A stretch of DNA of 64,000 nt from Chloroflexota bacterium (GTDB lineage Bacteria; Chloroflexota; Anaerolineae; Anaerolineales; E44-bin32): positions 1-64,000 of the forward strand of contig JADFRG010000003.1 of assembly GCA_022561385.1 (NCBI GenBank), read 5' to 3'. The position numbers and the translations under genes are program-made. This document shows, piece by piece, positions 1 through 64,000 of the stretch. Within the stretch, counting starts at the first letter, position 1; each line of letters starts with the position of its first letter. Below the pieces are notes generated by a model. The model was not told the DNA's origin. It saw nothing but the letters and a program-made list of their open reading frames with translations, and did not search any database.

Positions 1-1
1 A

Positions 2-250
2 AATACTGTAACCGATGAAAAATTCGATGGTACAGGATTACATTTCTATAAATCCCAAGTTCTACGCAAAAGTGTGAGTGGCACACTAGTGATTAAAAGA
101 TTGTTTATGGGAACTAAGTATCAACTTAACGCATGGTGGATACAAAACCCCTATGCAAAAGTGCCGATTTCTCCATCTACATTCCCGGTTGTTAGAAAAT
201 GGATTATTAAGAAAAAGAATGACCTGGGTACACAAATGGGCTGGGAATAA
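2..250 (+). CDS. C-terminal part of an unrecognised protein
   Basis: An open frame enters from the left edge and ends at a TAA at 248-250, giving the last 82 residues. The sequence is basic and aromatic, with LRKSVSGTLVIKRLF, a WW pair and a lysine-rich segment WIIKKKND near the C-terminus, and it ends in QMGWE. Codon use is AT-rich, like the methyltransferase that follows and unlike the GC-rich bulk of the window. The start lies outside the window. I do not recognise the family and assign no function. That this is coding rests only on an uninterrupted frame with plausible composition. Confidence 0.5.
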   Translation, partial: NTVTDEKFDGTGLHFYKSQVLRKSVSGTLVIKRLFMGTKYQLNAWWIQNPYAKVPISPSTFPVVRKWIIKKKNDLGTQMGWE

Positions 251-334
251 AGATTAAGGCTGGAACGATCGGTATGTGCTCATACATTTCTCTTCCACAT
301 ATCATCTAGCCAACAAATCGACCATTCAGATTTT

Positions 335-395
335 GCTTCTCCCAGGGGAGAGGTGCGTAGCGGTTGGCTGGCAAGGGCGAATGATCGGTGAGGGG
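335..395. repeat. 61-bp intergenic repeat, copy 1
   Basis: This stretch aligns without gaps to 1673-1733. Both copies contain GGGGAGAGGT, a GCGTTTGG/GCGGTTGG core and end in GGTGAGGGG. The first half is a short imperfect palindrome (CTCCCAGGGGAG here). It resembles the GGGGAGAGG...GTGAGGGG family of dispersed intergenic repeats seen in many GC-rich bacteria. No function is implied. It overlaps the 5' part of the long methyltransferase reading frame, which argues against the upstream start at 388. Confidence 0.5.
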
Positions 396-534
396 CATGC
401 CATCCATACACAAAGAGGGCCTGCCAAGATTGCGGGAACTTATTAAATGTGGTGCTGCAAAAAGAACTGAGGACGGAGGTTCATATCCTTCATACTATTT
501 CCCTGATATAATCCGCAAAAATATTTTCCGAGGG

Positions 535-1365
535 ATGCTTGTGACAAATTCAAATTCTGCATTTGTAGGATCGATTCCAGAACATTATGATAAATATTTG
601 GGACCCCTGATATTTGAAGAATATTCCAAGGATTTTGCCAACCGATTAAACATTCCTGATGATGGTAACCTTCTTGAGGTGGCTGCGGGAACCGGATTAG
701 CAACTCGTCATATGAGGAATGTCCTGCACAGAGATATTAGAATCACGGTTACAGATCTCAACGAACCTATGCTAGAGATCGCAAAGAGGAAATTCCCAAC
801 CCTTAATAACATGCACTTTCAAACCGCAGATGCTATTGATCTGCCATTTGAGGATTCGTCATTCGATGGAATAGCATGTCAATTCGGAATAATGTTTTTT
901 CCGGACAAACAAAAGGGAGTGAACGAAGCATATCGTGTATTAAAACCTGGTGGAGAATATGTATTTAGTGTGTGGGATAGCTATGCGCACAATCCTCTCA
1001 TCAAACTTGTAAATGATACTTTGTTGAATATATTTCCTGAGAATCCGCCCTCATTTCTAGATGTCCCCCTGAACTATTATCAAATTGATGAAATAAAACG
1101 AATATTACAGGTAGGAGGATTTGGCGATATTGAAATAGCAATTCTTCCCCGAACTATCCAATGCAAGCGTGTAGAGGATGTCCCGTTAGGGTTTATTATG
1201 GGCAATCCCCTTTCTTTACAAATATCCGAGCTTGGTGGAAATGTGACTGAAGTGATAGAAACTATATCTAACGAAATTGTTCAACACTTTGGTAACCCTC
1301 CTTTTGAGGCTCCTATGCAAGCGATTGTATTCAAGGCACACAAACCAAATACGATATCAATTTAA
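535..1365 (+). CDS. class I SAM-dependent methyltransferase
   Basis: A soluble methyltransferase of the Methyltransf_11/25 type. From ATG 535 the protein has 276 residues and begins with an FVGSIPEHYDKYLGPL segment typical of this subfamily's N-terminus. SAM-binding motif I reads LLEVAAGTGLATRHM, followed by an acidic motif II region (TVTDLNEPML) and a motif-IV-like segment (FDGIACQFGIMFFPD), then VLKPGGEYVFSVWD (post-motif region). The frame is open from 388, but residues before 535 look unlike the family and lie over an intergenic repeat, so 535 is preferred. The region is AT-rich compared with the rest of the window, which suggests transfer. The substrate cannot be told. Confidence 0.8.
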   Translation: MLVTNSNSAFVGSIPEHYDKYLGPLIFEEYSKDFANRLNIPDDGNLLEVAAGTGLATRHMRNVLHRDIRITVTDLNEPMLEIAKRKFPTLNNMHFQTADAIDLPFEDSSFDGIACQFGIMFFPDKQKGVNEAYRVLKPGGEYVFSVWDSYAHNPLIKLVNDTLLNIFPENPPSFLDVPLNYYQIDEIKRILQVGGFGDIEIAILPRTIQCKRVEDVPLGFIMGNPLSLQISELGGNVTEVIETISNEIVQHFGNPPFEAPMQAIVFKAHKPNTISI

Positions 1366-1983
1366 TATTTGCTATTTACTTTTAAATCCCTGCTCAGCTC
1401 TTTAAAATAGTTCGAGTTCTTTTTTCAGTCAATTTGAATAACCCAATAAACATTCGGATTCGAGCCCAGTTTTCCACGGCTAATAGGCAGGTAACCGCAT
1501 TATGTTAACATATTGAACTCAATAATGGGTGAATAACAGGATCTGATCCCTAGATAGTGAGGTCGGAGTCTTATATGCTTTTGCCATGTCCATCCCGCCC
1601 AACCAGTCGGCCATGAAGAATTTGCCTCATCCCTTACCCTTCTGGCATAATAAGCAGCTTTGTCGATTTGACCTTGCCCCATGGGGAGAGGTTTGTGGCG
1701 TTTGGTCGCCATGACGGAGATTTTGGTGAGGGGCTGCTAAAAGAAAAATTCCACTCTTCGGAAGTCTGGCAATCTTGGGGATATCTAGACCATCCAAGGC
1801 CCATAACTTTGCGCCGCCAGCTCACGCTGACTTTACCTTTTCGGAGTGGAGTTACAGTTAGTATCGCGCTTCGTGCACGAAAGGTCAAATTAAGGAATAT
1901 TTTCACAACGGCGCCGGTTTAGGCTGGTTTGGGTGAGGTACTGGGCGGATTGTTCAATAGTATCCATGTTAGGTGTGAGGCAG
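1366..1983. other. intergenic stretch without a convincing gene
   Basis: About 620 bp between the methyltransferase and the AraC gene. It holds the second 61-bp repeat (1673-1733). Short reading frames on both strands (for example 1668-1922 and 1634-1906) have no recognisable domain and low-complexity composition, so they are not called. Base composition changes here from AT-rich to GC-richer sequence. This may mark the right edge of an acquired segment. Confidence 0.5.
1673..1733. repeat. 61-bp intergenic repeat, copy 2
   Basis: Gap-free partner of 335-395, with GCCCCATGGGGAGAGGT at the left and GGTGAGGGG at the right end. The palindromic half is CCCCATGGGG. The two copies flank the AT-rich methyltransferase gene in the same orientation. 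Confidence 0.5.
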
Positions 1984-2946
1984 TCAGATGCCGCGATAGT
2001 TCTCGGCAATATTTTTCCGATATTGCATCGTGCTCATTGCCGTCTCGCGCTTAAAGAAGCGGCTGAAATACGATGGATCGTCAAAGGAGAGGCGATAACC
2101 AACCTCTGCGCTTGTCAAGTCCGTGTGGGCAAAGAGGCGTTTCGATTCCAGCACAACCTCTTGGCGTATAAGCTGCCCTGGTGTTTGCCCCGTCACTGCT
2201 TTGACCGTGTTGTTCAAGTGACTGAGGGTGACGCCCAATTGCTCGGCGTAGGCTTTTACAGACCGTTCGGTAATGAACTGCCGGGCCACAAGCTGTTTGA
2301 AGTGGCGCACAAGCGTCGGAATCGCGCCAATGGAACCTATGGGGTAACGCGTGCCTTCATGCGAGGCATAAATGCGCTGCATATCTACGAGCAAAATGTG
2401 CAGATAAGCGCGGAGGACTGAGTCGCTCCCGAATCTGTTACCCTGACATTCAGCAGCAATCGATTGGATGAGTGGTTCCACCCGTTCACATTCCCCCGAA
2501 CTCAACCCGAGCGCGGGCATAACCTCGATAGAATGGAAAAAGGAAAATTCTTGCAGCACCATATAGTCCGACGGCGCCAGCAAGAGGAAATCTTCTGTAA
2601 AGGCGATCATATCTCCCTCTAGTGGCACAGAAGTATTCCAATAATGAACCTGTCCGGGCGAGATAAAGTACACGGTACCCGCAACAATAGGATAGGCGTT
2701 GAAGTCGATAAAGTGGGTTCCCTCGCCACCCGTTATGTACAAAATCCCGTAGGAGTCGTGGCGGTGTGGGTATGCCGCCACCACCCCCGCGGGCATAGTC
2801 GCAAAGTTCCCATATACGATATTTGTGTGTGAGTGTTGCTGGTCCAATATGTCCCGAAATGTTATTAGGGGGATATCCAGTTTGCGGTGAGCGATATCTA
2901 TTGTCGAAGTCAAACGTCTGGTCTTCCTGTATGGATGTTCTCCCAA
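1984..2946 (-). CDS. AraC family transcriptional regulator
   Basis: A 320-residue DNA-binding regulator. The N-terminal ~150 residues form a cupin-type AraC ligand-binding domain (HRHDSYGILYITGGEG, then FISPGQVHYW). The C-terminal ~100 residues carry the two helix-turn-helix units of HTH_18: SVKAYAEQLGVTLSHLNNTV for the first and AEVGYRLSFDDPSYFSRFFK for the second. The only upstream start in frame is TTG at 2946; no ATG sits before the conserved cupin region, so the N-terminus is uncertain. It is divergent from the multicopper oxidase, 565 bp away. A regulatory link is possible but not shown by the sequence. Confidence 0.9.
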   Translation of the reverse strand: MGEHPYRKTRRLTSTIDIAHRKLDIPLITFRDILDQQHSHTNIVYGNFATMPAGVVAAYPHRHDSYGILYITGGEGTHFIDFNAYPIVAGTVYFISPGQVHYWNTSVPLEGDMIAFTEDFLLLAPSDYMVLQEFSFFHSIEVMPALGLSSGECERVEPLIQSIAAECQGNRFGSDSVLRAYLHILLVDMQRIYASHEGTRYPIGSIGAIPTLVRHFKQLVARQFITERSVKAYAEQLGVTLSHLNNTVKAVTGQTPGQLIRQEVVLESKRLFAHTDLTSAEVGYRLSFDDPSYFSRFFKRETAMSTMQYRKNIAENYRGI

Positions 2947-3510
2947 AAAAGTACCATCGGCCTTGCGTAAAATCCCTTCTTATTGCGCCTGTCACACTCT
3001 ATAATTTGGCATCATTGGAACGATAAAAAGAGTCTTAGATATAGTCTGCGCAATAGTACCATTGGCAGAACGGATAATTCTATGCCGGTTGGAAGCGCCC
3101 CGAGGTTAATGTCAAATCATGACTTCAATGCCGAACGGGTCGGTGAGCAGCTTGTTTTCAAGTCAGAAATGAGGACGGTCCGGGTCTGCCCACCCTTGCG
3201 CAATGGCGTAGGCCGCGAACTTAGGGGCATCGAACGAGGTCCCGACACAGACTATGATGGACCCAAAAAACTGGACAGCTAAGAAGGGGGATTACGCGAA
3301 TCCTGCGCTTGGTGCCATTGAATTTCAAACTCGGCTGCGAATGTTCTTCTCTTGCTTATGGGCCTCCTTGCGGTCACCTTTTGGGACACAAATTTCTCTA
3401 TCCTGTCTCCAGATCGAGGGACCGGCCCATAGATACCACAAAAGATTCATATTCTCTCATGTCTCACTTCCCTATCGCACCGCTTTTCGCGAGTCATTAA
3501 GGAGCACAGA
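2947..3510. other. intergenic stretch with a possible IS3-type end
   Basis: About 560 bp between the divergent AraC and oxidase genes. No gene is supported. A plus-strand TATAAT lies at 3000-3005 without a convincing -35 box. At 3256-3275 the sequence GACCCAAAAAACTGGACAGC resembles IS3-family terminal inverted repeats, but no transposase frame follows, so this would be a remnant at most. A good Shine-Dalgarno sequence (AAGGAG) for the oxidase closes the region. Confidence 0.35.
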
Positions 3511-5007
3511 ATGACAAAAAGACACCCCGTTTCACGTCGGGAATTCATAAAACTCTCCGGCATTGCTGGTTCTGCGTTGTTACTGAGTCGGTGTAGCATA
3601 TTGAGCGATAACAATCCACTTTCAACTGCGACAAACGTGATCCGTTCTCAACCTTTACCCATTCCAGAATTATTAACCGGGACAGAAATCGATGGAAAAA
3701 AAGTTTATGACTTAACTATGCGACGAGGCTCCATGGTTTTTGTCCCCGGGAAACAAACCGCTACACTTGCGTATAACGGCAATATTCTTGGTCCCACGCT
3801 GCTCATGCGGAAAGGCGACGAGGTTGTCATCAATGTGACCAATCAATTGGGTGAGCCGACGACTACCCATTGGCATGGCATACATTTGCCAGCAGCTATG
3901 GATGGGGGCCCTCATCAAAGAATTGAAAATGGTGACACCTGGCAGGCCAGGTACACCATCATGAATGAGGCGGCTACTTATTGGTATCACCCTCATTTGA
4001 TGGGTAAAACATCCGAACATGTTTACCATGGTTTGGCTGGATTATTTATCATTAAAGATCCCCAGAGCGAACTGGCGCTCCCTGATCGTTATGGATTCGA
4101 TGACATCCCCTTGATTATTCAGGACAAAATTTTTAATGCTGACGGTTCGTTAAATTATCCTAGTGGCCATGAGGGTATCAAAGGAGATCATATTCTGGTC
4201 AATGGGGCTGTAACTCCGACGTTCAACGCCCCGGCACAATTCGTCCGCTTTCGCTTACTTAACGGGTCCAACGCCCGCATCTATAATTTTGGTTTCAGCG
4301 ATGATCGTGAGTTCCATCAAATTGCCACAGATGGCGGACTGTTAGAAAAGCCCGTAGCTCTGACCCGACTGAGGCTGTCTACTGGCGAGCGAGCGGAAAT
4401 CTTGGTCGATTTTAGCGGTCAGGAAACTAGCCAGGTACGGCTGGTGAGTTATTCATCGGAGCTGGATAACATCAACCCGCCCTGGCTCAGTAATGCTCTG
4501 GATAAGTCAACTTTCGACATCATGACCATTCATGTCAATTCGGCTACCGCCAACCCCATCACGACTCTGCCTGGCTCCCTGGCCTCTATCGACCGCCTGC
4601 AAGAAAGCCAGGCCGTCAAGACCCGTTCCTTCGAACTGGAAGAGGGTTTTTCTGTAGGGAGTTTTTCTGCCACCTTTACAATCAATGGGCAGACGATGGA
4701 CATCAATCGGATCGATGAGACCATCCAACTGAACGATATTGAAATTTGGGAAGTTATTAACGATGCGGACATGCCTCATCCATTCCATATTCATGACATC
4801 CAATTTTTAATTCTGACACGGAATGGATCGCCACCACCAGAGAATGAAAGTGGATGGAAAGACACCGTGTTGGTCATGCCGCGCGAAACGGTCAGAGTCA
4901 TCACCCAATTCGGTGAGTACGCCGACCCGGATAAACCTTACATGTTCCACTGCCACATCTTAGAACATGAAGACGCCGGCATGATGGGGCAATTTGTCGT
5001 GGTATAG
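3511..5007 (+). CDS. Tat-exported multicopper oxidase
   Basis: A 498-residue multicopper oxidase of the CueO/SufI-like group that couples substrate (Cu(I), phenol or metal) oxidation to O2 reduction. The N-terminus carries a twin-arginine signal (SRREFIKLSG) and then a hydrophobic stretch ending near Cys28, so the protein may be a Tat substrate or Tat lipoprotein acting outside the membrane. All four copper motifs are present: HWHG (His120), WYHPH (His160), HPFHIHD (His423) and HCHILEHEDAGMM (His480), so T1 and T2/T3 centres should be complete. A strong AAGGAG ribosome site precedes ATG 3511, and a rho-independent terminator follows. Single-gene unit. Substrate unknown. Confidence 0.93.
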   Translation: MTKRHPVSRREFIKLSGIAGSALLLSRCSILSDNNPLSTATNVIRSQPLPIPELLTGTEIDGKKVYDLTMRRGSMVFVPGKQTATLAYNGNILGPTLLMRKGDEVVINVTNQLGEPTTTHWHGIHLPAAMDGGPHQRIENGDTWQARYTIMNEAATYWYHPHLMGKTSEHVYHGLAGLFIIKDPQSELALPDRYGFDDIPLIIQDKIFNADGSLNYPSGHEGIKGDHILVNGAVTPTFNAPAQFVRFRLLNGSNARIYNFGFSDDREFHQIATDGGLLEKPVALTRLRLSTGERAEILVDFSGQETSQVRLVSYSSELDNINPPWLSNALDKSTFDIMTIHVNSATANPITTLPGSLASIDRLQESQAVKTRSFELEEGFSVGSFSATFTINGQTMDINRIDETIQLNDIEIWEVINDADMPHPFHIHDIQFLILTRNGSPPPENESGWKDTVLVMPRETVRVITQFGEYADPDKPYMFHCHILEHEDAGMMGQFVVV

Positions 5008-5042
5008 GCAAGTGAGAAATACCCGGGCAAACGTTATGTGGA

Positions 5043-5066
5043 AAAAAGCCCCCATGGGGGCTTTTT
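5043..5066. terminator. rho-independent terminator, bidirectional
   Basis: A perfect 24-nt palindrome: an A-run and GCCCCC on the left, GGGGGC and a T-run on the right. It lies 35 nt after the oxidase stop and 60 nt from the stop of the convergent GNAT gene, so it can serve both. Confidence 0.9.
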
Positions 5067-5125
5067 ACTTTGAAAAGTTCCTCCCCCTCCAGCGGAGTTT
5101 GTTCTCGCATTCGCAAACGCACACC

Positions 5126-6022
5126 TTACCCACTGAGCGTGGAGTCGCCCGAGCTCAGCACGTAGTAAGAACGAGGATACTTCTCCCCCTTCAAGTAGAT
5201 AAAGTCCGTGGCGACGTAACCGGCCTCGAAAGCGCCTTCAAAGATCGAACGAGTAAGCGTGCGCCACTCGTCGGCCAGGCCTATGTCTGCCCGCTTGACC
5301 TCGAGGAAATCGGGTGGAATTTCGACCAGGACCAGATTTCCTTTGGGTTCCTCTACTTCCGCCCCAGGCCTCGGCAGACCGTCATCCGACAGCCCCGCCG
5401 AATTGAGTTTTTGGGCACCGGCCGATAGATAATTTGCCAGATCCAGCGGCGGACGGGATCCTTCGATCCGGGAATCCACTCGATTGGATGTGATCCACCA
5501 ATCGACCTGAAATCTATCCGATGGAAGGCCTCTATTCAACTCATCTCGCATATCGCCGTAGACTTCTCGCTTGTAGGTGCGGCAAACGGCTCCCAGCCTG
5601 TGGAGGTTCACATAGGCGTTGACGCTCATCAGGGGATCGAAGGTCCAGGTGGCCAGCCGGATGCCCTGCCGGATCAGTTCGTCACGTTGGGCGCGCTTCA
5701 ATTCGAATGACAAGCCCCGCCCACGGTAGTCCGGATGCACCCCTAACTGATGCGAGCAGTGCTTGAGGCGCGCCATAGCCACTCGATCGGGACTCTCATC
5801 GTCGGTTCCCAGGAATCCCATCACATAACCAACCAGACGGTCATCCGCTAGCGCCCCTATGACCAGACCCCCGCTGGAGGCGACCGTGAGCAGGAGGTGG
5901 GCCGGAACGATGTCGGTTTCGCTCCCCGGCCACACCGCTCGCTGCAGATCCTCTGCCTGCTCCATTTCCGCTGCCCCGATGAGTGGCCTGACTATGATTT
6001 TCGTCATTTTCATCACGTCCAT
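5126..6022 (-). CDS. GNAT superfamily acetyltransferase (COG3375-like)
   Basis: A 298-residue protein with a GNAT fold over its first half. The acetyl-CoA-binding region reads QLGVHPDYRGRGLSFELKRAQ (the R/Q-x-x-G-x-G/A motif as YRGRGL), followed by TWTFDPLMSVNAYVNLHRLG and a second conserved segment ending in VDWWITS. This arrangement matches the predicted acetyltransferase family COG3375; the acceptor is unknown. Possible starts are 6022, 6013 and 6007. The first overlaps the upstream SDR stop by 10 nt, so the two genes are probably co-transcribed and translationally coupled. Confidence 0.85.
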   Translation of the reverse strand: MDVMKMTKIIVRPLIGAAEMEQAEDLQRAVWPGSETDIVPAHLLLTVASSGGLVIGALADDRLVGYVMGFLGTDDESPDRVAMARLKHCSHQLGVHPDYRGRGLSFELKRAQRDELIRQGIRLATWTFDPLMSVNAYVNLHRLGAVCRTYKREVYGDMRDELNRGLPSDRFQVDWWITSNRVDSRIEGSRPPLDLANYLSAGAQKLNSAGLSDDGLPRPGAEVEEPKGNLVLVEIPPDFLEVKRADIGLADEWRTLTRSIFEGAFEAGYVATDFIYLKGEKYPRSYYVLSSGDSTLSG

Positions 6023-6966
6023 CTTAGCTGCCGCCCGATAAACTCAAGGGTCCAATTTCGCTCCCCAAGGTACCGTAAGCGATCGATCATCATGGACGGT
6101 TTCAATCCGAAGATCCGGGGCAGTGCGTCCAGGCTGGCGGTGCGACTGGAGGCCAAATAGTCGAACCAGAATGTTGTAAGGGGTGGGCTCGGCAGCATCC
6201 GCTGGATGAGCCATGTGATGCCCCGCAAGTAAAGCGGGGAGGCGGACACCAGCCATCTGCGACTTCCGGTCGCCTGCATCACCAACTCAACCACCCTTCG
6301 CAATGTGAGGAATTCCGGGCCCCCCACCTCGTACGTCTGACCGATCATTGCCTGCTCTTCCAGCGACCAGGTAACGCAGGTTGCCAGATCCTCCACCCAA
6401 ATCGGCTGGATAGCGGTGTTCGCGTCTCCTGGAAGGAAAAAAAATCCCGGAGAAACTCCAAGCATCATCGCCAGAGAGGTCGTGAATCGATCCCCTTCGC
6501 CATAGATGAGCGAGCTTCGAATAATGGTATACGGCACTCCGCTTTTGCGAATGGAGCGCTCCGCCAGCGCCTTCGCGCGCAGCGCAGGATAGGCAGAAGA
6601 GGGCTCCGCGCCCAGGTGGCTTATATATATCAATCGACTGACGCCGGCCTGTCGGGCGGCCTCGACCAGCACCCGCGTCCCCTCCACGTCTACTGCGCGC
6701 AAGGCGGTCTCTAATCCGCTCCGCTCGGCTCCTGCCACATGTACGACGCTCTTCACGCCCACCATGGCGGCCCTCACGCCGCGCTTATCCAACAGACTGC
6801 TGATGGCCACTTCGATCGGAATGCCTGCCGGTAATTCAGGCGATCGTCTGCTGGGTCTCATCAGGGTGCGGACCCGATAGTCTGCCTGAGAAAGCTGGCG
6901 GATAACGGCCCGACCGAGAAAGCCGGTCCCGCCGGTTACCAGGACCACGTAAGTGAAGGCATCCAA
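6013..6966 (-). CDS. NAD(P)-dependent epimerase/reductase of the atypical SDR (NDUFA9-like) group
   Basis: A 317-residue Rossmann protein. The dinucleotide-binding motif is VTGGTGFLGRAV near the N-terminus, followed by a VVHVAGAE segment and a region (LIYISHLGAE...YPALRAKALAE) where the classical YxxxK is degenerate, as in complex I NDUFA9-like and NmrA-like members. It may act on an isoprenoid, quinone or sugar substrate; none can be assigned. The frame opens with TTG at 6966; GTG 6948 (VVLVTGG) is an alternative. An extended -10 promoter lies about 50 nt upstream, divergent from the fabF promoter. Confidence 0.8.
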   Translation of the reverse strand: MDAFTYVVLVTGGTGFLGRAVIRQLSQADYRVRTLMRPSRRSPELPAGIPIEVAISSLLDKRGVRAAMVGVKSVVHVAGAERSGLETALRAVDVEGTRVLVEAARQAGVSRLIYISHLGAEPSSAYPALRAKALAERSIRKSGVPYTIIRSSLIYGEGDRFTTSLAMMLGVSPGFFFLPGDANTAIQPIWVEDLATCVTWSLEEQAMIGQTYEVGGPEFLTLRRVVELVMQATGSRRWLVSASPLYLRGITWLIQRMLPSPPLTTFWFDYLASSRTASLDALPRIFGLKPSMMIDRLRYLGERNWTLEFIGRQLRWT

Positions 6967-7012
6967 CTTAACATAAGCGCTAAAGGGGGGGCCTGCTTGT
7001 TAAAGGGCCCGG

Positions 7013-7021
7013 ATTCTAACA
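7013..7021 (-). promoter_or_regulatory. extended -10 promoter for the SDR-GNAT pair
   Basis: On the minus strand this reads TGTTAGAAT, a TGn extension joined to TAGAAT. No good -35 box is visible. It lies ~47 nt before the SDR start. Confidence 0.45.
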
Positions 7022-7054
7022 TAAGGGGGCCGCGCGACCTTTGAGCACCCACCG

Positions 7055-7063
7055 TGTTATACT
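7055..7063 (+). promoter_or_regulatory. extended -10 promoter for fabF-fabH
   Basis: TGTTATACT, a TGn-TATACT extended -10 element. Transcription from here would give a ~140-nt leader before fabF. The leader contains a small hairpin (CGCGT...ACGCG near 7160-7176). Confidence 0.45.
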
Positions 7064-7212
7064 CCTCCGAATCTGGCTTTTGCGGGAAATAGCTCGCGAA
7101 TCCGGGGTCTTGGCCTCTGGATATGGCCCGAATTCCGCCGACCTGGGACCGTGTCCTGCGAACGCGTGGTTATACGCGGTGAGGACCGGAAACAATCTAT
7201 TTGGAGGAAGCC

Positions 7213-8484
7213 GTGAACCGCATACGGGTCGTCATCACTGGGCTCGGAACGCTGAGCCCGCTTGGAAACACCGTCAGAGAGACCTGGAGCGCCATTTTAG
7301 AGGGCCGCTCCGGAATCGGACCGATCACGCTCTTTGATGCCAGCCAACTGTTCACGCGCTTTGCTGGCGAGGTCAAAGGCTTTGATCCCGTGGCAGAGCT
7401 TGGGCACAAGCTGGCCCGCCGGCTCGACCGTGTCAGTCAATTGACGGTGATCGCCACCAAACAAGCGCTCGAACACGCAAAGTTCAAGATCACGGAGGCC
7501 AACCGCGATCGTATCGGGGCCATTATAGGAACTGGGATCGGTGGGATCGGCACCGTGCTCGCTCAGTTCAAGCAGTACCTTGAGAAGGGCCCGCGCTGGG
7601 TCAGCCCCTTCACCGTGCCCATGATGCTGCCCGATTCGCCCGGTGGCCAGATCGCGATCTCTTTCGGTATGCGCGGCCCCAATTACGCGGTCGTTACGGC
7701 CTGCGCCTCGGGTACCAACGCCATAGGGGAGGCCTCCGAGATCATTCGGCGTGGCGACGCCGATGCGATGATCGCCGGTGGATCCGAGGCGGGGATCGTC
7801 TCTTTGGCCATTGCAGGGTTCAACAGAATGGATGCGATGTCGAAGCGCAATGATGATCCCCAACACGCCTCTCGTCCATTTGATCTCGATCGAGACGGAT
7901 TCGTGCTCGGAGAAGGCAGCGCGCAACTCCTGCTCGAATCGTTTGAGCACGCCAAGGCACGCGGGGCGAAAATCCTGGCGGAGATCGTCGGGTACGGCTC
8001 AACCAACGATGCCCATCACATGACCGCCCCGGCCGAGAATGGGTCGGGCGCGGCAGGCTCAATGAAGCTTGCTCTAGAAAATGCCCAGCTCGACGTGGAC
8101 AAAATTGACTACATCAATGCCCATGGCACGAGCACCAAGTTGAACGACAAAAGCGAGACCGCCGCCATCAAAACCGTGTTTGGAGAGACGGCTTATGACA
8201 TTCCGATCTCCTCGACGAAGTCCATGACCGGCCACATGTTAGGCGCCGCGGGCGGGATGGAAGCCATTTTTTGTGTGAAGGCGATGGAGGAAGGCGTTCT
8301 CCCTCCCACGATCAATTACGAAACCCCCGATCCCGATTGCGATCTCGACTATGTCCCCAACAAAAAGCGCGAGAAGGAACTTGAGTACGCAATGTCCAAC
8401 TCATTCGGCTTTGGAGGCCATAACGCTACCCTCGTATTTGCCAAGGTGTCGGACGATCAGGAAACTGATGCCGCCGGCTCATGA
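7213..8484 (+). CDS. fabF: beta-ketoacyl-ACP synthase II
   Basis: Elongating condensing enzyme of type II fatty acid synthesis: it condenses malonyl-ACP with a growing acyl-ACP in the cytoplasm. From GTG 7213 the protein has 423 residues, the usual length. The nucleophile is Cys164 in TACASGTNAIG, with the two histidines in NAHGTSTKLND and KSMTGHMLGAAGG, and the C-terminal NSFGFGGHNA segment. GTG 7213 is chosen because TTGGAGGAAG stands just upstream; the in-frame TTG at 7201 lies inside that ribosome site. It overlaps fabH by ATGA, so the two are coupled. Confidence 0.97.
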   Translation: MNRIRVVITGLGTLSPLGNTVRETWSAILEGRSGIGPITLFDASQLFTRFAGEVKGFDPVAELGHKLARRLDRVSQLTVIATKQALEHAKFKITEANRDRIGAIIGTGIGGIGTVLAQFKQYLEKGPRWVSPFTVPMMLPDSPGGQIAISFGMRGPNYAVVTACASGTNAIGEASEIIRRGDADAMIAGGSEAGIVSLAIAGFNRMDAMSKRNDDPQHASRPFDLDRDGFVLGEGSAQLLLESFEHAKARGAKILAEIVGYGSTNDAHHMTAPAENGSGAAGSMKLALENAQLDVDKIDYINAHGTSTKLNDKSETAAIKTVFGETAYDIPISSTKSMTGHMLGAAGGMEAIFCVKAMEEGVLPPTINYETPDPDCDLDYVPNKKREKELEYAMSNSFGFGGHNATLVFAKVSDDQETDAAGS

Positions 8485-9608
8485 CCCGCCATGCCCACAT
8501 TACGGGCTGGGGGATGGCAGTACCCGAGCGCGTTCTAACCAATCTAGAACTTGAACAAATTGTAGACACCAACGACGAGTGGATCGTCTCCCGCACCGGG
8601 ATTCGTGAGCGAAGAATCGCTGCGAATACGGAGACAACCGCATCGCTTGGGACACAAGCCGCGCTTCGGGCCCTGCAGGGGACCGACGTTAATGCCAGCG
8701 ATATCGATCTGGTCATCGTAGCCACTTCCTCGCCCGAGCACATCTTTCCCGCCACCGCTTCCGTTATTCAGGACAATATCGGGGCTACGCACGCCGGGGC
8801 GTTCGATCTCCTGGCCGCCTGCACGGGGTTCATTTTTGCTTTGAACATGGCGGCGCAGGCGGTACGCTCCGGAAACATCGACAAGGCATTGGTGATCGGT
8901 TCAGAGACCATGTCGCGCATCGTCAACTATGAGGACCGCAATACGGCAATCCTCTTCGGTGACGGCGCCGGCGCGTTTCTGGTCGAAGGGAGCGCAGAAC
9001 CCGGCGGGGTGCTCTCGTGTGTCATGCGATCGGACGGCTCTGGCGGCGATTTGTTATCGATTCCTGCCGGAGGAAGTTTCATGCCTACCTCCCCAGAGAC
9101 CGTTGCGAATAATTTGCACTCCATCCAGATGAACGGCCGCGAGGTTTTCCGCTTCGCCACGCGTGTGATGGTCGCCGCCACACGTGATGCGGTTGAGGAC
9201 GCAGGGCTCACACTGGAAGACGTCTCCCTGATTGTCCCGCACCAGGCCAATGTCCGCATTATCGAGGCCGCCGCACGCGGCTTGAAAATGCCCCTCGAGC
9301 GGTTTGCCATCAATGTCGAAAAGTATGGAAACACCTCCGCCGCCTCCATTCCTATAGCCTTCTGCGAGGCCTGGGATCAAGGTCGCATCCGAACGGGAGA
9401 TAACCTGGTTCTGGTCGGATTTGGGGGCGGTCTGACATGGGGCGCCATGGCCCTTCAAATGACCATGCCGGAACGTGTGATCACGAAGGTCGATCGGCGC
9501 CGCTCGCGTAGAATTAGAACACTGGCCCGCATGCGCTCGATGTCGCGCCGCGTGGGCCGGCGGGTTGAGTCCTTATTCCTTCGAACCCACGCAGAAGCAA
9601 AAACCTAG
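8481..9608 (+). CDS. fabH: beta-ketoacyl-ACP synthase III with an Arg-rich C-terminal tail
   Basis: Initiating condensing enzyme: acetyl- or branched acyl-CoA plus malonyl-ACP. The catalytic triad is complete: Cys114 in AACTGF, His in PHQANVRI and Asn in KYGNTSAAS, with the DGAGA segment in the middle. The canonical fold ends near GFGGGLTWGAMALQM (about residue 327), but the frame continues for ~48 more residues containing 14 arginines, a tail not normal for FabH. The start ATG overlaps the fabF stop. A terminator follows 25 nt downstream. Confidence 0.96.
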   Translation: MTRHAHITGWGMAVPERVLTNLELEQIVDTNDEWIVSRTGIRERRIAANTETTASLGTQAALRALQGTDVNASDIDLVIVATSSPEHIFPATASVIQDNIGATHAGAFDLLAACTGFIFALNMAAQAVRSGNIDKALVIGSETMSRIVNYEDRNTAILFGDGAGAFLVEGSAEPGGVLSCVMRSDGSGGDLLSIPAGGSFMPTSPETVANNLHSIQMNGREVFRFATRVMVAATRDAVEDAGLTLEDVSLIVPHQANVRIIEAAARGLKMPLERFAINVEKYGNTSAASIPIAFCEAWDQGRIRTGDNLVLVGFGGGLTWGAMALQMTMPERVITKVDRRRSRRIRTLARMRSMSRRVGRRVESLFLRTHAEAKT

Positions 9609-9632
9609 AGACCACGGTCACGTTGTGGAATC

Positions 9633-9663
9633 AAAAAAGGCGGGGTATTTACCCCGCCTTTTT
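9633..9663. terminator. rho-independent terminator, bidirectional
   Basis: Hairpin with arms AAGGCGGGGTA and TACCCCGCCTT, loop TT, A-run on the left and T-run on the right. It sits between the convergent fabH and trxA and can stop both. Confidence 0.92.
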
Positions 9664-9685
9664 GTTAGCTCTGGATTATGAGCGG

Positions 9686-10048
9686 TTAGTTATCTTTTCC
9701 GTTGGCCGCGTCTTCGACCGCATCCACAAATTCATCGATCATGTCACGGAGATGGGCCTCGGGAAGCGCACCCACTTGCCGGTGCACTACCTTGCCCTCG
9801 GAGATCAGGAGCATGGTAGGAATTCCCTGCACGCCGTACTGCATGGCCCAGCTCGGATTGTCATCCGTGTTGACCTTGGCCACGATGAGCCGGTCGTCAT
9901 ACTCCTTGGCGATCTTATCCAGGATCGGTGCCACCATGAGACACGGACCGCACCACGGAGCCCAAAAATCGACCAGGACGGGCTTAGTCGATTCCAGAAC
10001 GGTTGCCTCGAATGCGTCGTCGGTTACGTGAATAGGTTCATTGTTCAT
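9686..10048 (-). CDS. trxA: thioredoxin
   Basis: A 120-residue cytoplasmic dithiol oxidoreductase. The active site is WCGPC (Cys33, Cys36) within VDFWAPWCGPC; the cis-proline follows in GIPTMLL. An Asp and Lys in the usual buried positions are present (VDFW, AKVNTDD). The C-terminus has a short extra acidic tail (DAVEDAANGKDN). GAGG stands 8 nt before ATG 10048, and an extended -10 lies 40 nt upstream. Single-gene unit with its own promoter and the shared terminator. Confidence 0.96.
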   Translation of the reverse strand: MNNEPIHVTDDAFEATVLESTKPVLVDFWAPWCGPCLMVAPILDKIAKEYDDRLIVAKVNTDDNPSWAMQYGVQGIPTMLLISEGKVVHRQVGALPEAHLRDMIDEFVDAVEDAANGKDN

Positions 10049-10087
10049 TTGCTGTCCTCTTCTTCATAGACATCCTACACATCGCGA

Positions 10088-10096
10088 ATCTTACCA
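10088..10096 (-). promoter_or_regulatory. extended -10 promoter for trxA
   Basis: Minus strand TGGTAAGAT (TGn plus TAAGAT), 39 nt before the trxA ATG. No clear -35 box. Confidence 0.45.
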
Positions 10097-10319
10097 TTTC
10101 AAACTCCCGGATGCGATAAACCGATCACCCTATGAAACTCGATTCGGCCGCATGGTTCTGTGAGCGTATTCACCGACCGGCAGGCATTCTCCTTTCGGTC
10201 GCGGAGCATTTTCCCATCCTGTGTGAGGGCGCTGGAATTACGGATGGGTTGTGGACGGATCCAAACGGGATCCTCTGGTTGAGAGGAGAGCCCATTTTTA
10301 TCATCCTAAGGACGGACTG

Positions 10320-10325
10320 TATAAT
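10320..10325 (+). promoter_or_regulatory. -10 box of a probable leaderless promoter
   Basis: A perfect TATAAT followed after 6 nt by GTG 10332. Transcription would start at or next to the start codon. Confidence 0.5.
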
Positions 10326-10331
10326 CCGCAC

Positions 10332-10781
10332 GTGGATCTCACCTGCCCCGCCTGCGCCGCGCCCGGTCTAATTACCGACGGACAAGGCCATTTCCACTGC
10401 GACTATTGCGGCACTCACCTCGTTACAGATCGCACGGAATGTCCGGCTTGCGGTGAGCTCAACGATCAGGGAGCCGATATTTGCTCTAACTGCAGCGAGC
10501 CGCTCTCAATTGTGGCCAGCGTGATCGATCGACAGGGCACAACCGGCCGACCCTTGTGGATTCGCCGGCTGCGGTCTCAAGTTGCCGATCTCAAGGAGAG
10601 CGAGGCGCGCGCCTCCGCCGATCGGTTTGAGCATTTGATGGACATCGACCGAAGGCGACAAAGCGCAGAAGCTGAGGCGGTTGCGGGCCAACGGCTAAAA
10701 GACCGCAACATTCTGTTTTACGGTGTGGCTGCCGCGCTGGTGATCGTGTTTATCATCATATTGCTGGCCGCGATCCTTTAA
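10332..10781 (+). CDS. double zinc-ribbon protein with a C-terminal membrane anchor
   Basis: From GTG 10332 the protein has 149 residues. The N-terminal half contains four CxxC pairs: CPAC, CDYC, CPAC and CSNC, which should form two zinc ribbons. A charged helical region follows (LRSQVADLKESEARASADRF onward), then one C-terminal membrane segment (GVAAALVIVFIIILLAAIL) that runs to the stop, as in tail-anchored proteins. The frame is open from 10251, but the extra 27 residues lack zinc-ribbon features and TATAAT lies within them, so 10332 is preferred. Its stop TAA overlaps the scpA ATG by one base. Function unknown. Confidence 0.75.
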   Translation: MDLTCPACAAPGLITDGQGHFHCDYCGTHLVTDRTECPACGELNDQGADICSNCSEPLSIVASVIDRQGTTGRPLWIRRLRSQVADLKESEARASADRFEHLMDIDRRRQSAEAEAVAGQRLKDRNILFYGVAAALVIVFIIILLAAIL

Positions 10782-11527
10782 TGGATTCTGAATACTCGGT
10801 CAATCTGCCGGTATTCGAAGGTCCGCTCGACTTGTTACTGAGACTCATCGAACATGAGGAGTTGGACATCACTACTGTCGCCCTGGCCCAGGTCACCGAT
10901 CAATTCCTGGTGCATTTGGAGCGAATCCCCGAGGTCCCTGCGGCAGAACTTGCCGGCTTTCTGGTGGTAGCCGCCAAGCTGCTCCAGATCAAATCGGAGG
11001 CATTGCTTCCACGGCCTCCGGAGCGTGAACCCGGTGAAGAGGACCCGGCCGCCGCGCTGGCAGAGCAATTGCTGCTTTATCGCCAGTTCAAACAGGCGGC
11101 GGCGGACCTGGCCGCCCGTGGGGAAACCGGGTTACGCACCTACCTGCGCCTCACTCGAGAGCCCCCGGTCGCGGAGCAGCTGGATCTCGCAGGCCTGGGG
11201 CTCGAGCAGCTGCGCGCGGCGATGATAGAAGCCATGGCGGGCGTGCCAGAAGGCCCAACTCTGGAGCAGGCGGCCGAGCCGCCGAAGCTGCGCATTCGAG
11301 ATAAGATCCTCTGGATAGTAGATCTGCTCCGCCGCGAGCAACGGGTCAGCTTCAATTCGCTCTTGTCGTCGGCAGAAAGCCGGTTGGATGTTGTGGTCTC
11401 GTTTCTTGCGATACTGGAGCTAGTCAAGGACCGGGTGGTTGCCGCCAGACAGGCAGAGCCCTTTGCGGATATCGAGCTCAGTCGGGGCCCGAATTGGGAA
11501 GTGTCTTCGCCCGAGAGGGAAAGGTGA
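10781..11527 (+). CDS. scpA: segregation and condensation protein A (kleisin)
   Basis: Kleisin subunit of the SMC-ScpAB condensin, bridging SMC heads. 248 residues, normal length. The N-terminal hallmark FEGPLDLLLRLIEHEELDI is present, followed by FLVVAAKLLQIKSEALLP, and the C-terminal winged-helix region contains VSFLAILELVKDRVV. Translation is likely coupled to the zinc-ribbon gene (TAATG overlap). No scpB follows; the 3' end instead overlaps the convergent vanZ gene by 50 bp, so scpB must be elsewhere. Confidence 0.95.
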   Translation: MDSEYSVNLPVFEGPLDLLLRLIEHEELDITTVALAQVTDQFLVHLERIPEVPAAELAGFLVVAAKLLQIKSEALLPRPPEREPGEEDPAAALAEQLLLYRQFKQAAADLAARGETGLRTYLRLTREPPVAEQLDLAGLGLEQLRAAMIEAMAGVPEGPTLEQAAEPPKLRIRDKILWIVDLLRREQRVSFNSLLSSAESRLDVVVSFLAILELVKDRVVAARQAEPFADIELSRGPNWEVSSPERER

Positions 11528-11894
11528 TCGAAGAAGAGTAGCCGGCCGCGAGCAGCAGCGCCAGGAATGCCCCTAGCCCATCGATGGCGATGTCCCGGAC
11601 ACTTGCCGTTCTCCCACTGACGAACGACTGGTGAAATTCATCGGTGAGGGCAAATCCAAACGACAGACCGAGCGCCATCCACCAGCGGACGAAGCGCGGA
11701 AGCCTGGTGGGCAGAGCATAATAGTAACTTACACTCAAGAGGCCATACCCGACTGCGTGGCCCACCTTCTTGAAATAAACATCATAGGGCCCAAAGGTGG
11801 GGATCCTACTGGCAGGCAGCGCGGACAACAGGAAAATGGCGGTCATCAAGACGAGTGCCGGAACCCACCGCAACAACCTCTGGAAGGCAGACAT
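11478..11894 (-). CDS. VanZ family membrane protein
   Basis: A small integral membrane protein of 138 residues from ATG 11894. Family motifs are KVGHAVGYGLLSVSYYY and the C-terminal DEFHQSFVSGRTASVRDIAID, with four hydrophobic segments. VanZ-like proteins have been linked to teicoplanin resistance, but their role is generally unknown. The frame is open from 11945, but a -10 element sits 8 nt before ATG 11894, so the shorter form is preferred. The 3' end overlaps scpA by 50 bp in convergent orientation. Confidence 0.85.
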   Translation of the reverse strand: MSAFQRLLRWVPALVLMTAIFLLSALPASRIPTFGPYDVYFKKVGHAVGYGLLSVSYYYALPTRLPRFVRWWMALGLSFGFALTDEFHQSFVSGRTASVRDIAIDGLGAFLALLLAAGYSSSITFPSRAKTLPNSGPD

Positions 11895-11902
11895 GGGGCG
11901 GG

Positions 11903-11911
11903 ATTTTACCA
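11903..11911 (-). promoter_or_regulatory. extended -10 of a probable leaderless vanZ promoter
   Basis: Minus strand TGGTAAAAT, then 8 nt to ATG 11894. It implies a leader of about one or two bases. Confidence 0.5.
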
Positions 11912-12069
11912 CTGGCAGATGAAAAGAGACTGTGAGCAGATTCAAACCACTGGGGCCCGCCCATGTGGCGTCAGGCCCGCCCAGGTCGGGCCGTCGCCAG
12001 ACGATTGAAGGGTGAGGAAGTAATATGGACTCCTCTCGATCCGCGGCACGAGTTCCGGCCTAAGTAGTT

Positions 12070-14127
12070 ATGTCAAATAAACTCGCGGACTCTACCTCCC
12101 CTTACCTGCTTCAGCACGCCGAGAATCCGGTGGAATGGTATCCCTGGGGCCCGGAGGCGCTTGCCGTGGCCAAGGAACTGGATAAACCCATCTTCCTGAG
12201 CATCGGATACGCCGCCTGCCATTGGTGCCACGTCATGGCGCATGAGTCGTTCGAAGACCCGGAGACCGCGGCGCTCATGAACAAACATTTTGTGAGCATC
12301 AAGGTCGACCGTGAGGAGCGGCCCGATATCGATAGTCTTTATATGGAGGCGGTGGTGGCCATGACCGGCCAGGGAGGCTGGCCGATGTCGGTCTTCTTGA
12401 CTCCGGAAGGCCGGCCTTTCTACGGCGGCACCTATTACCCCCCCACCCGCAGGTTCAACATGCCGGCCTTTGGCGAGATCCTGCGCACCATTGCTGACAA
12501 GTGGAGCAACGATCGCGAGGGCCTCCTTCAGGTCTCGGATGAGCTGACGGATCGCATCTCGGCCGTCCCCAAGCTCCCGCCGAGAGACGGCGACCTCGAC
12601 GTTCGGCTCTTCGATCAAGCGGCCGAGGTATTGTTCCGCAGCTACGATTGGACCCTCGGAGGCTGGGGGCAAGCGCCGAAATTCCCCCAGCCTATGACAA
12701 TCGAGTTCCTGCTGCGGCGTTATGCCCGAGAGAAGGACAAATTAGCATTGGATATGGTGACCCACGCTCTGGCCGCCATGGCGGCCGGGGGAATATACGA
12801 TCAGCTGGGCGGCGGATTCGCGCGTTACGCGGTCGACGACAAATGGCTGGTGCCCCACTTTGAAAAGATGCTCTACGACAACGCGCAGCTCGCGCGAGCC
12901 TATATCCAAGGCTGGCAGGTCACCGGCGATCCGCAGCTGCTGAAGATCGCGGAAGAGACCCTTGCTTTTATGTTGCGCGAGATGCGCGATCCGCTAGGGG
13001 GATTCTATAGCTCATACGACGCCGATTCAGAAGGCGAAGAAGGCAAGTATTACGTGTGGTCGGTGGACGAAATCAGGCAGGTAATCGAAGATCCCCAGGT
13101 GGCGGACCTGGTCATCGCGGCCTATGGCGCGACCGAGGAAGGAAACTATGAGGGGCACAACATTCTGCACCGGGCAGCCAGCGCCGGCGCACTTGCCGAG
13201 CAGTTTTCCCTTGATTCCGCGGACATCGAGGCGCGTTTAGCGATCGGACGAAAGGCTCTGCTCGAGGCGCGCGCAGAACGCGTGCCGCCGGGTTTGGATA
13301 ATAAGGTGCTTACGGCCTGGAACGGTCTCACGCTTATTGCGCTCGCGGAAGCCGCGCGCGCCTCCCGCAACGAGGAGTATCTCGCCGCGGCCCAACAATT
13401 GGCCGATTTCCTGCTGAGCAGCCTGGTGGTCGACGGCCGGCTCCTGCGCTCATGGCGCAAGGGCGAGGCCCGCTATACCGCCTACCTGGAGGACCATGCG
13501 GCCCTCGGGCTGGGTTTGCTGGCACTTTATCAGGCCGATTTCGACCCGCGCTGGTATCGTGAGGCAAAGCGACAGGCGGACGAGATCGTGGAGGCATTTA
13601 CGGACCCGCAGGGTGGCTTTTTCGACACTCGTCACGACCATGAGCAATTGATCGCCCGCCCGAAATCGATTCAGGACAGCCCCACCCCAAGCGGAAACAC
13701 GCTGGCAGTTACGCTGCTGCTAAAAATAGGCGCCTATGAAGGTGAATCACGCTACATCGAGCCCGCCGAGTCGGCGCTGCGCTCGATGGCCAAGACCGCC
13801 GCCCAACATCCCGCCGCTTTTGCGGGCTGGCTTAACGCATTGGATTTCGCAATTGGTCCACAGCTGCAGCTCGCAATTGCGGGCTCTCCCGCCGATCCTA
13901 ACTTCAAGGAGCTGTCGTCCCGCGCGGATACACTTTTCATACCCAATCTCGTCGTGGCCGGAGGTGAGCCGGGTGAAGAGGGACAGCCGATGCTGATGGC
14001 CGATCGGACCCTGCGGGAAGGCGTGCCCACGGCTTATCTGTGTCAAGGTTTTACCTGCCAGCTCCCCACAACAAAGGTCGATGAGTTATCCCGCCAGATG
14101 GATGAGGCGCTTACGCCCCCAGCATGA
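12070..14127 (+). CDS. DUF255 thioredoxin-fold protein with a glycan-epimerase-like barrel (YyaL/SPATA20 type)
   Basis: A 685-residue protein of the conserved DUF255 family. The N-terminus reads [18 protein letters not shown], followed by the thioredoxin-like active site CHWCH (Cys50, Cys53). From about residue 190 there is an (alpha/alpha)6-barrel of the N-acylglucosamine 2-epimerase type, with [27 protein letters not shown] and a C-terminal [19 protein letters not shown]. Length fits the family. The biochemical role is not established. It follows vanZ divergently and stands alone before the cyclase gene. Confidence 0.92.
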
Positions 14128-14170
14128 TGTGGAAACTGAAGCGCGATTTTCTAGTCCGGCCGACGCCGAA

Positions 14171-14199
14171 TTGAACGCTTTACGCTTCTCGAGTAAGAT
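14171..14199 (+). promoter_or_regulatory. promoter of the cyclase/AAA gene, probably leaderless
   Basis: TTGAAC (14171-14176), a 17-nt spacer, then TAAGAT (14194-14199), with GTG 14209 only 9 nt beyond the -10 box. This is the best sigma70-like promoter in the window. Confidence 0.65.
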
Positions 14200-14208
14200 G
14201 AACCAACC

Positions 14209-17118
14209 GTGAAACCGCCCCCATCAAGCGACGCCGAATTCAAACTCGTAACCATCCTTTTTGCGGATGTAGTCGGATCCACGGACCTCACGGGTCGCCT
14301 GGGCGTAGAGCGCGCGCGTGTGGTCCTTGATCGTTGCTTGCAACGCGCGAGTGCCGCGGTGGACGAGTATGGTGGAACCGTGGCGCGCCTCATGGGCGAT
14401 GGCTTGCTTGCCTTCTTCGGAGCGCCCCAGGCCCACGAAGACGACCCCGAACGAGCCGGCCTGGCCGCGCTCCGGATGATCGAATCCATCCGGGAATACG
14501 GTTCCGAGCTCGGCGAAGATCTGCACCTTAGAGTCGGCATCAACACCGGCCGTGTGATCTTAGGTGAAATGGGCGGCGAGAGCCTCTCAGAGTACACCGC
14601 TATGGGTAAACCGGTCGTCCTGGCAGAACGCCTGCAGGCTGCTGCGCCTGCAGATGGAATCCTCGTGGGCGAGACAACCGCCAGGCTCACGTGGCACCGA
14701 TTCGAATTGGAGCCTCTCAATTCCATGACAGCAAAGGGCTTCGACGAACCCGTGGGAGTCCTGAGGCTGCACGCCGAACTCGCGCACCCGAAGGCGCCCA
14801 AGGGAATACCAGGGATGCACTCGCCGCTCGTTGGCCGATCGGGAGAGCAGGATCGATTGGATGAGATCGTCCGTGATCTCGAGGCAGGACGAGGATGTAT
14901 TGTCACCATCGTGGGGGAGCCCGGAATCGGCAAGAGCCGCCTGCTCATCGAGGCCAGAGAGACTCACTCCGACATACCGTTGCGCTGGGCCGAAGGCAGG
15001 GCCTATTCCTACACTGAAGACCAACCCTTCAGCGTAATTTTGGACTTCCTGGCGGAACTCCTCGATCTCGCGCCGGACGACGCGCCCGCCATGCTCGATC
15101 TAAAGCTGGAAACTTCCATCCGCCCCCTCTTGGGGGACGATGTGGGCGAAGTCTGGCCCTACCTGGCCTCGCTCCTCGGTGCTCCGATCCCCCCTCAATA
15201 TTTAGATACGGTGGAGCAGCTTGATCCTGAGGCTCTTAATGCCAAAATCGTGAACGCAGTCGTTACTCTGGTCGAGGCGGTCGCCGCGCGACAACCGCTG
15301 GTTCTGTCGTTTGAGGACTTGCACTGGGCGGATCGCAGCTCGCTCGGATTGATTCGTTCCCTGATGATGACCACCGAGCGCGCTCCGATCGTGCTGATCA
15401 TTCTCTTCCGACCCGATCGTGACAAACCCTGTTGGGAACTCAAGATGCGAGCCGAGACTGATTTCGCCCATCGGCATACACATTTGGCACTGGTCCCGCT
15501 GAATGAGTCGTCCATCAAGGAGTTGGTGGGGAATCTGCTTGCCATTACCGACATTCCCGAACCAGTCGGCGACCTGATTCAATCCCGATCGGAGGGCAAC
15601 CCATTCTACGTGGAAGAACTCCTTCGTGAGTTGATCGAGCGGGGCGTATTGGTTCAGCGAGATGGGACCTGGGAGAGTAGTGAGGAAATAGCCGAAGTGA
15701 TTGTGCCGGAAACCCTGGAGAAGGTCGTCCAGGCACGCCTCGACCGGCTTCCGCCAGCCGAGCGATCGACACTACAAGCGGCCTCAGTTATCGGGCGCAG
15801 GTTTCCCTTCCGAGTGTTGGAGGCGATCGCTTCGGCCGACGGGGACTTGCGAGACCAATTGCTTCGATTGCAGCAGGCGGACCTGGTTCGAGAGCGAGCC
15901 CGCATTCCCGAGCTGGAATACATCTTCAAGCAGCATGTAGTGCAGGAAGTGACGTACGGAACGCTCCTTCGGGAACAGTGCTCCAACCTGCATCGTCAGG
16001 TGGCTGAGACCCTGATCGATCTGTTTCCCGAGCGAATCGACGAGCTACACGGAACGTTAGGGCGTCACTACGCAGAGGCAGGCGATGCGGAGCCCGCGGC
16101 CGAACACTACGAGCAGGCCGCTCGCCGGGCAGAGGAGGTTTTCGCGTACGAGGAGGCCGCTCAGTTTCTCGAGCTGGCGCTGATACTCGGACCGGGCGAA
16201 GAGAAGCAATTCGAACTTCTCGAGCGCCAGGCGGATATCCGAGGCTTCCTTGGGGAAAATGTGGTTGCAGTATCGCTCTTTCAGGCGGCGCAGGAGCTTC
16301 TTGACCCTTCGGACAAATGGTCGAAAGTGCGCCTGTTTCGAAAGATCGGTGAGACGATCGCGGCGATGAATTCATACGAGGACAGACGTGAGTACGATGA
16401 CCTGGCATACGAGAGTCTCGTCCGAGCTACCGAATTGATCGAGGGGGAGCCGCCGAGTTCGGAGTCGGTTCGCGTGCTGCTCACCTGGTTCCCGACGAAG
16501 ATCCGCCACCTATCGGTCAGGCAGGACTGGGAAGCCGCGGAGGCACATGCGTCAGCCGCGTTGGAGATGGCCGAAGAGCTCGACGACCCTGCCGCTCTCA
16601 CCGCTGCGCTAGCCGCATTTGAGGCGATCTATCACCGGCAAGACCGGTTCGAAGAACAAACGCAGGCCGCCCTGCGCCGCCTTGAGCTTAGCCGCCATCC
16701 GGACAGTCAGGACCTGCGGGCCGAGGCCGCGGCGCTACTGGCTGTCGGCGCCGCCCTGAAAAACTATGGAAACTTTGAGGAGGCGATAGATTACCTGGAG
16801 CAGGCGGAGCAACTGGCCGGGAAGATCCAGGATATTGAGGTGCTCGCCGATGCACTTGGCGCACAGACAGAATGCTGGTTCCGACTGGATCGTTGGGACG
16901 AAGTCATCAAGATTGAAGAGAGTTTGTTGGGTCTCCACCACCGCTACGGCCTCGCCCGCACGGGTCCGATTTGCTACTACCTCAGCTTCAGCGCCAGCTT
17001 AAATGCGCTCCGCGGAGAGCTGAAGCGGGCTCGCGAACTCAGAGAAGAGGCCTACGCGATCATGACTACGGCTGGAAGTGGCTCGGAGGAGCGTTGGGTA
17101 CGGAGCCAACACTATTGA
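14209..17118 (+). CDS. class III adenylate/guanylate cyclase with AAA ATPase and TPR-like repeats, ended by an in-frame TGA
   Basis: A large signalling protein, 969 residues to the TGA at 17116. Residues ~8-180 are a class III cyclase domain with metal sites in ILFADVVGSTD and RLMGDGLLAFFG. An AAA/ATPase domain follows, with Walker A GEPGIGKSRLL near residue 245 and LSFEDLHWADRSS as Walker B. A long helical TPR/alpha-solenoid region follows. The same frame continues without interruption after the TGA for 166 more codons of similar helical sequence, so the stop is probably a point mutation (TGG to TGA is one base) or a sequencing error. The full protein would have 1,136 residues. Starts at GTG 14209. 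Confidence 0.85.
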   Translation: MKPPPSSDAEFKLVTILFADVVGSTDLTGRLGVERARVVLDRCLQRASAAVDEYGGTVARLMGDGLLAFFGAPQAHEDDPERAGLAALRMIESIREYGSELGEDLHLRVGINTGRVILGEMGGESLSEYTAMGKPVVLAERLQAAAPADGILVGETTARLTWHRFELEPLNSMTAKGFDEPVGVLRLHAELAHPKAPKGIPGMHSPLVGRSGEQDRLDEIVRDLEAGRGCIVTIVGEPGIGKSRLLIEARETHSDIPLRWAEGRAYSYTEDQPFSVILDFLAELLDLAPDDAPAMLDLKLETSIRPLLGDDVGEVWPYLASLLGAPIPPQYLDTVEQLDPEALNAKIVNAVVTLVEAVAARQPLVLSFEDLHWADRSSLGLIRSLMMTTERAPIVLIILFRPDRDKPCWELKMRAETDFAHRHTHLALVPLNESSIKELVGNLLAITDIPEPVGDLIQSRSEGNPFYVEELLRELIERGVLVQRDGTWESSEEIAEVIVPETLEKVVQARLDRLPPAERSTLQAASVIGRRFPFRVLEAIASADGDLRDQLLRLQQADLVRERARIPELEYIFKQHVVQEVTYGTLLREQCSNLHRQVAETLIDLFPERIDELHGTLGRHYAEAGDAEPAAEHYEQAARRAEEVFAYEEAAQFLELALILGPGEEKQFELLERQADIRGFLGENVVAVSLFQAAQELLDPSDKWSKVRLFRKIGETIAAMNSYEDRREYDDLAYESLVRATELIEGEPPSSESVRVLLTWFPTKIRHLSVRQDWEAAEAHASAALEMAEELDDPAALTAALAAFEAIYHRQDRFEEQTQAALRRLELSRHPDSQDLRAEAAALLAVGAALKNYGNFEEAIDYLEQAEQLAGKIQDIEVLADALGAQTECWFRLDRWDEVIKIEESLLGLHHRYGLARTGPICYYLSFSASLNALRGELKRARELREEAYAIMTTAGSGSEERWVRSQHY

Positions 17119-17619
17119 ATCGCACAACCGCTCCTGGCGGAGGGCGAGTTCGCCCAAGTCGAGCATCACCTAGATGTCGGGTTCGGCAAAATGGCGACCG
17201 AGCGCGGGGCTATGCCTTCTGATCTCGACATGCACGCCATGTCAGCTGACGCAGCGGCACGCTCCCAAGATGCGGAGGGGTTGCAAAGATACTTGCCAAT
17301 TGCCGAAGAGTCGGCCGCACGCGCGAACCATAAACTCTATGTTGCCATGGCCCGTCGCGCCCGCGGAGTCGCGCATAGGTTAACGGGCGAGTGGGATCAG
17401 GCCGCAGATCAGCTTGCCGCAGCGGCGGAGGAGTTCCGCGCACTTGACACTCCGTGGCAAATCGGACTCACATTGCTAGAGCTAGGAGAGGTCGAGCACA
17501 GCCGAGGAAACACTGATCTGGCCGGAGAACACTATTCGCAAGCGTTGACCGCGTTCGAACGCCTCGGTGCGGTTCCCTATGAAGAACGCGCCCGCGAGGC
17601 ATTGGAGTCGTTGAGTTAG
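17119..17619 (+). pseudogene. C-terminal continuation of the cyclase/AAA/TPR gene beyond an in-frame TGA
   Basis: Same reading frame as 14209-17118, directly after the TGA. The sequence is helical-repeat-like (LAEGEFAQVEHHLDV, then EWDQAADQLAAAAEEFRALD and GNTDLAGEHYSQALTAFERL, clear TPR units) and ends at TAG 17619. An internal ATG at 17191 could start a 142-residue fragment, but no ribosome site supports it. It is best treated as the cut-off end of the upstream gene. Confidence 0.65.
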
Positions 17620-17696
17620 GAGCTAGTGCGGGGATTCTGCTTTTTACCTAATCATCCGCCGGAGCTGGACTCGGCGGGATCTATCGCCTGAACCCG

Positions 17697-18866
17697 TTAA
17701 CCAAAAGTCACCACCGCGGTCATTCCCCACTGCAGACGCGGATCGTCCCCGTCTAGGGCGATCTTCACCACATACGTCACATCCCCCTGCAGGATCTCGA
17801 ACAAGGGCCGGATGGCCGTGACCGTTCCTTTCAATTCCACATCCGATAGCGCGTCAAACGCCACCACCACCGACTGTCCGATCTCAATCTGGGGCAGCTC
17901 GATCTCGGTCAGGTTGTCGGTCTCGACAATCCAGCTGGAGAAGTTCGCCAGTACCACCGCCGGTTGGCCGGGGGCGGCCGTCTCGCCTACCTTGGTCATC
18001 ACACCGGCTACGGTGCCCGCAAAGGGCGCCCTCAGCTCAACGTTTGTTAACGCGGCCTCCGCCGCGGCCAGCTGCGCTTCGGCGTTCGCAAGCCGGGCCT
18101 CGGCCAAGGCAACATCGTCTGGATCCGGTCCATCCTTCAAGTCCTCCCACCCTCTCTCGGCATCTGCCTCTCGAGCTTGCGCAAGGGCCACTTCGGCATC
18201 GATCACAGCCTGATCAATCTCCGTCGGATAGCCCGTATACCAGTTGAGGCTAGACAACGCCAACCGATAACGTTGAACCGCGGCGGCGAAGTTTTTGTAG
18301 TCCTGTGCGTGCTCCGCATCGTCCGATGAAAATTTATTGCCTTGTCTTTCGGCAGCCTCCATGGCTTCCTTGGCCAATGCCAGCTCGGCCTCCGCGGCCC
18401 TCACGGTCGTGCTGCTGGCCCGCTGACCTTCCTGTTGGTTCCGCCACTTCCGCTCTGTGTCATCCAAGTCGTCCCTGGCGTTCGCCAATTCGGCTTTGGC
18501 CTGAGCAGCCATGCTCCCAGCATTCTCGTAGAGAGCATCCAACGCCTGCTGCGCGCCGATCCGCTCCAATCCAGCCGCGGCAACGGCCGCCTCAAACTGC
18601 TCTCGATTTGCCAAGCGTACGAGCGGCTGACCCTTTTCGACCGAATCCCCCTCCGCCACCAGCACTGCGCCGATCTCCCCCCCGGTGTTGAAGCTCAGCT
18701 GAGCCGATTCGATTGGATTCAGTCGGCCATCTGCGATGACCGAAAAGTCGTCGACAACGATGGGAATGGCGCCCTCTTCGGTTGGGTTTCCGTTGCTACC
18801 GCAAGCCGCCAACGCAACAGCCAGAATACCGAGTCCGATCCACTTTGATTTTCTAATATGCGTCAC
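17697..18866 (-). CDS. HlyD-family efflux adaptor lipoprotein
   Basis: Membrane-fusion/adaptor subunit of an ABC efflux or macrolide-type (MacA-like) system. From GTG 18866 there are 389 residues; GGGAG stands 8 nt before. A lipoprotein signal (ILAVALAAC) anchors it outside the membrane. A biotinyl-lipoyl-like half (VLVAEGDSVEKGQPLVRLAN), a long alpha-helical hairpin (~residues 75-260, rich in Ala/Glu/Gln) and a second lipoyl/beta-barrel half (LRAPFAGTVAGVMTKVGE) follow in the usual order. Third gene of the ABC operon, 62 nt after the permease. Confidence 0.88.
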   Translation of the reverse strand: MTHIRKSKWIGLGILAVALAACGSNGNPTEEGAIPIVVDDFSVIADGRLNPIESAQLSFNTGGEIGAVLVAEGDSVEKGQPLVRLANREQFEAAVAAAGLERIGAQQALDALYENAGSMAAQAKAELANARDDLDDTERKWRNQQEGQRASSTTVRAAEAELALAKEAMEAAERQGNKFSSDDAEHAQDYKNFAAAVQRYRLALSSLNWYTGYPTEIDQAVIDAEVALAQAREADAERGWEDLKDGPDPDDVALAEARLANAEAQLAAAEAALTNVELRAPFAGTVAGVMTKVGETAAPGQPAVVLANFSSWIVETDNLTEIELPQIEIGQSVVVAFDALSDVELKGTVTAIRPLFEILQGDVTYVVKIALDGDDPRLQWGMTAVVTFG

Positions 18867-18928
18867 GAATGAATACTCCCTGTGCCTCGAGCCCTCGATG
18901 GAGCCCGCTTGAATCCACATTGAAAGCT

Positions 18929-21316
18929 CTACTCATACGCCAGGCTTTCATTGACGCTGACCTGCGAGGCGCGCTTGGCCGGCACCCAGCTCGCCACGAG
19001 CGACAGGACCACCACGATCAGCAGCCAAATCCACAGCCCGCTCACCGAAAGCTGATACGGACCGGGAAACTGGATGATGTCTCCCAGGATGTTGACGAAG
19101 GGTCGGCCGACTAGGATGCTTAGGGGCACCGCGATCACCCAGCTCGTCAGTCCGAGCAGCAGGCCCTCCATGATCATGATCAGCCCGACATCTCGAGAGG
19201 AGGCGCCGACGGCGCGCATGACGCCGATCTCCCGCCTCCTCTCGATCACATTGATCGACAGGGTACCTGAGAGCCCGATGCTCCCTACGACCGCCATGAC
19301 GACCGTCATCGTCATCAGGATAGTGGTGAGAATGCCGAACTGCGCTTGGGCCTGCTCTTGCTCTTCTACGGAGGCGCGCACGAACGCCAGGCCGGTCCCC
19401 TGGGCCTCAAACATCTGCTCCAGGTCGCTCACCAGCGTATCTTGCGCCGTACGCGTAATGTCCCTCGAGACGATACGAGCAATCGAGGCCCGGCCTACTT
19501 GGTGCAGCTCCTCGTTCAGCGTATCGACATGCAAATAGGCCGTGGACTGGTCGTTAGTGAGATCGAAGATTAGACCGACAATGGTCCAGCTGGAAATGCC
19601 GGCGCCTCCCATATCGATTTCGATCTGATCTTCCAGCGTCAATCCCAAATCCTGCGCCAGCTTCTGATTGAGCAGCAAGGCGTGACCGTCCTCTGGATCG
19701 AGATTGCGACCCGCGGTCAACTTGGGCGTGTACATCTGTGTGTCTCTCGGGACTCCTTGAAGCGTGATGCGATAATCGGACCCGGCACTCGTATCCCCCG
19801 GCACTCGGGCGCCGGCACCCTGAGAGACCCACATCTCAACTCGCCCAACATTGGGGTGTCCTTCGATCATGGCTTCAACCTCATCGATGCGCTCAGGTCC
19901 TTCAAAGACGACGAAAGTATCGAAGCCCAGGCCGCCCCAAATCTCAGCGATGGCCTGCGTGAAGGAATAGTGCGTGGTGAGGACCATCATGAACACCGCT
20001 CCGGCCATGATCAGCACCGCCAGCGTCAGGGTCACGCGGCCCATCCGTCGGAAAGTGTTGCGCAACGAGAGCGTGACCATGCTGGGTAGGCCCCGAATAT
20101 TTGCCAGTACTCGATCGACCCGACCCATGCCGTAGCGGCCCGATCCCACACCATAACTGCGAATCGCATCACTTACCGATATCGCCACACCGCGCAGGAT
20201 CGGCCAGAGCGCCGCAATCAGTGGGACCAGCAAGCCAGCGGCGATTTGAATCCAGATCGAGGTCGACGCGAACTGGAAATCCAACACCGGAACATTGAGG
20301 ACGCCCAGGATGTAACCCGCGAGTGCGTAGCCGCCAAAGGCTCCCAGTGGTATGGCCAGGGCGAGCGCGAGAAGGCTATAGATCGCCACCCCAGCCAGGT
20401 ACATCTGCGAGATTTGGCGACGGACGCCGCCCACAGTTTTCATGATCCCGATCTGTGGAATCTGCTGAGCAATTACGGCGTTGATGGTATTGATAACCAG
20501 TATGGCGCTCAAAAATAGCACCGCCACTGCCATGACGGTCAGAATCAAGCCGATCCCGTCCAGGATATCCTGCGCCCAGTGACGCGTGGGGTCCCGGACC
20601 AGGCTGAAACCCACTCCGATGCCTTGCAGCGCCAGCTTGTCCTCCACAATTTCGGAGACCCGCTCTGCTTCTTCTTCGGTGTAATTGGGGATCGAGAAGC
20701 GCAGCTGATCGAAGTTTCTCGAGCCTGCTAGTCGCGACATGACTTCGCGGGTAACGTAAAAGGAAGGCTCGTCCGTGAAAGGTGGAGCCGCGACGCTGGG
20801 ATCTCGCAGGATGCCGGCCATGGTAAAAGGCCTGGCCTGTCCGTTGACCTCAAAGTAGATCGGCTGTCCAAGCCCCGGAATCCCATAGGGCTTCACGTGG
20901 TTCCACTCGACGAGCACCGAATTGGCGCCAGGCCAGGTTCCCTCACGCAACTCCAATAGGTCCAATTCCTGACTCTGGTAATCTTCAATCGCAACGATCG
21001 TGGCGTCCGCCCACCCGTCCGTGGGGAAAGCCTTCCAACTGACCCCCCGCCCTGCCCTTCCCTGAGCAGCCTGAACCTCTGGAAGGCGTTCGATGCTGGC
21101 AACACCGTCGTCGTCGATGAGTCCCCGCAGGAAGAGCCAGACGTTGCTCGGCGAGCTCGCGATTTGGGCCTCCGTCATTCGCCGGTCCATAAGTGTGTTG
21201 CTGGAGAGGATCATGCCAACCGCCATCACGCCGACGGCAATGCTCAACACAACAAGAACCGTCCTACCCTTGTTGATCCACAGATCTCGGATGACCTTGC
21301 GGTAGGCGATTCTCAT
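18929..21316 (-). CDS. ABC transporter permease with two FtsX domains
   Basis: A 795-residue MacB/LolC-like permease. There is one N-terminal membrane helix ([19 protein letters not shown]), a large extracytoplasmic MacB-type domain, an FtsX domain of three helices near residues 265-390, a second N-terminal-like helix and periplasmic domain, and a C-terminal FtsX domain ([20 protein letters not shown], then the last helices). This is the ~800-residue fused form with two FtsX units. ATG overlaps the ATPase stop (ATGA), so translation is coupled. The substrate may be a lipid, peptide or drug. Confidence 0.9.
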
Positions 21317-22017
21317 TTCCCGGACCGCGCTCCGTTTTCGAATAACTCTCCGTCCAGCACTTCAATCACACGCGGGATCCGCGCGGCAAGCGAGTTCGAG
21401 TGCGTGACCATCAAGAAGGTCTTTCCCCGAGCCACAAGCTCCTCGAACGTGTCCACGACGCCGTGGGCGGTCTTGCTGTCCAGGTTTCCGGTCGGCTCAT
21501 CCCCCACCAGTAGCGGAGGATCATTGGCCAGCGCGCGGGCAATGGCCGCCCGCTGCTGCTGACCGCCCGAGAGCGCGTTGGGAAACTTTTGTGCCTGGTC
21601 GGCCAAGCCCACCTGCTCCAAGAGCATCTGGGCCCGCTCCAGTCGTTCCTTCGGCCGCCCCCTCCGCGCGAAGTCCATAGGCAGGATCACGTTCTCCAGG
21701 ACAGTGAGCGTGGGCAATAGCTGGAAAAACTGGAATACGACCCCAACGGTGTCGCCTCGCCAGCGGGCCAGACGGTCCTCGTTAAGTTCGGTGAGGTCCT
21801 GTCCGTTGACGAGGACTTGACCGGCGGTCGGTCGGTCGACGCCAGTAATCATGTTGAGCAGCGTCGACTTTCCGCTTCCCGACGGACCGCGAATGCCGAC
21901 AAACTCGCCGGCGCCAACTCTCAGATTGACGCGCTTGAGGGCGTGAATCGGCCCCTGTGGGCCCTCATAGTCCTTAACGACGTCTCGAATATCGACCAGC
22001 GCCGCGTGATCGCTCAT
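21313..22017 (-). CDS. ABC transporter ATP-binding protein (MacB/LolD type)
   Basis: A 234-residue ATPase that powers the downstream FtsX permease. Walker A is [12 protein letters not shown], signature [15 protein letters not shown], Walker [14 protein letters not shown], with a switch histidine in MVTHSN. The [14 protein letters not shown] and [13 protein letters not shown] segments are typical of the lipoprotein-release/macrolide class. ATG 22017 is preferred over GTG 22026 because GGTGAG sits 8 nt before it. First gene of the ATPase-permease-adaptor operon. Confidence 0.95.
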
Positions 22018-22285
22018 CTGTCGCACTCACCGTGGATCAACCCTATATACGCAGACATTTTAGAAACGTCGCGGGTGGGAAGCTTGATCAACCCGACCGC
22101 GGCAGGAATACGAATTTTACTTGATGAGGAGAAGAACCCCATAATTTCCACGGCAGCTAGCTTAACCTGAAGGCTGCGCTATATCAATGGGGCCTCGGAT
22201 ATGGGCTTGGCGCCCCACGCAGATCTGCGGCGAGGGATTGCGAATCAGCGCGGTTTGAAGGAGAAATATGTCCGGGGGGGTCCAG

Positions 22286-24151
22286 CTACTCGACCGTAAC
22301 ACTTTTTGCCAGATTGCGCGGTTGGTCCACGTCCGCACCCCGGAGCACCGCGATATGGTAGGCCAGGAGCTGCAGCGGGATTATGGTCGTGACCGGATTG
22401 AGCAGCCAGGGGGTTTCGGGAACCCAAAGAATGTGGTCCGCAACTTCGGATATGAGATCATCTCCGTCGGTCGCCACCGCGATCACCACCCCACCCCTGG
22501 CTTTGGTCTGCTCCACCTGGCTGACGGTTTTCTCGTACCAGGGATCCTGCGGGCATATGACGATTACCGGCATGTGCTCATCTATCAGCGCAATCGGACC
22601 GTGCTTCATCTCTCCCGCAGGGTATCCTTCGGCGTGAATATAGGAGATCTCCTTCAACTTTAGAGCCCCCTCGTATGCGGTCGGCATGTTGATGCCTCGC
22701 CCCAGGTAGAGGCAGTGGTCAATATCTTTCATGTGCCGCGCGATCCGCTCGGCCTGATCGCTGCGATCCAGGGACTTTCCCACCAGGTCCGGCACGCGCC
22801 TCAAATCCGCGACCAATCGTCGACGGTCGGCCTCCTCGATCGTCCCCCTGAGCTCCGCCAGGAGCACGGCCAGCATATATAAATCCACGAGAGGGGCGGT
22901 ATAGGCCTTGGTGGAGGCCACTCCGATTTCGGGGCCGGCAAACATGCTGATATAGCTGTCCGCGGCTCGCATCGCCTGCGAACCAATCACATTAACGATG
23001 CTCCAGATCTCGGCGCCGCGCGCGCGGGCTTCCTCCATTGCTGCCAGGGTATCCGCCGTCTCTCCGGACTGGCTGATGGCCAGGACCACCGTCCCCTCAT
23101 CTACCAACGGCTCCCGGTAGCGAAATTCCGAGGCGATATCGACCTCGACCGGAAGCCTGGCCAGACGCTCGATCAGGATCTTGCCCACCATGCCTGCGTG
23201 CGCGGCAGTTCCACAAGCGATGATAATGATCTTACGGATGTTGCGGGCCGAATTTTCGTCGAGCTCCAGATGCTCGAACCGCACCCGACCGGCCTTAAAA
23301 TCCGCCCGGCCGCCGATGGTGTCGGTGAGGGATCGCGCCTGCTCATTAATTTCCTTGAGCATGAAGTGTTTGTATTCACCTTTTTCGGCAGACACCGGAT
23401 CCCACGGCACGGTCTGGACTTCCAACTCTACCGGTTCCCCGTCCAACGTATAGGCCTCAAAGCCGTCCGCGGTGATAACTGCCATCTGGCCCGAATCAAG
23501 GAATGCCATCGTGCGAGTGTGTTCGAGGATGGCCGGAATATCCGATGCCACGAACATCTCTCCCTCCCCTATTCCAATGACCACCCCCCCTGCGTTTCCC
23601 AGTCGGGCGGCTACGATTTTGTCCGGCTCGCGGGCGGATAACAACACAATTCCGTGGGCTCCTCGCAGGTGCCCCAGGGCCATACGCGAGGCCTCGACAA
23701 TACCGCCCGCCTCCCCCGGGGATCCTCCGGAATTCGCAAACAGATAACGCTCTATCAAATGCGCAATCACTTCTGTATCGGTATCCGAGCTGAATTTAAC
23801 GCCCTCTGCCGATAGCTCCTCCTTGAGCGAAAGAAAATTCTCCACGATGCCATTGTGGACCAACACCACCTCGCCGGATTCGCTGGTGTGGGGATGGGCA
23901 TTCCGGGCGCTGGGCTCGCCGTGAGTGGCCCAGCGCGTGTGCCCGATGCCGATCGTACCTTCCATAGGCGAGTCGGCCAGGAGCGCGCCCAAATTCTCAA
24001 TTTTTCCCGCGTCGCGACGGATCTCTATCTTGCCGGCATGTACAATGGCCAGGCCCGCCGAATCGTAGCCCCTGTATTCCAGGCGTTTGAGTCCATCGTA
24101 AATAATGGGGGTTGCATCGCGCGACCCGACATAGCCGACGATTCCGCACAT
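22286..24151 (-). CDS. glmS: glutamine-fructose-6-phosphate aminotransferase (isomerizing)
   Basis: Makes glucosamine-6-phosphate from fructose-6-phosphate and glutamine, the entry to amino-sugar and peptidoglycan precursors. 621 residues. Cys2 (MCGIVGYVG) is the glutaminase nucleophile, with GHTRWATHGEPS and HNGIVEN in the amidotransferase half. Two SIS domains follow (ISQSGETADTLAAMEEAR, EVASTKAYT-like GVASTKAYTAP), and the C-terminus is NLAKSVTVE. AGGAG lies 9 nt before ATG 24151. A ribozyme-like leader precedes it, suggesting glucosamine-6-phosphate feedback on the mRNA. Confidence 0.97.
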   Translation of the reverse strand: MCGIVGYVGSRDATPIIYDGLKRLEYRGYDSAGLAIVHAGKIEIRRDAGKIENLGALLADSPMEGTIGIGHTRWATHGEPSARNAHPHTSESGEVVLVHNGIVENFLSLKEELSAEGVKFSSDTDTEVIAHLIERYLFANSGGSPGEAGGIVEASRMALGHLRGAHGIVLLSAREPDKIVAARLGNAGGVVIGIGEGEMFVASDIPAILEHTRTMAFLDSGQMAVITADGFEAYTLDGEPVELEVQTVPWDPVSAEKGEYKHFMLKEINEQARSLTDTIGGRADFKAGRVRFEHLELDENSARNIRKIIIIACGTAAHAGMVGKILIERLARLPVEVDIASEFRYREPLVDEGTVVLAISQSGETADTLAAMEEARARGAEIWSIVNVIGSQAMRAADSYISMFAGPEIGVASTKAYTAPLVDLYMLAVLLAELRGTIEEADRRRLVADLRRVPDLVGKSLDRSDQAERIARHMKDIDHCLYLGRGINMPTAYEGALKLKEISYIHAEGYPAGEMKHGPIALIDEHMPVIVICPQDPWYEKTVSQVEQTKARGGVVIAVATDGDDLISEVADHILWVPETPWLLNPVTTIIPLQLLAYHIAVLRGADVDQPRNLAKSVTVE

Positions 24152-24186
24152 GGATGTTCTCCTGAGTTTAGTTACAAAGCTGAGGC

Positions 24187-24405
24187 CACTGTCCGGGTAT
24201 TGGCCGCGGCGTTACCGCCTCGGCGTTGTTCCCAGGTACCGTATAAAGAAAGGTGCGGGCGGTGGCACGCCCGGAGGGCATCCGCTGATCGTTCGATATT
24301 CCCGGTCCGGCGGTGGAGAGCCGCCGGTTTGCTCCGGTTAGCCCCGCCGCGCGGCGGGGAACCCTCTCCCTCGTCACCCTGGCCTATCGCCAGGGCCTTG
24401 CGCTT
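24187..24405 (-). ncRNA. glmS ribozyme-like leader RNA with a GC-rich insertion
   Basis: Read on the minus strand, the glmS leader follows the glmS ribozyme order. AAGCGCAAGG (cleavage expected before the G at 24403) is followed by a P1 hairpin CCCTGG...CCAGGG, then TGACGAGGGAGAGGGTT, then ATATCGAACGATCAGCGGATG with GCCCTCCGGG, a P3-like hairpin CGGGCG...CGCCCG, and a P4-like domain (CCTGGGAACAA ... CCAATACCCGG) ending ~35 nt before the glmS start. These segments match the conserved blocks of Bacillus glmS ribozymes. Between AGGGTT and TATCGA lie about 60 extra nt forming two GC-rich hairpins (24318-24360 region), absent from the Bacillus RNAs I remember. Known role: self-cleavage with glucosamine-6-phosphate as cofactor. 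Recognised by eye; no covariance search was run. Confidence 0.8.
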
Positions 24406-24476
24406 ACCTTTCCAGCATAGGCTCGCTGCTCCCTTTCACCTTCCTTTCCTGATGCTCCCAGCACAACGGGGCCGAC

Positions 24477-24482
24477 ATTATA
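24477..24482 (-). promoter_or_regulatory. -10 box of the glmS promoter
   Basis: Minus strand TATAAT preceded by TG. It lies ~70 nt before the ribozyme cleavage site, giving a leader of ~320 nt in total. The -35 box is not clear. Confidence 0.55.
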
Positions 24483-24569
24483 CACGCCTCCCCTATGATA
24501 GTCCTTAGCATGCGGTCCCTCCGCATGATTGCGGCCGCTAAGATCGGGGTCCGAATTCTTTAAAGTAAT

Positions 24570-24644
24570 GTCATTGCGAGTGCAGCGAAGCAATCTCCTC
24601 CCGGGTATTGGGGATTGCTTCGTCGCTACGCTCCTCGCAATGAC
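24570..24644. repeat. intergenic palindromic repeat (CATTGCGAG type)
   Basis: An inverted repeat with outer ends GTCATTGCGAG and CTCGCAATGAC and inner arms GCGAAGCAATC / GATTGCTTCGTCGC. This is the well-known dispersed hairpin seen between genes in many bacteria. Lying 18 nt after the plsC stop, it could also act as an mRNA end or stabiliser. Confidence 0.8.
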
Positions 24645-24662
24645 GATTCGATGATTTTCGCT

Positions 24663-25418
24663 TCACCACATCTCGATCGTGTCGGTCGTCGCACGGCTCA
24701 GATCCGAATAGACGCCCCGTCGCTCCGCCGGCAGCATTCGCGCCAGTACATACATCGCTTCGTCGGTCATCATCCGTAGGCGGTCGTGGTCCCGCCATCC
24801 TTCAAGCGGCTTGAATCTGAATGGCCGCCCCACTCTCACGGTGGCGGGCACCAGATCGTTTCTACCAATGATCAGAGTCGGGTAACCTTCCGTGCCTTCG
24901 ACTGCCACTGGGACGATGGGAGCCCCGCTCTTCAGGGCCAGATAGGCCAGCCCAGTTTTTGCACGCTGCAGGCTGGAATGGCGCGTGCCTTCGGGCGCCA
25001 CCATCAGCACCTCGCCGGCTTCAAGCACCGAAAACGCCTTGCGCAGCGCGCCTCGATCTACTTCGTCACGCCGGACCGGGATCACGCCCCAAAGGCGAGG
25101 GAATATCCCCCAACCCGGAATGCGGGACACGTCGTGGCGCGCGAACGGGACGGCGTTTCTGGGCAATACACTCAACACCACGATGGGATCAATAAACCCT
25201 ATGTGGTTGAAGATCACAATCGCCGATCCGGTCGCCGGGAGGTTGTTGACGTCTACGGCGCTGCCGAGCCTGGCCACTAGTCGATAACCGGCCTGGTGAA
25301 TAAGCCATCGGAGGAAATTACGCCTGCGCTCCAGCCGTTTGTGATCGTAGATCAAGCGAGGTTTCGTTGCCTGGAAAGCCGGGCTTGTTTCCGAGGGATC
25401 GGGGTTTACTTTGGCCAT
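24663..25418 (-). CDS. plsC: 1-acyl-sn-glycerol-3-phosphate acyltransferase
   Basis: Makes phosphatidic acid by acylating lysophosphatidate at the membrane. 251 residues from ATG 25418 (TTG 25433 is possible). Acyltransferase block I is NHIGFID (the N/H-x4-D motif), followed by VIPVRRDEVDR and block III APEGTRHSS, and block IV IVPVAVEGTEG. Last gene of the long minus-strand run and 45 nt after cmk, a pairing often found in bacteria. The C-terminus ends in a short hydrophilic tail. Confidence 0.92.
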   Translation of the reverse strand: MAKVNPDPSETSPAFQATKPRLIYDHKRLERRRNFLRWLIHQAGYRLVARLGSAVDVNNLPATGSAIVIFNHIGFIDPIVVLSVLPRNAVPFARHDVSRIPGWGIFPRLWGVIPVRRDEVDRGALRKAFSVLEAGEVLMVAPEGTRHSSLQRAKTGLAYLALKSGAPIVPVAVEGTEGYPTLIIGRNDLVPATVRVGRPFRFKPLEGWRDHDRLRMMTDEAMYVLARMLPAERRGVYSDLSRATTDTIEMW

Positions 25419-25462
25419 CTCACGTTTCAGCAACCGACGAAGGGCTAGTAGCGCAACTTGAT

Positions 25463-26152
25463 TTATGCCTGCACGAGCCCGAGCGCCCGTTCCAGCGTTT
25501 CTTCGACTCCGAGATGAGTGGAATCGAGGATCACCGCGTCTTCCGCCGGTTGCAGCGGGGCGAGATCGCGGCTGGAGTCGATGTGGTCGCGTGCGCGCAT
25601 CGAATCCAGGACCTCTTCATACTCCACCTGTTCTCCGCGCGCCATACGTTCCTTATATCTGCGCTCTGCGCGCGCCTCCACCGTGGCATCCAGATAGAGC
25701 TTCAGGTCGGCTTCGGGAAATACAACCGTGCCGATGTCGCGGCCGACCATAACCACCTTCCCCCGTCTGCCAATCTCTCGCTGTATTACCGTCATGGCCT
25801 GCCTGACTCCGGCGTAGGCCGAGACCCTGGAAACGTTGGCATCTACCGCCTCCGAACGGATCTCCCAGGTCACGTCTTCGCCGTTCACTATCACATCATA
25901 TGGACGGCCGTCCGCTTTGGATGGAGGGCGAACATCGATTGAAAGTTCGAAAGCTAGCTTTGTGATGCGCTTTTCATCGCCGGGTGGAATTCCTGCTCGC
26001 AGGCCGGCAAGGGTGGCGGCTCGATACATGACGCCCGTGTCGAAGTAGAGATACCCTAAGTGCTTCGCCAGACGTTGTGCGAGCGTAGACTTGCCCGACG
26101 CAGCTGGGCCGTCGATGGCGATAATTCTGTTGGGCTCAGGGTTCTGACTCAA
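25463..26152 (-). CDS. cmk: cytidylate kinase
   Basis: Phosphorylates CMP/dCMP with ATP. The P-loop is IAIDGPAASGKST near the N-terminus, followed by YFDTGVMYRAATLAGL, VMVGRDIGTVVFPEA and the lid segment DATVEARAERRYKE, all standard. The frame opens at TTG 26170; TTG 26152 is preferred since it gives an 8-residue lead to the P-loop and has GAGGA upstream. Either start overlaps the end of the upstream membrane protein gene, so it belongs to the same transcript. Confidence 0.93.
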   Translation of the reverse strand: MSQNPEPNRIIAIDGPAASGKSTLAQRLAKHLGYLYFDTGVMYRAATLAGLRAGIPPGDEKRITKLAFELSIDVRPPSKADGRPYDVIVNGEDVTWEIRSEAVDANVSRVSAYAGVRQAMTVIQREIGRRGKVVMVGRDIGTVVFPEADLKLYLDATVEARAERRYKERMARGEQVEYEEVLDSMRARDHIDSSRDLAPLQPAEDAVILDSTHLGVEETLERALGLVQA

Positions 26153-27872
26153 CGGGAAGCAATTCCTCAACCCCTGCCACGTCCTTACGAACCAGCAGGA
26201 CCCAACGATCGGGGACAGTTGGCAGGTCCCGAACTACCCACCAACTTAACAAATTAGGCGGCAGCCAGCCGGTCCAGCCCCAGGTTTCGCCGATCGTGAC
26301 CGACTGTCCCAGGTATTCTCCCGGCAGCGGGGCTCCCTCTCGTACGAGCACGATGGCAGGATCCCCGGAGCCCTCGTACAAAGGGTAATCGCGTATCGTC
26401 CATGCCAGTCCCGGCGATGGCCGATCCCTCATCTGGATCGGAAGCGCGTCCGGCCGTCCCGTCTGAGCTCGAGAGAGAGTGCGCAGCGACTCACCCAAGG
26501 CGCGCATGCCAAGCGTGTTCGCTTGGGGGCGATATAACTCGCGCGCAGTGGGCTCCCCAAAGTTTAACGCCGCTCCGGCGGATATGCCGGCTGCCAGCAG
26601 GATCAATACCGCCGCCGCGCCGGCGATGGGGAACGCCACCTCCCTGGACCACCCGACCGCGAGCATGATTAAAGTCAGCCCAGCAAGCCCGACCCCCATG
26701 ATCGCGGCCGCGAAGTAGGTCGGAAATCCAAGGAACATCTGAAATGATTCCGGTCCGCTCACCCCCGCACGAAGTTGGAGATAAGCAAAAGCCATCAACG
26801 CCACGACCGCTCCGGTAAAACCAACCGCCAACCACAGGCTAACCGGCTGAAAAACCTTGTCCAGCAGCGGGCTGATTACGAGAGCCGCCAATAGGGTGAG
26901 CGGAATAACACCCCAAAGGGCATCGGCCGGCTGCCGCCCTCCATAAAGAATTAACACAATAATGGCGCCCACGGCCCAGCTGGCAAGAAATGCCTCCAGC
27001 CCGTTCCCCTCCCTGAGTTTACGCACCAGACCTATGCCGCCGGCCAATGAAACCAGCGGTTCGTATGCTAAAAACACCACCAGCACGGTGGATACCGCAA
27101 GCCCCCCGCTCTGAAACCAGCCGCTGGCCCAGTTCCCCAAACCCACGAAGACGCCTTGCAGCGATTCGGGAAAGGTACCCATGCCGGTGGACACAAGCAA
27201 TGCCACCACAGCCCCGACGACCAGGCCCCTTCGCCAAGCCTGAGATTTCGGGACCGGGTAAACCAATGATTCGCCCAGGGTGGAACGCCGCCGTCGGAGG
27301 GCCGCAAACACTCCGGCCCCCGCTCCGATGCCGGTCAATCCGGTTAATGCCGCCGGGCCCGAAACCAGGGCCAGGCCAAGAAAAGCGGCCGCCCATTCGA
27401 TCCGACCCCCCACTAAGAGGAAACCCGCCGCCGTGATTCCAAGAGCGGCGAGGGTCGTTCCGTCTGCAGTTCGCGAGGCGGTCCACAGGATCGGGGAAAT
27501 GGCCATCAGAAATACGCCCAGAAATGCCGGCCCGCGGCCGATCTGACGCCGCAGGAGGGCCGGGGTAAACACAAGCCCCAATCCGGCAAGCGCGGGAGCC
27601 CAGCGCGCGGCGGCTTCGCTCTCGCCTCCAAAGGTGAACACCAGGCCGGTGACAGCTCGGTGGGCGGGAGATTCCGACGCCGCGGGCCGTTGAGCCGACG
27701 AGCTGGCCGCGAGCGCATACTCGGCCTCCCGGTCCGTCAGGGGATACAGGTCGAGCCGTGCAAACCGCAGCCATGCCGCGAGCAGCACGACCAATACGTA
27801 GAGCACAACTTCCAGCGAAAGGGAGGGTTGCGTCTCAGACAAGCCTGACTTTCTGGAGGCCGCTACCGTCAT
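26136..27872 (-). CDS. GT-C type multi-span membrane glycosyltransferase-like protein
   Basis: 578 residues with about 12 hydrophobic segments. The first membrane helix is followed by RFARLDLYPLTDREAEYALA, an acidic first loop (Asp and Glu) at the place where PMT/ArnT-type GT-C enzymes have their catalytic acid. The C-terminal soluble part is short (PLPGEYLGQSVTIGETWGW). It may be the Agl23-like partner usually found beside DUF2298 proteins, but the match is weak. ATG overlaps the DUF2298 gene stop by 4 nt. Donor and acceptor unknown; likely polyprenyl-phosphate sugars. Confidence 0.7.
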   Translation of the reverse strand: MTVAASRKSGLSETQPSLSLEVVLYVLVVLLAAWLRFARLDLYPLTDREAEYALAASSSAQRPAASESPAHRAVTGLVFTFGGESEAAARWAPALAGLGLVFTPALLRRQIGRGPAFLGVFLMAISPILWTASRTADGTTLAALGITAAGFLLVGGRIEWAAAFLGLALVSGPAALTGLTGIGAGAGVFAALRRRRSTLGESLVYPVPKSQAWRRGLVVGAVVALLVSTGMGTFPESLQGVFVGLGNWASGWFQSGGLAVSTVLVVFLAYEPLVSLAGGIGLVRKLREGNGLEAFLASWAVGAIIVLILYGGRQPADALWGVIPLTLLAALVISPLLDKVFQPVSLWLAVGFTGAVVALMAFAYLQLRAGVSGPESFQMFLGFPTYFAAAIMGVGLAGLTLIMLAVGWSREVAFPIAGAAAVLILLAAGISAGAALNFGEPTARELYRPQANTLGMRALGESLRTLSRAQTGRPDALPIQMRDRPSPGLAWTIRDYPLYEGSGDPAIVLVREGAPLPGEYLGQSVTIGETWGWTGWLPPNLLSWWVVRDLPTVPDRWVLLVRKDVAGVEELLPVESEP

Positions 27873-30520
27873 CCCCTAATACCTCGCGAGTAGATGCGCA
27901 CCGGCCCGTTGTCGAATATCTTGTCCATAAAGGACTCGAATTTCCCTTCATTTAATCTCACGTAGGTTGAGAGCTCTAACGGACCGACGTAAACGTAGTC
28001 GATGTCGTACTTGTCGAGCAGCTCGGCCGCCTCGGGCCAACTGGTCGTCTCATACAGGCGCTGGATATCGCTCTGGCGCGAACCTTGTAGTTCGGCGTCG
28101 CCTCGCCACTGTATCTCGTGTCCGCCCCATCCCAGTACGGTCGGCAGCCCAGTGTTAGTCGAGACCCGTGCGTACTCGCTGTAGCTACCACCAATGGCCT
28201 CCGCGATCACTCCCCCCTGGAGGCTCTCGTTGATCCATTGGATCGCATCGTAGTCCGCCGAGCTTTGGCGAGCCAGGTAAGCGGTTCCATCGAGAGTCCT
28301 GCCCCCCGCCGGATTGAACCCGTTGGTCTTGGTCCAGGTTGCCAGGAGCGGATAGACCAGACCCAGCAGGAGCGGCAAGAAGACCGCCATCTTGGCGACC
28401 TGTCTGGGCCGAAGATTGGCAGGCCAGAGCTCCACACATGCATAGGCCGCCGCCAGGCCCCAGAGAATCCAAGCCGAGTAGTAAAACTTGAAAACGGTAT
28501 TCATGCGTGTGCCGAACAGATCTCTCAAATAGACGAACTCTGGCGCCAGCACCAGGAGCGCACCGACCCCGATCAGCAAGATCGCGAACGGCCAGACGGT
28601 ATCCGATTTCTCCTCCGCCGATACCTTGCTCGACGACACCAGCAGCCAGGCGCTCACTCCAATCGTCAAACCAAGCACCAGAACGGTTCCTGACTGCCAC
28701 AATCGACGCTGCAGCCCTTCCTCTACCACCGCCCGGAGGCCTTCCTGAATCGCACTGCCGGAGGCCCCCAAGCCGCGCAGCACCTCCTCAAGCAGGATCG
28801 GGTCGCCTATCACCGCGGCATAGTTCGTGGCGCCAAGCAGGAGCGCCACAATCAAAAACAAGAGCGGAATGCCAAGGCCCACCTTCCAGATCAAATCGCG
28901 ATGGCCGCGCCTCCCCCAACCGCGCCAGATCAACCAGACCACGATCGGAACAAATGAGACGCCGAACATCACCACGAATTGCTGAATCCGGGTGGGGAAC
29001 AGCAGGTTCGCCACGATCCCACTCGCCTGGGAGGCGAAGCTCGGGTACCAGGGCAGGTAAAGAAAGATAGCCGCGGCCCCCACAGATAGGCCAGTGTAGA
29101 TCATCCTCGGTACCCATTCCCGGACGGGATCTCCGCGACTCAGCCACGCGAGCGTCGCTAAAAGCAACGCCAGATAGATCGGCGAATCCCATGTATTCAG
29201 GAACGCCAGCCCGCCAAACAACCAGGCCGAAAATATGAACTCCTCCCGCCGCAATGAATTCGGCAGGATTCCAAAAACAACCGCGAGCAACACGGAGACC
29301 AATGCCAACCCTGCAGCCGCGAGCAACAGCTCGATCGATGCGCGCTGCACGGCCTCGAGAACGGAAAGTGCGTCGGATCCGGTTGCTGCCAGGACCCCGC
29401 GGAGCAAAACCAGAAACAGCACGATCCCACCCACCACACGCGCCACTTGCATCAGGCGTCCGCGAGCTAGTCTCGGCTGCGCGAAGCGGATTTCAGCGCG
29501 CGCGCCGCCAAGGAAAATCTGCAGGGAGAAGGCGACCGACATAAGCGCGACCGGAATCGCCAGTAGATGCGGATGGTTGTCGGCCAGCAGGAAGGAAAAG
29601 AAGGGAAATTCGTCAATCACTTCGATGTCGACGCCCGCTAAGTTCACGTCCCTCACCACCCGCGAAGCGCGCCACCACCATAGGTAACGATTCGGGATCC
29701 AGCTCTGCCCCGAAATGGGGGGCTCGGTGAGCTGCTTGATATCGAGCCATTGCCAGAAGCCGGACTGCAGGGTGCCGTCGGGCAGTTGCTGCCAGAATAT
29801 CTGTCTTGAGTGCAGAACGTCCAGGAACCCTTCCAGGTTGCCGGCAATCAAAACGAACAGCGGCGCGAGCAGCGGAGCCAACAAATTTGGCTTTGTTTTT
29901 CCCCCTGACCTTGCCGCAAGCAGGTTGTACAGGATCGAGTAGCTGCCGGTCGCCACCATGGCAAACCACAACGCGTTGGCCAGATTGAAGGCGATTCCGG
30001 TGGAAACACTCGACAACTGGGAGAGCAACCCAACCATCACGTAGCCAAAGTAGTAGTACGAGATCCCATAACCCGAGAGCCAGGGATCCAAGGGAGGGAA
30101 CGATTCCGAACGCAGGACCGCGTTGAGGAAGGCCAGCTCCATGGGTTTTTCCGTGAATTGGATCTCGGGGTTATTCGCACGTACGAAGGCCCATACCAGG
30201 TAGCTCACGCCGAACAGGACTTCAAGCGCCAGGATAGAACGTCGATTTTCCCTCAGCCAACCCGTGATCTCCCGCCGCTTGCCACGCAGCGCCCACAGAC
30301 TGACACCAGCCAGCGCCACGAGCGCACCGATCGCACCGCCCAGGTTGTTCGGAACGAAATCCAGGCTCGCGCCCAGCCACAACACATAGCTGGCGCCCAT
30401 CAAGCCCAGCGGACGGGCAAACGCATATCCTCGGTCCGGAAGACGATGAAAGATGCGGTAGGTTAATGGAAAGGCCAGCACGCCTAGCAGGCTGGCAACC
30501 AGCCACCAGGCAAGGATCAA
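27869..30520 (-). CDS. DUF2298 (Chlor_Arch_YYY) membrane protein
   Basis: 883 residues with many membrane helices. The naming motif is GISYYYFGYVMVG, preceded by ELAFLNAVLRSESFPPLDPW. A conserved segment DEFPFFSFLLADNHPHLLAI follows in the loop before the next helix, and the soluble C-terminus has TNTGLPTVLGWGGHEIQW and DIDYVYVGPLE. All these blocks recur in the C-terminal half of the next upstream gene, so the two are paralogous. The family is described from Chloroflexi and archaea; a role in transfer of lipid-linked sugars is likely from the GT-C-like topology and the neighbours but unproven. Overlaps both neighbours by 4 nt. Confidence 0.85.
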   Translation of the reverse strand: MILAWWLVASLLGVLAFPLTYRIFHRLPDRGYAFARPLGLMGASYVLWLGASLDFVPNNLGGAIGALVALAGVSLWALRGKRREITGWLRENRRSILALEVLFGVSYLVWAFVRANNPEIQFTEKPMELAFLNAVLRSESFPPLDPWLSGYGISYYYFGYVMVGLLSQLSSVSTGIAFNLANALWFAMVATGSYSILYNLLAARSGGKTKPNLLAPLLAPLFVLIAGNLEGFLDVLHSRQIFWQQLPDGTLQSGFWQWLDIKQLTEPPISGQSWIPNRYLWWWRASRVVRDVNLAGVDIEVIDEFPFFSFLLADNHPHLLAIPVALMSVAFSLQIFLGGARAEIRFAQPRLARGRLMQVARVVGGIVLFLVLLRGVLAATGSDALSVLEAVQRASIELLLAAAGLALVSVLLAVVFGILPNSLRREEFIFSAWLFGGLAFLNTWDSPIYLALLLATLAWLSRGDPVREWVPRMIYTGLSVGAAAIFLYLPWYPSFASQASGIVANLLFPTRIQQFVVMFGVSFVPIVVWLIWRGWGRRGHRDLIWKVGLGIPLLFLIVALLLGATNYAAVIGDPILLEEVLRGLGASGSAIQEGLRAVVEEGLQRRLWQSGTVLVLGLTIGVSAWLLVSSSKVSAEEKSDTVWPFAILLIGVGALLVLAPEFVYLRDLFGTRMNTVFKFYYSAWILWGLAAAYACVELWPANLRPRQVAKMAVFLPLLLGLVYPLLATWTKTNGFNPAGGRTLDGTAYLARQSSADYDAIQWINESLQGGVIAEAIGGSYSEYARVSTNTGLPTVLGWGGHEIQWRGDAELQGSRQSDIQRLYETTSWPEAAELLDKYDIDYVYVGPLELSTYVRLNEGKFESFMDKIFDNGPVRIYSRGIRG

Positions 30521-33500
30521 CTCAAGACCTCGTAGATGGTCGTGGAGCCGTTGCGGTAGACCGCGCGCAGGAGGCCCAGGGACTCCATGGCTTCAAACTT
30601 CTGGATCCCGCCGGTGGGGCAAGCGAGAGCCGAGCCCAGAACTTCACATTGGCTTGCAGGTACATCCAGCGTTCGCTGTCCGACGAGTCTGCCTGACATA
30701 TCACAGGTCACTCGCCCTCCCCCATCGATGGGCTGACATTTGTCGAATCTCTCGTAATAAAGCCTCTCCAATTCGCCGACCACAACATACCGCACACCGT
30801 ACTGAGAGAGGAAATCGATCGCCTCGGACGGCGAGCGGGTCACGTAAAAGCTCGAAATATCGTCCGCCCGTGTGGAAACATCGAGTTGCTCCACGACCGC
30901 CCGCTGTTGGCGCTGGTGCCAGTTCCACCCAAGCACAGTGGGTAGTCCGGTATAGATGGAGAAGCGCGCGCCCCATCGATACTCCGGGATCTGGGCCTCA
31001 ACGATAACGGGCGAGCCCACCACGTTATCCTGCATCCACTGGATGGCCTCGTAATCGCCGGCCAGGCTGATTTGCTGCCCGAGGTCGTCGTAAATGGCCT
31101 CCTTCATGAAATCCATGCCATCCAGCGAAATGGGAGTCAGGGGAGTCATGCGGTCACGGATCTTGGCGATGGTGGCCGTGAGCGGATAAAGCATGGTCCC
31201 TAAGAGCGCCAGTGCAAAGATTGCGCTCCATGCCCAGCGCACGCGCGGGCGCCAGGCCGGAAGATCGGCTAACAGCCAAACTAGCGCCGCGCTGCCCGCC
31301 ATGGTGAAGAGAGTCCACACTTGCAGGTAGAATTTGAATACCGTATTCATCCGCCCGATATCGCCCACCAGCACAACCGCCTCCACCAGGAAAGTCAGTG
31401 CGGCGGCGGTCCCCACCATAACCAGCGCCATTCTTTTCTCAACTGGGTAGTGACGTCGAAGGACGAGCGCGCCGCTCCACATCAGGATCAGTGCCACAAG
31501 CGGGGTAATGCTGAAGCCATCGGCGGTAAGAAATGTGATGGCAAAGACCACCACCAGGGCAAGTGCCACTAAGAGCCCAAGATACGGCTGAATCCTGCGG
31601 AGCGACGAGAGCGGCGTGGCGGCCATCCACTGGCGAGTCTCCCAGGCCAGCCAGGGGAGCAGGAGGATCAGGAAAAGCCCGTGCACGGTCAGATAACTGT
31701 CGAGCGAAGTCCGCGATCCCTGCCAGAGGCCCACCTCCGTGTACCCGACGCCATACGCGATGTAGTAAGGCCGGAAGAATAGGTTGGCCAGCAAAAGCAG
31801 CGCCGCTACGCTGACCATGGCCTCCACCGCGACTGACAAAGTGAGGCCTTTCTTTCGAATCACGGGTGCGGCCGCCACCGCCAGTGCGCCCAGCGTCCAG
31901 TAAACTGGAAAATCCCAGGTGTTGGTGGGCGCGAGGGCGCCGATCGTTAGGCCGCCGATCCCCATAGCCACAATTCGGTCCACCCACCGAAGCTTGATAC
32001 CCCGAGCGGCGGCAAGGACCCAGGAGATCCCCCAGGCTAATGCCATCACGGTCAGGGGCAAGTTGATCATGTGTGCATGCAGGTCGGCGTACAAGAAGGT
32101 GAAGAACGGAAACTCCGTAATCGGGCCCGCTTCCCCCGGTCCGGGCGTAATTGCCCGGCTTGGCGCCCAATACCACTCGTTCAATCCAATCGGAAGCTGG
32201 TCCTGCTGAGAAAGCACTCTCCCAAGTCCGACGGTAGCGTCCACCAATCCCGGAGCGGTGCCGTCGCTACCCCGCGCGCCCACCTCCTCGAGCGCACCAT
32301 AAATCAACCGGACCGTCCCCAGGTTGCCTAAAACCACCAGCGAAAGCGCGGCGGCCAGGCCCGCTACTCTGGGGCTTATGGTGCGAACCGCGTCGTACGC
32401 CTTTCCCAATCGCGCCACCAGGTTGGTGCCAACCGCATAAGCTGACATCGCGGCCAGGGAGAAGAGGGTGGGAATCACCAGGTTGTAGGCCATCGAGGGC
32501 AGCAGGCCAAGTAATTTTATGGGTGTGCCCACCAGCACGAATCCAAAATAGTAATAGTTGATGTAGCCGCCCGCATACCAGGGATCGTACGGCGGGAAGG
32601 TTGAGCTCCTCAGCACCGCGTTTAGATAGGAAAAGTCCATCGGCTTCTCCCCGCCGAGGTAGCGGTGCCAGAGATCCGGGTTGCCAACCCGAATGGCAAG
32701 GTCGAAGAGGAAGAATCCGAGCGCCAGCGCCTCGATGAAAAGGATCTCCCTGCGTCGCTCGCGAATCAGGGCCAGCAAACCTACGCGGTCCTTCCACGCA
32801 AGCGCGGCCGAAATGGCAGCCATCAACCCAATCGTTACTAAGATGGTGCTTCGGGTATAGCGAAGGCCGATGCTGCCGGCCATCCAGGTCGCCCAGGCCA
32901 CAAAAAGCAGAGCAACTAGCTTCGCGAGTGGATAACCCCCGTCACGCAGCCCGGGGAAGGCGGTCCGCACCAGCGGGAAGGCAAGCAGACCGAGAATGGA
33001 CAGCGTCAGCCACCAGGCGATTACCCCCAGAACCTGGGATCGATTGATCAGGCTGTCCCGGGAGAACAGCTCCGACCAGGTGCCCCCGGATTGTTGAATC
33101 GCCAATTGTTCATCGCTGAGCAGCAGATCGGGCGGCACGGATCCAATTTCATTCGGAGGTAAATTCTGCACCCGAGAAACATCCACGGCCGCAAGCCTGG
33201 CCTGGATTGCCGTGGGGTCGAACCCAGGTTGTTTTGCGAATATGAGCACCTTCGGGTGGTCGTACACCGTAAAGGCTTCTTCAGCGAGCTGATCTCTGAA
33301 CTCAAAGGGGCCCAGGCTGGGATTTCGTTCGAAGGTGGCGATCAGCTCGTATCCCAGCTCCCCCTGGAGACGGCCGGGCTGGGCGTCGGCAGCACAGACC
33401 TCCACTGCGACACCGGTGGGACAACCAAACAGTGCCCGATAGTAGGCGACGGTCAGCGGCCACCGCTGTGGGAGCCGACCCACAGATCCGTATTGACGGC

Positions 33501-35358
33501 TCGAAGTGATGACCAGGTAGTCCCCTTCCGTCAGTGAAGAGACGATCCGCTCCAGCTTGTCGGGTATCCCATTGCCTTCGTCGTCTTGATCATCGGCCCA
33601 ATACAGCTCTTGATTCCTGCCTGTATACAGACTCGCGAAGCCATCGCGGCCATCAATTCGCAGCGGCAGCGCGTCGTCCCAGCTGGTTTCGGTTATGAGC
33701 ACCGATCCGCGCAAGTTTACGTTTTGATCGAGGCCGAGCTCCAGCCGCACGCTGTAGTCTGTATCGGCTTCGAGCCGGACCGGCCGATCCAGCTTGATTT
33801 CGATGGCGGTCTCTCCATCGATTTCAAACGAGCCCGCATATTTCCCGTTTGCGAGCCGGCCATTGTTGTCGTCGAGCGAAACCGTCAGCGAAGTCGCCGC
33901 CCCGGATGGCCCGCTCACATAGGGGAGATAGATGGAGATCGCCTCGCCCTCGGACCGGTTCCGGAAGAACAGTTCGGTCGGATCTCCCATATCGAGAACG
34001 AGCTCACCCGGATACGGGATCGGCTCGAGGCGCCCATCGTTCAATACCAGATTAACTGCCGCCGGGATGTTCTGGTAGATCCAGGTCGAAGCCTCGTGGC
34101 GTGTGAAAGGCCGTACGTAGTTAGCAGCGAAAGCCGCGGCGTAGATCAGAGTCGCCAGGAGCACGAAGGCTCCCGCCCCTCCCACCAACCACCTGACGCG
34201 TAGTCTCTCGAGGATGCGCAGCTCTCGCGTCCGGTCCCAGGCTTCCCAGAACGCCCAGGAAGCGAAAAGCGCCAGCGTCGGATAGATCGGAAGCTGATAA
34301 CGCATAGCGCTCGTGAATCCGGATCCGCGCCAGAGGAAATATCCGCCGGTCCAAACAAGCGGAATGAGGTACCGTTGCCACTCTCCGCGCAGGGAGCGGA
34401 CGAGCGCCCAGCCCCACCCGGCCCAGGCCAGGATCCCGAGCGGAAGTCCCATGCCATAGGACACCAAATTGCGGAATGTGAAAAGGAGCGGAACGCGCTG
34501 AGCCCACTGCCAGGCGGGCGGGAAATCGGCCGCGCCCGAGGTCAGTGTATTCACCTGACCCAGGTTTTCCAGCCACAACGGATTCAACCCCAGGCCCAGG
34601 AAAGCGTAAGGCTGCAATATGCGGAAGGTCAGCAGGGACACCGCGGCCGCCAGGACCAACCGCCCCAGTTCGTCGGTCCAGCGTGGGCGCTCGACCGCGC
34701 CCCAAAGGCGCACGGCGGATGCCAGGACGATCACTCCCGCCAGCGGAACCGCGCTGATCTTTGAAGCCACCGCCATTCCGAGCGCCGCGCCGAAGAGCAG
34801 GTAGTGCAGCAGCCGGCCCTGGTCCATGGCTCGAACCGCGAAGTAGATTCCGGCCAGGATGAAGGTGTTGGCGAACGAGTCCACGACGAAGAAGTGGGCG
34901 TGCTGAATCAATAAGACGGAAAAAGCGGTGAACGCGGCCGCTGTAACCCCCACGCGCCGGCTGTAGAGCCTGGCTCCGATGAGGTAAATCAGGTAGACCG
35001 AAACGGTATCGAAAATTGCGGAGGCCGCGCGTCCAACAATGTGGATCTGGTCGTATCCAGACTGGCCGATCCACTCACCGATAATACGCACCAGGAATAT
35101 GGGCAGTGTGCCATACACAAAGAAGGTGTGGCCGACGTTGTTGGGATTGAAGGGTGAGGCTGCGGTATCGAAATACTGGCCAACGGACTCCGGAATTTGA
35201 AGGCTGGTCTCCACCATGGTGAGGAAGCGTTCGTCCGGATGCATGTGAGTCTGACGATCCCACCCTATGCCGACCAGGCGTAAGGCGGCCGCCATGAGCA
35301 ACACACCGATAAGGATGATCTCGATTGTGTAGCGCCGAGCTGAATTGGCTTGGGTCAC
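30517..35358 (-). CDS. GT-C glycosyltransferase fused to a DUF2298 membrane module
   Basis: A 1,613-residue fusion. Residues ~1-430 are a PMT-like GT-C membrane domain with RQTHMHPDERFLTMVE (Asp-Glu in the first loop) and the HAHFFVVDSFANTF loop. Residues ~430-790 are a soluble beta-rich region (ISIYLPYVSGPSG, LRIDGRDGFASLYTG, DDQDDEGNGIPDKLE) that looks extracytoplasmic. Residues ~800-1613 are a full DUF2298 module: DFSYLNAVLRSSTFPPYDPW, INYYYFGFVLVG, ITEFPFFTFLYADLHAHMIN, IYTGLPTVLGWNWH and VRYVVVGELERLYYE. It starts 4 nt inside the upstream gene. Fusion implies that the two activities work on one lipid-linked sugar process. Specificity is not visible. Confidence 0.85.
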   Translation of the reverse strand: MTQANSARRYTIEIILIGVLLMAAALRLVGIGWDRQTHMHPDERFLTMVETSLQIPESVGQYFDTAASPFNPNNVGHTFFVYGTLPIFLVRIIGEWIGQSGYDQIHIVGRAASAIFDTVSVYLIYLIGARLYSRRVGVTAAAFTAFSVLLIQHAHFFVVDSFANTFILAGIYFAVRAMDQGRLLHYLLFGAALGMAVASKISAVPLAGVIVLASAVRLWGAVERPRWTDELGRLVLAAAVSLLTFRILQPYAFLGLGLNPLWLENLGQVNTLTSGAADFPPAWQWAQRVPLLFTFRNLVSYGMGLPLGILAWAGWGWALVRSLRGEWQRYLIPLVWTGGYFLWRGSGFTSAMRYQLPIYPTLALFASWAFWEAWDRTRELRILERLRVRWLVGGAGAFVLLATLIYAAAFAANYVRPFTRHEASTWIYQNIPAAVNLVLNDGRLEPIPYPGELVLDMGDPTELFFRNRSEGEAISIYLPYVSGPSGAATSLTVSLDDNNGRLANGKYAGSFEIDGETAIEIKLDRPVRLEADTDYSVRLELGLDQNVNLRGSVLITETSWDDALPLRIDGRDGFASLYTGRNQELYWADDQDDEGNGIPDKLERIVSSLTEGDYLVITSSRQYGSVGRLPQRWPLTVAYYRALFGCPTGVAVEVCAADAQPGRLQGELGYELIATFERNPSLGPFEFRDQLAEEAFTVYDHPKVLIFAKQPGFDPTAIQARLAAVDVSRVQNLPPNEIGSVPPDLLLSDEQLAIQQSGGTWSELFSRDSLINRSQVLGVIAWWLTLSILGLLAFPLVRTAFPGLRDGGYPLAKLVALLFVAWATWMAGSIGLRYTRSTILVTIGLMAAISAALAWKDRVGLLALIRERRREILFIEALALGFFLFDLAIRVGNPDLWHRYLGGEKPMDFSYLNAVLRSSTFPPYDPWYAGGYINYYYFGFVLVGTPIKLLGLLPSMAYNLVIPTLFSLAAMSAYAVGTNLVARLGKAYDAVRTISPRVAGLAAALSLVVLGNLGTVRLIYGALEEVGARGSDGTAPGLVDATVGLGRVLSQQDQLPIGLNEWYWAPSRAITPGPGEAGPITEFPFFTFLYADLHAHMINLPLTVMALAWGISWVLAAARGIKLRWVDRIVAMGIGGLTIGALAPTNTWDFPVYWTLGALAVAAAPVIRKKGLTLSVAVEAMVSVAALLLLANLFFRPYYIAYGVGYTEVGLWQGSRTSLDSYLTVHGLFLILLLPWLAWETRQWMAATPLSSLRRIQPYLGLLVALALVVVFAITFLTADGFSITPLVALILMWSGALVLRRHYPVEKRMALVMVGTAAALTFLVEAVVLVGDIGRMNTVFKFYLQVWTLFTMAGSAALVWLLADLPAWRPRVRWAWSAIFALALLGTMLYPLTATIAKIRDRMTPLTPISLDGMDFMKEAIYDDLGQQISLAGDYEAIQWMQDNVVGSPVIVEAQIPEYRWGARFSIYTGLPTVLGWNWHQRQQRAVVEQLDVSTRADDISSFYVTRSPSEAIDFLSQYGVRYVVVGELERLYYERFDKCQPIDGGGRVTCDMSGRLVGQRTLDVPASQCEVLGSALACPTGGIQKFEAMESLGLLRAVYRNGSTTIYEVLS

Positions 35359-37490
35359 GAGTCGGTCCCTGGCACCAGATAGGTGATGAAGTCCCTGCCG
35401 TCGACCTCTGCCACGTGACGGTTGGTGAATCCACCAGGGAATTTAGCGCGCAACCTGTCGAGGTTATTCGCATCTTCGGGGTGAAGCATGAAGAGCTGAG
35501 GGGTATTTACCTCGGTGAGCGAGTCGATCTGGTCCGGCCACAGAACAATATCGGCCCCCGGCTGGCCCGCCAGGAGCGCCACCAGCCGCGAGTCCATCCA
35601 GTGCGGATAGGCAATCATAAACACGTCTTCAAACGCGCCGATAGAAGTGGTGAACGATTCGACGACTTCCGCCGCCTGTCCCGTGTTCCAGGTGCTTTGC
35701 CGCTGCAGCGCTCCATATTCGCGTATCACCATGTCGTAATTGGTCACGGCTGAGACCAAAAACATCCCCCCGACCAACCCCACACCGATGCGTTTTCTCC
35801 ACTGCACATCGAAGTTAGTTTGCGACCAGCGCCAAATCGAGGCAAGTGCGATCCCCGCAATCGCGAACACCGGGATAATCGCGCCACCGGCCCGACTGGG
35901 GTGTGGATTTTCGCCCGGAAAAGCCAAAGAAAGCGCGGTAGGCAGCAGCAGGATGGGGATCGAAAGGATGAGGAACAGATCGACCCAGTCGCGACTTCTC
36001 AGGTAGCGGATGGCGGTCAATACCAGCCCGAAATGAAAGAGGGCCCCGATCACCCAGTCCAATGCCGGGCGGCCGGGCAGGGAAAGGATCCAGATCTGGC
36101 CGAAGTCCCATGCGAACATGCGCAACGCGCTCCACATATTTGTCATGAAGAGCTCCAGCGGCGCGCCCGCCAGTGGCCGCTCCGCATCGGACACACGCGT
36201 CAGGGTCCGGAACCAGACATCGTCTTGCAAGTCGTAAGCGACCCTCAGGAAGGGGACCGCCACCACCACGGCCAACAAAGCCGCAATTCCGATCCAGCTT
36301 AGTGATTGAATCCTGTGGCCGCGTGAGACTCGGTGCACCAGATACAGCGTCAGAGCCAGACCGATCACCATCGGGGTGATGCGGGCCGCGGTGTAGCCAT
36401 ACACGCCCAGTCCAACAAAGATTCCGGTCAGCACAAAATCGTTCTGCCTCCGGTTCTTGAAGCCACGTACCATGTAGTAAAGCGCCGGAGCCAAAAGGAG
36501 CGGGAAGAAAGAAAACCGCAGCCCGACTCGACTTATCACGTTGGGCCAGAAGGCGATCCCGAGCAGGGCCATCGCGGCCAATCCGGTCCATCTGCCTCCG
36601 ACTTCCTTGCCAAACCTATACATAAATGGAAGCGTGAACAGTCCTGCCAGGGCGGTGATGAATTTCAGCGTCAGGAACGAGAAACTTGCCCCGAACCACT
36701 TGATCGCCGCCACGGTGGCATAAAACTGCATCGGTTCCCGGCCCGCATTGCGGACGAAGAAGATGGAGGTCTGACCGTTAATAATGTCGATGATATCCAG
36801 GTATTTCTCGGCGTGATCGCTCCACATGGCCAATGGGACTTCTGCCAGCCGCGAGAAACGGAAGTAAGCCGCCACTCCAAACACCGCAAGAACCAGCAGG
36901 CTCCAGCCGTCCAATCTAAGTCGCAGCTGAGGTTTCGCGAGGAATCTTCTCACCCGTGCGGGTATCTTTGAACCCGGAAGCTCGCCCAGCCAGAATCCGC
37001 GCCCGGTTATGAGAATCGAACCGATCCAAAAAACCAGGCTGGTCAGCCGAAAAGTGTTGTCTCCAGATGTGAGGTAGGCCAGTACGGCCAGGCCCACACC
37101 CGCGAGCAGGAAATTTCGATCGTAAGCGGCCACCGCCGATTTGCGGCGAGTGGGAGAACTGACCCGCGCGCCGAAGTCGCCGGCCCATACCGCCCATCCG
37201 ACAAGAAGCGCGGCACCGAGGTAAAAACCAACAAACAATCCGACGCGGTTATGGCTTGCCAGTCCGATTTGAGCCACAAAGGCGAGCAGCAGCGCGGCCG
37301 GCACTCGAACGTGGGCGATCTGCACGCGAACCCTGAGATCTTCGGTGGGGGCCGTCGCCTTTTCCACCGGAGCGGGAGGGAGTGCCTCCGGGCGAGTGCC
37401 CAGTTCAGGGATGGGGATCGGCCGCAATCGCAGGAGCGAACTGAACCAATCCAGGACGGTGGGTTCGACTTCGGCGCGCTTATCCGTCAA
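35355..37490 (-). CDS. GT39/ArnT-like membrane glycosyltransferase
   Basis: 711 residues with ~12 membrane segments after a hydrophilic N-terminus of ~55 residues. The GT-C signature region reads RFSRLAEVPLAMWSDHAEKY (Asp in the first large loop), followed by REPMQFYATVAAIKWFG, as in mannosyl/arabinosyl transferases using polyprenyl-phosphate sugars. The C-terminal ~130 residues are soluble and end in GRDFITYLVPGTDS. The gene overlaps the next one by 4 nt and starts 1 nt from the end of the preceding methyltransferase gene. It lies in the middle of the envelope-glycan run. Confidence 0.82.
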   Translation of the reverse strand: MTDKRAEVEPTVLDWFSSLLRLRPIPIPELGTRPEALPPAPVEKATAPTEDLRVRVQIAHVRVPAALLLAFVAQIGLASHNRVGLFVGFYLGAALLVGWAVWAGDFGARVSSPTRRKSAVAAYDRNFLLAGVGLAVLAYLTSGDNTFRLTSLVFWIGSILITGRGFWLGELPGSKIPARVRRFLAKPQLRLRLDGWSLLVLAVFGVAAYFRFSRLAEVPLAMWSDHAEKYLDIIDIINGQTSIFFVRNAGREPMQFYATVAAIKWFGASFSFLTLKFITALAGLFTLPFMYRFGKEVGGRWTGLAAMALLGIAFWPNVISRVGLRFSFFPLLLAPALYYMVRGFKNRRQNDFVLTGIFVGLGVYGYTAARITPMVIGLALTLYLVHRVSRGHRIQSLSWIGIAALLAVVVAVPFLRVAYDLQDDVWFRTLTRVSDAERPLAGAPLELFMTNMWSALRMFAWDFGQIWILSLPGRPALDWVIGALFHFGLVLTAIRYLRSRDWVDLFLILSIPILLLPTALSLAFPGENPHPSRAGGAIIPVFAIAGIALASIWRWSQTNFDVQWRKRIGVGLVGGMFLVSAVTNYDMVIREYGALQRQSTWNTGQAAEVVESFTTSIGAFEDVFMIAYPHWMDSRLVALLAGQPGADIVLWPDQIDSLTEVNTPQLFMLHPEDANNLDRLRAKFPGGFTNRHVAEVDGRDFITYLVPGTDS

Positions 37491-37491
37491 A

Positions 37492-38343
37492 TCAATTTCC
37501 CTCGGGTCGAGGATTGCCTATCCGTACTTCCGGTCGGGCCTGAGACAATTGTGCCTCGGTCGGCCCTACTTTGGCGGCGAGATAAAACGTGTAGGTGCCC
37601 TCAGGGGAGGGCGCCTCCCGATAGTATCGACGCGTGAACCTCTCCGTCAACAGGAGATTCCACCTGCTCGGCACCAAGATCCAGCGGCCCGTCAGATATC
37701 GGGCAATAAGCGTGGGCGCGCCGAAGTAGTGGCCCCACTCAAGCGCCCGCAAGGCGGAAGGCGAAAAATATCGCTGCGATTGTTTAACTTCGAAGCCGGT
37801 TCGCTTGAACAAGGCTCCCCACCCTCGCTCATCCAGCAGATTCCAGGTGCGTGACATACGCATAAACCAATCACGATATCCTAGAGCAAGCCGCCGCAAT
37901 CGCAGCCGGCGCAGGAAACGCGGCAGGCTGAGCTCGGACCGATATCCGGGATTGGGAACGGTGATCGCGAGAGGCGCATCCACCTCAAGCACTCGACCGA
38001 TCTCGGCAAGCACGCCTTCCAAGTTGCTGACGTGTTCCAGAACGGAGTTGCTCAAGGCGCTCGCAAAGCAGGAATCCGTGAAGGGAAGTTCATCGCCGCT
38101 GGCCTGCACTAGCGAGCGATGCGCGCCTCTGCTTTTCGCCTCCATAAGAGATTTTCGGTCCGGATCGAAACCGACGTCGATCTTATTTTCGAAGGCCGTG
38201 GATGCGAAATGGCCATCGCCGCACCCGATATCGAGCGACAGTGGGGGAAGCGGCACCGCATGCATGAGCCTGGCTTCGACCGCGCGAAGCATTCCCCTGA
38301 AGTAGGGTAGTGCCTCCAGGTGGGGCCAGAGATAGTCCTCCAT
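37492..38343 (-). CDS. class I SAM-dependent methyltransferase
   Basis: 283 residues. SAM-binding motif I is LSLDIGCGDGHFAS, with GFDPDRKSLMEAKSRG as the ribose-binding acidic region, then LPFTDSCFASALSNSVLEHV and a glycine/proline post-motif (LAITVPNPGYRSELSLPRFL). This is the Methyltransf_11 pattern often found in sugar and lipid-modification clusters. The C-terminal part contains a GWGALFKRTGFEVKQSQRYF segment. It overlaps the upstream GT4 stop by one base. The acceptor is probably a sugar or a lipid-linked glycan, by context only. Confidence 0.85.
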   Translation of the reverse strand: MEDYLWPHLEALPYFRGMLRAVEARLMHAVPLPPLSLDIGCGDGHFASTAFENKIDVGFDPDRKSLMEAKSRGAHRSLVQASGDELPFTDSCFASALSNSVLEHVSNLEGVLAEIGRVLEVDAPLAITVPNPGYRSELSLPRFLRRLRLRRLALGYRDWFMRMSRTWNLLDERGWGALFKRTGFEVKQSQRYFSPSALRALEWGHYFGAPTLIARYLTGRWILVPSRWNLLLTERFTRRYYREAPSPEGTYTFYLAAKVGPTEAQLSQARPEVRIGNPRPEGN

Positions 38344-39494
38344 TAGACCTCGCCCAAAAGCTCCTCAAAAAGCTGCACATAGGCCGCCGCGGTCTGCCGC
38401 GGATCGAATTTAGAACGGAGCTCCTCGGCCGCAGTGCGGAATGCGCCGGGATTCTGCAGTACTTCCAGGATCGCCTGCGCCAAGGCCTCCTCATCACCGA
38501 TGGCGGAGATCTTCCCCATGCCGGTCGTGAGCACAGGCTGCCTCACTCCCGGCAGATCCGAGGCCACCACCGGCGTTCCGCAGATCATCGACTCGATTTG
38601 AACCAGGCCGAAGCTTTCCGTGCTGTTGAGGCTGGGTAACACGGTAACGTCGCAGCTCCGGAAGAAAGCCGCCATCTCACGCGGCCGCAGCACCCCGAGA
38701 AAAGTCCATTGAGAATTGAACTCACTCAGCAGCGGCTCGAGGCGCGTGGCATATTCGGCCTCGCCGAGCACGTTCAAATATTGGCCCGCGAACATCACCC
38801 GCGCCTCCGGGTAGCGCTCGAGAATAACCGGCAGCGCGCGCAACAGGATCTCCACACCCTTCTCAGCCGCCAATCTTGAGGCCATGCCGATGACGGGGCC
38901 GGTTTGGATCGCGTGATCGTCCCGAAACTTGTTCAGCTCATTCTCTTCGATCGGCGGGACTTCGACTGGAGGCGGGATCACCTGCACTTTGTCCAGGTAG
39001 CGGGACAAGAAAGGTGAGTTTTCGGCGTAGTCCATCGTGTAGGCCACGATGCGATCTGCGAACTTGGCCGATACGCCGTTTGCCAACCCCACGGTCAGGT
39101 TCGCTGCGCGGTTGACCAGCCCGACCGGCAGTTTTAAGTCACAGTGGTAGGTCAGGACCGTTGGACGACCCATCAGACTGCCCCGAAGAGCCAGCCCAGC
39201 CGCATCGAATTGAGGCAGATGCAGGCTCAGGACATCGTGCGAACGGACCAAGCGGGTGGCCTCCAACCCAAATCTCGGCATAACCACCCCTTTGCTCAGC
39301 CGAAACGCGACCGGGACCCTTACGACGCGCACCCCGTCCATATCTTCATTCAGCGAAAGGGCTGCATCGTAGCGGGAGGTCAGCACCGTCACCGAGTGCC
39401 CCATATCCGCCAGAGCCTCTGCCAGGCGCTGCACATAGATCGTCAACCCTGAGATGTGCGGGCGATAATAGGTCAGGGCGACGAGAATTTTCAT
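38343..39494 (-). CDS. GT4 family glycosyltransferase
   Basis: 383 residues from ATG 39494 (MKILVALTYYRPHISGLTIY), the normal GT4 N-terminus; the frame itself opens at 39518. GT-B fold: N-terminal glycine-rich loop and HSVTVLTSRYD, C-terminal donor domain with MASRLAAEKGVEILLRALP and the E-x7-E motif in ESFGLVQIESMICGTPVVAS. A retaining transferase using a nucleotide sugar on the cytoplasmic side. Operon position between the epimerase and a methyltransferase suggests it builds a lipid-linked or surface glycan. Confidence 0.92.
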   Translation of the reverse strand: MKILVALTYYRPHISGLTIYVQRLAEALADMGHSVTVLTSRYDAALSLNEDMDGVRVVRVPVAFRLSKGVVMPRFGLEATRLVRSHDVLSLHLPQFDAAGLALRGSLMGRPTVLTYHCDLKLPVGLVNRAANLTVGLANGVSAKFADRIVAYTMDYAENSPFLSRYLDKVQVIPPPVEVPPIEENELNKFRDDHAIQTGPVIGMASRLAAEKGVEILLRALPVILERYPEARVMFAGQYLNVLGEAEYATRLEPLLSEFNSQWTFLGVLRPREMAAFFRSCDVTVLPSLNSTESFGLVQIESMICGTPVVASDLPGVRQPVLTTGMGKISAIGDEEALAQAILEVLQNPGAFRTAAEELRSKFDPRQTAAAYVQLFEELLGEV

Positions 39495-39524
39495 GGGTGG
39501 CTTGGCCCGGATATCCAAGCTACC

Positions 39525-40553
39525 TTACTCGGAAAATAAGTGAGCATTCTCTGAGGCCCAGGCGTAGAGCTTCGCGATCCCCTCCCGCGGCGCTACGGAT
39601 GGCCGCCAATCAAAATCCCGAGCCGCTTTTCGTATATCTGAAACATAAACCACCTGATCTCCTGGACGCCAATCGTCATGTCTGACCGGGATCGGACTCC
39701 CGACCAGCTCCTCAAGCATTGGACCGCACTCCTTCCAGATGGAGAGGCTGTAGTCCGAGCCACCCCCCATGTTGTAGATTTGTCCCTGGGTCTGGTCCTG
39801 GCGTTCGATCGCCATGAGCATCCCGTCGATCAAGTCATCGATGTACAGGAGGTCCCGCACTTGTTTTCCATTACCGTAGATGGTGAGCGGATGTTTCAGC
39901 AACCAGGCAATGATGAACCACGCCACCCACCCCTGATCTTCGATTCCGAATTGACGGGGTCCGTAAATGCATGAGTTTCGGAACACCAGCGTGCGCAGCC
40001 CGTAGATCCTGTGGTAATCCCGAACGTATTGATCGGCGGCTCCCTTGGAGCATCCATACGGCGAGTGGAAATCAAGCGGCGCGGTTTCCGAGATTCCGTG
40101 CGGAAGAGAAACGTATCGGTAGCGGGTCTCCTCCTCAGTGACTTCTACCTCCTCCATGCCTCCGTAAACCTTATTGGTCGAGGTAAACAGAAAAACTGGA
40201 TCGAGACCGGCCTGGCGAATCGATTCAAGGACGTTCAGCGTTCCCAAGGCATTGATATCGAAATCCTCTTTCGGATTCTGCACGGAGGAAGTCACCGCTA
40301 CCTGCGCGGCAAAGTGGAAAACGGTGTCGAGTGGACGATAACGCTCGATAATTTCCTTCATGCGGGTGAAATCGCGAATGTCCGCCTTTTCGAATGGAGA
40401 ATCTCCATGCCTCTCCTTCAACCAGGCGAGATTCTTACTTGCCCCCTTCCGGGACAGGTTATCGAGCAGGACCACCTCCTCGCCCTTGCCCAGCAGGCGG
40501 TCGGCGGTTTGAATTCCAATAAATCCTGCGCCGCCAGTAATTAGGCTGCGCAT
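39525..40553 (-). CDS. NAD-dependent nucleotide-sugar epimerase/dehydratase
   Basis: 342 residues from ATG 40553, which has GGAG 8 nt upstream; an ATG at 40565 is less likely. Extended SDR: MRSLITGGAGFIGIQTADRL, DNLSRKGASKNLAWL, and YGCSKGAADQYVRDYHRIYG carrying the YxxxK-type catalytic region. The RKGASKNLAWL and EEETRYRY segments resemble CDP-paratose/tyvelose 2-epimerases more than GalE. First gene of the nine-gene minus-strand run; its product would supply a modified nucleotide sugar to the transferases downstream. Confidence 0.88.
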   Translation of the reverse strand: MRSLITGGAGFIGIQTADRLLGKGEEVVLLDNLSRKGASKNLAWLKERHGDSPFEKADIRDFTRMKEIIERYRPLDTVFHFAAQVAVTSSVQNPKEDFDINALGTLNVLESIRQAGLDPVFLFTSTNKVYGGMEEVEVTEEETRYRYVSLPHGISETAPLDFHSPYGCSKGAADQYVRDYHRIYGLRTLVFRNSCIYGPRQFGIEDQGWVAWFIIAWLLKHPLTIYGNGKQVRDLLYIDDLIDGMLMAIERQDQTQGQIYNMGGGSDYSLSIWKECGPMLEELVGSPIPVRHDDWRPGDQVVYVSDIRKAARDFDWRPSVAPREGIAKLYAWASENAHLFSE

Positions 40554-40744
40554 GTCGGACTCCATTTCTTGCTTGTGGGAAAATTGGTTGGCATCTCGGC
40601 CTCAAGGTTGTGGAAGTTCTTTCGCGAGGCTCTAGCTCGAAGGGATACGAACAAGCCAATTCTGGATGGATCGTCCTTTGCCGCCTGCTCCGCTGCCGCC
40701 GTCACTTCTTTCATGAGAGCCGCGGCCCCCGATCCAAGCGGGCG

Positions 40745-40750
40745 ATTATA
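40745..40750 (-). promoter_or_regulatory. -10 box upstream of the glycan operon
   Basis: Minus strand TATAAT about 190 nt before the epimerase start. No convincing -35. A 58-codon frame (40541-40714) within the leader was not called. Confidence 0.35.
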
Positions 40751-40784
40751 GCTCCAAGAGCAGTTTGCCGCCCAGCCCGTCTCC

Positions 40785-41582
40785 TTATCCTTCGTTTCCT
40801 CCGTTCGAAGAGAAAATCGATTCAATGAGTTCTTCGGCCGGCACGCCGCCCTCCGTAGGGCGCAGCCACGCCAGATACTCCTGGTTGCCCTTTGTGCCCA
40901 GCACCGGAGACCGAATGAGGCCATGTGCGAAAAGCCCGACCTCCGAGGCTCCCTCCGTTACTGCCCCCAGGACTTCTCTCTGGACTTCCACGTCGCGGAC
41001 GATTCCGCCTTTCCCTACTTGCTCGGGGCCCGCTTCGAACTGCGGCTTGATCAGCACCACGATCTCGCCGTCGGGATCCAGCCATTTGGCCGCTTGAGGC
41101 AGGATCCGCAACGCTGAGATAAAGGAGACATCAATCGTAATGAGCGAGACTGATTCGGCGAGCGCCTTTAGATAACGAGCGTTTGTATTCTCCTGAACCA
41201 CTACCCGCGGGTCTTGCCTGAGCTTCCAGTGGAGCTGCCCCTTTCCGACGTCTATGGCATACACGCGCTGGGCACCCAGCTGAAGAAGACAGTCCGTGAA
41301 TCCACCTGTGGAAGAACCTACGTCGGCACAGATCCGTGCCTCGGGCAGGATCTGGAATGCCTTTAACCCTGCCTCGAGCTTCGCGCCCGCCCGCGAGACA
41401 AATCGCGGTCCGCCCTTAACTTCCAGCTCAACGTCCGAAGCCACCATTACAGATGGCTTATGCACCCTCTCGCCCGCCACCCTGACCTGGCCGGCCATCA
41501 CCAGGCGCTGAGCCCGCGACCGCGTCTCGGCCAGGCCTCGCTCGACCAGCAGTTGGTCTACTCTTAGCTTATTCTTGGCCAT
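40785..41582 (-). CDS. tlyA: TlyA family rRNA 2'-O-methyltransferase
   Basis: 265 residues. An N-terminal S4 RNA-binding domain (LRVDQLLVERGLAETRSRAQ) is joined to an FtsJ-like methyltransferase: ARICADVGSSTGGFTDCLLQ is SAM motif I, IDVGKGQLHWKL follows, and the K-D-K-E catalytic residues fit (IDVSFISAL, VVLIKPQFEAG). TlyA in actinobacteria methylates 16S and 23S rRNA cytidines; the single-family Chloroflexi form probably does likewise. AGGGAG precedes ATG 41582; that ribosome site grades into the low-complexity GGGAGC repeat. Confidence 0.92.
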   Translation of the reverse strand: MAKNKLRVDQLLVERGLAETRSRAQRLVMAGQVRVAGERVHKPSVMVASDVELEVKGGPRFVSRAGAKLEAGLKAFQILPEARICADVGSSTGGFTDCLLQLGAQRVYAIDVGKGQLHWKLRQDPRVVVQENTNARYLKALAESVSLITIDVSFISALRILPQAAKWLDPDGEIVVLIKPQFEAGPEQVGKGGIVRDVEVQREVLGAVTEGASEVGLFAHGLIRSPVLGTKGNQEYLAWLRPTEGGVPAEELIESIFSSNGGNEG

Positions 41583-41584
41583 TT

Positions 41585-41762
41585 AGCTCCCTGGTTCCCC
41601 AGCTCCCACGCTCCCTGGCTCTCCGGCTCCCGCGCCCCCCGGCTCCACTGCTCCCTTGCTCCCACGCTCCCCTGCTCCCGCACTCCCACGCCCCCCGGCT
41701 CCCACGCCCCCCGGCTCCCTTGCTCCCACGCTCCCCTGCCCCCCCGCTCCCTCGCCTGCTTG
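41585..41762. repeat. low-complexity GGGAGC-type tandem repeat
   Basis: About 180 bp built of degenerate 8-12-bp units with core CTCCC (14 occurrences read on the plus strand), joined by CACG, TGG, CTG or CCCCGG linkers. A block of about 25 nt starting GCTCCCTTGCTCCCACG occurs twice, as does CCCACGCCCCCCGGCTCCC, so copies arose by slippage or unequal exchange. It fills the gap between the divergent tlyA and ubiA starts. Similar GGGAGCA...GGGGAG runs are known in cyanobacteria and some Chloroflexi. Confidence 0.85.
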
Positions 41763-41788
41763 CTCCGTGCCAGCGCACCTGCTATTAT
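41760..41788 (+). promoter_or_regulatory. ubiA promoter, probably leaderless
   Basis: TTGCTC (41760-41765), 17-nt spacer, then TGC-TATTAT (-10 at 41783-41788), then 7 nt to ATG 41796. The -35 hexamer overlaps the last unit of the GGGAGC repeat. Confidence 0.6.
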
Positions 41789-41795
41789 GCGCGAG

Positions 41796-42662
41796 ATGCT
41801 TAAATCGCTCATTAGAGGGATGCGGCCCCGTCAATGGACAAAGAATGTTTTCGTCTTTGCCGCGCTGGTCTTCGACGAGCAACTGACCCAGCGAGACCCC
41901 CTGCTCCGCACCGTGGCCGGGTTCATTCTTCTGTGCCTCATCTCCAGCGCCGTCTATCTGCTGAATGACATCGCGGATGTAGAAGCCGACCGGCAGCACC
42001 CCACAAAACGCAACCGCCCCATTGCCGCCGGCCAGCTTTCTATACCGGCCGCGTTAGTATTCGCCATTGCGCTGTCGATATTTTCTCTGGCGGCTGGCTT
42101 CGCGCTGGAACCGGCTTTTGGCCAAATCATTACGCTGTATTTTGTGATCAATTTACTTTATTCATTCTGGCTGAAACACAAGCCTATTATCGACGTGATG
42201 ATCATCGCGGCTGGATTTGTTTTGAGAGTAGCCGCCGGCGTAGCCCTGATTGTAGTCACACGCTTCTCCCCCTGGCTGTATGTGTGCACCACACTGCTGG
42301 CCCTTATCATCGGCTTTGGCAAGCGGCGTGCGGAAATCCGGCTGCTGGCCGACGGTGCCAATGCCCATCGCAAAGTTCTGGATGGGTACACGATTGCCTT
42401 TCTCGATCAGTTGATCATGGTTGTGTCGGCCTCGACCATCATGGCCTACTCTTTCTACACGTTCTCGGCCCTCAATTTGCCCTCCAACCATTTGATGATG
42501 CTCACCATCCCCTTCGTTTTGTACGGCGTCTTCCGCTACCTATACCTCATCCATGTGGAGGACGCCGGGGGTGCGCCCGACGAATTGATCCTCACCGACC
42601 GCCCGCTGATGGCCACGCTGGTTCTGTGGGGACTGGTCGCAGTTTCGATCCTGTACCTTTGA
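41796..42662 (+). CDS. UbiA family prenyltransferase (decaprenyl-phosphate phosphoribosyltransferase-like)
   Basis: 288 residues with eight or nine membrane helices. The prenyl-diphosphate/Mg motif is LLNDIADVEADRQHP (NDxxDxxxD), the N-terminus MRPRQWTKNVFVFAALVFD is typical of the phosphoribosyltransferase branch, and the second motif lies around GFGKRRAEIRLLADGAN. That branch adds phosphoribose to polyprenyl phosphate for arabinan donors in actinobacteria; here the acceptor could be a polyprenyl phosphate used by the GT-C enzymes. ATG 41796 is chosen from promoter position; ATG 41787 overlaps the -10 box. It starts a run with mevalonate kinase and isopentenyl phosphate kinase. Confidence 0.88.
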   Translation: MLKSLIRGMRPRQWTKNVFVFAALVFDEQLTQRDPLLRTVAGFILLCLISSAVYLLNDIADVEADRQHPTKRNRPIAAGQLSIPAALVFAIALSIFSLAAGFALEPAFGQIITLYFVINLLYSFWLKHKPIIDVMIIAAGFVLRVAAGVALIVVTRFSPWLYVCTTLLALIIGFGKRRAEIRLLADGANAHRKVLDGYTIAFLDQLIMVVSASTIMAYSFYTFSALNLPSNHLMMLTIPFVLYGVFRYLYLIHVEDAGGAPDELILTDRPLMATLVLWGLVAVSILYL

Positions 42663-42728
42663 GGTTGCAGTCTTGGTGACCGACCCCCTGGATACTTCAT
42701 TCTTCGGCGGGCCAGAAATGGGGACCCA

Positions 42729-43652
42729 ATGACTCAGGCCTCCGCACCCGGGAAGGTGATTCTCCTTGGCGAGCACGCCGCCGTCTACGGCCGCCCGGCG
42801 CTGGCGGCGCCCGTTCAGGCGGTCAGGGCGCATGCCGAGGTGGTCCGGCTGGATGAGAATCACGTGCGGGTCGAGGCTCCGGATATCGGACTCGATTCCC
42901 TCCTGAAAGACTTGTCCGAAAGCCACCCCCTGGCAAAGGCCATCCGTCTCGCCATGCAAGAAGCCCACGCCTCTGGCGGATTGCGGGTGCGGGTTACCTC
43001 CGATATACCGCCCGCCTCCGGGCTGGGATCGAGTGCCGCAGTGTCGGTGGCGATCCTGCGCGCGATTTCTGCGCACTTCGAGCACGAGCTTGTGGCGGAT
43101 CGGGTGGCACAGATGGCTTTTGAGGTCGAAAAACTGCAGCACGGAGATCCATCCGGGATCGACAATACGGTGGTTGCATTCGAGATTCCAGTGCTTTTCG
43201 TTAAAGGCGAGGAACCCCGACCGGTGGGAGTCACCGGTCGCTTTCAATTTCTGATCGGTGATACCGGCGAGCCTTCGCCCACTAAAGCGCTGGTCACCAT
43301 GTTGCGAGGTCGCTGGACCGGGGATACCGAGTTTGTGGACGCCTTGTTTGATTCCATCGGCGAGTTGACTGATCAGGCCGCGGCCTCCATCGGCCAGGGC
43401 CGGATGGGTGATCTTGGTCCGCTCATGAATCACAACCAAACCCTGCTTGAAACCCTGGGGGTCAGCAGTCCAAGCCTGGAGCGATTGGTCCTGGCCGCCA
43501 GGGAAGCGGGCGCGGCCGGTGCCAAGCTATCCGGCGGGGGCGGCGGAGGGGTCATGATCGCGCTCGTTGACGATTCGACGCTTGAGGCGGTCGACACCGC
43601 CCTGCACGAGGCTGGGGCAGTGCGCACCATCCATACTGAACTCGGACAGTGA
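42729..43652 (+). CDS. mvk: mevalonate kinase
   Basis: GHMP kinase, 307 residues. ASAPGKVILLGEHAAVYGRP at the N-terminus is the mevalonate kinase signature, the nucleotide loop is DIPPASGLGSSAAVSVAIL, a catalytic Asp region HGDPSGIDNTVVA follows, and the third motif is AKLSGGGGGGVMIAL. It phosphorylates mevalonate in the cytosol. The stop overlaps the next gene (GTGA), so it is coupled to isopentenyl phosphate kinase. The other enzymes of the route are not in this window. Confidence 0.95.
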   Translation: MTQASAPGKVILLGEHAAVYGRPALAAPVQAVRAHAEVVRLDENHVRVEAPDIGLDSLLKDLSESHPLAKAIRLAMQEAHASGGLRVRVTSDIPPASGLGSSAAVSVAILRAISAHFEHELVADRVAQMAFEVEKLQHGDPSGIDNTVVAFEIPVLFVKGEEPRPVGVTGRFQFLIGDTGEPSPTKALVTMLRGRWTGDTEFVDALFDSIGELTDQAAASIGQGRMGDLGPLMNHNQTLLETLGVSSPSLERLVLAAREAGAAGAKLSGGGGGGVMIALVDDSTLEAVDTALHEAGAVRTIHTELGQ

Positions 43653-44431
43653 TTTTCCTCAAGCTTGGCGGCTCCCTCATCACGGATAAGTCGCAGCGCG
43701 AAACCGCGCAGATCGGCATCCTTCAGCGGCTCGCCAAGGAAATATCTGAGGCGCTGCGCGCCAAGCCGGAGATCCAGCTGCTGATCGGTCATGGCTCAGG
43801 ATCTTTCGGCCATACGGCGGCGGCGGAGTTTGGCATTCTCGACGGTGTAAAAACCAAGGAAGAGTGGCGCGGGGTTCGTGAAGTTTGGGCAGCCGCCAAT
43901 CGGCTGCACCGGATCGTGATGGATACTCTATTGGAGGCCGGCCTGCCCGTGTTCTCTTTTCCGCCCTCCGCCTTCGCGATTTCGAATCACGGTGAGATTG
44001 CAACGTTGCCGGATGAGCCCATCCGCAGAGCGCTGAAGGCCGGTCAGATACCGATGGTCCAGGGCGACATCGTGTTCGATCGAGGCCAGGGAGCGGCGAT
44101 CCTGTCAACAGAGAAGGTGATGGCGCGCCTGGCCAAGAAATTAAGGCCCCAACGGATCCTGCTGGCGGGCATCGAAGAGGGAGTATATGAGCGGTACCCG
44201 GCTCGCGATCGAGTGATGCCCGAAATTTCTGCAGACCAGATCGAAGATATCCAACTCGAGGGCGCCGATTCCACCGATGTAACGGGTGGCATGGCGCATA
44301 AGGTGGAGCAGGCTTTGGCGCTGGCCGCCTTGCTGCCGGAGGTCGAAGTGCGGATCTTCTCGGGTGCCTCACCCGGAAATCTTCAAGGCGCCCTGCTTGG
44401 GTACGCGCTGGGCACGCGCGTAATCGCCTGA
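43649..44431 (+). CDS. ipk: isopentenyl phosphate kinase
   Basis: Amino-acid-kinase fold, 260 residues, starting at GTG 43649 inside the mevalonate kinase stop. KLGGSLITDK is the phosphate-binding loop, IGHGSGSFGH holds the substrate-binding His of the family (His55), VQGDIVFDRGQGAAILSTEK and ADSTDVTGGMAHKVEQAL complete the pattern. It makes isopentenyl diphosphate from isopentenyl phosphate, the last step of the archaeal-type or Roseiflexus-type mevalonate route. Adjacent mevalonate kinase supports the assignment over carbamate or fosfomycin kinases. Confidence 0.95.
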   Translation: MIFLKLGGSLITDKSQRETAQIGILQRLAKEISEALRAKPEIQLLIGHGSGSFGHTAAAEFGILDGVKTKEEWRGVREVWAAANRLHRIVMDTLLEAGLPVFSFPPSAFAISNHGEIATLPDEPIRRALKAGQIPMVQGDIVFDRGQGAAILSTEKVMARLAKKLRPQRILLAGIEEGVYERYPARDRVMPEISADQIEDIQLEGADSTDVTGGMAHKVEQALALAALLPEVEVRIFSGASPGNLQGALLGYALGTRVIA

Positions 44432-44442
44432 CCCTCTCCGTT

Positions 44443-44451
44443 TGGTAAACT
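44443..44451 (+). promoter_or_regulatory. extended -10 promoter for the ALDH7-like gene
   Basis: TGGTAAACT (TGn plus TAAACT), 30 nt before ATG 44482, which also has a GGGAG ribosome site. Confidence 0.45.
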
Positions 44452-44481
44452 AGATTCCTCACGTCCGTGGGAGTCCGATTC

Positions 44482-46002
44482 ATGCAGTCGCTGCTCACTA
44501 AACTTAAGCTTGAGGAAGTTAATCCGGGCGCATCCACCGGTCCCGATCAGTGGATCAAAGACCCGGCCGGGAAGGAATTGATCTCCTACAACCCTACCAA
44601 TAACCAACCGATCGCCAGCGTCATTCAGGCCACAGCCGAGGGTTATGAGCAGGTAGTCCGCGCCGCATCCAGCAGCTTTACCACCTGGCAAGAAGTGCCC
44701 GCTCCCAAGCGGGGATTAGTGGTGCGAGATCTGGCCGAACAGATCCGAGAATATATGGAGCCGCTGGGAGAGCTGGTCAGCCTGGAGATGGGCAAGATTC
44801 GAGTGGAGGGGGATGGCGAAGTCCAGGAGATGATCGACGTCTGCGACTTCGCGGTGGGCCTTTCTCGTCAGCTGTACGGGTTAACCATGCACTCCGAACG
44901 ACCCGGCCATCGAATGTACGAACAGTGGCACCCGCTCGGACCGGTGGGTGTGATCACGGCCTTCAATTTTCCAGTTGCAGTCTGGTCCTGGAACGCCGCA
45001 ATTGCGGCGGTGTGTGGAGATCCGGTCATATGGAAACCCTCTTCACACGTACCGCTCACGGCCATTGCCATTCAGCACATAGTGAACAGGGTCATGGCGG
45101 ATCATTCCCTGACGGGAATTTTTAACCTCGTCATCGGCAGTGGATCCGAGGTGGGCCAGTTGCTGTTGAACGATCCTCGCGTGCCGCTTGTGTCCTTCAC
45201 GGGCTCAACCAAGATCGGCCGGCGAGTCGCTGAAACGGTAGCGGGCCGATTTGGGCGAACAATTCTCGAGCTGGGCGGCAACAACGCCATCGTGGTGGCC
45301 GAGGATGCCGACCTGGACCTGGCCACAAGGGCAATCTTGTTTGGTGCGGTAGGAACCGCGGGCCAACGCTGCACCAGCACCCGCCGTATCATCATGCACA
45401 AAAGTATCTCCAAGGAATTGGAAGAGCGGCTCATCAAAGGTTACGAGCAAGTACGGTTGGGCGATCCGCTCGAGGAAGGGACATTGATGGGTCCGTTGGT
45501 GGCGGGGGTGGCGGTAGAGGAGATGTTCGACGCGCTCGAGCTTATCAGGGAGCAGGGCGGCGAGATCCTCACCGGCGGCAAAGCTCGGCCCGATATCGGC
45601 CCGAATTTCGTCGAGCCCACCATCGTCCGCATGCCGGAGCAGACAGAAATTGTGAAGCAGGAGACCTTCGCGCCGATCCTCTACCTGCTCGAGTACGACA
45701 CCCTGGAAGAGGCCATTAAAATCCACAACGACGTCCCGCAGGGCCTGTCCAGCGCCATATTTACGGACAGCATGCGCACCATGGAGACCTTCCTGTCTTC
45801 GCGCGGCTCCGATTGCGGAATCGCAAACGTAAACATCGGCACCTCGGGTGCCGAAATCGGGGGAGCGTTCGGAGGAGAGAAGGAGACCGGCGGCGGCCGC
45901 GAGGCCGGCTCCGACGCCTGGAAGGCTTACATGCGCCGGCAGACCAATACCATCAACTGGTCCAAGGAGCTGCCGTTGGCGCAGGGAATTGAGTTCGGAT
46001 AA
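44482..46002 (+). CDS. aldehyde dehydrogenase, ALDH7 (antiquitin/aminoadipate semialdehyde) type
   Basis: 506 residues from ATG 44482, with GGGAG 8 nt before; GTG 44467 lies over that site. NAD-dependent aldehyde oxidation in the cytoplasm. AFNFPVAVWSWNAAIAAVCG, FTGSTKIGRRVAE, catalytic Glu263 in ILELGGNNA and nucleophile Cys297 in GQRCTSTRR are all present. The C-terminus GEKETGGGREAGSDAWKAYM is ALDH7-like, which often acts on aminoadipate or piperideine-6-carboxylate semialdehyde (lysine breakdown). No lysine genes are adjacent, so the physiological substrate is open. Confidence 0.92.
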   Translation: MQSLLTKLKLEEVNPGASTGPDQWIKDPAGKELISYNPTNNQPIASVIQATAEGYEQVVRAASSSFTTWQEVPAPKRGLVVRDLAEQIREYMEPLGELVSLEMGKIRVEGDGEVQEMIDVCDFAVGLSRQLYGLTMHSERPGHRMYEQWHPLGPVGVITAFNFPVAVWSWNAAIAAVCGDPVIWKPSSHVPLTAIAIQHIVNRVMADHSLTGIFNLVIGSGSEVGQLLLNDPRVPLVSFTGSTKIGRRVAETVAGRFGRTILELGGNNAIVVAEDADLDLATRAILFGAVGTAGQRCTSTRRIIMHKSISKELEERLIKGYEQVRLGDPLEEGTLMGPLVAGVAVEEMFDALELIREQGGEILTGGKARPDIGPNFVEPTIVRMPEQTEIVKQETFAPILYLLEYDTLEEAIKIHNDVPQGLSSAIFTDSMRTMETFLSSRGSDCGIANVNIGTSGAEIGGAFGGEKETGGGREAGSDAWKAYMRRQTNTINWSKELPLAQGIEFG

Positions 46003-46310
46003 CGCGTCAGCCTCGAACGGTTACCGGATGGCTACAATCCTTGGCTCTAGGGCGGGGAGATCGAACTCGCTAAGCGCGCCAACATCCAACGTTTTTTCGA
46101 TCGGAGACAATTGCTCGCTCGCGTGTAATAAATCGAGCTTGGATAACGCGCTAACGATTAATGTTTTGCGTTCGATGATGACTACCGGCGCTCGCTCTGG
46201 GCAATGGCGGGAGCCTTTGTTTAGCAATCTGTGCCGGCAGTCGGGTGATCTTCCCGAGGCCGCGAGGGCCTGAAACCTTTGGGACCTGCTCTGTCGCGAG
46301 TGGTGAAATA
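46003..46310. other. short intergenic stretch with an internal DNA repeat
   Basis: About 300 bp between the ALDH and the convergent SH3 lipoprotein gene. It contains the two-unit repeat described under 46021-46227. No terminator hairpin with a T-run is visible for either gene. Confidence 0.4.
46021..46227 (-). CDS. possible small protein with two imperfect repeats
   Basis: A 68-codon frame whose translation contains two related units, VIIERKTLIVSALSKLDLL and LSPIEKTLDVGALSEFDLP, separated by HASEQ. The repeat is also visible at DNA level (ATCGAACGCAAAAC... and ATCGAAAAAACGTT..., offset about 70 nt). The pattern TL-V-ALS-xDL is protein-like, and substitutions keep it. It could be a real small protein, a gene remnant, or a non-coding repeat. 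No ribosome site or promoter was recognised. Low confidence. Confidence 0.25.
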   Translation of the reverse strand: MLNKGSRHCPERAPVVIIERKTLIVSALSKLDLLHASEQLSPIEKTLDVGALSEFDLPALEPRIVAIR

Positions 46311-46886
46311 TTACGGAGGCGTGACGGTTACGGTTGGGCTCTCGGTCGGAGGCGGAGGCCCAGTCGGCTCCAGAGTGGGAGTTGGGGTCGGCGGCGGCTC
46401 GAGCGCAGGAACTCCAAAATCACTTCCGCTGAGCGTCACTGCGCCGGACCAGATCCATCCATCCCGCCCCTCGCCGATGCGCCGAATGGACCACCAGGTT
46501 CCGATCGGCGTGTCGTCGTAGCGGCCAACCACATTGGCCTGCTCACCCGCCAGGAAAAAATCGAGCACCTCGTATTCTTCACCGGGACCGCTGCGTAGGT
46601 TGGCATTGTAATTCGCGGTAACCAGAGGTGTCGATGGGGTGCCGGTCGGCTCAGGCGTGAAGGTCTCCGTGGGAGGGCCAGGCGTCTCGGTCGGGGGCGA
46701 GCGAGTGGGAGTTGGGCTCGAGGCATCCAATGTGGACTGAGCGATCGCGCGTGCGGTCTGAAGCACCTGTTGGCTGGATGCCGTAGGAGTGGTCGCCTCG
46801 CGAGTAGGACGGTTGCATCCGCTTAACGCGAAGATCAAGAGGGCGCCAATCAACCAATATTTGATCCCGATCCTCCTATTCTCCAC
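46311..46886 (-). CDS. SH3-domain lipoprotein
   Basis: 191 residues beginning at GTG 46886, with GGGGAG 6 nt upstream. A lipoprotein signal (LIGALLIFALSGC, Cys24) is followed by a Thr/Pro-rich linker (PTPTRSPPTETPGPP), a bacterial SH3 domain (YNANLRSGPGEEYEVLDFF ... TWWSIRR ... DGWIWSGAV) and a second Pro/Thr-rich tail. Such proteins are exported and bind peptidoglycan or other wall components. Pro/Thr linkers are common in Chloroflexi surface proteins. A TATACT box lies at 46921-46926 on the minus strand. Confidence 0.85.
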   Translation of the reverse strand: MENRRIGIKYWLIGALLIFALSGCNRPTREATTPTASSQQVLQTARAIAQSTLDASSPTPTRSPPTETPGPPTETFTPEPTGTPSTPLVTANYNANLRSGPGEEYEVLDFFLAGEQANVVGRYDDTPIGTWWSIRRIGEGRDGWIWSGAVTLSGSDFGVPALEPPPTPTPTLEPTGPPPPTESPTVTVTPP

Positions 46887-46920
46887 CGGTACTCCCCTGG
46901 TCCGCAGCCTGCGGCGCTAG

Positions 46921-46926
46921 AGTATA
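46921..46926 (-). promoter_or_regulatory. -10 box for the SH3 lipoprotein gene
   Basis: Minus strand TATACT, about 35 nt before GTG 46886; no clear -35. Confidence 0.35.
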
Positions 46927-47064
46927 TCCCACCCCGCAAGCTCCGTCGCTCAGGCCTAAAAACACACTGGACTCCTGCCTTGGCTTGCGGCTGAGCCGAC
47001 CCCCATGAACGGAGGGAAATCGCCCTGGTACTCTGGTCATCTAATCCCTACGCGGGGCGCCATG

Positions 47065-47070
47065 TATCAT
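47065..47070 (+). promoter_or_regulatory. -10 box of a probable leaderless promoter
   Basis: TATCAT preceded by TG, followed by 6 nt and ATG 47077. It lies inside the longer open frame that begins at 47005, which supports the shorter start. Confidence 0.45.
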
Positions 47071-47076
47071 AGTTCC

Positions 47077-48009
47077 ATGTCAACTGAGGGCCCCCTGGTC
47101 GAGACGGAAGTCGACGACCAGGAGACCGAAACAGGGGTCGACCCCGAAATCAAGCTCGCCAGGGAACAGCAAGCGTTGGCCCAAGCCCGCATGCTTTCGG
47201 CCGCACTGGCGTTCTGCGACGGTACGATCAGCGCGGGCCAGCTTCGCGCGGTGCGCGAGTTGCTCCGTGCGCAGGACACGCGTCTGACACAGCTCGAGGG
47301 CGAAACACCTCCTGTATTTGTCGAAGATGTGAAGGTCGAGGACTTCAGCTCCGAGGACTCGTCAACCGAACGCTCCATTGAAGAAACACTGAAGATGGAG
47401 CTTGAAACGCGGGATGTTCCGGAGCTTATGGAGATGCTCGCCAATATCGACGAGAAGATCGATCGGCTGGAGGATGATCTTGAAAATGGCCGCATAAACG
47501 GTTCCCAATACCAGGCCATCCGACGGCACTATCAAGAGCAGCGTGAAGTTGCGATGCGACTCAAAGAAGCCCATCCCAGCAGCAATCGCTGGCGGGTCGT
47601 GCTCGAGGAGGGTCGCACTACCTTCTTGATGCAGCTCAACGAGTCGCTCTGTACCTGTGTGGCACTCTACGACCTCACGACTCGGGATCAGATCTTCATT
47701 CAGGGCGAATTGCCGGAGGCGGCTGAAGATGCCATGGGACTGCTTCGGACCTTTGGGCCGCCTCGCAAAGAATCCGGACAGGGCCGCATGCTGGCCACCC
47801 GTCTGGACGACGGTTCTGGGCTGCTGCTCATCCCCGGCCTGAGCACTGCCCTGCTCGCGGTCTTCTCGCAGGATCCACCTGGATGGCAAGTGCGGGCACT
47901 GAAGGAAGTGCTGCTTAACTTTGAGGCCGCTAATCGCGCCGCACTGCGAAAGTCGAATCGAAAAAAACTCATATACCCAGACTTGCGGCGGTTCGTCAAG
48001 ACCGCCTAG
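47077..48009 (+). CDS. unrecognised acidic coiled-coil protein
   Basis: 310 residues from ATG 47077 (the frame is open from ATG 47005). The N-terminal ~80 residues are acidic with a short helical unit (LAREQQALAQARMLSAALAF, GTISAGQLRAVRELL) resembling a SHOCT-like short domain. A coiled coil follows (NIDEKIDRLEDDLENGRING). The C-terminal half (VALYDLTTRDQIFIQGELPE ... GSGLLLIPGLSTALLAVFSQ) has the alternation of a roadblock/LC7-like alpha-beta fold, but I cannot confirm that. No signal or membrane segment, so it is cytoplasmic. Function not assigned. Confidence 0.7.
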   Translation: MSTEGPLVETEVDDQETETGVDPEIKLAREQQALAQARMLSAALAFCDGTISAGQLRAVRELLRAQDTRLTQLEGETPPVFVEDVKVEDFSSEDSSTERSIEETLKMELETRDVPELMEMLANIDEKIDRLEDDLENGRINGSQYQAIRRHYQEQREVAMRLKEAHPSSNRWRVVLEEGRTTFLMQLNESLCTCVALYDLTTRDQIFIQGELPEAAEDAMGLLRTFGPPRKESGQGRMLATRLDDGSGLLLIPGLSTALLAVFSQDPPGWQVRALKEVLLNFEAANRAALRKSNRKKLIYPDLRRFVKTA

Positions 48010-48105
48010 TCGCTTTACCGCTGTATTTTTTCTCCTAACAATCACCTGTTTCCCGCCAGACATTTCCCTAAGTTAGAATGATGCACCGTCCATTCTGCTT
48101 CAAAT

Positions 48106-48759
48106 TTGCCGACTGATTCACTCGTCTCCGTCTTCGTGTTCTCCTTCGTGATCGCGATTGCAGCGGTCGTTTCCCCGGGTCCAGTAACCGCCACGATATT
48201 GAGCGAATCCCCCCGCCAGGGTTGGCGGGTTGGTCCGCTGGTAGCGGGCGGCCACTCCAGCCTTGATCTGCTGATGGTTGTGCTTATCAGCTTCGGATTG
48301 GCCACAGTGCTGCGCCTCCCGCTGGCCCGCACCCTCATCGGGCTGCTAGGCGGACTCACATTGCTGGCCATCGGAGGAAGCTACATTATCGCCGCCGCGC
48401 GCGGCACGATCCATCTGCCTGACCCCGAACGGGCGCACCGTCCGAGTTCCTACTCCACATTGTTCGGGCTGGGAGTGGTTACGACGCTTGCCAATCCGTT
48501 CTGGTATTTATGGTGGGTAACCGTGGCAACCGGGTATCTCGCCCAAGCTCAGGCGGTCGGCATCACAACCCTGGCCGCATTCTATTTTGGGCATATAAGT
48601 GCCGACTTTGCCTGGGATACCTTCCTATCGGCATCCGTCAGCGCCGGGCGACGATTCCTCACCGGTCGACGATACCGCGTACTGATCCTCGTGAGCGGCG
48701 GATTCATGGCCTATTTGGGGATGGTCTTCTTTTTTAGCTCGCTCGAAATTGGGATCTGA
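48106..48759 (+). CDS. LysE/RhtB family amino-acid exporter
   Basis: 217 residues with six hydrophobic segments. The family signature is AAVVSPGPVTATILSESPRQ followed by GWRVGPLVAGGHSSLDLLMV, then a linker (GTIHLPDPERAHRPSSYSTL) and ANPFWYLWWVTVATGYLAQA. It exports amino acids or related compounds by proton exchange. The only start near the first helix is TTG 48106; TAGAAT at 48074-48079 may be its -10 box. A longer N-terminus is not available in frame. Confidence 0.85.
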   Translation: MPTDSLVSVFVFSFVIAIAAVVSPGPVTATILSESPRQGWRVGPLVAGGHSSLDLLMVVLISFGLATVLRLPLARTLIGLLGGLTLLAIGGSYIIAAARGTIHLPDPERAHRPSSYSTLFGLGVVTTLANPFWYLWWVTVATGYLAQAQAVGITTLAAFYFGHISADFAWDTFLSASVSAGRRFLTGRRYRVLILVSGGFMAYLGMVFFFSSLEIGI

Positions 48760-48836
48760 TCTCCAACTTCGGCTTTCCCCCATAATCCCCGCTTGTTATT
48801 GATGGCTATGCGCAAACGCCGCTGTGACGCAGGGTG

Positions 48837-49451
48837 TTAAGTTGGGACCGGGAGGTAGGCTTGCTCTCCTGCATTCACCGAGAGTGGCAGGCGGTTTTGC
48901 TCCGGCGCCAACGGGCAGACCCATCGTTCATCGTAGACGCAGGAGGGGTTGTAGGCAAAGTTGAAATCAAGAATCAGATGTTCTTTCTGTGCTCCGAGAT
49001 CGACCCCCTTGATCCCATCGAGCAGATAACGCCCTCCCCCATAGGTGGTTACGTTATTGGTGGCATCGGCAAATGGAAGGAACAGGCCGCCTCCATAACC
49101 TTCCACCCAGAAGAGACTTAGACTGGCATCGGATCGGATCACAACCTGGCCGATCTCGGTGAGGCGGAAGTTCCCGTCCGATCCAAGATCAATGTCCGTC
49201 GTCGAGGGCGAGCTCGGCGGCTCGAGCGGTACGATCAGCCGCCACTGCGGATCATAGGGGAAGTATTCCAGTCCGCCGAATTGATGGCGGTCTGGTTTAG
49301 GCAGCGGGCTTTGAGGGTGCGTGCGAAAGAGGACATCGCGCTGCCTCTTAAAAACATGCCAGCCCGGCTCAGGATCCAGTTGGCGAATTGTTGAGTACAT
49401 TTCAGCCACCTGTCTCCGCCAATCTGCAAGCTGGACACGATTATTTCGCAT
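48837..49451 (-). CDS. DUF1684 domain protein
   Basis: 204 residues, cytoplasmic. The N-terminus LADWRRQVAEMYSTIRQ and FKRQRDVLFRTHPQSPL, and the C-terminal block DFNFAYNPSCVYDERWVCPL with NRLPLSVNAGEQAYLP, are the hallmarks of DUF1684. The family is common in bacteria and lacks a settled biochemical function. Full length. Converges with lysE across a 77-nt gap that shows no terminator. Confidence 0.92.
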   Translation of the reverse strand: MRNNRVQLADWRRQVAEMYSTIRQLDPEPGWHVFKRQRDVLFRTHPQSPLPKPDRHQFGGLEYFPYDPQWRLIVPLEPPSSPSTTDIDLGSDGNFRLTEIGQVVIRSDASLSLFWVEGYGGGLFLPFADATNNVTTYGGGRYLLDGIKGVDLGAQKEHLILDFNFAYNPSCVYDERWVCPLAPEQNRLPLSVNAGEQAYLPVPT

Positions 49452-49540
49452 GGCTAATCACAGCTCGGAGGAATAGGGCACTCGTCCATTCGCTGGCCGC
49501 CGCGGCGAATAAGACGGCCCGCACGGCAACTCACGGCAAT

Positions 49541-50230
49541 CTACTGTAAGCCATCACGGGTGCGCTCAACCTCCTCGTTGAGAGCACCCGATGCATCGCC
49601 CTGAGGCTTGTGGGAGCCCGAAAGAGTACTCGGCGCCTTTCCGCCTGAGCTTCGCCGGGCGAGCAGATTGACGACGTAGATACCCCCGACAAGCAAGACG
49701 GCGAAGGCAATTACCGCCACCTCAAAGTACGCGTCCAGCAGGGCCTTCACTGGCTCGCCGAAGAGAGCAATTACCAGACCCACCAGAAAGAAACGACTTC
49801 CCCGGCCCACAATGGTTGCCAGAAGAAATCGTTTGAAATCCAAGCCGAAGGCCCCGGCGGAGATGGAGAAGAGCTTGTACGGGATGGGGGTGAAGCCAGC
49901 CACTCCCACGGCCCACACGTCGTATCGGCGGTAATAGCGCTGCACCATGTCCACCTTTTCTCGTTTGAAGAAGCGCCTGAGCAGCGGGCGGCCGCCCTTG
50001 TCGCCGATGAAAAACCCGAAGGTGCCGCCCAGCGTAGAGCCGGCCGTGGCGATGGCTGCAAAGATCAGCGCCTGGGTGGTCCTGGCAAGCGCCAGCGGGA
50101 TCATCAGCACGTCTGGCGGAATTGGAAAAAAAGAGGACTCAACAAACGCGACGATAAATAGCGCCGCCCCAGCGAAGGGGGAATTCGCCCAAGCTGCCGT
50201 CCACTCTACGAGATCACGCAAGAAATCCAA
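49541..50230 (-). CDS. VTT-domain membrane protein (YqaA/DedA-like)
   Basis: 229 residues with five or six hydrophobic segments. The VTT pattern is ESSFFPIPPDVLMIPLALA, GSTLGGTFGFFIGDKGGRPL and GFTPIPYKLFSISAGAFGLD followed by VGRGSRF, typical of the YqaA group of the DedA superfamily (proposed lipid scramblases). The C-terminal ~40 residues are hydrophilic and unconserved. It starts at TTG 50230 with GAAGG 9 nt upstream; no ATG is available before the first helix. It stands alone. Confidence 0.85.
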   Translation of the reverse strand: MDFLRDLVEWTAAWANSPFAGAALFIVAFVESSFFPIPPDVLMIPLALARTTQALIFAAIATAGSTLGGTFGFFIGDKGGRPLLRRFFKREKVDMVQRYYRRYDVWAVGVAGFTPIPYKLFSISAGAFGLDFKRFLLATIVGRGSRFFLVGLVIALFGEPVKALLDAYFEVAVIAFAVLLVGGIYVVNLLARRSSGGKAPSTLSGSHKPQGDASGALNEEVERTRDGLQ

Positions 50231-50427
50231 TTTAATTTACCTTCAAGGCGGGCCTGCTGCGGTTCATTTCAGGCGATCTCCCATATGTAGGCCGAACTCC
50301 ACAAAGTCAATCCTCTGGGCCATGAGCTGGCTCCTTGAGCTGGAGCCATGTTTTCCATCAAACATTGCCAGGACGGCATGATCCGGGCGCTATCTCCCCT
50401 GGAGCCCCATACCTGGGGGCCGCCTCC

Positions 50428-51756
50428 TCAGACGGCTTGGCCCGGGCCGCCCGGATGCTCACCGTCAGCCAGGGGAGCGATTCTCACGCGCTTAATCCTC
50501 CGAGCGTCCATCTCCTGCACCATAAACTGGAATTTCCCATAATCGATCTTATCTCCTGGATGAGGAATGTATCCCAGAAAATGCAGCATAAAACCTGCCA
50601 CAGTATCGTACGGGAGCTTCACAGGCAGATTGAGGCCCAGCGCCACACCCAGGTCATTGATGGACAATGTACCGGGCACGATAAGTACATCGTCTGGGTA
50701 ACGCTCGAGTTTCGGCTCGGGATGAGGATACTCGTCCTCGATGCTTCCGACAATTTCCTCCATCAGATCCTCGAGGGTGACCAGCCCTGCGGTGCCGCCA
50801 TATTTGTCCAGCACGATAGCCAGATGTGAGCCGGCCCGTTGGAAACGGTGAAGCATCTCAATCAGCCGCAGGCTGCCCGGAACCAAGAGTGGCTCTCGGG
50901 CGACCTCCCTGACGGGCCGTTGGAGATCGTCATTCCGCAATAAGTCCTTGACGTGCGCAACACCAACGATCTGATCAATATCGTCCTCATATACGGGGTA
51001 GCGAGAGTATCCTCGCTGACGGGCCAGTTCCAGGATTTGAGTCAGATTGCTATCAGCAGGCACGGCCGCAATGCTGGTCCGCGGCAGCATGATTTCCTGT
51101 ACCCGCTTATCAGCAAAGCGAAATATGCCTTGCACCAAGGTCTGTTCGGTCGGGTGAAAAGCGCCCGCGGCCACGCCTTCTCGCAACAAGGCCAGAACCT
51201 CCTCGTCGGTCACCCTTTCTTCGGATTCCTTCCATCGCGGGAACAATTTCAGAATCAGGCCGCTCGACTTGACGAGGGTCCACACAAGTGGATGCACCAG
51301 GCGAGAGAGCCTGGCAATAGGGACGCTCAAACGGATGGCCAGGTCGATAGGCCGGCGCAGGGCCAGCTCTTTGGGCACTAACTCCCCCAGGACCAGCGAG
51401 AAATATGAGATCACAACTACGACGAGCAACAAAGCCCCCAACTCAGTGTAGGCCGATGGCCACGGCAAAGACATGGCTGCTAGCCGAAATTCTAGGAAGC
51501 GAACAACGCTGGCCCCCCCGATGGCCGAAGCCAGGGTCCCGACCAAGGTGATGCCGATTTGCACCGTGGAAAGGAAGCGGCCAGGATCCCCCCGCAAGGC
51601 CAGCACCCGCCGTGCGCCGCTGTGGTCTGCAGCCGCCATTGCCTGTAGACGGCTCCTACTGGACGAAACCACCGAGATCTCAGCGGCAGCGAAGAAGCCG
51701 TTGACCAATATTAGGATCAGGATCAGGGAGACTTCCAAAAGGATTTCTTCCATCAT
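50428..51756 (-). CDS. CNNM/CorC-type transporter with CBS pair (HlyC family)
   Basis: 442 residues from ATG 51756, which has GGAG 8 nt before; the frame itself opens at 51843. Order: CNNM (DUF21) membrane domain with ILILVNGFFAAAEISVVSSS and TVQIGITLVGTLASAIGGAS, a CBS pair (IMLPRTSIAAVPADSN ... LAIVLDKYGGTAGLVTLEDL) and a C-terminal CorC_HlyC domain (DDVLIVPGTLSINDLGVALG). Such proteins are linked to Mg or Co efflux. Its first 310 bp are duplicated at 55129-55438. Confidence 0.93.
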   Translation of the reverse strand: MMEEILLEVSLILILILVNGFFAAAEISVVSSSRSRLQAMAAADHSGARRVLALRGDPGRFLSTVQIGITLVGTLASAIGGASVVRFLEFRLAAMSLPWPSAYTELGALLLVVVVISYFSLVLGELVPKELALRRPIDLAIRLSVPIARLSRLVHPLVWTLVKSSGLILKLFPRWKESEERVTDEEVLALLREGVAAGAFHPTEQTLVQGIFRFADKRVQEIMLPRTSIAAVPADSNLTQILELARQRGYSRYPVYEDDIDQIVGVAHVKDLLRNDDLQRPVREVAREPLLVPGSLRLIEMLHRFQRAGSHLAIVLDKYGGTAGLVTLEDLMEEIVGSIEDEYPHPEPKLERYPDDVLIVPGTLSINDLGVALGLNLPVKLPYDTVAGFMLHFLGYIPHPGDKIDYGKFQFMVQEMDARRIKRVRIAPLADGEHPGGPGQAV

Positions 51757-51903
51757 TGCCAACTCCATGCTCCAATTGTTTCGGGCTGCGCCTTGGTGGT
51801 CAGCGGCGGCTACCAACAGAACCACGCGCAAGAGTATGACCATTCGGCGCTCGTGCTCTGGACCTTGGCTGCTTCTCCTTACAGGGATTGCTGATGGCCC
51901 AGC
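51594..51903. repeat. 310-bp direct repeat, copy A (5' end of the CNNM gene)
   Basis: Aligns without gaps to 55129-55438; I counted 30 mismatches, so about 90% identity. It covers the leader and about the first 55 codons of the CNNM gene. The two copies are in the same orientation and flank the PEP carboxylase gene. Confidence 0.9.
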
Positions 51904-52218
51904 CTGTCGTCACAGGGATTCACCTCAATTCCCGTTCGCCCCGGCCGAGGGGGCAGCCCGCAGCCGGTGGCCCCCGCGCTGTGCGTTAATCCCGCCGGTG
52001 CAGTAAAGCAGGCGGGAGTGCTCCGCCCGCTTCATGGGCTGGCCGGAATAGTGCCGCGCCGGGCACCACCAGCACCCCGGCACACTCCAGATGACTCGCG
52101 TGGTTGCGGATCGCTCTCATTCTCGACATTTCCCTCCCCTCCATCCCCCCATTTCGGATGGTGGATTGCGGAACATCTCGTTTCGAATTTCAGCGCCATT
52201 CCGAGATTCGAACTCCGA
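51757..52218. other. intergenic stretch between the CNNM and PEP carboxylase genes
   Basis: About 460 bp. The part up to 51903 belongs to direct repeat copy A. The remainder has no convincing gene. An inverted-repeat-like TTCGAATTTC / GAGATTCGAA at 52187-52210 and a tRNA-T-arm-like string near 52200 do not form a tRNA. No terminator with a T-run after the PEP carboxylase stop. Confidence 0.4.
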
Positions 52219-55050
52219 TTACCCTGTGTTCTTCAGGCCGGCGGCGATTCCCACAGTGCTGAGCCGCAGCGCATCCACAACCACTTCCCGTTCCGCGCTG
52301 TCCTGGGGAAGGGCCCGCAAGCGGCGCAGCAGCCCTACCTGGATGAGGCTGAGAGGGTCCACGTAGGGATTGCGCAGGCGGATGGCCCGCTGTAGCACCG
52401 GCTCGTTGTCCAGCAGCGCCTGTTGTTCGGTCACCGCCAGCAGTGCCTGCCGGGTACGAGCGTGCTCGGCCTCAATCTGACCGTAGATACGCTGTCCCAA
52501 CGCATGATCGGCCACCAGCTCCGAGTAGCGGGCCGCGATGGCCATGTCGGCTTTGGACAGAGCCATCTGGGCGTTGTCCACTACCGCCCGGAAGAAGAGC
52601 CAGTCACGGTATAAGCCCTGCAACGTCTCCAGGCCGTCCGGGGTCGCCTGCATGGTGTGGGCGAGGGCGCTGCCCAAGCCATACCAGCCGGGAAGGGTGT
52701 GCCGGCTCTGCATCCAGGCGAAAACCCAGGGAATGGCCCGCAGGTCCTCGAAGCGCTCCGTCGTGGTGCGTCGTGCCGGCCGGGAGCCAATGGCCAGCTC
52801 GATGATCACGTCGATCGGTGTGGCCTGGTGAAAGTAATCCAGAAACCCCGGCGTCTCGTATACGAGATTTCGATAGGCGTCATAGGCAAAGGCCGAGAGG
52901 CTCTCCATTACCCCTGCCCACTCGGGTTCGGTCTCGGCCGGTTGCGCCGCGCCGACCTGGAGCACTGCGCCGATCACCTGCTCCAGATAGCGCCGGGCGA
53001 TGGCTGGATGGGCAAAGTGGTCAAAGAGCACCTCTCCCTGCTCAGTCAGGCGGATGTGTCCGTCCATGCTGTCCGGCGGCAACCCCAGGATAGCGCGGTG
53101 GGTCGGCCCACCCCCTCGGCCAACGGCCCCACCCCGGCCGTGAAAGAAGGTCAAGCGTACGCCATACCGGCGGGCGACGGCCGTCAGTGCCCGTTGCGCC
53201 CGGTAGAGCGCCCAGTTGGCCATCAGATACCCGCCATCTTTCGTGCTGTCGGAGTAGCCGAGCTGGATCACCTGATGGTCCCCTCGCGCCCGCAGGTGGG
53301 TCCGGTAGGCCAAAGTGCCTAGCAAGGTCTCCAGCACCTCAGGCGCCCGCTCCAGGTCGGCGATGGTTTCAAAGAGCGGCGCAATGTCCAGCCCCTTTAT
53401 CGCCGAACTGCCGGCCAGCCAGAGGACTTCCAACACATCACTGGATTGTCGGGCCATGCTGACGAGATAACATCCCAGGGCCTGTGGGTCTTCATCGCAG
53501 ACGCGCCGCAGCAACTGGAACAGGTCCAGGGTTTCGACCGCCAGGCTTGAGACTTCGCTACGCTCGAGGGCAGGACTGAGCGCCTCGGCCGACGCCTCGG
53601 CGGAGGCCCCAGACGAAGCATCGGAGAGGGTGGATGGGCCGATGGACGGGAAGGTCGCCGTTTCCAAAAGCTGGTTCAAAAGCGTGACTCTGTCGGCTTC
53701 CGGCAGCGCGCCGTAATTTGAGACGATACCGGCGACAGACAGCAGTTCGGCCACCACCGCCTCGTGCTCGGCGCTGTGCTGACGGATGTCCAGCGCCGCC
53801 GTATGCAGGCCAAAGGTCTCCACCTGGCGCAGGAGCGGAGCCAAACGCTCCTCGACCAACACCGGACTGCTGGTTTTCTGCAGGCTTTCAGCCACCCGGC
53901 TCAGATCTGCCAGGAGTTCCAGGCCACCATCATAGGCTAGTCGGGGCCACTTATCATCGGGTCCCCCGGGGCCCGGGGGGCGTTCCGGGGGCGTCTGCTC
54001 GCCCAACCGGTGGGCGATGAAACTCAGCGCCTGGCGGTAGGGTTCGTCCGGGTTGCGTCCCTCCAGGGCCTGGGCTAGATCCGGATAGCGCGCCCTTTGC
54101 CCGCTCACAAACTGCTGCAGCGCCGGCGTCAGGCGGGCGCGTCCCCCGGACAGGCTCAATTCACCGATGAGCCAGAGCACGGTCTGACCGTGGTGTTGTC
54201 GGGCCAGGTCCCGGTGCAGGCGGAGCGTCTCAGCGGTCACTTCCGCTGTCACATAGGGATTACCATCCCGGTCGCCTCCGATCCATGAGCCGAAGCGCAA
54301 AAAAGACGGCACGTGGAAGGGACGGCCAGGATAGGCCTGGGCCAGGGCTTGATGAAGGGAGTGGTAGATCTCAGGCGCAACGTCGAACAGGGTCTCAGAG
54401 AAGTACCACAGGCCGTTGCGAACTTCGTCGAACAGTGTTGGCCGGCGCTCCCGCACCTCGTCCGTCAGCCACAGGAGGGTAATGTGGGCCCGCAGGTCGG
54501 CCAGAAGCCGGTCCCGCTCCCGGGGCAGCAGGTCCTGGGTGTCCAACCGGTACAGGGCGGTGCTGATGGCCCGCAGCTTCTCCAGAATGGTGCGTCGCTT
54601 CGACTGCGTGGGATGGGCGGTGAAGACCATCTCGATGGACAGCCGGTTCAACAACTCCTGCATGCCTTCCGCCGGCATGCCCTCAGCCGACAGGGCGTTG
54701 ACGGCCTCAGCGATGGAGTGGGCCAGGGGGCTGGCACCAGCCCCCTTCTCCCGCGTCCGCAGCACCCGCACCCGCTGGTGTTCCTCGGCCAAGTTGACCA
54801 GATGGAAGTAGGTGGTGAAGGCTTTCAGGATTGGTAAAGCCGTCTCTACTTCCAGCCCCTCACAGAGCTCGGCCAACGTTCCGAAGGCGGTCGTTGAAGT
54901 GGATGCACGCCATTCCTTGGCCAGGGTCCGTATACGTTCCTCCAGGTCAAAGACGGGCTTGCCTTCATGCTCCCGCAGGATCTGCCCCAAGAGGTTCCCC
55001 AGGAGGTGGATGTCCTGGCTCAATGGATCGCTCACTCCTGTGCTTTTCAT
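52219..55050 (-). CDS. ppc: phosphoenolpyruvate carboxylase
   Basis: Carboxylates PEP to oxaloacetate. 943 residues from ATG 55050; the open frame runs on to 55218, but that part lies over the CNNM duplicate and is not PEPC-like. Catalytic His146 is in VFTAHPTQSKRRTI, followed by IGGDRDGNPYV, IQLGYSDSTKDGGYL and the FHGRGGAVGRGGGP loop. The C-terminus ends LSTVGIAAGLKNTG; most family members end in RNTG. A Ser/Ala-rich stretch (SDASSGASAEASAEA) near residue 480 is an insertion. With ppdK at the window's right end it suggests active PEP/oxaloacetate exchange. Confidence 0.96.
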   Translation of the reverse strand: MKSTGVSDPLSQDIHLLGNLLGQILREHEGKPVFDLEERIRTLAKEWRASTSTTAFGTLAELCEGLEVETALPILKAFTTYFHLVNLAEEHQRVRVLRTREKGAGASPLAHSIAEAVNALSAEGMPAEGMQELLNRLSIEMVFTAHPTQSKRRTILEKLRAISTALYRLDTQDLLPRERDRLLADLRAHITLLWLTDEVRERRPTLFDEVRNGLWYFSETLFDVAPEIYHSLHQALAQAYPGRPFHVPSFLRFGSWIGGDRDGNPYVTAEVTAETLRLHRDLARQHHGQTVLWLIGELSLSGGRARLTPALQQFVSGQRARYPDLAQALEGRNPDEPYRQALSFIAHRLGEQTPPERPPGPGGPDDKWPRLAYDGGLELLADLSRVAESLQKTSSPVLVEERLAPLLRQVETFGLHTAALDIRQHSAEHEAVVAELLSVAGIVSNYGALPEADRVTLLNQLLETATFPSIGPSTLSDASSGASAEASAEALSPALERSEVSSLAVETLDLFQLLRRVCDEDPQALGCYLVSMARQSSDVLEVLWLAGSSAIKGLDIAPLFETIADLERAPEVLETLLGTLAYRTHLRARGDHQVIQLGYSDSTKDGGYLMANWALYRAQRALTAVARRYGVRLTFFHGRGGAVGRGGGPTHRAILGLPPDSMDGHIRLTEQGEVLFDHFAHPAIARRYLEQVIGAVLQVGAAQPAETEPEWAGVMESLSAFAYDAYRNLVYETPGFLDYFHQATPIDVIIELAIGSRPARRTTTERFEDLRAIPWVFAWMQSRHTLPGWYGLGSALAHTMQATPDGLETLQGLYRDWLFFRAVVDNAQMALSKADMAIAARYSELVADHALGQRIYGQIEAEHARTRQALLAVTEQQALLDNEPVLQRAIRLRNPYVDPLSLIQVGLLRRLRALPQDSAEREVVVDALRLSTVGIAAGLKNTG

Positions 55051-55123
55051 GCCTTTAACCCCCGGTTTCCGGGTTGGGGAATCCAGAGGCGATTTCCTCC
55101 GTCCGGCCCGCATGCTCACTGTC

Positions 55124-55291
55124 TTATCGCAGGGCCAGCACGCGCCGTACGCCGCTGTGGTCTGCAGCCGCCAATGCCTGTAGACGGCTCTTGCTGGCCG
55201 AAACCACCGAGATTTCAACGGCAGCGAAGAAGCCGTTGACCAGTTTGAGGATCAGGATCAGGGAGACTTCCAAAAGGATTTCTTCGATCAT
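55124..55291 (-). pseudogene. truncated duplicate of the CNNM transporter gene
   Basis: The start ATG aligned with CNNM residue 1 is at 55291. The copy keeps MIEEILLEVSLILILKLVNG and about 55 codons, then hits TAA just after VRRVLALR. It therefore encodes only the first membrane segment and a little more. The bases directly after the stop (GACAGTGAGCATGCGGGC on the minus strand) resemble the region encoding the last residues of the CNNM gene (GACGGTGAGCATCCGGGC), so the copy may be an internally deleted whole gene. Non-functional as a transporter. Confidence 0.75.
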
Positions 55292-55438
55292 TGCCAACTC
55301 CACGCTCCAACTGCTACCGGCTGCGCCTTGGTGGTCAGCGGCGGGTACCAGCAAAGGCACGCGCAAGAGTATGAACACTCGGCGTTCGTGCTCCGGATCT
55401 TGGCTGCTTCTTCATACAGGGATTGCTGATGGCCCAGC
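55129..55438. repeat. 310-bp direct repeat, copy B
   Basis: Gap-free partner of 51594-51903, about 90% identical. Its left edge abuts the PEP carboxylase 5' region and its right edge lies 19 bp from the frameshifted antiporter's stop. Confidence 0.9.
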
Positions 55439-55456
55439 GTATCGTGCTTAGAGGTG

Positions 55457-55678
55457 TCAGACGGATTCGTCCTCATCGGAATTGGCAGGGGGCAGGTCGA
55501 CGGTACTCTCGCCTTGCCGCACGCCGTCCTGAGCAAATAGTGTACGCAACATTGGCGGGGTGACCAAGGTGGTGAAGATGACCATAACCACGATTGTGGC
55601 GAAGACCTCCTGCCCAATAAGACCCTCCACCAGGCCCAGGTCGGCGATGATCAGGGCCACTTCCGCCCTTGGCACCAT
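55457..55678 (-). pseudogene. frameshifted C-terminal part of the Kef-type antiporter
   Basis: Continues the protein of 55651-56721 in another frame: MVPRAEVALIIADLGLVEGL, FATIVVMVIFTTLVTPPMLR. This matches GMVSRGEVGLIVASVAL... and ...TTLLTPIMLR of the intact paralog at 57259-58485. An acidic tail (NSDEDESV) ends it at 55457. Without recoding, this piece is separated from its N-terminal part. Confidence 0.7.
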
Positions 55679-56721
55679 CCCCCGACTCCCAAACGCAGGG
55701 ACTGCCTTGTGTTGAACCCCCCCAGCCGAGCCCCCAGTCCACTTCCCAGGATCTTGCTGAGGACCGCCACGATGCAGATCAGCACTACAAACTGCCCCGA
55801 ACCCGCGCTCAGCTCCCGTGCATTCACCTCCAGTCCGATGTTGATGAAGAAGATTGGCACGAATAGGGAAAAAGCCAGAGTGTGCATCCCGTCTCCAATC
55901 TGCTCACTGAAGTGGCTGCGCTTGAATAGCAATCCAGCCAGGAATGCGCCAATTATTGCCGCCATACCGCCCATGACCTCAGCCGACCAGGCGTAGAGAA
56001 GCGTAACGACAATCGTGAAGGCTATGAGCGACCGGCTGATGGGTAAGCCGGCAACACGCTCGATTAGGGCGGGGATAAATCGAAGACCAAGAAGAGTAAA
56101 GATGCCCAGATACAATCCCATCCTCAAGACCACCCATGCCACTCCGGCCATCCCGGTCGCGCCGCCCGTTCGGGTGATCACCGCCACAAAGATCGAGAGC
56201 AACAAGATGACGAGTATGTCGTCGAAAACGACTGCCCCCAGCAGGCTCACGCCTTCTCGACTGCGGAGCACTCTGAGGTCCAGCAGCGTCTGCGCCGATA
56301 TGCTCACACTGGTCGCGGCAAGTATCAAACCTAAGAATAGCCCGACCTCCATCGGAAATCCGAAGAGGGCCGCGGTTCCCCATCCCATCAGTACCGGAAA
56401 AACGACCCCCAGCGTGCCGGCCAAAGCCGAGACCTTCCCCGAATGCCTCAATTGCCCCAGATCGACCTCCAGACCGGTGACAAACATCAAGAAGATCACG
56501 CCCAATTCAGCCAGGAGCGAGATGGTTTCCCCTAGATGAACATCGGTGAAGATCGGCGTGTGAAAAAGGTTCAGGACCGTTGGCCCCAACAAAACGCCTG
56601 CGACCAACTGGCCTAACACCGCGGGCTGGCCGAGGCGCTTGCTGAGATATCCAGCAGTTTTAGCGACGGAGACGATGATGATGATAGCGAGAAGGAACTG
56701 TAAGAAATCCGTCACAGGCAT
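55651..56721 (-). CDS. Kef-type cation/proton antiporter (CPA2), frameshifted near its C-terminus
   Basis: 356 residues up to the frame change, with 10-11 membrane segments. Conserved blocks are RLGQPAVLGQLVAGVLLGPT, LAELGVIFLMFVTGLEVDLG, LAATSVSISAQTLLDLRVL, the Asp-Asp pair in VVFDDILVILLLS and HTLAFSLFVPIFFINIGLEV. After LRLGVG the frame changes in a G-run (minus strand GTCGGGGGATGG, around 55680) and the next 15 residues are alien. Relative to the paralog (LGVGMVSRGEV) two bases are extra, or one is missing. Could be a pseudogene, a sequencing error in the G-run, or a recoding site. It is the third gene of an antiporter/PII-like/antiporter set. Confidence 0.75.
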   Translation of the reverse strand: MPVTDFLQFLLAIIIIVSVAKTAGYLSKRLGQPAVLGQLVAGVLLGPTVLNLFHTPIFTDVHLGETISLLAELGVIFLMFVTGLEVDLGQLRHSGKVSALAGTLGVVFPVLMGWGTAALFGFPMEVGLFLGLILAATSVSISAQTLLDLRVLRSREGVSLLGAVVFDDILVILLLSIFVAVITRTGGATGMAGVAWVVLRMGLYLGIFTLLGLRFIPALIERVAGLPISRSLIAFTIVVTLLYAWSAEVMGGMAAIIGAFLAGLLFKRSHFSEQIGDGMHTLAFSLFVPIFFINIGLEVNARELSAGSGQFVVLICIVAVLSKILGSGLGARLGGFNTRQSLRLGVGGWCQGRKWP

Positions 56722-56829
56722 TCAATACCGCAGGAAGGGCACGGCTGTTTGGCGCTGGCGGAGGGCGAGCGTGCCAGCCGGACAAAAGATAGCGTTCAGG
56801 CACAGTCACGGCCAGGAGGAAGACACCCA

Positions 56830-57192
56830 TTAATTCTCACCCTCATCCTCTTTTTGGAGCCCCAGCGCCCTGCTGACGGGGACGACAAAGAGCAGGCCGG
56901 TGTGATGGCGAGTAAAGTCGCCGACCACCCGCTCGGTGGCCTCGATGACCTTGTCCAGGATCTGCTCGTCCTCGATGACGGTGAAGAGGGTTCGGTGGTG
57001 CATCTCGTGGCTGGCGAGAAGATCGCTCAGAGAGGGCATCAAGGGAAGGTCGTCTCGCACCACACTCCGGATGTGCCCGACGCCGGTGCTCTCCAGTATG
57101 GTAATTCCAGGTGCTCCGGCTTCCTCCCAGGCATCCAGAATATCTGAGTATTGCTCCAGATTGTTCAGCACGAAAATCAATAGCTGTGACAT
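56830..57192 (-). CDS. PII-like regulatory protein
   Basis: 120 residues from ATG 57192, which has a perfect AAGGAGG upstream; the frame extends to 57243. A predicted beta-alpha-beta, beta-alpha-beta layout matches the PII superfamily: LLIFVLNNLEQYSDILDAWE, then GITILESTGVGH at the place of the GlnB GMTVxEVxGFG segment, a T-loop-like region (IRSVVRDDLPLMPSLSDLL), then TLFTVIEDEQILDKVIEATE and GLLFVVPVSRALG. It lacks the GlnB uridylylated Tyr. Lying between two Kef-type antiporter genes, it is a strong candidate for a ligand-sensing subunit of those antiporters. The ligand is unknown. Confidence 0.75.
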   Translation of the reverse strand: MSQLLIFVLNNLEQYSDILDAWEEAGAPGITILESTGVGHIRSVVRDDLPLMPSLSDLLASHEMHHRTLFTVIEDEQILDKVIEATERVVGDFTRHHTGLLFVVPVSRALGLQKEDEGEN

Positions 57193-57258
57193 GGTGATCC
57201 CTCCTTGTGAGCTACGATAAGGAACAGGGCGTTTGCTCTCCACACCCCTGAAAATAAT

Positions 57259-58485
57259 CTATACCTCGACCGCTCCTAGCTTACTGACATCCTTAGGGTA
57301 GAGCGCGCGCAGCATGATTGGGGTAAGTAGCGTGGTCGCCACGACCATCAGCACTACGCTGGCGAAGATCCCGTCCCCAATTAGACCGGCATCCAGCGCC
57401 ACCGAGGCTACTATCAGCCCCACCTCGCCCCGGGAGACCATACCTACCCCGAGCCGCAGAGCCTCGCCCTTTGGGAAACCGCCCAGCCGAGCACCGATCC
57501 CGCTTCCGATAACCTTGGAGACAACCGCTACAAGAATGATGACCAGAGCGAAGGGCAGGCCACCAAGGCCCAAAGCCCGGGCGTTGACTTCGAGGCCGAT
57601 GCTCACGAAGAATATCGGGACGAGCCAGGAGAACGCCAGACTGTGCATACCCCCCTCGAGTTGCTGTCGGAGCGACGTCCGGGCAAAGAGCAACCCAGCC
57701 ATAAACGCGCCGGTGATGGCCGCCATTCCTCCGATGGCTTCGGATGCCCAGGCGTATAACAGAGTGACTACGATGGCCAGGGACAGCGCTCCCTCACTGA
57801 TCGGTAGCCGCTCTACCCAAGACCCCAATCGAGGAATCAGCCGCGCCCCAAGCCAGGCGGCCAAACCCAAGAAGCCAACCATTTTCACCGTCACCCATAA
57901 CAGGGCAGAGACGCCTCCGCCTCCGCCGCCTATCACGGCGATGAAGAGCGAGAGAAACAGGATCACCAGCACGTCGTCCACCACTGCCGCGCCCAGCAAA
58001 GCCACCCCTACTCGGGTGCGCAACACCCCTAATTCCATCATGGTCTGAGCCGAGATACTTACGCTAGTTGCGGCGAGGACTAAGCCAATGGCAAGGCTTT
58101 GTTGCTGATCAAAGCCAAAGGACAGCGCTGCGGCATACCCCAGACCCACCGGGGCCAGCACTCCCAAGACTCCTGCCAGCATCACCGGCCGGCCGGCCTT
58201 CGTCATCGACCGTAAGTCCACATCGAGCCCGGCGATAAACATAAGCAGGAGCACACCCAGATGCGCCATATGACTCAGCGTCTCCCCCAGCTGGGGGTCG
58301 CTGAACAGCGGCCACTGCAGCATGTTTAGCACCGTAGGTCCCAAGACGATCCCAGCCAATATCTCGCCCAACACGGCCGGCTGACCAAGTCTGGTGCTCA
58401 GGTAACCAGCAATTTTTGCAGCGGCTACGATAAGTGCCACCGCCAGCAGGAATTGCAGAAAGGGGTCCATGGGCAACTGAACCAT
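57259..58485 (-). CDS. Kef-type cation/proton antiporter (CPA2)
   Basis: 408 residues, intact, with ~12 membrane segments. RLGQPAVLGEILAGIVLGPT, MAHLGVLLLMFIAGLDVDLR, LAATSVSISAQTMMELGVLR, VVDDVLVILFLSLFIAVIGG and ALRLGVGMVSRGEVGLIVAS are the family blocks. No RCK/TrkA-N domain follows, so regulation may come from a separate protein such as the PII-like neighbour. ATG 58485 has AAGGAGAGG 5 nt upstream. It exchanges K or Na for protons across the membrane, by family. Confidence 0.92.
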   Translation of the reverse strand: MVQLPMDPFLQFLLAVALIVAAAKIAGYLSTRLGQPAVLGEILAGIVLGPTVLNMLQWPLFSDPQLGETLSHMAHLGVLLLMFIAGLDVDLRSMTKAGRPVMLAGVLGVLAPVGLGYAAALSFGFDQQQSLAIGLVLAATSVSISAQTMMELGVLRTRVGVALLGAAVVDDVLVILFLSLFIAVIGGGGGGVSALLWVTVKMVGFLGLAAWLGARLIPRLGSWVERLPISEGALSLAIVVTLLYAWASEAIGGMAAITGAFMAGLLFARTSLRQQLEGGMHSLAFSWLVPIFFVSIGLEVNARALGLGGLPFALVIILVAVVSKVIGSGIGARLGGFPKGEALRLGVGMVSRGEVGLIVASVALDAGLIGDGIFASVVLMVVATTLLTPIMLRALYPKDVSKLGAVEV

Positions 58486-58569
58486 CAGGCCTCTCCTTCG
58501 CAGTTAAACATAGGTCGAACCGGATCAGCGACTTGGCGTACCATTAGCTCGATAGCCACCTCCAGGCCC

Positions 58570-61320
58570 TCATCCACGTCGTCGTCGCAGATAGCGCTTT
58601 TCAATCTCGACCGCCCAGAAGACAATCGTGCTCAGACCCAAGCTGATCCCCAGTTCGAATGGGGTTAGCGCCTGGGTATTGAAGATTTCCTGCAGCGGTC
58701 TCCAGAAAATCACCGCCAGCTGCAGCACGAAAGTCAACGCCACCGCTCCCAGCAGCGGCTTGTTGGTGAGCAGCCCGATCTTGAAGAGCGATTCGCGATC
58801 CGACCGGATTGCCAGCACGTGCCCCATCTGCGAGAGCGTCAGCGTGGTGAACACCATCGTCTGCCATGCAGGCCGGCCTGTGATCCAGGCCCAATACCCG
58901 ACCGCGAGCGACACCAGACCCATCAGCAGACCGACCCACAAAATGTGCCGTCCCATCCCCCGCGCGAAGATGCTCTGCTTGGGTGGATAAGGGGGCCGGC
59001 GCATCGTATCGCGTTCGGCGGGCTCGACGGCAAGGGCCAGTCCAGGAAGCCCATCCGTAACCAGGTTGATCCACAGGATTTGCAGCGCAGTGAGGGGCAG
59101 CGGCATCCCGAGCAGCGGCCCGAACAACATCACGTAGATTTCGCCGGCGTTGCTGGTCAGCGTGTACTTGATGAATTTGCGTACGTTGTCGTAGATCACG
59201 CGCCCCTGTTCTACGGCGCGCACGATGGTGGCGAAGTTATCGTCCAGGATGACCATGTCCGCGGCTTCCTTGGAGACATCGGTGCCGGTGATGCCCATCG
59301 CCACCCCGATGTCGGCCCGCTTGAGCGCTGGGGCGTCGTTTACGCCATCGCCGGTCATGGCCACAATATGTCCACGTTTCTGAAGCGCGCGGACGATATT
59401 GAGCTTATGCTCTGGGGAGACCCTGGCGTAAACCTCGACCTGCTCGACCCTGTCTTCAAGCTGCTCTGCCGTCATCTGCTCCAGCTCCCGGCCGGCCAGG
59501 AAGTTGCTGTCTAGAGCGATATTCAGCTCGCGAGCGATGTGCAGCGCGGTCTGCGGGTGGTCGCCGGTGATCATCACGGTGCGGATGCCGGCGGTCCTGG
59601 AGATAGCGACCGCCTCTTTCGCCTCCGGCCGCGGAGGGTCGATCATGGCCACCAACCCCACAAATATTAGATCCTGCTCCAAGGCTTCCATTTCCCCTTC
59701 GACAGGGAGGTCTTGCAGGGTTCGAAACGCCATGCCAAGCACTCGCAGACCATCGCCGGCCAGCCGATCGTCGGCGCCTTCGATTCGCCGCCGCCAATCC
59801 GAATTGAGCGGTTGTGTTCCTGCGTGGGTCCAGACCCGATCACAGACCCGCAGTAGACTCTCCGTTGCCCCCTTCGTAAATGCCACGAAAGGCCGACTGT
59901 CGGCTGCCAACAACGATGTAAGCTGGGCTTCCAGTGCTCCGTTCTGAGATTGCTGCTGCCGTTCGTGGAACGTGGTCATCCGTCTGCGCTCGGAGGAAAA
60001 CGGCGCCTCGGCCACCCGCGGAAAGAGCGATTCCAGGCGAGGCTTCATCAGACCGAATCGAGCGGCGGCGACCACGAGCGCTTTTTCGGTGGGGTCGCCC
60101 TGCGCGCGCAAACTCCCAGCACCGTCCGTGTTTAGCTCCAAAACGGCATCGTTGCACAGCGCACCCCCGGCCAGCAGCAGCACTTCGGCTGCTTGCTCAG
60201 CGCTGGCCCACTCTTCCTCGGTCTCTCCGACAGGGTTTCCGACCTTCAACGCCTCTGCCAGATCCAGCGTGTGTCCGGCGACATCCAGGATCTTGACCGT
60301 CATCCGGTTCTCAGTGAGAGTCCCGGTCTTGTCCGAGCAAATCACGGTCACCGAGCCCAGTGTCTCGACCGCGGGTAGCTTGCGGATCAATGCCTTGCGC
60401 CGCAGCATCCGCTGCGCTCCCAGCGCAAGCGTTATGGTCACGACCGCTGGCAGCCCTTCAGGTACCGCGGCTACCGCCATCGCAATAGCGGTCAGGAACA
60501 TTACGTTCAGGTCTTCTCCGCGCAGAAGGCCGAGGACAAAGACCACGCCCACGATGGCGACCGCGGCCACCGCAAGCCCCTTTCCCAATTGCGCCATTCG
60601 CTTTTGAAGCGGGGTTGGCTCGCTCACGACGGTCCGTATCAGTTCGGCGATCCGGCCCAGTTGGGTAGCCATGCCGGTCTCGACCACGACCGCGCTGGCC
60701 CGGCCATAGGTCGCCGTGGTGCCCATAAACACCATATTGCGCCGGTCGCCTAACGGAACATGCGTACCTGAGAGCACCTGGGAATCTTTATCCACGGGAA
60801 TCGACTCGCCTGTGAGCGAAGCCTCTTCGATCCGCAGATTGATCGATTCGAGCACGCGTGCGTCGCCGGATACCGCATCGCCCGCTTCGAGCAGGAGGAT
60901 GTCGCCGGGCACAATCTCCCTCGCGGGAACCTGCTGGAGCTGTCCCTCGCGGCGCACTTTGACCACCGGGGCGGCCATCCGCTTCAAAGCGGCCATCGCG
61001 CGGTCCGCTCGATACTCTTGCACAAATCCCAGGATAGCGTTTAGCACCACGATTGCCAGGATGACGATCGCATCCAGCCGATCTCCCAGCAGCAAGGAAA
61101 CCAACGCGGCGATGATGAGCACAATCACCATGATCCCGGTGAGCTGTTCCCACAGGATGCGCCAGGGGCTCTTTAAACCACGCTCGACGAGCTCGTTGGG
61201 CCCGTGCTCACGCAGCCGCTGCTCCACTTCGTGCGCCGACAAGCCCTGTTCTGGATCCACATGCAGGCGATCCAGGACCTCTCGGGTTTCAGAAGCGTGC
61301 CAGGAAAATCCTTCGTCCAT
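58570..61320 (-). CDS. P-type Ca-transporting ATPase
   Basis: 916 residues from ATG 61320 (TTG 61323 precedes). Cation P-ATPase N-terminal domain ([20 protein letters not shown]), actuator TGES ([12 protein letters not shown]), M4 [20 protein letters not shown] typical of Ca-ATPases, phosphorylation site [14 protein letters not shown] with Asp330, [23 protein letters not shown] and [20 protein letters not shown], and M6 [15 protein letters not shown]. This is the PMR1/SERCA-like group. It pumps Ca or Mn out. A shared element lies ~240 nt upstream. Confidence 0.95.
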
Positions 61321-61323
61321 CAA

Positions 61324-62102
61324 GTTGCGTCCCTCACGCTGAAACGAGGTCTCAAATGGGTACTCGCAAGAGTGTTATCTACGGGGGTGTCAGGACGCGA
61401 GCCGACCGCCCACATGGAATACTGCGGCGACTCGTTGCCGAGGACGAGCTCCCCACTCGGCTTGATCATGGCGCTTACAGCCGCAGGGCGCGTTCACGGC
61501 TCTAAATTTCCCCGCTAATTATTAGCAAGAGAAGAGCCGACGCCGCTCCCGTCCCGGGATTGCACGCCGGCTTATTTTGCAACCAACTTTCCCCTATTTA
61601 GGAGATTGCTATTTGCGAAACCTGCCGGATACAGGAAGCTGTCTCGATTTTATGCACCAACATGGTTCTACTTGATATAGCTGGATTTAAGCGCCGTGGC
61701 ATTATACGCGTTCAAACTTGGGGACGTCAATCCTTGTGATCTCCTGCGGAGAGCTGAACCGCCTCCACCTACCCTTAGGCTCCCATCCAATCCGGGGGCT
61801 CCGGCTTTCGCAACTTGCCCAGCCATCACCATCGATCCGGGATCTTTCCGTGATTTACAGGAACGAGAGGATCGCTGCGGGCCGGCACAGGGCGTGGCCA
61901 GCTATGCGGCGCCTTGCGATATTCCATTGGAAGCGATTCTTGGACTCAAACGAAATGCTTCCAGGAGGTGACCGGCTTCGACGCGACCGAGGCCAGGCAT
62001 CGGTTGCAGCATCTAAGTCGTGAGCCTGCGGCTTATTCTACGTAGCCCACCGTTATTAACGGCTGACTTAGCGCGAACATGCCCCCGCAGCCAGTGCTTA
62101 TA
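61324..62102. other. long intergenic region upstream of the P-ATPase
   Basis: About 780 bp. It contains the shared element copy 1 (61563-61701). Frames such as 61696-61971 and 61718-62023 on the plus strand show no family and are not called. Nothing else is recognised. Confidence 0.5.
61563..61701 (-). promoter_or_regulatory. shared upstream element, copy 1 (P-ATPase)
   Basis: A ~139-bp stretch that aligns to 62833-62969. On the minus strand both contain, in order, GGCG-TTAA, ATCAAGTA, an AT-rich spacer, CGGCAGGTT, AGCA and TGGTTGCAAA-TAAGCCGGCGT. It ends 243 nt before the P-ATPase start. Could be a promoter with operators or a structured leader. Confidence 0.6.
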
Positions 62103-62582
62103 TCAAGCTATCTCCAAGCGGCTGAGTGGGTCGGTCTCCCTTTCAGTCAGAAACGCCGTGCCAATATCTACTCTCGAAACGATGCCCACAAGCGTTCCAT
62201 TCGGCCTGACGACGGGCAAATCATGCAGTCTATGCTGCAACATCATAGTATAGGCGCGCAGCAGACCTGTGGTTTCCTCGACGGAAATGGGTTCGCGCAT
62301 GAAATCCGAGACCTGCCGCGTGCGCATCTCTGGACTCATACTCACTTCCTCCAACGCGCCAAAATCATGCACGAAGTCAAGGTCATCGATCAGGTTCACA
62401 CAGGCGGGGAGAAAGAGAGCCAGTATTTCGGAGTGCCCGAATATACCAACGAGCCTTTGGGCCTCGTCAGTGACGGGAAGCAGGCCAACATGCTTCTCAA
62501 CAAGCACCTGGGCAGCCTCGTCCAGCGTGGTGGCGGTCGCCACCGAGAAGACTTCTCGCTTCGTGCAGTCACGAATTTGCAT
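62103..62582 (-). CDS. protein with two CBS domains
   Basis: 159 residues. The first CBS repeat starts TKREVFSVATATTLDEAAQV with HVGLLPVTDEAQRLVGIFG; the second has SDFMREPISVEETTGLLRA and HRLHDLPVVRPNGTLVGIVS. The insert between them (HDFGALEEVSMSPEMRTRQV) is ordinary for stand-alone CBS pairs. They usually bind adenine nucleotides and regulate transporters or enzymes. Between the P-ATPase and the DUF2294 gene, on the same strand, and with an upstream element like that of the P-ATPase, so co-regulation is likely. Confidence 0.92.
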   Translation of the reverse strand: MQIRDCTKREVFSVATATTLDEAAQVLVEKHVGLLPVTDEAQRLVGIFGHSEILALFLPACVNLIDDLDFVHDFGALEEVSMSPEMRTRQVSDFMREPISVEETTGLLRAYTMMLQHRLHDLPVVRPNGTLVGIVSRVDIGTAFLTERETDPLSRLEIA

Positions 62583-63102
62583 GTTCTACTCTATTCCAGT
62601 CTCCTTCGAAGGCAATGCCGATTCTGTGATATTGGCCAAATCCTGCGGAGATAGAGTGCCCTAGCAAGCCCCTCAGAATCAGACCGGAAATTGGTGTGCA
62701 TGTCCCGAACCTGTATCGGATATTGACATGTCGGTCGATCATCGGGGAGTTCGCGGCCAGAACCTTGAAGCAGCAGGAAGCTAAATCCGGCTCGAACAAA
62801 AAAAGCCGTCGTTTCTCCCACGATTAGGAGTGAACGCCGGCTTACTTTGCAACCAGCCGTTTTTACGACGAAAACTGCTGTTTGCCCAACCTGCCGAAAA
62901 AGTTACGATTTATTAGAATCGGTCTTGCATGCGAATTTTACTTGATTTCAGCACTTAACGCCGATTGCACCCTGCCCAACAACGCTTTTTAATAGAACAT
63001 AATCGCCGTGCCGAAACGGGATTTGGTTTCGATGTACAGCACGCCTGCAGGAAGAACCGTGTCTTCCACATGAATGCCAACGACTAGATTCGGATATCGA
63101 AC
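62583..63102. other. intergenic region upstream of the CBS gene
   Basis: About 520 bp. It contains shared element copy 2 (62833-62969). A 76-codon frame at 62591-62821 on the minus strand has no family and is not called. Confidence 0.5.
62833..62969 (-). promoter_or_regulatory. shared upstream element, copy 2 (CBS gene)
   Basis: Partner of 61563-61701, 137 bp, 251 nt before the CBS start. The block ATCAAGTAAAATTCG here is also found 100 nt upstream of the ABC ATPase gene (22117-22131 on the opposite reading). Confidence 0.6.
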
Positions 63103-63480
63103 CTAATCGAACAGTTCGTCCAAGTTTCTGTCGACGATCAAGACAATTACACGTTCACCTGTCTTGATGCTCATGTCGGTGTGCATGCTGATCATGTCCA
63201 GACCCAGCACATCCCGAACGATTTGCCTGATCAGCGGTCGCGAGACTTCCATCAGTTGGCGCCTGGTGGTTTTGATTATTTCCTGCCCCTTTTCCTCTCT
63301 CGCCAGCATTGCTTCGGCAGATGTCATGAGGCCGCTCAGCCGAATGAGAATCATGTCGCTAATGAAGTATGTCCGCGCATCTGAAGGACCCCTGCCCAAG
63401 TGCTCCCTCTCAAACTTTATGATTGCCTTGGTAAACGCGTCCTCGGACTCGCCGCGGCTTCTTCGATTCGTGGTCATCAT
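63103..63480 (-). CDS. DUF2294 family protein
   Basis: 125 residues from ATG 63480. The frame extends to 63609, but a TGC-TATAAT promoter at 63515-63523 lies inside that part. GESEDAFTKAIIKFEREHLG, GRGPSDARTYFISDMILIRL, LMEVSRPLIRQIVRDVLGLD and SMHTDMSIKTGERVIVLIVD are the conserved blocks of DUF2294, a small family found in Bacillus and Chloroflexi among others, with no settled function. Cytoplasmic. Full length for the family. Confidence 0.88.
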   Translation of the reverse strand: MMTTNRRSRGESEDAFTKAIIKFEREHLGRGPSDARTYFISDMILIRLSGLMTSAEAMLAREEKGQEIIKTTRRQLMEVSRPLIRQIVRDVLGLDMISMHTDMSIKTGERVIVLIVDRNLDELFD

Positions 63481-63847
63481 CCCTACCAAGAAAGTGGCTT
63501 CATTTTCTTGCGGCATTATAGCAAGGGGAATTGCTCTCTTGCAGCTCCCAGGCGAACGCGGACGGCAAATCAGAGCGGACCGGAACGCCGCGGGTTTATC
63601 TTCGCGCACCCACCAATAGACGGTTTTTATATGGATGCGGACCCAAAGAGCGACTTCGGGGATCGACCATTGGATTCGCGTCCTTCAGGGCACAAGTTTG
63701 CCTAGGAGGCTTCCTTCCCTGGCCTGCCTGCGCCGGGGCCCCGCCCCGGCCTGACTGCAAGGCACAGGTGACCCTCAGGACAGGCAGGCACCGGTGACCG
63801 TCAAGACAAGCATACCCCTCATTCTGGTTCTGGATTGAACCCCCAGG
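63481..63847. other. intergenic region between DUF2294 and ppdK
   Basis: About 370 bp. A GC-rich inverted repeat (GCCGGGGC-CCC-GCCCCGGC near 63733-63752) and two imperfect 26-nt tandem units, CACAGGTGACCCTCAGGACA and CACCGGTGACCGTCAAGACA at their starts (63763 and 63789), follow the ppdK stop on the minus strand. The inverted repeat lacks a T-run. No gene. Confidence 0.45.
63515..63523 (-). promoter_or_regulatory. extended -10 promoter for the DUF2294 gene
   Basis: Minus strand TGCTATAAT, a TGn-TATAAT extended -10, giving a leader of about 28 nt before ATG 63480. Confidence 0.55.
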
Positions 63848-64000
63848 CTACGCCTGCTCCATGGCGGCATGAGCCGCGGCCAATCTCGCGACCGGCACAC
63901 GGTACGGCGAGCAGCTCACATAATCGAGGCCGTACTCATGGCATAGACGGATCGAGTCCGGATCTCCGCCGTGCTCGCCGCAGATCCCGACCTCTAGATC
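63848..64000 (-). CDS. ppdK: pyruvate phosphate dikinase, C-terminal fragment
   Basis: The last 50 residues of PPDK; the rest lies beyond the window. [20 protein letters not shown] contains the catalytic Cys ([10 protein letters not shown]), and [20 protein letters not shown] is the family C-terminus. The frame ends at TAG 63848-63850. PPDK interconverts pyruvate and PEP with ATP/AMP and pyrophosphate. With ppc 9 kb away on the same strand it fits PEP metabolism. Confidence 0.93.

Follow-up and report, generated by a model that had tools for sequence, protein, structure and literature searches.

The glmS leader analyzed here carries a GC-rich insert close to what looks like a catalytic core, which raises the question whether it still encodes a glmS ribozyme and what the insert means. 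The window, i.e. the whole stretch of 64,000 nucleotides from a Chloroflexota bacterium, contains this RNA at 24186-24413 (-), within the 5′ leader of glmS, whose start at 24151 follows approximately 35 nt downstream. In a permissive scan, the whole RF00234 model aligned to 24243-24415 (-) with 32.9 bits (E 4.4e-6) and a 69-base insertion at the loop. As the curated gathering cut-off of this family is 37 bits, pipelines using it miss this copy. With default settings, Rfam accordingly did not list the glmS RNA of the window; the sole match obtained was a c-di-GMP-I riboswitch (RF01051) at 1757-1847 (-), whose 47.8 bits exceed the cut-off of that family. A covariance model made from 27 related RNAs located upstream of nitrogen assimilation genes (the sister RNAs described below), with no glmS leader in the training set, matched the window RNA with 100.8 bits (E 7.5e-24). 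Chance resemblance was ruled out by both E values and by the covarying structure. Rfam matches to suhB, Ms_AS-5, Xoo2, Pseudomon-groES and NEAT1_2 at the same place were far under their cut-offs and regarded as chance, and no family other than RF00234 was supported for the window RNA or for L001, its counterpart elsewhere in the source genome. The downstream open reading frame encodes GlmS. Thus, the identity proposed by the initial annotation was confirmed, and by descent and structure the window RNA is almost certainly a glmS ribozyme. Its parts are listed below, P2.2 being numbered according to PMC7125110.

24407-24413 (-): P0 5′ strand GGAAAGG, complementary to 24254-24248 and upstream of the cleavage site
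24405-24396 (-): AAGCGCAAGG block, from sequence
24403-24404 (-): predicted self-cleavage site A24404 (A-1) / G24403 (G1), from the RF00234 alignment; G1 is invariant and A-1 nearly invariant in both glmS leaders and sister RNAs
24397-24402 (-): P2.2 5′ strand C2-G7 (CGCAAG); CG/GC pairs invariant in glmS leaders
24376-24396 (-): P1 hairpin; 96.9% of cells paired, double changes in 5/7 pairs (32-leader alignment)
24369-24375 (-): GACGAGG, comprising G26, A27 and the P2.1 5′ strand C28-A30 with the catalytic guanine, from sequence; ACGAG is invariant in every glmS leader and sister RNA tallied
24362-24366 (-): P2 5′ strand GAGGG, 99.4% paired, within the GAGGGTT block (24366-24360)
24359-24300 (-): insert
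24342-24359 (-): insert hairpin H1, CCCCGCC-GCGC-GGCGGGG; 97.7% paired, 7/7 pairs with compensatory double changes
24338-24341 (-): CTAA linker between H1 and H2; UAA invariant in sisters, AA nearly so in glmS leaders
24302-24337 (-): insert hairpin H2, base CCGG/CCGG plus an inner GC-rich stem of variable length; 95.3% paired, double changes in 4/4 base pairs
24293-24297 (-): ATCGA, P2.1 3′ strand and cofactor pocket; P2.1 pairs invariant
24279-24287 (-): CAGCGGATG, P2.2 3′ strand and core, nearly invariant
24274-24278 (-): P2 3′ strand CCCTC (32-leader alignment)
24256-24273 (-): P3 hairpin (32-leader alignment)
24248-24254 (-): P0 3′ strand ACCTTTC, immediately 3′ of P3, from complementarity and the strand-swap test
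24186-24236 (-): P4 domain, with P4 CCTGGG/CCCGGA and the inner P4.1 hairpin 24224-24203 (GGTAAC loop, CCAA), from sequence; the counterpart of this hairpin covaries in sister RNAs
24158-24163 (-): Shine-Dalgarno-like AGGAGA of glmS, from sequence
22286-24151 (-): glmS, glutamine-fructose-6-phosphate aminotransferase, 621 aa (ORF; Pfam SIS and GATase domains)

All conserved blocks named by the initial annotation were located on the minus strand, read over 24050-24600, in the order and at the positions given there, and its cleavage site before G24403 agrees with the RF00234 alignment. The family was matched even with the insert unmasked, so that the case considered there, a missing match after masking, did not arise. 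The start of the RNA had to be moved about 8 nt upstream, since the P0 5′ strand lies upstream of the cleavage site. The core includes the P2.1 and P2.2 pairs, A-1, G1 and GACGAGG; its double pseudoknot (P2, P2.1, P2.2) is complete, and the P2.1 and P2.2 pairs are invariant across 32 leaders. Plentiful glucosamine-6-phosphate (GlcN6P) would bind this core and lead to cleavage between A24404 and G24403, upon which the glmS mRNA would be lost or silenced. In Bacillus, an RNase J type enzyme clears the cleaved glmS mRNA; a homologue of RNase J is encoded in the source genome.

The insert of about 60 nt indeed consists of two GC-rich hairpins, both covarying. The placement near the core was correct in general, the precise site being after the 5′ strand of P2 and before the 3′ strand of P2.1. 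In 32 glmS leaders of the same order, a 36-pair structure had 95.6% of its cells paired and 22 pairs with double changes, while shuffled alignments reached 79.6% (0/500 as good) and slid ones about 50% or less. The comparison with other Anaerolineae leaders suggested in the initial annotation revealed that the Anaerolineales as a whole share the insert, with covariation in both hairpins; it is a trait of the lineage and no oddity of this genome. Both hairpins also occur in several Chloroflexota families outside this order, and other families (e.g. L262, L270, L280, L283) have a short canonical loop and no insert. A local accident or an assembly error was excluded by conservation and covariation. 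Kept and covarying within the order and patchy in other families, the insert is, judging from these alignments, an old, structural and lineage-specific trait. H1 and H2 extend the P2-P2.1 loop and replace no catalytic element; their role is probably to support the core from its outer side. From the low RF00234 score one might conclude that the insert left a weakened or dead ribozyme. This is hardly credible because the score is accounted for by the length and GC content of the insert, which moreover is present and covarying in dozens of genomes before intact glmS genes. Structurally, the window RNA represents a new variant; its predicted function is ordinary.

The second RF00234 match in the source genome (L001; G000:C18:82571-82794 (-)) is followed, approximately 320 nt downstream, by an ORF for glutamine synthetase. 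With 36.1 bits it is slightly under the cut-off, which other RNAs of this kind exceed (L013, 47.7 bits; L020, 44 bits, glnA-linked; L024, 40.1 bits, glutamate synthase). RF00234 matches were detected in 80 of 101 related genomes, many of which have two. Sorted by downstream gene with the help of Pfam, they fell into RNAs linked to glmS and sister RNAs linked to glutamine synthetase, a glutamate-synthase operon or an ammonium transporter. The first gene of the glutamate-synthase operon at L173 is followed by genes for a full PF01645 protein (290 bits) and for a GXGXG/GATase protein. The sister-trained model matched glmS leaders and sisters in 114 of 400 genomes across the phylum; of 40 further matches fetched, 33 came from outside the order, and all 33 precede glmS.

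A scan of named genomes with a pattern defined by P2 and P3 only, leaving position 4 and the gene unspecified, yielded 119 loci. Among the 80 loci listed, all are from Chloroflexota except one in an archaeal MAG (L188), which lacks the core and was discarded as a spurious match; Bellilinea caldifistulae, Levilinea saccharolytica, Pelolinea submarina and Longilinea arvoryzae are included. The first downstream gene was glnA in 63 cases, ada in 28, eamA in two and that of glutamate synthase (gltB2) in 16, whereas glmS came first at none of the 119 loci. No target was assigned to the remaining ten, seven of which end at contig ends. The ada gene encodes AraC and O6-methylguanine methyltransferase domains. 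All 23 loci starting with ada or eamA for which enough DNA was available have glnA next, so the idea of two unrelated target sets was dismissed, and 93 of the 119 matches lead glnA or ada-eamA(-glnA) operons. L115-L122 and other loci of family f11 exemplify a glnA operon opening with the AraC/O6-methylguanine methyltransferase gene and an EamA transporter gene. One sister RNA outside the pattern set precedes the ammonium transporter gene amt.

In a tree of 87 RNAs, all 32 sisters formed one clade (support 0.957), the underlying alignment being fitted to the sister-trained model, which may favor sister monophyly. Two glutamate-synthase leaders with ordinary C4/G26 cores (L016 and L131) were placed outside this clade. 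The glutamine riboswitch model RF01739 gave no gathering-level match to L001. The literature covered, for the most part open-access papers, contained no report of the Chloroflexota glmS insert or of copies at nitrogen genes; as far as searched, this kind of RNA before glutamine synthetase was previously unreported.

Some loci deviate from this picture. In another Chloroflexota class, a glmS-type RNA (AGCGCACGG; L128, 1501-1722 (-)) precedes a DegT/DnrJ/EryC1 aminotransferase gene and not glmS, possibly a third kind of target. Four RNAs of family f8, g20 (L095, L096, L099, L101) located before a glutamate-synthase operon look degenerate, the 5′ half of the core being odd or missing and P3/P4 still recognizable. 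For the sister RNA of Longilinea arvoryzae (L167; NZ_DF967972.1, ~786-981; 162.9 bits), 7 kb of sequence contain no known target; the only ORF that follows encodes 46 aa, and the RNA lacks its terminator half.

How far the sisters have departed from the glmS ribozyme can be read from their cores. In 27 sisters, a structure of 50 pairs was 95.5% paired (0/500 shuffles), with the P2.1 pairs and four named P2.2 pairs invariant. ACGAG and G1-G3 are invariant in 162 sisters. In both groups, positions 1, 2, 3, 7, 27-31, 52 and 55-57 do not vary, and -1 and 54 hardly do. Position 4 is G, U or A and never C in all 162 sisters, but C in 95 of 102 glmS leaders; the seven exceptions are mostly duplicates of sisters (e.g. 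L107-L109, L111, L112) that strayed into the glmS set. G26, nearly invariant in glmS leaders, is free in the 162 sisters. The C4-G54 pair and the G26 base triple are therefore absent from the sisters. In those with AGCGGCUG and AGCGACUG, P2.2 forms with UCAGCGG (C5-G54, U6-A53, G7-C52) and leaves a bulge at position 4, while AGCGUAUG pairs U4-G54 and L030 has U4-A54. According to PMC7125110, position 4 is part of P2.2 and G26 of a base triple, both outside the pocket, and P2.2 bulges shifted likewise recover part of the activity in Tte, making a strict need for the C4-G54 pair and the G26 triple doubtful. The sisters can be regarded as natural variants in which the P2.2 bulge would have moved to position 4 (or been replaced by a U4-G54 wobble) and G26 been released; the loss of C4 and G26 could alter the rate or the ligand. 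At the cleavage site, the information content of A-1 was 1.81 bits, in a tally favoring A where two start sites are possible (in the unbiased alignment A1 it is still A in 25/27), compared to 0.40 at -2 and 0.32 at -3. A high value next to a variable flank is as expected if cleavage matters in the sisters.

Downstream of the core, glmS leaders and sisters share a strand with several possible partners. P0, formed by the segment 5′ of the cleavage site and the strand following P3, was found de novo by RNAalifold in the sister alignment (86% paired). Strands were then compared with swapped partners. For P0, own partners gave a mean of -8.00 kcal/mol against -7.69 for the best swap in sisters, and -9.31 against -8.49 in glmS leaders. 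The 3′ half of the post-P3 strand also pairs with the Shine-Dalgarno sequence in same-order glmS leaders (-13.12, best swap -12.48) and, in sisters, with the GGAAGGG that precedes the terminator (-14.10, best swap -13.56), and GGGC of this strand pairs with GCCC in the sister terminator (-10.22, best swap -9.80). Own strands thus outpaired swapped ones for P0, P5, the antiterminator and the anti-SD; the negative control, F5 against the Shine-Dalgarno sequence, gave no signal in glmS leaders. A clear anti-Shine-Dalgarno stretch was not seen in the window's own leader. Hairpins resembling intrinsic terminators were present in 123 of 153 sister leaders, in 4 of 106 glmS leaders and in none of 153 shuffled sequences.

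Sharing of this kind points to a relay that cleavage would release. One side of the post-P3 pyrimidine strand would pair in P0 with the segment 5′ of the cleavage site, and its other side with a downstream element, namely the Shine-Dalgarno sequence in many glmS leaders and the GGAAGGGC strand before the terminator in sisters; cleavage would free it and switch expression off. Equilibrium folding of 119 sister leaders without pseudoknots did not reproduce the expected cleavage switch. The terminator and the S:Q helix formed with and without the 5′ part, the terminator pairs (9.51 with, 9.89 without) shifting only slightly in the predicted direction, and P0 seldom appeared (0.20 expected pairs). 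In 115 of the 119, the terminator (-15.4 kcal/mol) was more stable than the antiterminator duplex (mean -10.2). Since folding revealed no coupling, the switch would have to operate kinetically or through the folded core, unless it is wrong, and we put it forward as a speculative proposal.

This result bears on the view that terminator and ribozyme act independently, the cleaved mRNA being open to attack by RNase J, as in Bacillus, and another regulator making use of the terminator. The RNase J homologue and the lack of coupling in the folding test would agree with it, but strand covariation ties P0, the post-P3 strand and the strand before the terminator together, and such independence seems somewhat unlikely. 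The terminator and the candidate antiterminator are unusual for a family based on cleavage and might also indicate that the sisters are plain riboswitches which bind GlcN6P or another ligand and switch the terminator without cleaving. On the other hand, the catalytic guanine is invariant, and A-1 and G1 are conserved beside a variable flank, for which a non-cleaving aptamer has less need; we consider this reading unlikely. It is also conceivable that the sisters, while retaining the glmS fold, now respond to a nitrogen signal, e.g. glutamine, as the glutamine riboswitches of cyanobacteria do on similar genes. The nitrogen assimilation regulon, the monophyly of the sisters and the fact that C4 and G26 are altered consistently throughout the class would fit. 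However, the GlcN6P pocket and the active-site nucleotides are unaltered, and the changed positions lie in P2.2 and the base triple, not in the pocket (PMC7125110). Furthermore, the ordinary cores of L016 and L131 outside the clade imply that GlcN6P sensing was seemingly recruited to glutamate-synthase and nitrogen genes more than once. A change of ligand is thus quite unlikely.

From the unaltered pocket and the conserved cleavage site we infer that the sister RNAs are, rather likely, GlcN6P-dependent ribozymes. To our knowledge of the survey literature, glmS ribozymes are almost confined to glmS mRNAs. GlmS uses glutamine. GlcN6P is a feedback inhibitor of enterobacterial glutamine synthetase (PMC6316151), and both facts combined would make it a sensible feedback for GlcN6P to repress glnA, glutamate synthase and amt. 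By way of the sisters, an abundant amino sugar would lower nitrogen assimilation besides glmS, so that a signal from cell-wall sugar metabolism would reach nitrogen genes. The best explanation overall, held with good confidence, is a glmS ribozyme in the window and sister GlcN6P ribozymes on nitrogen operons. Tentatively, a clade of Anaerolineales glmS ribozymes may have moved to glnA, glutamate synthase and amt, with GlcN6P as a global nitrogen feedback and cleavage coupled to the terminator through the relay strand. If true, this regulon, which spans glutamine synthetase, ammonium uptake and glutamate synthase, would be the first of a glmS ribozyme beyond amino-sugar synthesis. It might also be the first case of ribozyme cleavage operating a transcription terminator. 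The regulon would further place in RNA the GlcN6P feedback on glutamine synthetase that is enzymatic in enterobacteria (PMC6316151). The cultured species with sisters, B. caldifistulae, L. saccharolytica, P. submarina and L. arvoryzae, make the model testable.

The window RNA and the RF00234 ribozymes of Bacillus subtilis and Thermoanaerobacter tengcongensis have in common the gene context, the cleavage-site sequence, the pocket nucleotides and P1, P2, P2.1, P2.2, P3 and P4 with a purine-rich internal loop. What separates them are two additional hairpins between P2 and P2.1, a P0 helix with a segment upstream of the cleavage site, and A53 in place of G53 with a shifted P2.2 bulge. The sisters differ further at C4 and G26 and by their nitrogen genes and terminators. 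In the 2011 survey of McCown, Roth and Breaker (RNA 17:728), all but two of 463 ribozymes reportedly resided in glmS mRNAs, so that nitrogen-gene copies would not have been described there. The same survey reportedly includes Deinococcus-Thermus variants with extra stems inside the catalytic core, which would resemble the Chloroflexota RNAs in this respect. The glutamine riboswitches of type 1 (glnA RNA, RF01739) and type 2 (Downstream-peptide) are, like the sisters, associated with glutamine synthetase and its regulators (PMC6316151), but they are cyanobacterial, have an unrelated fold and do not self-cleave.
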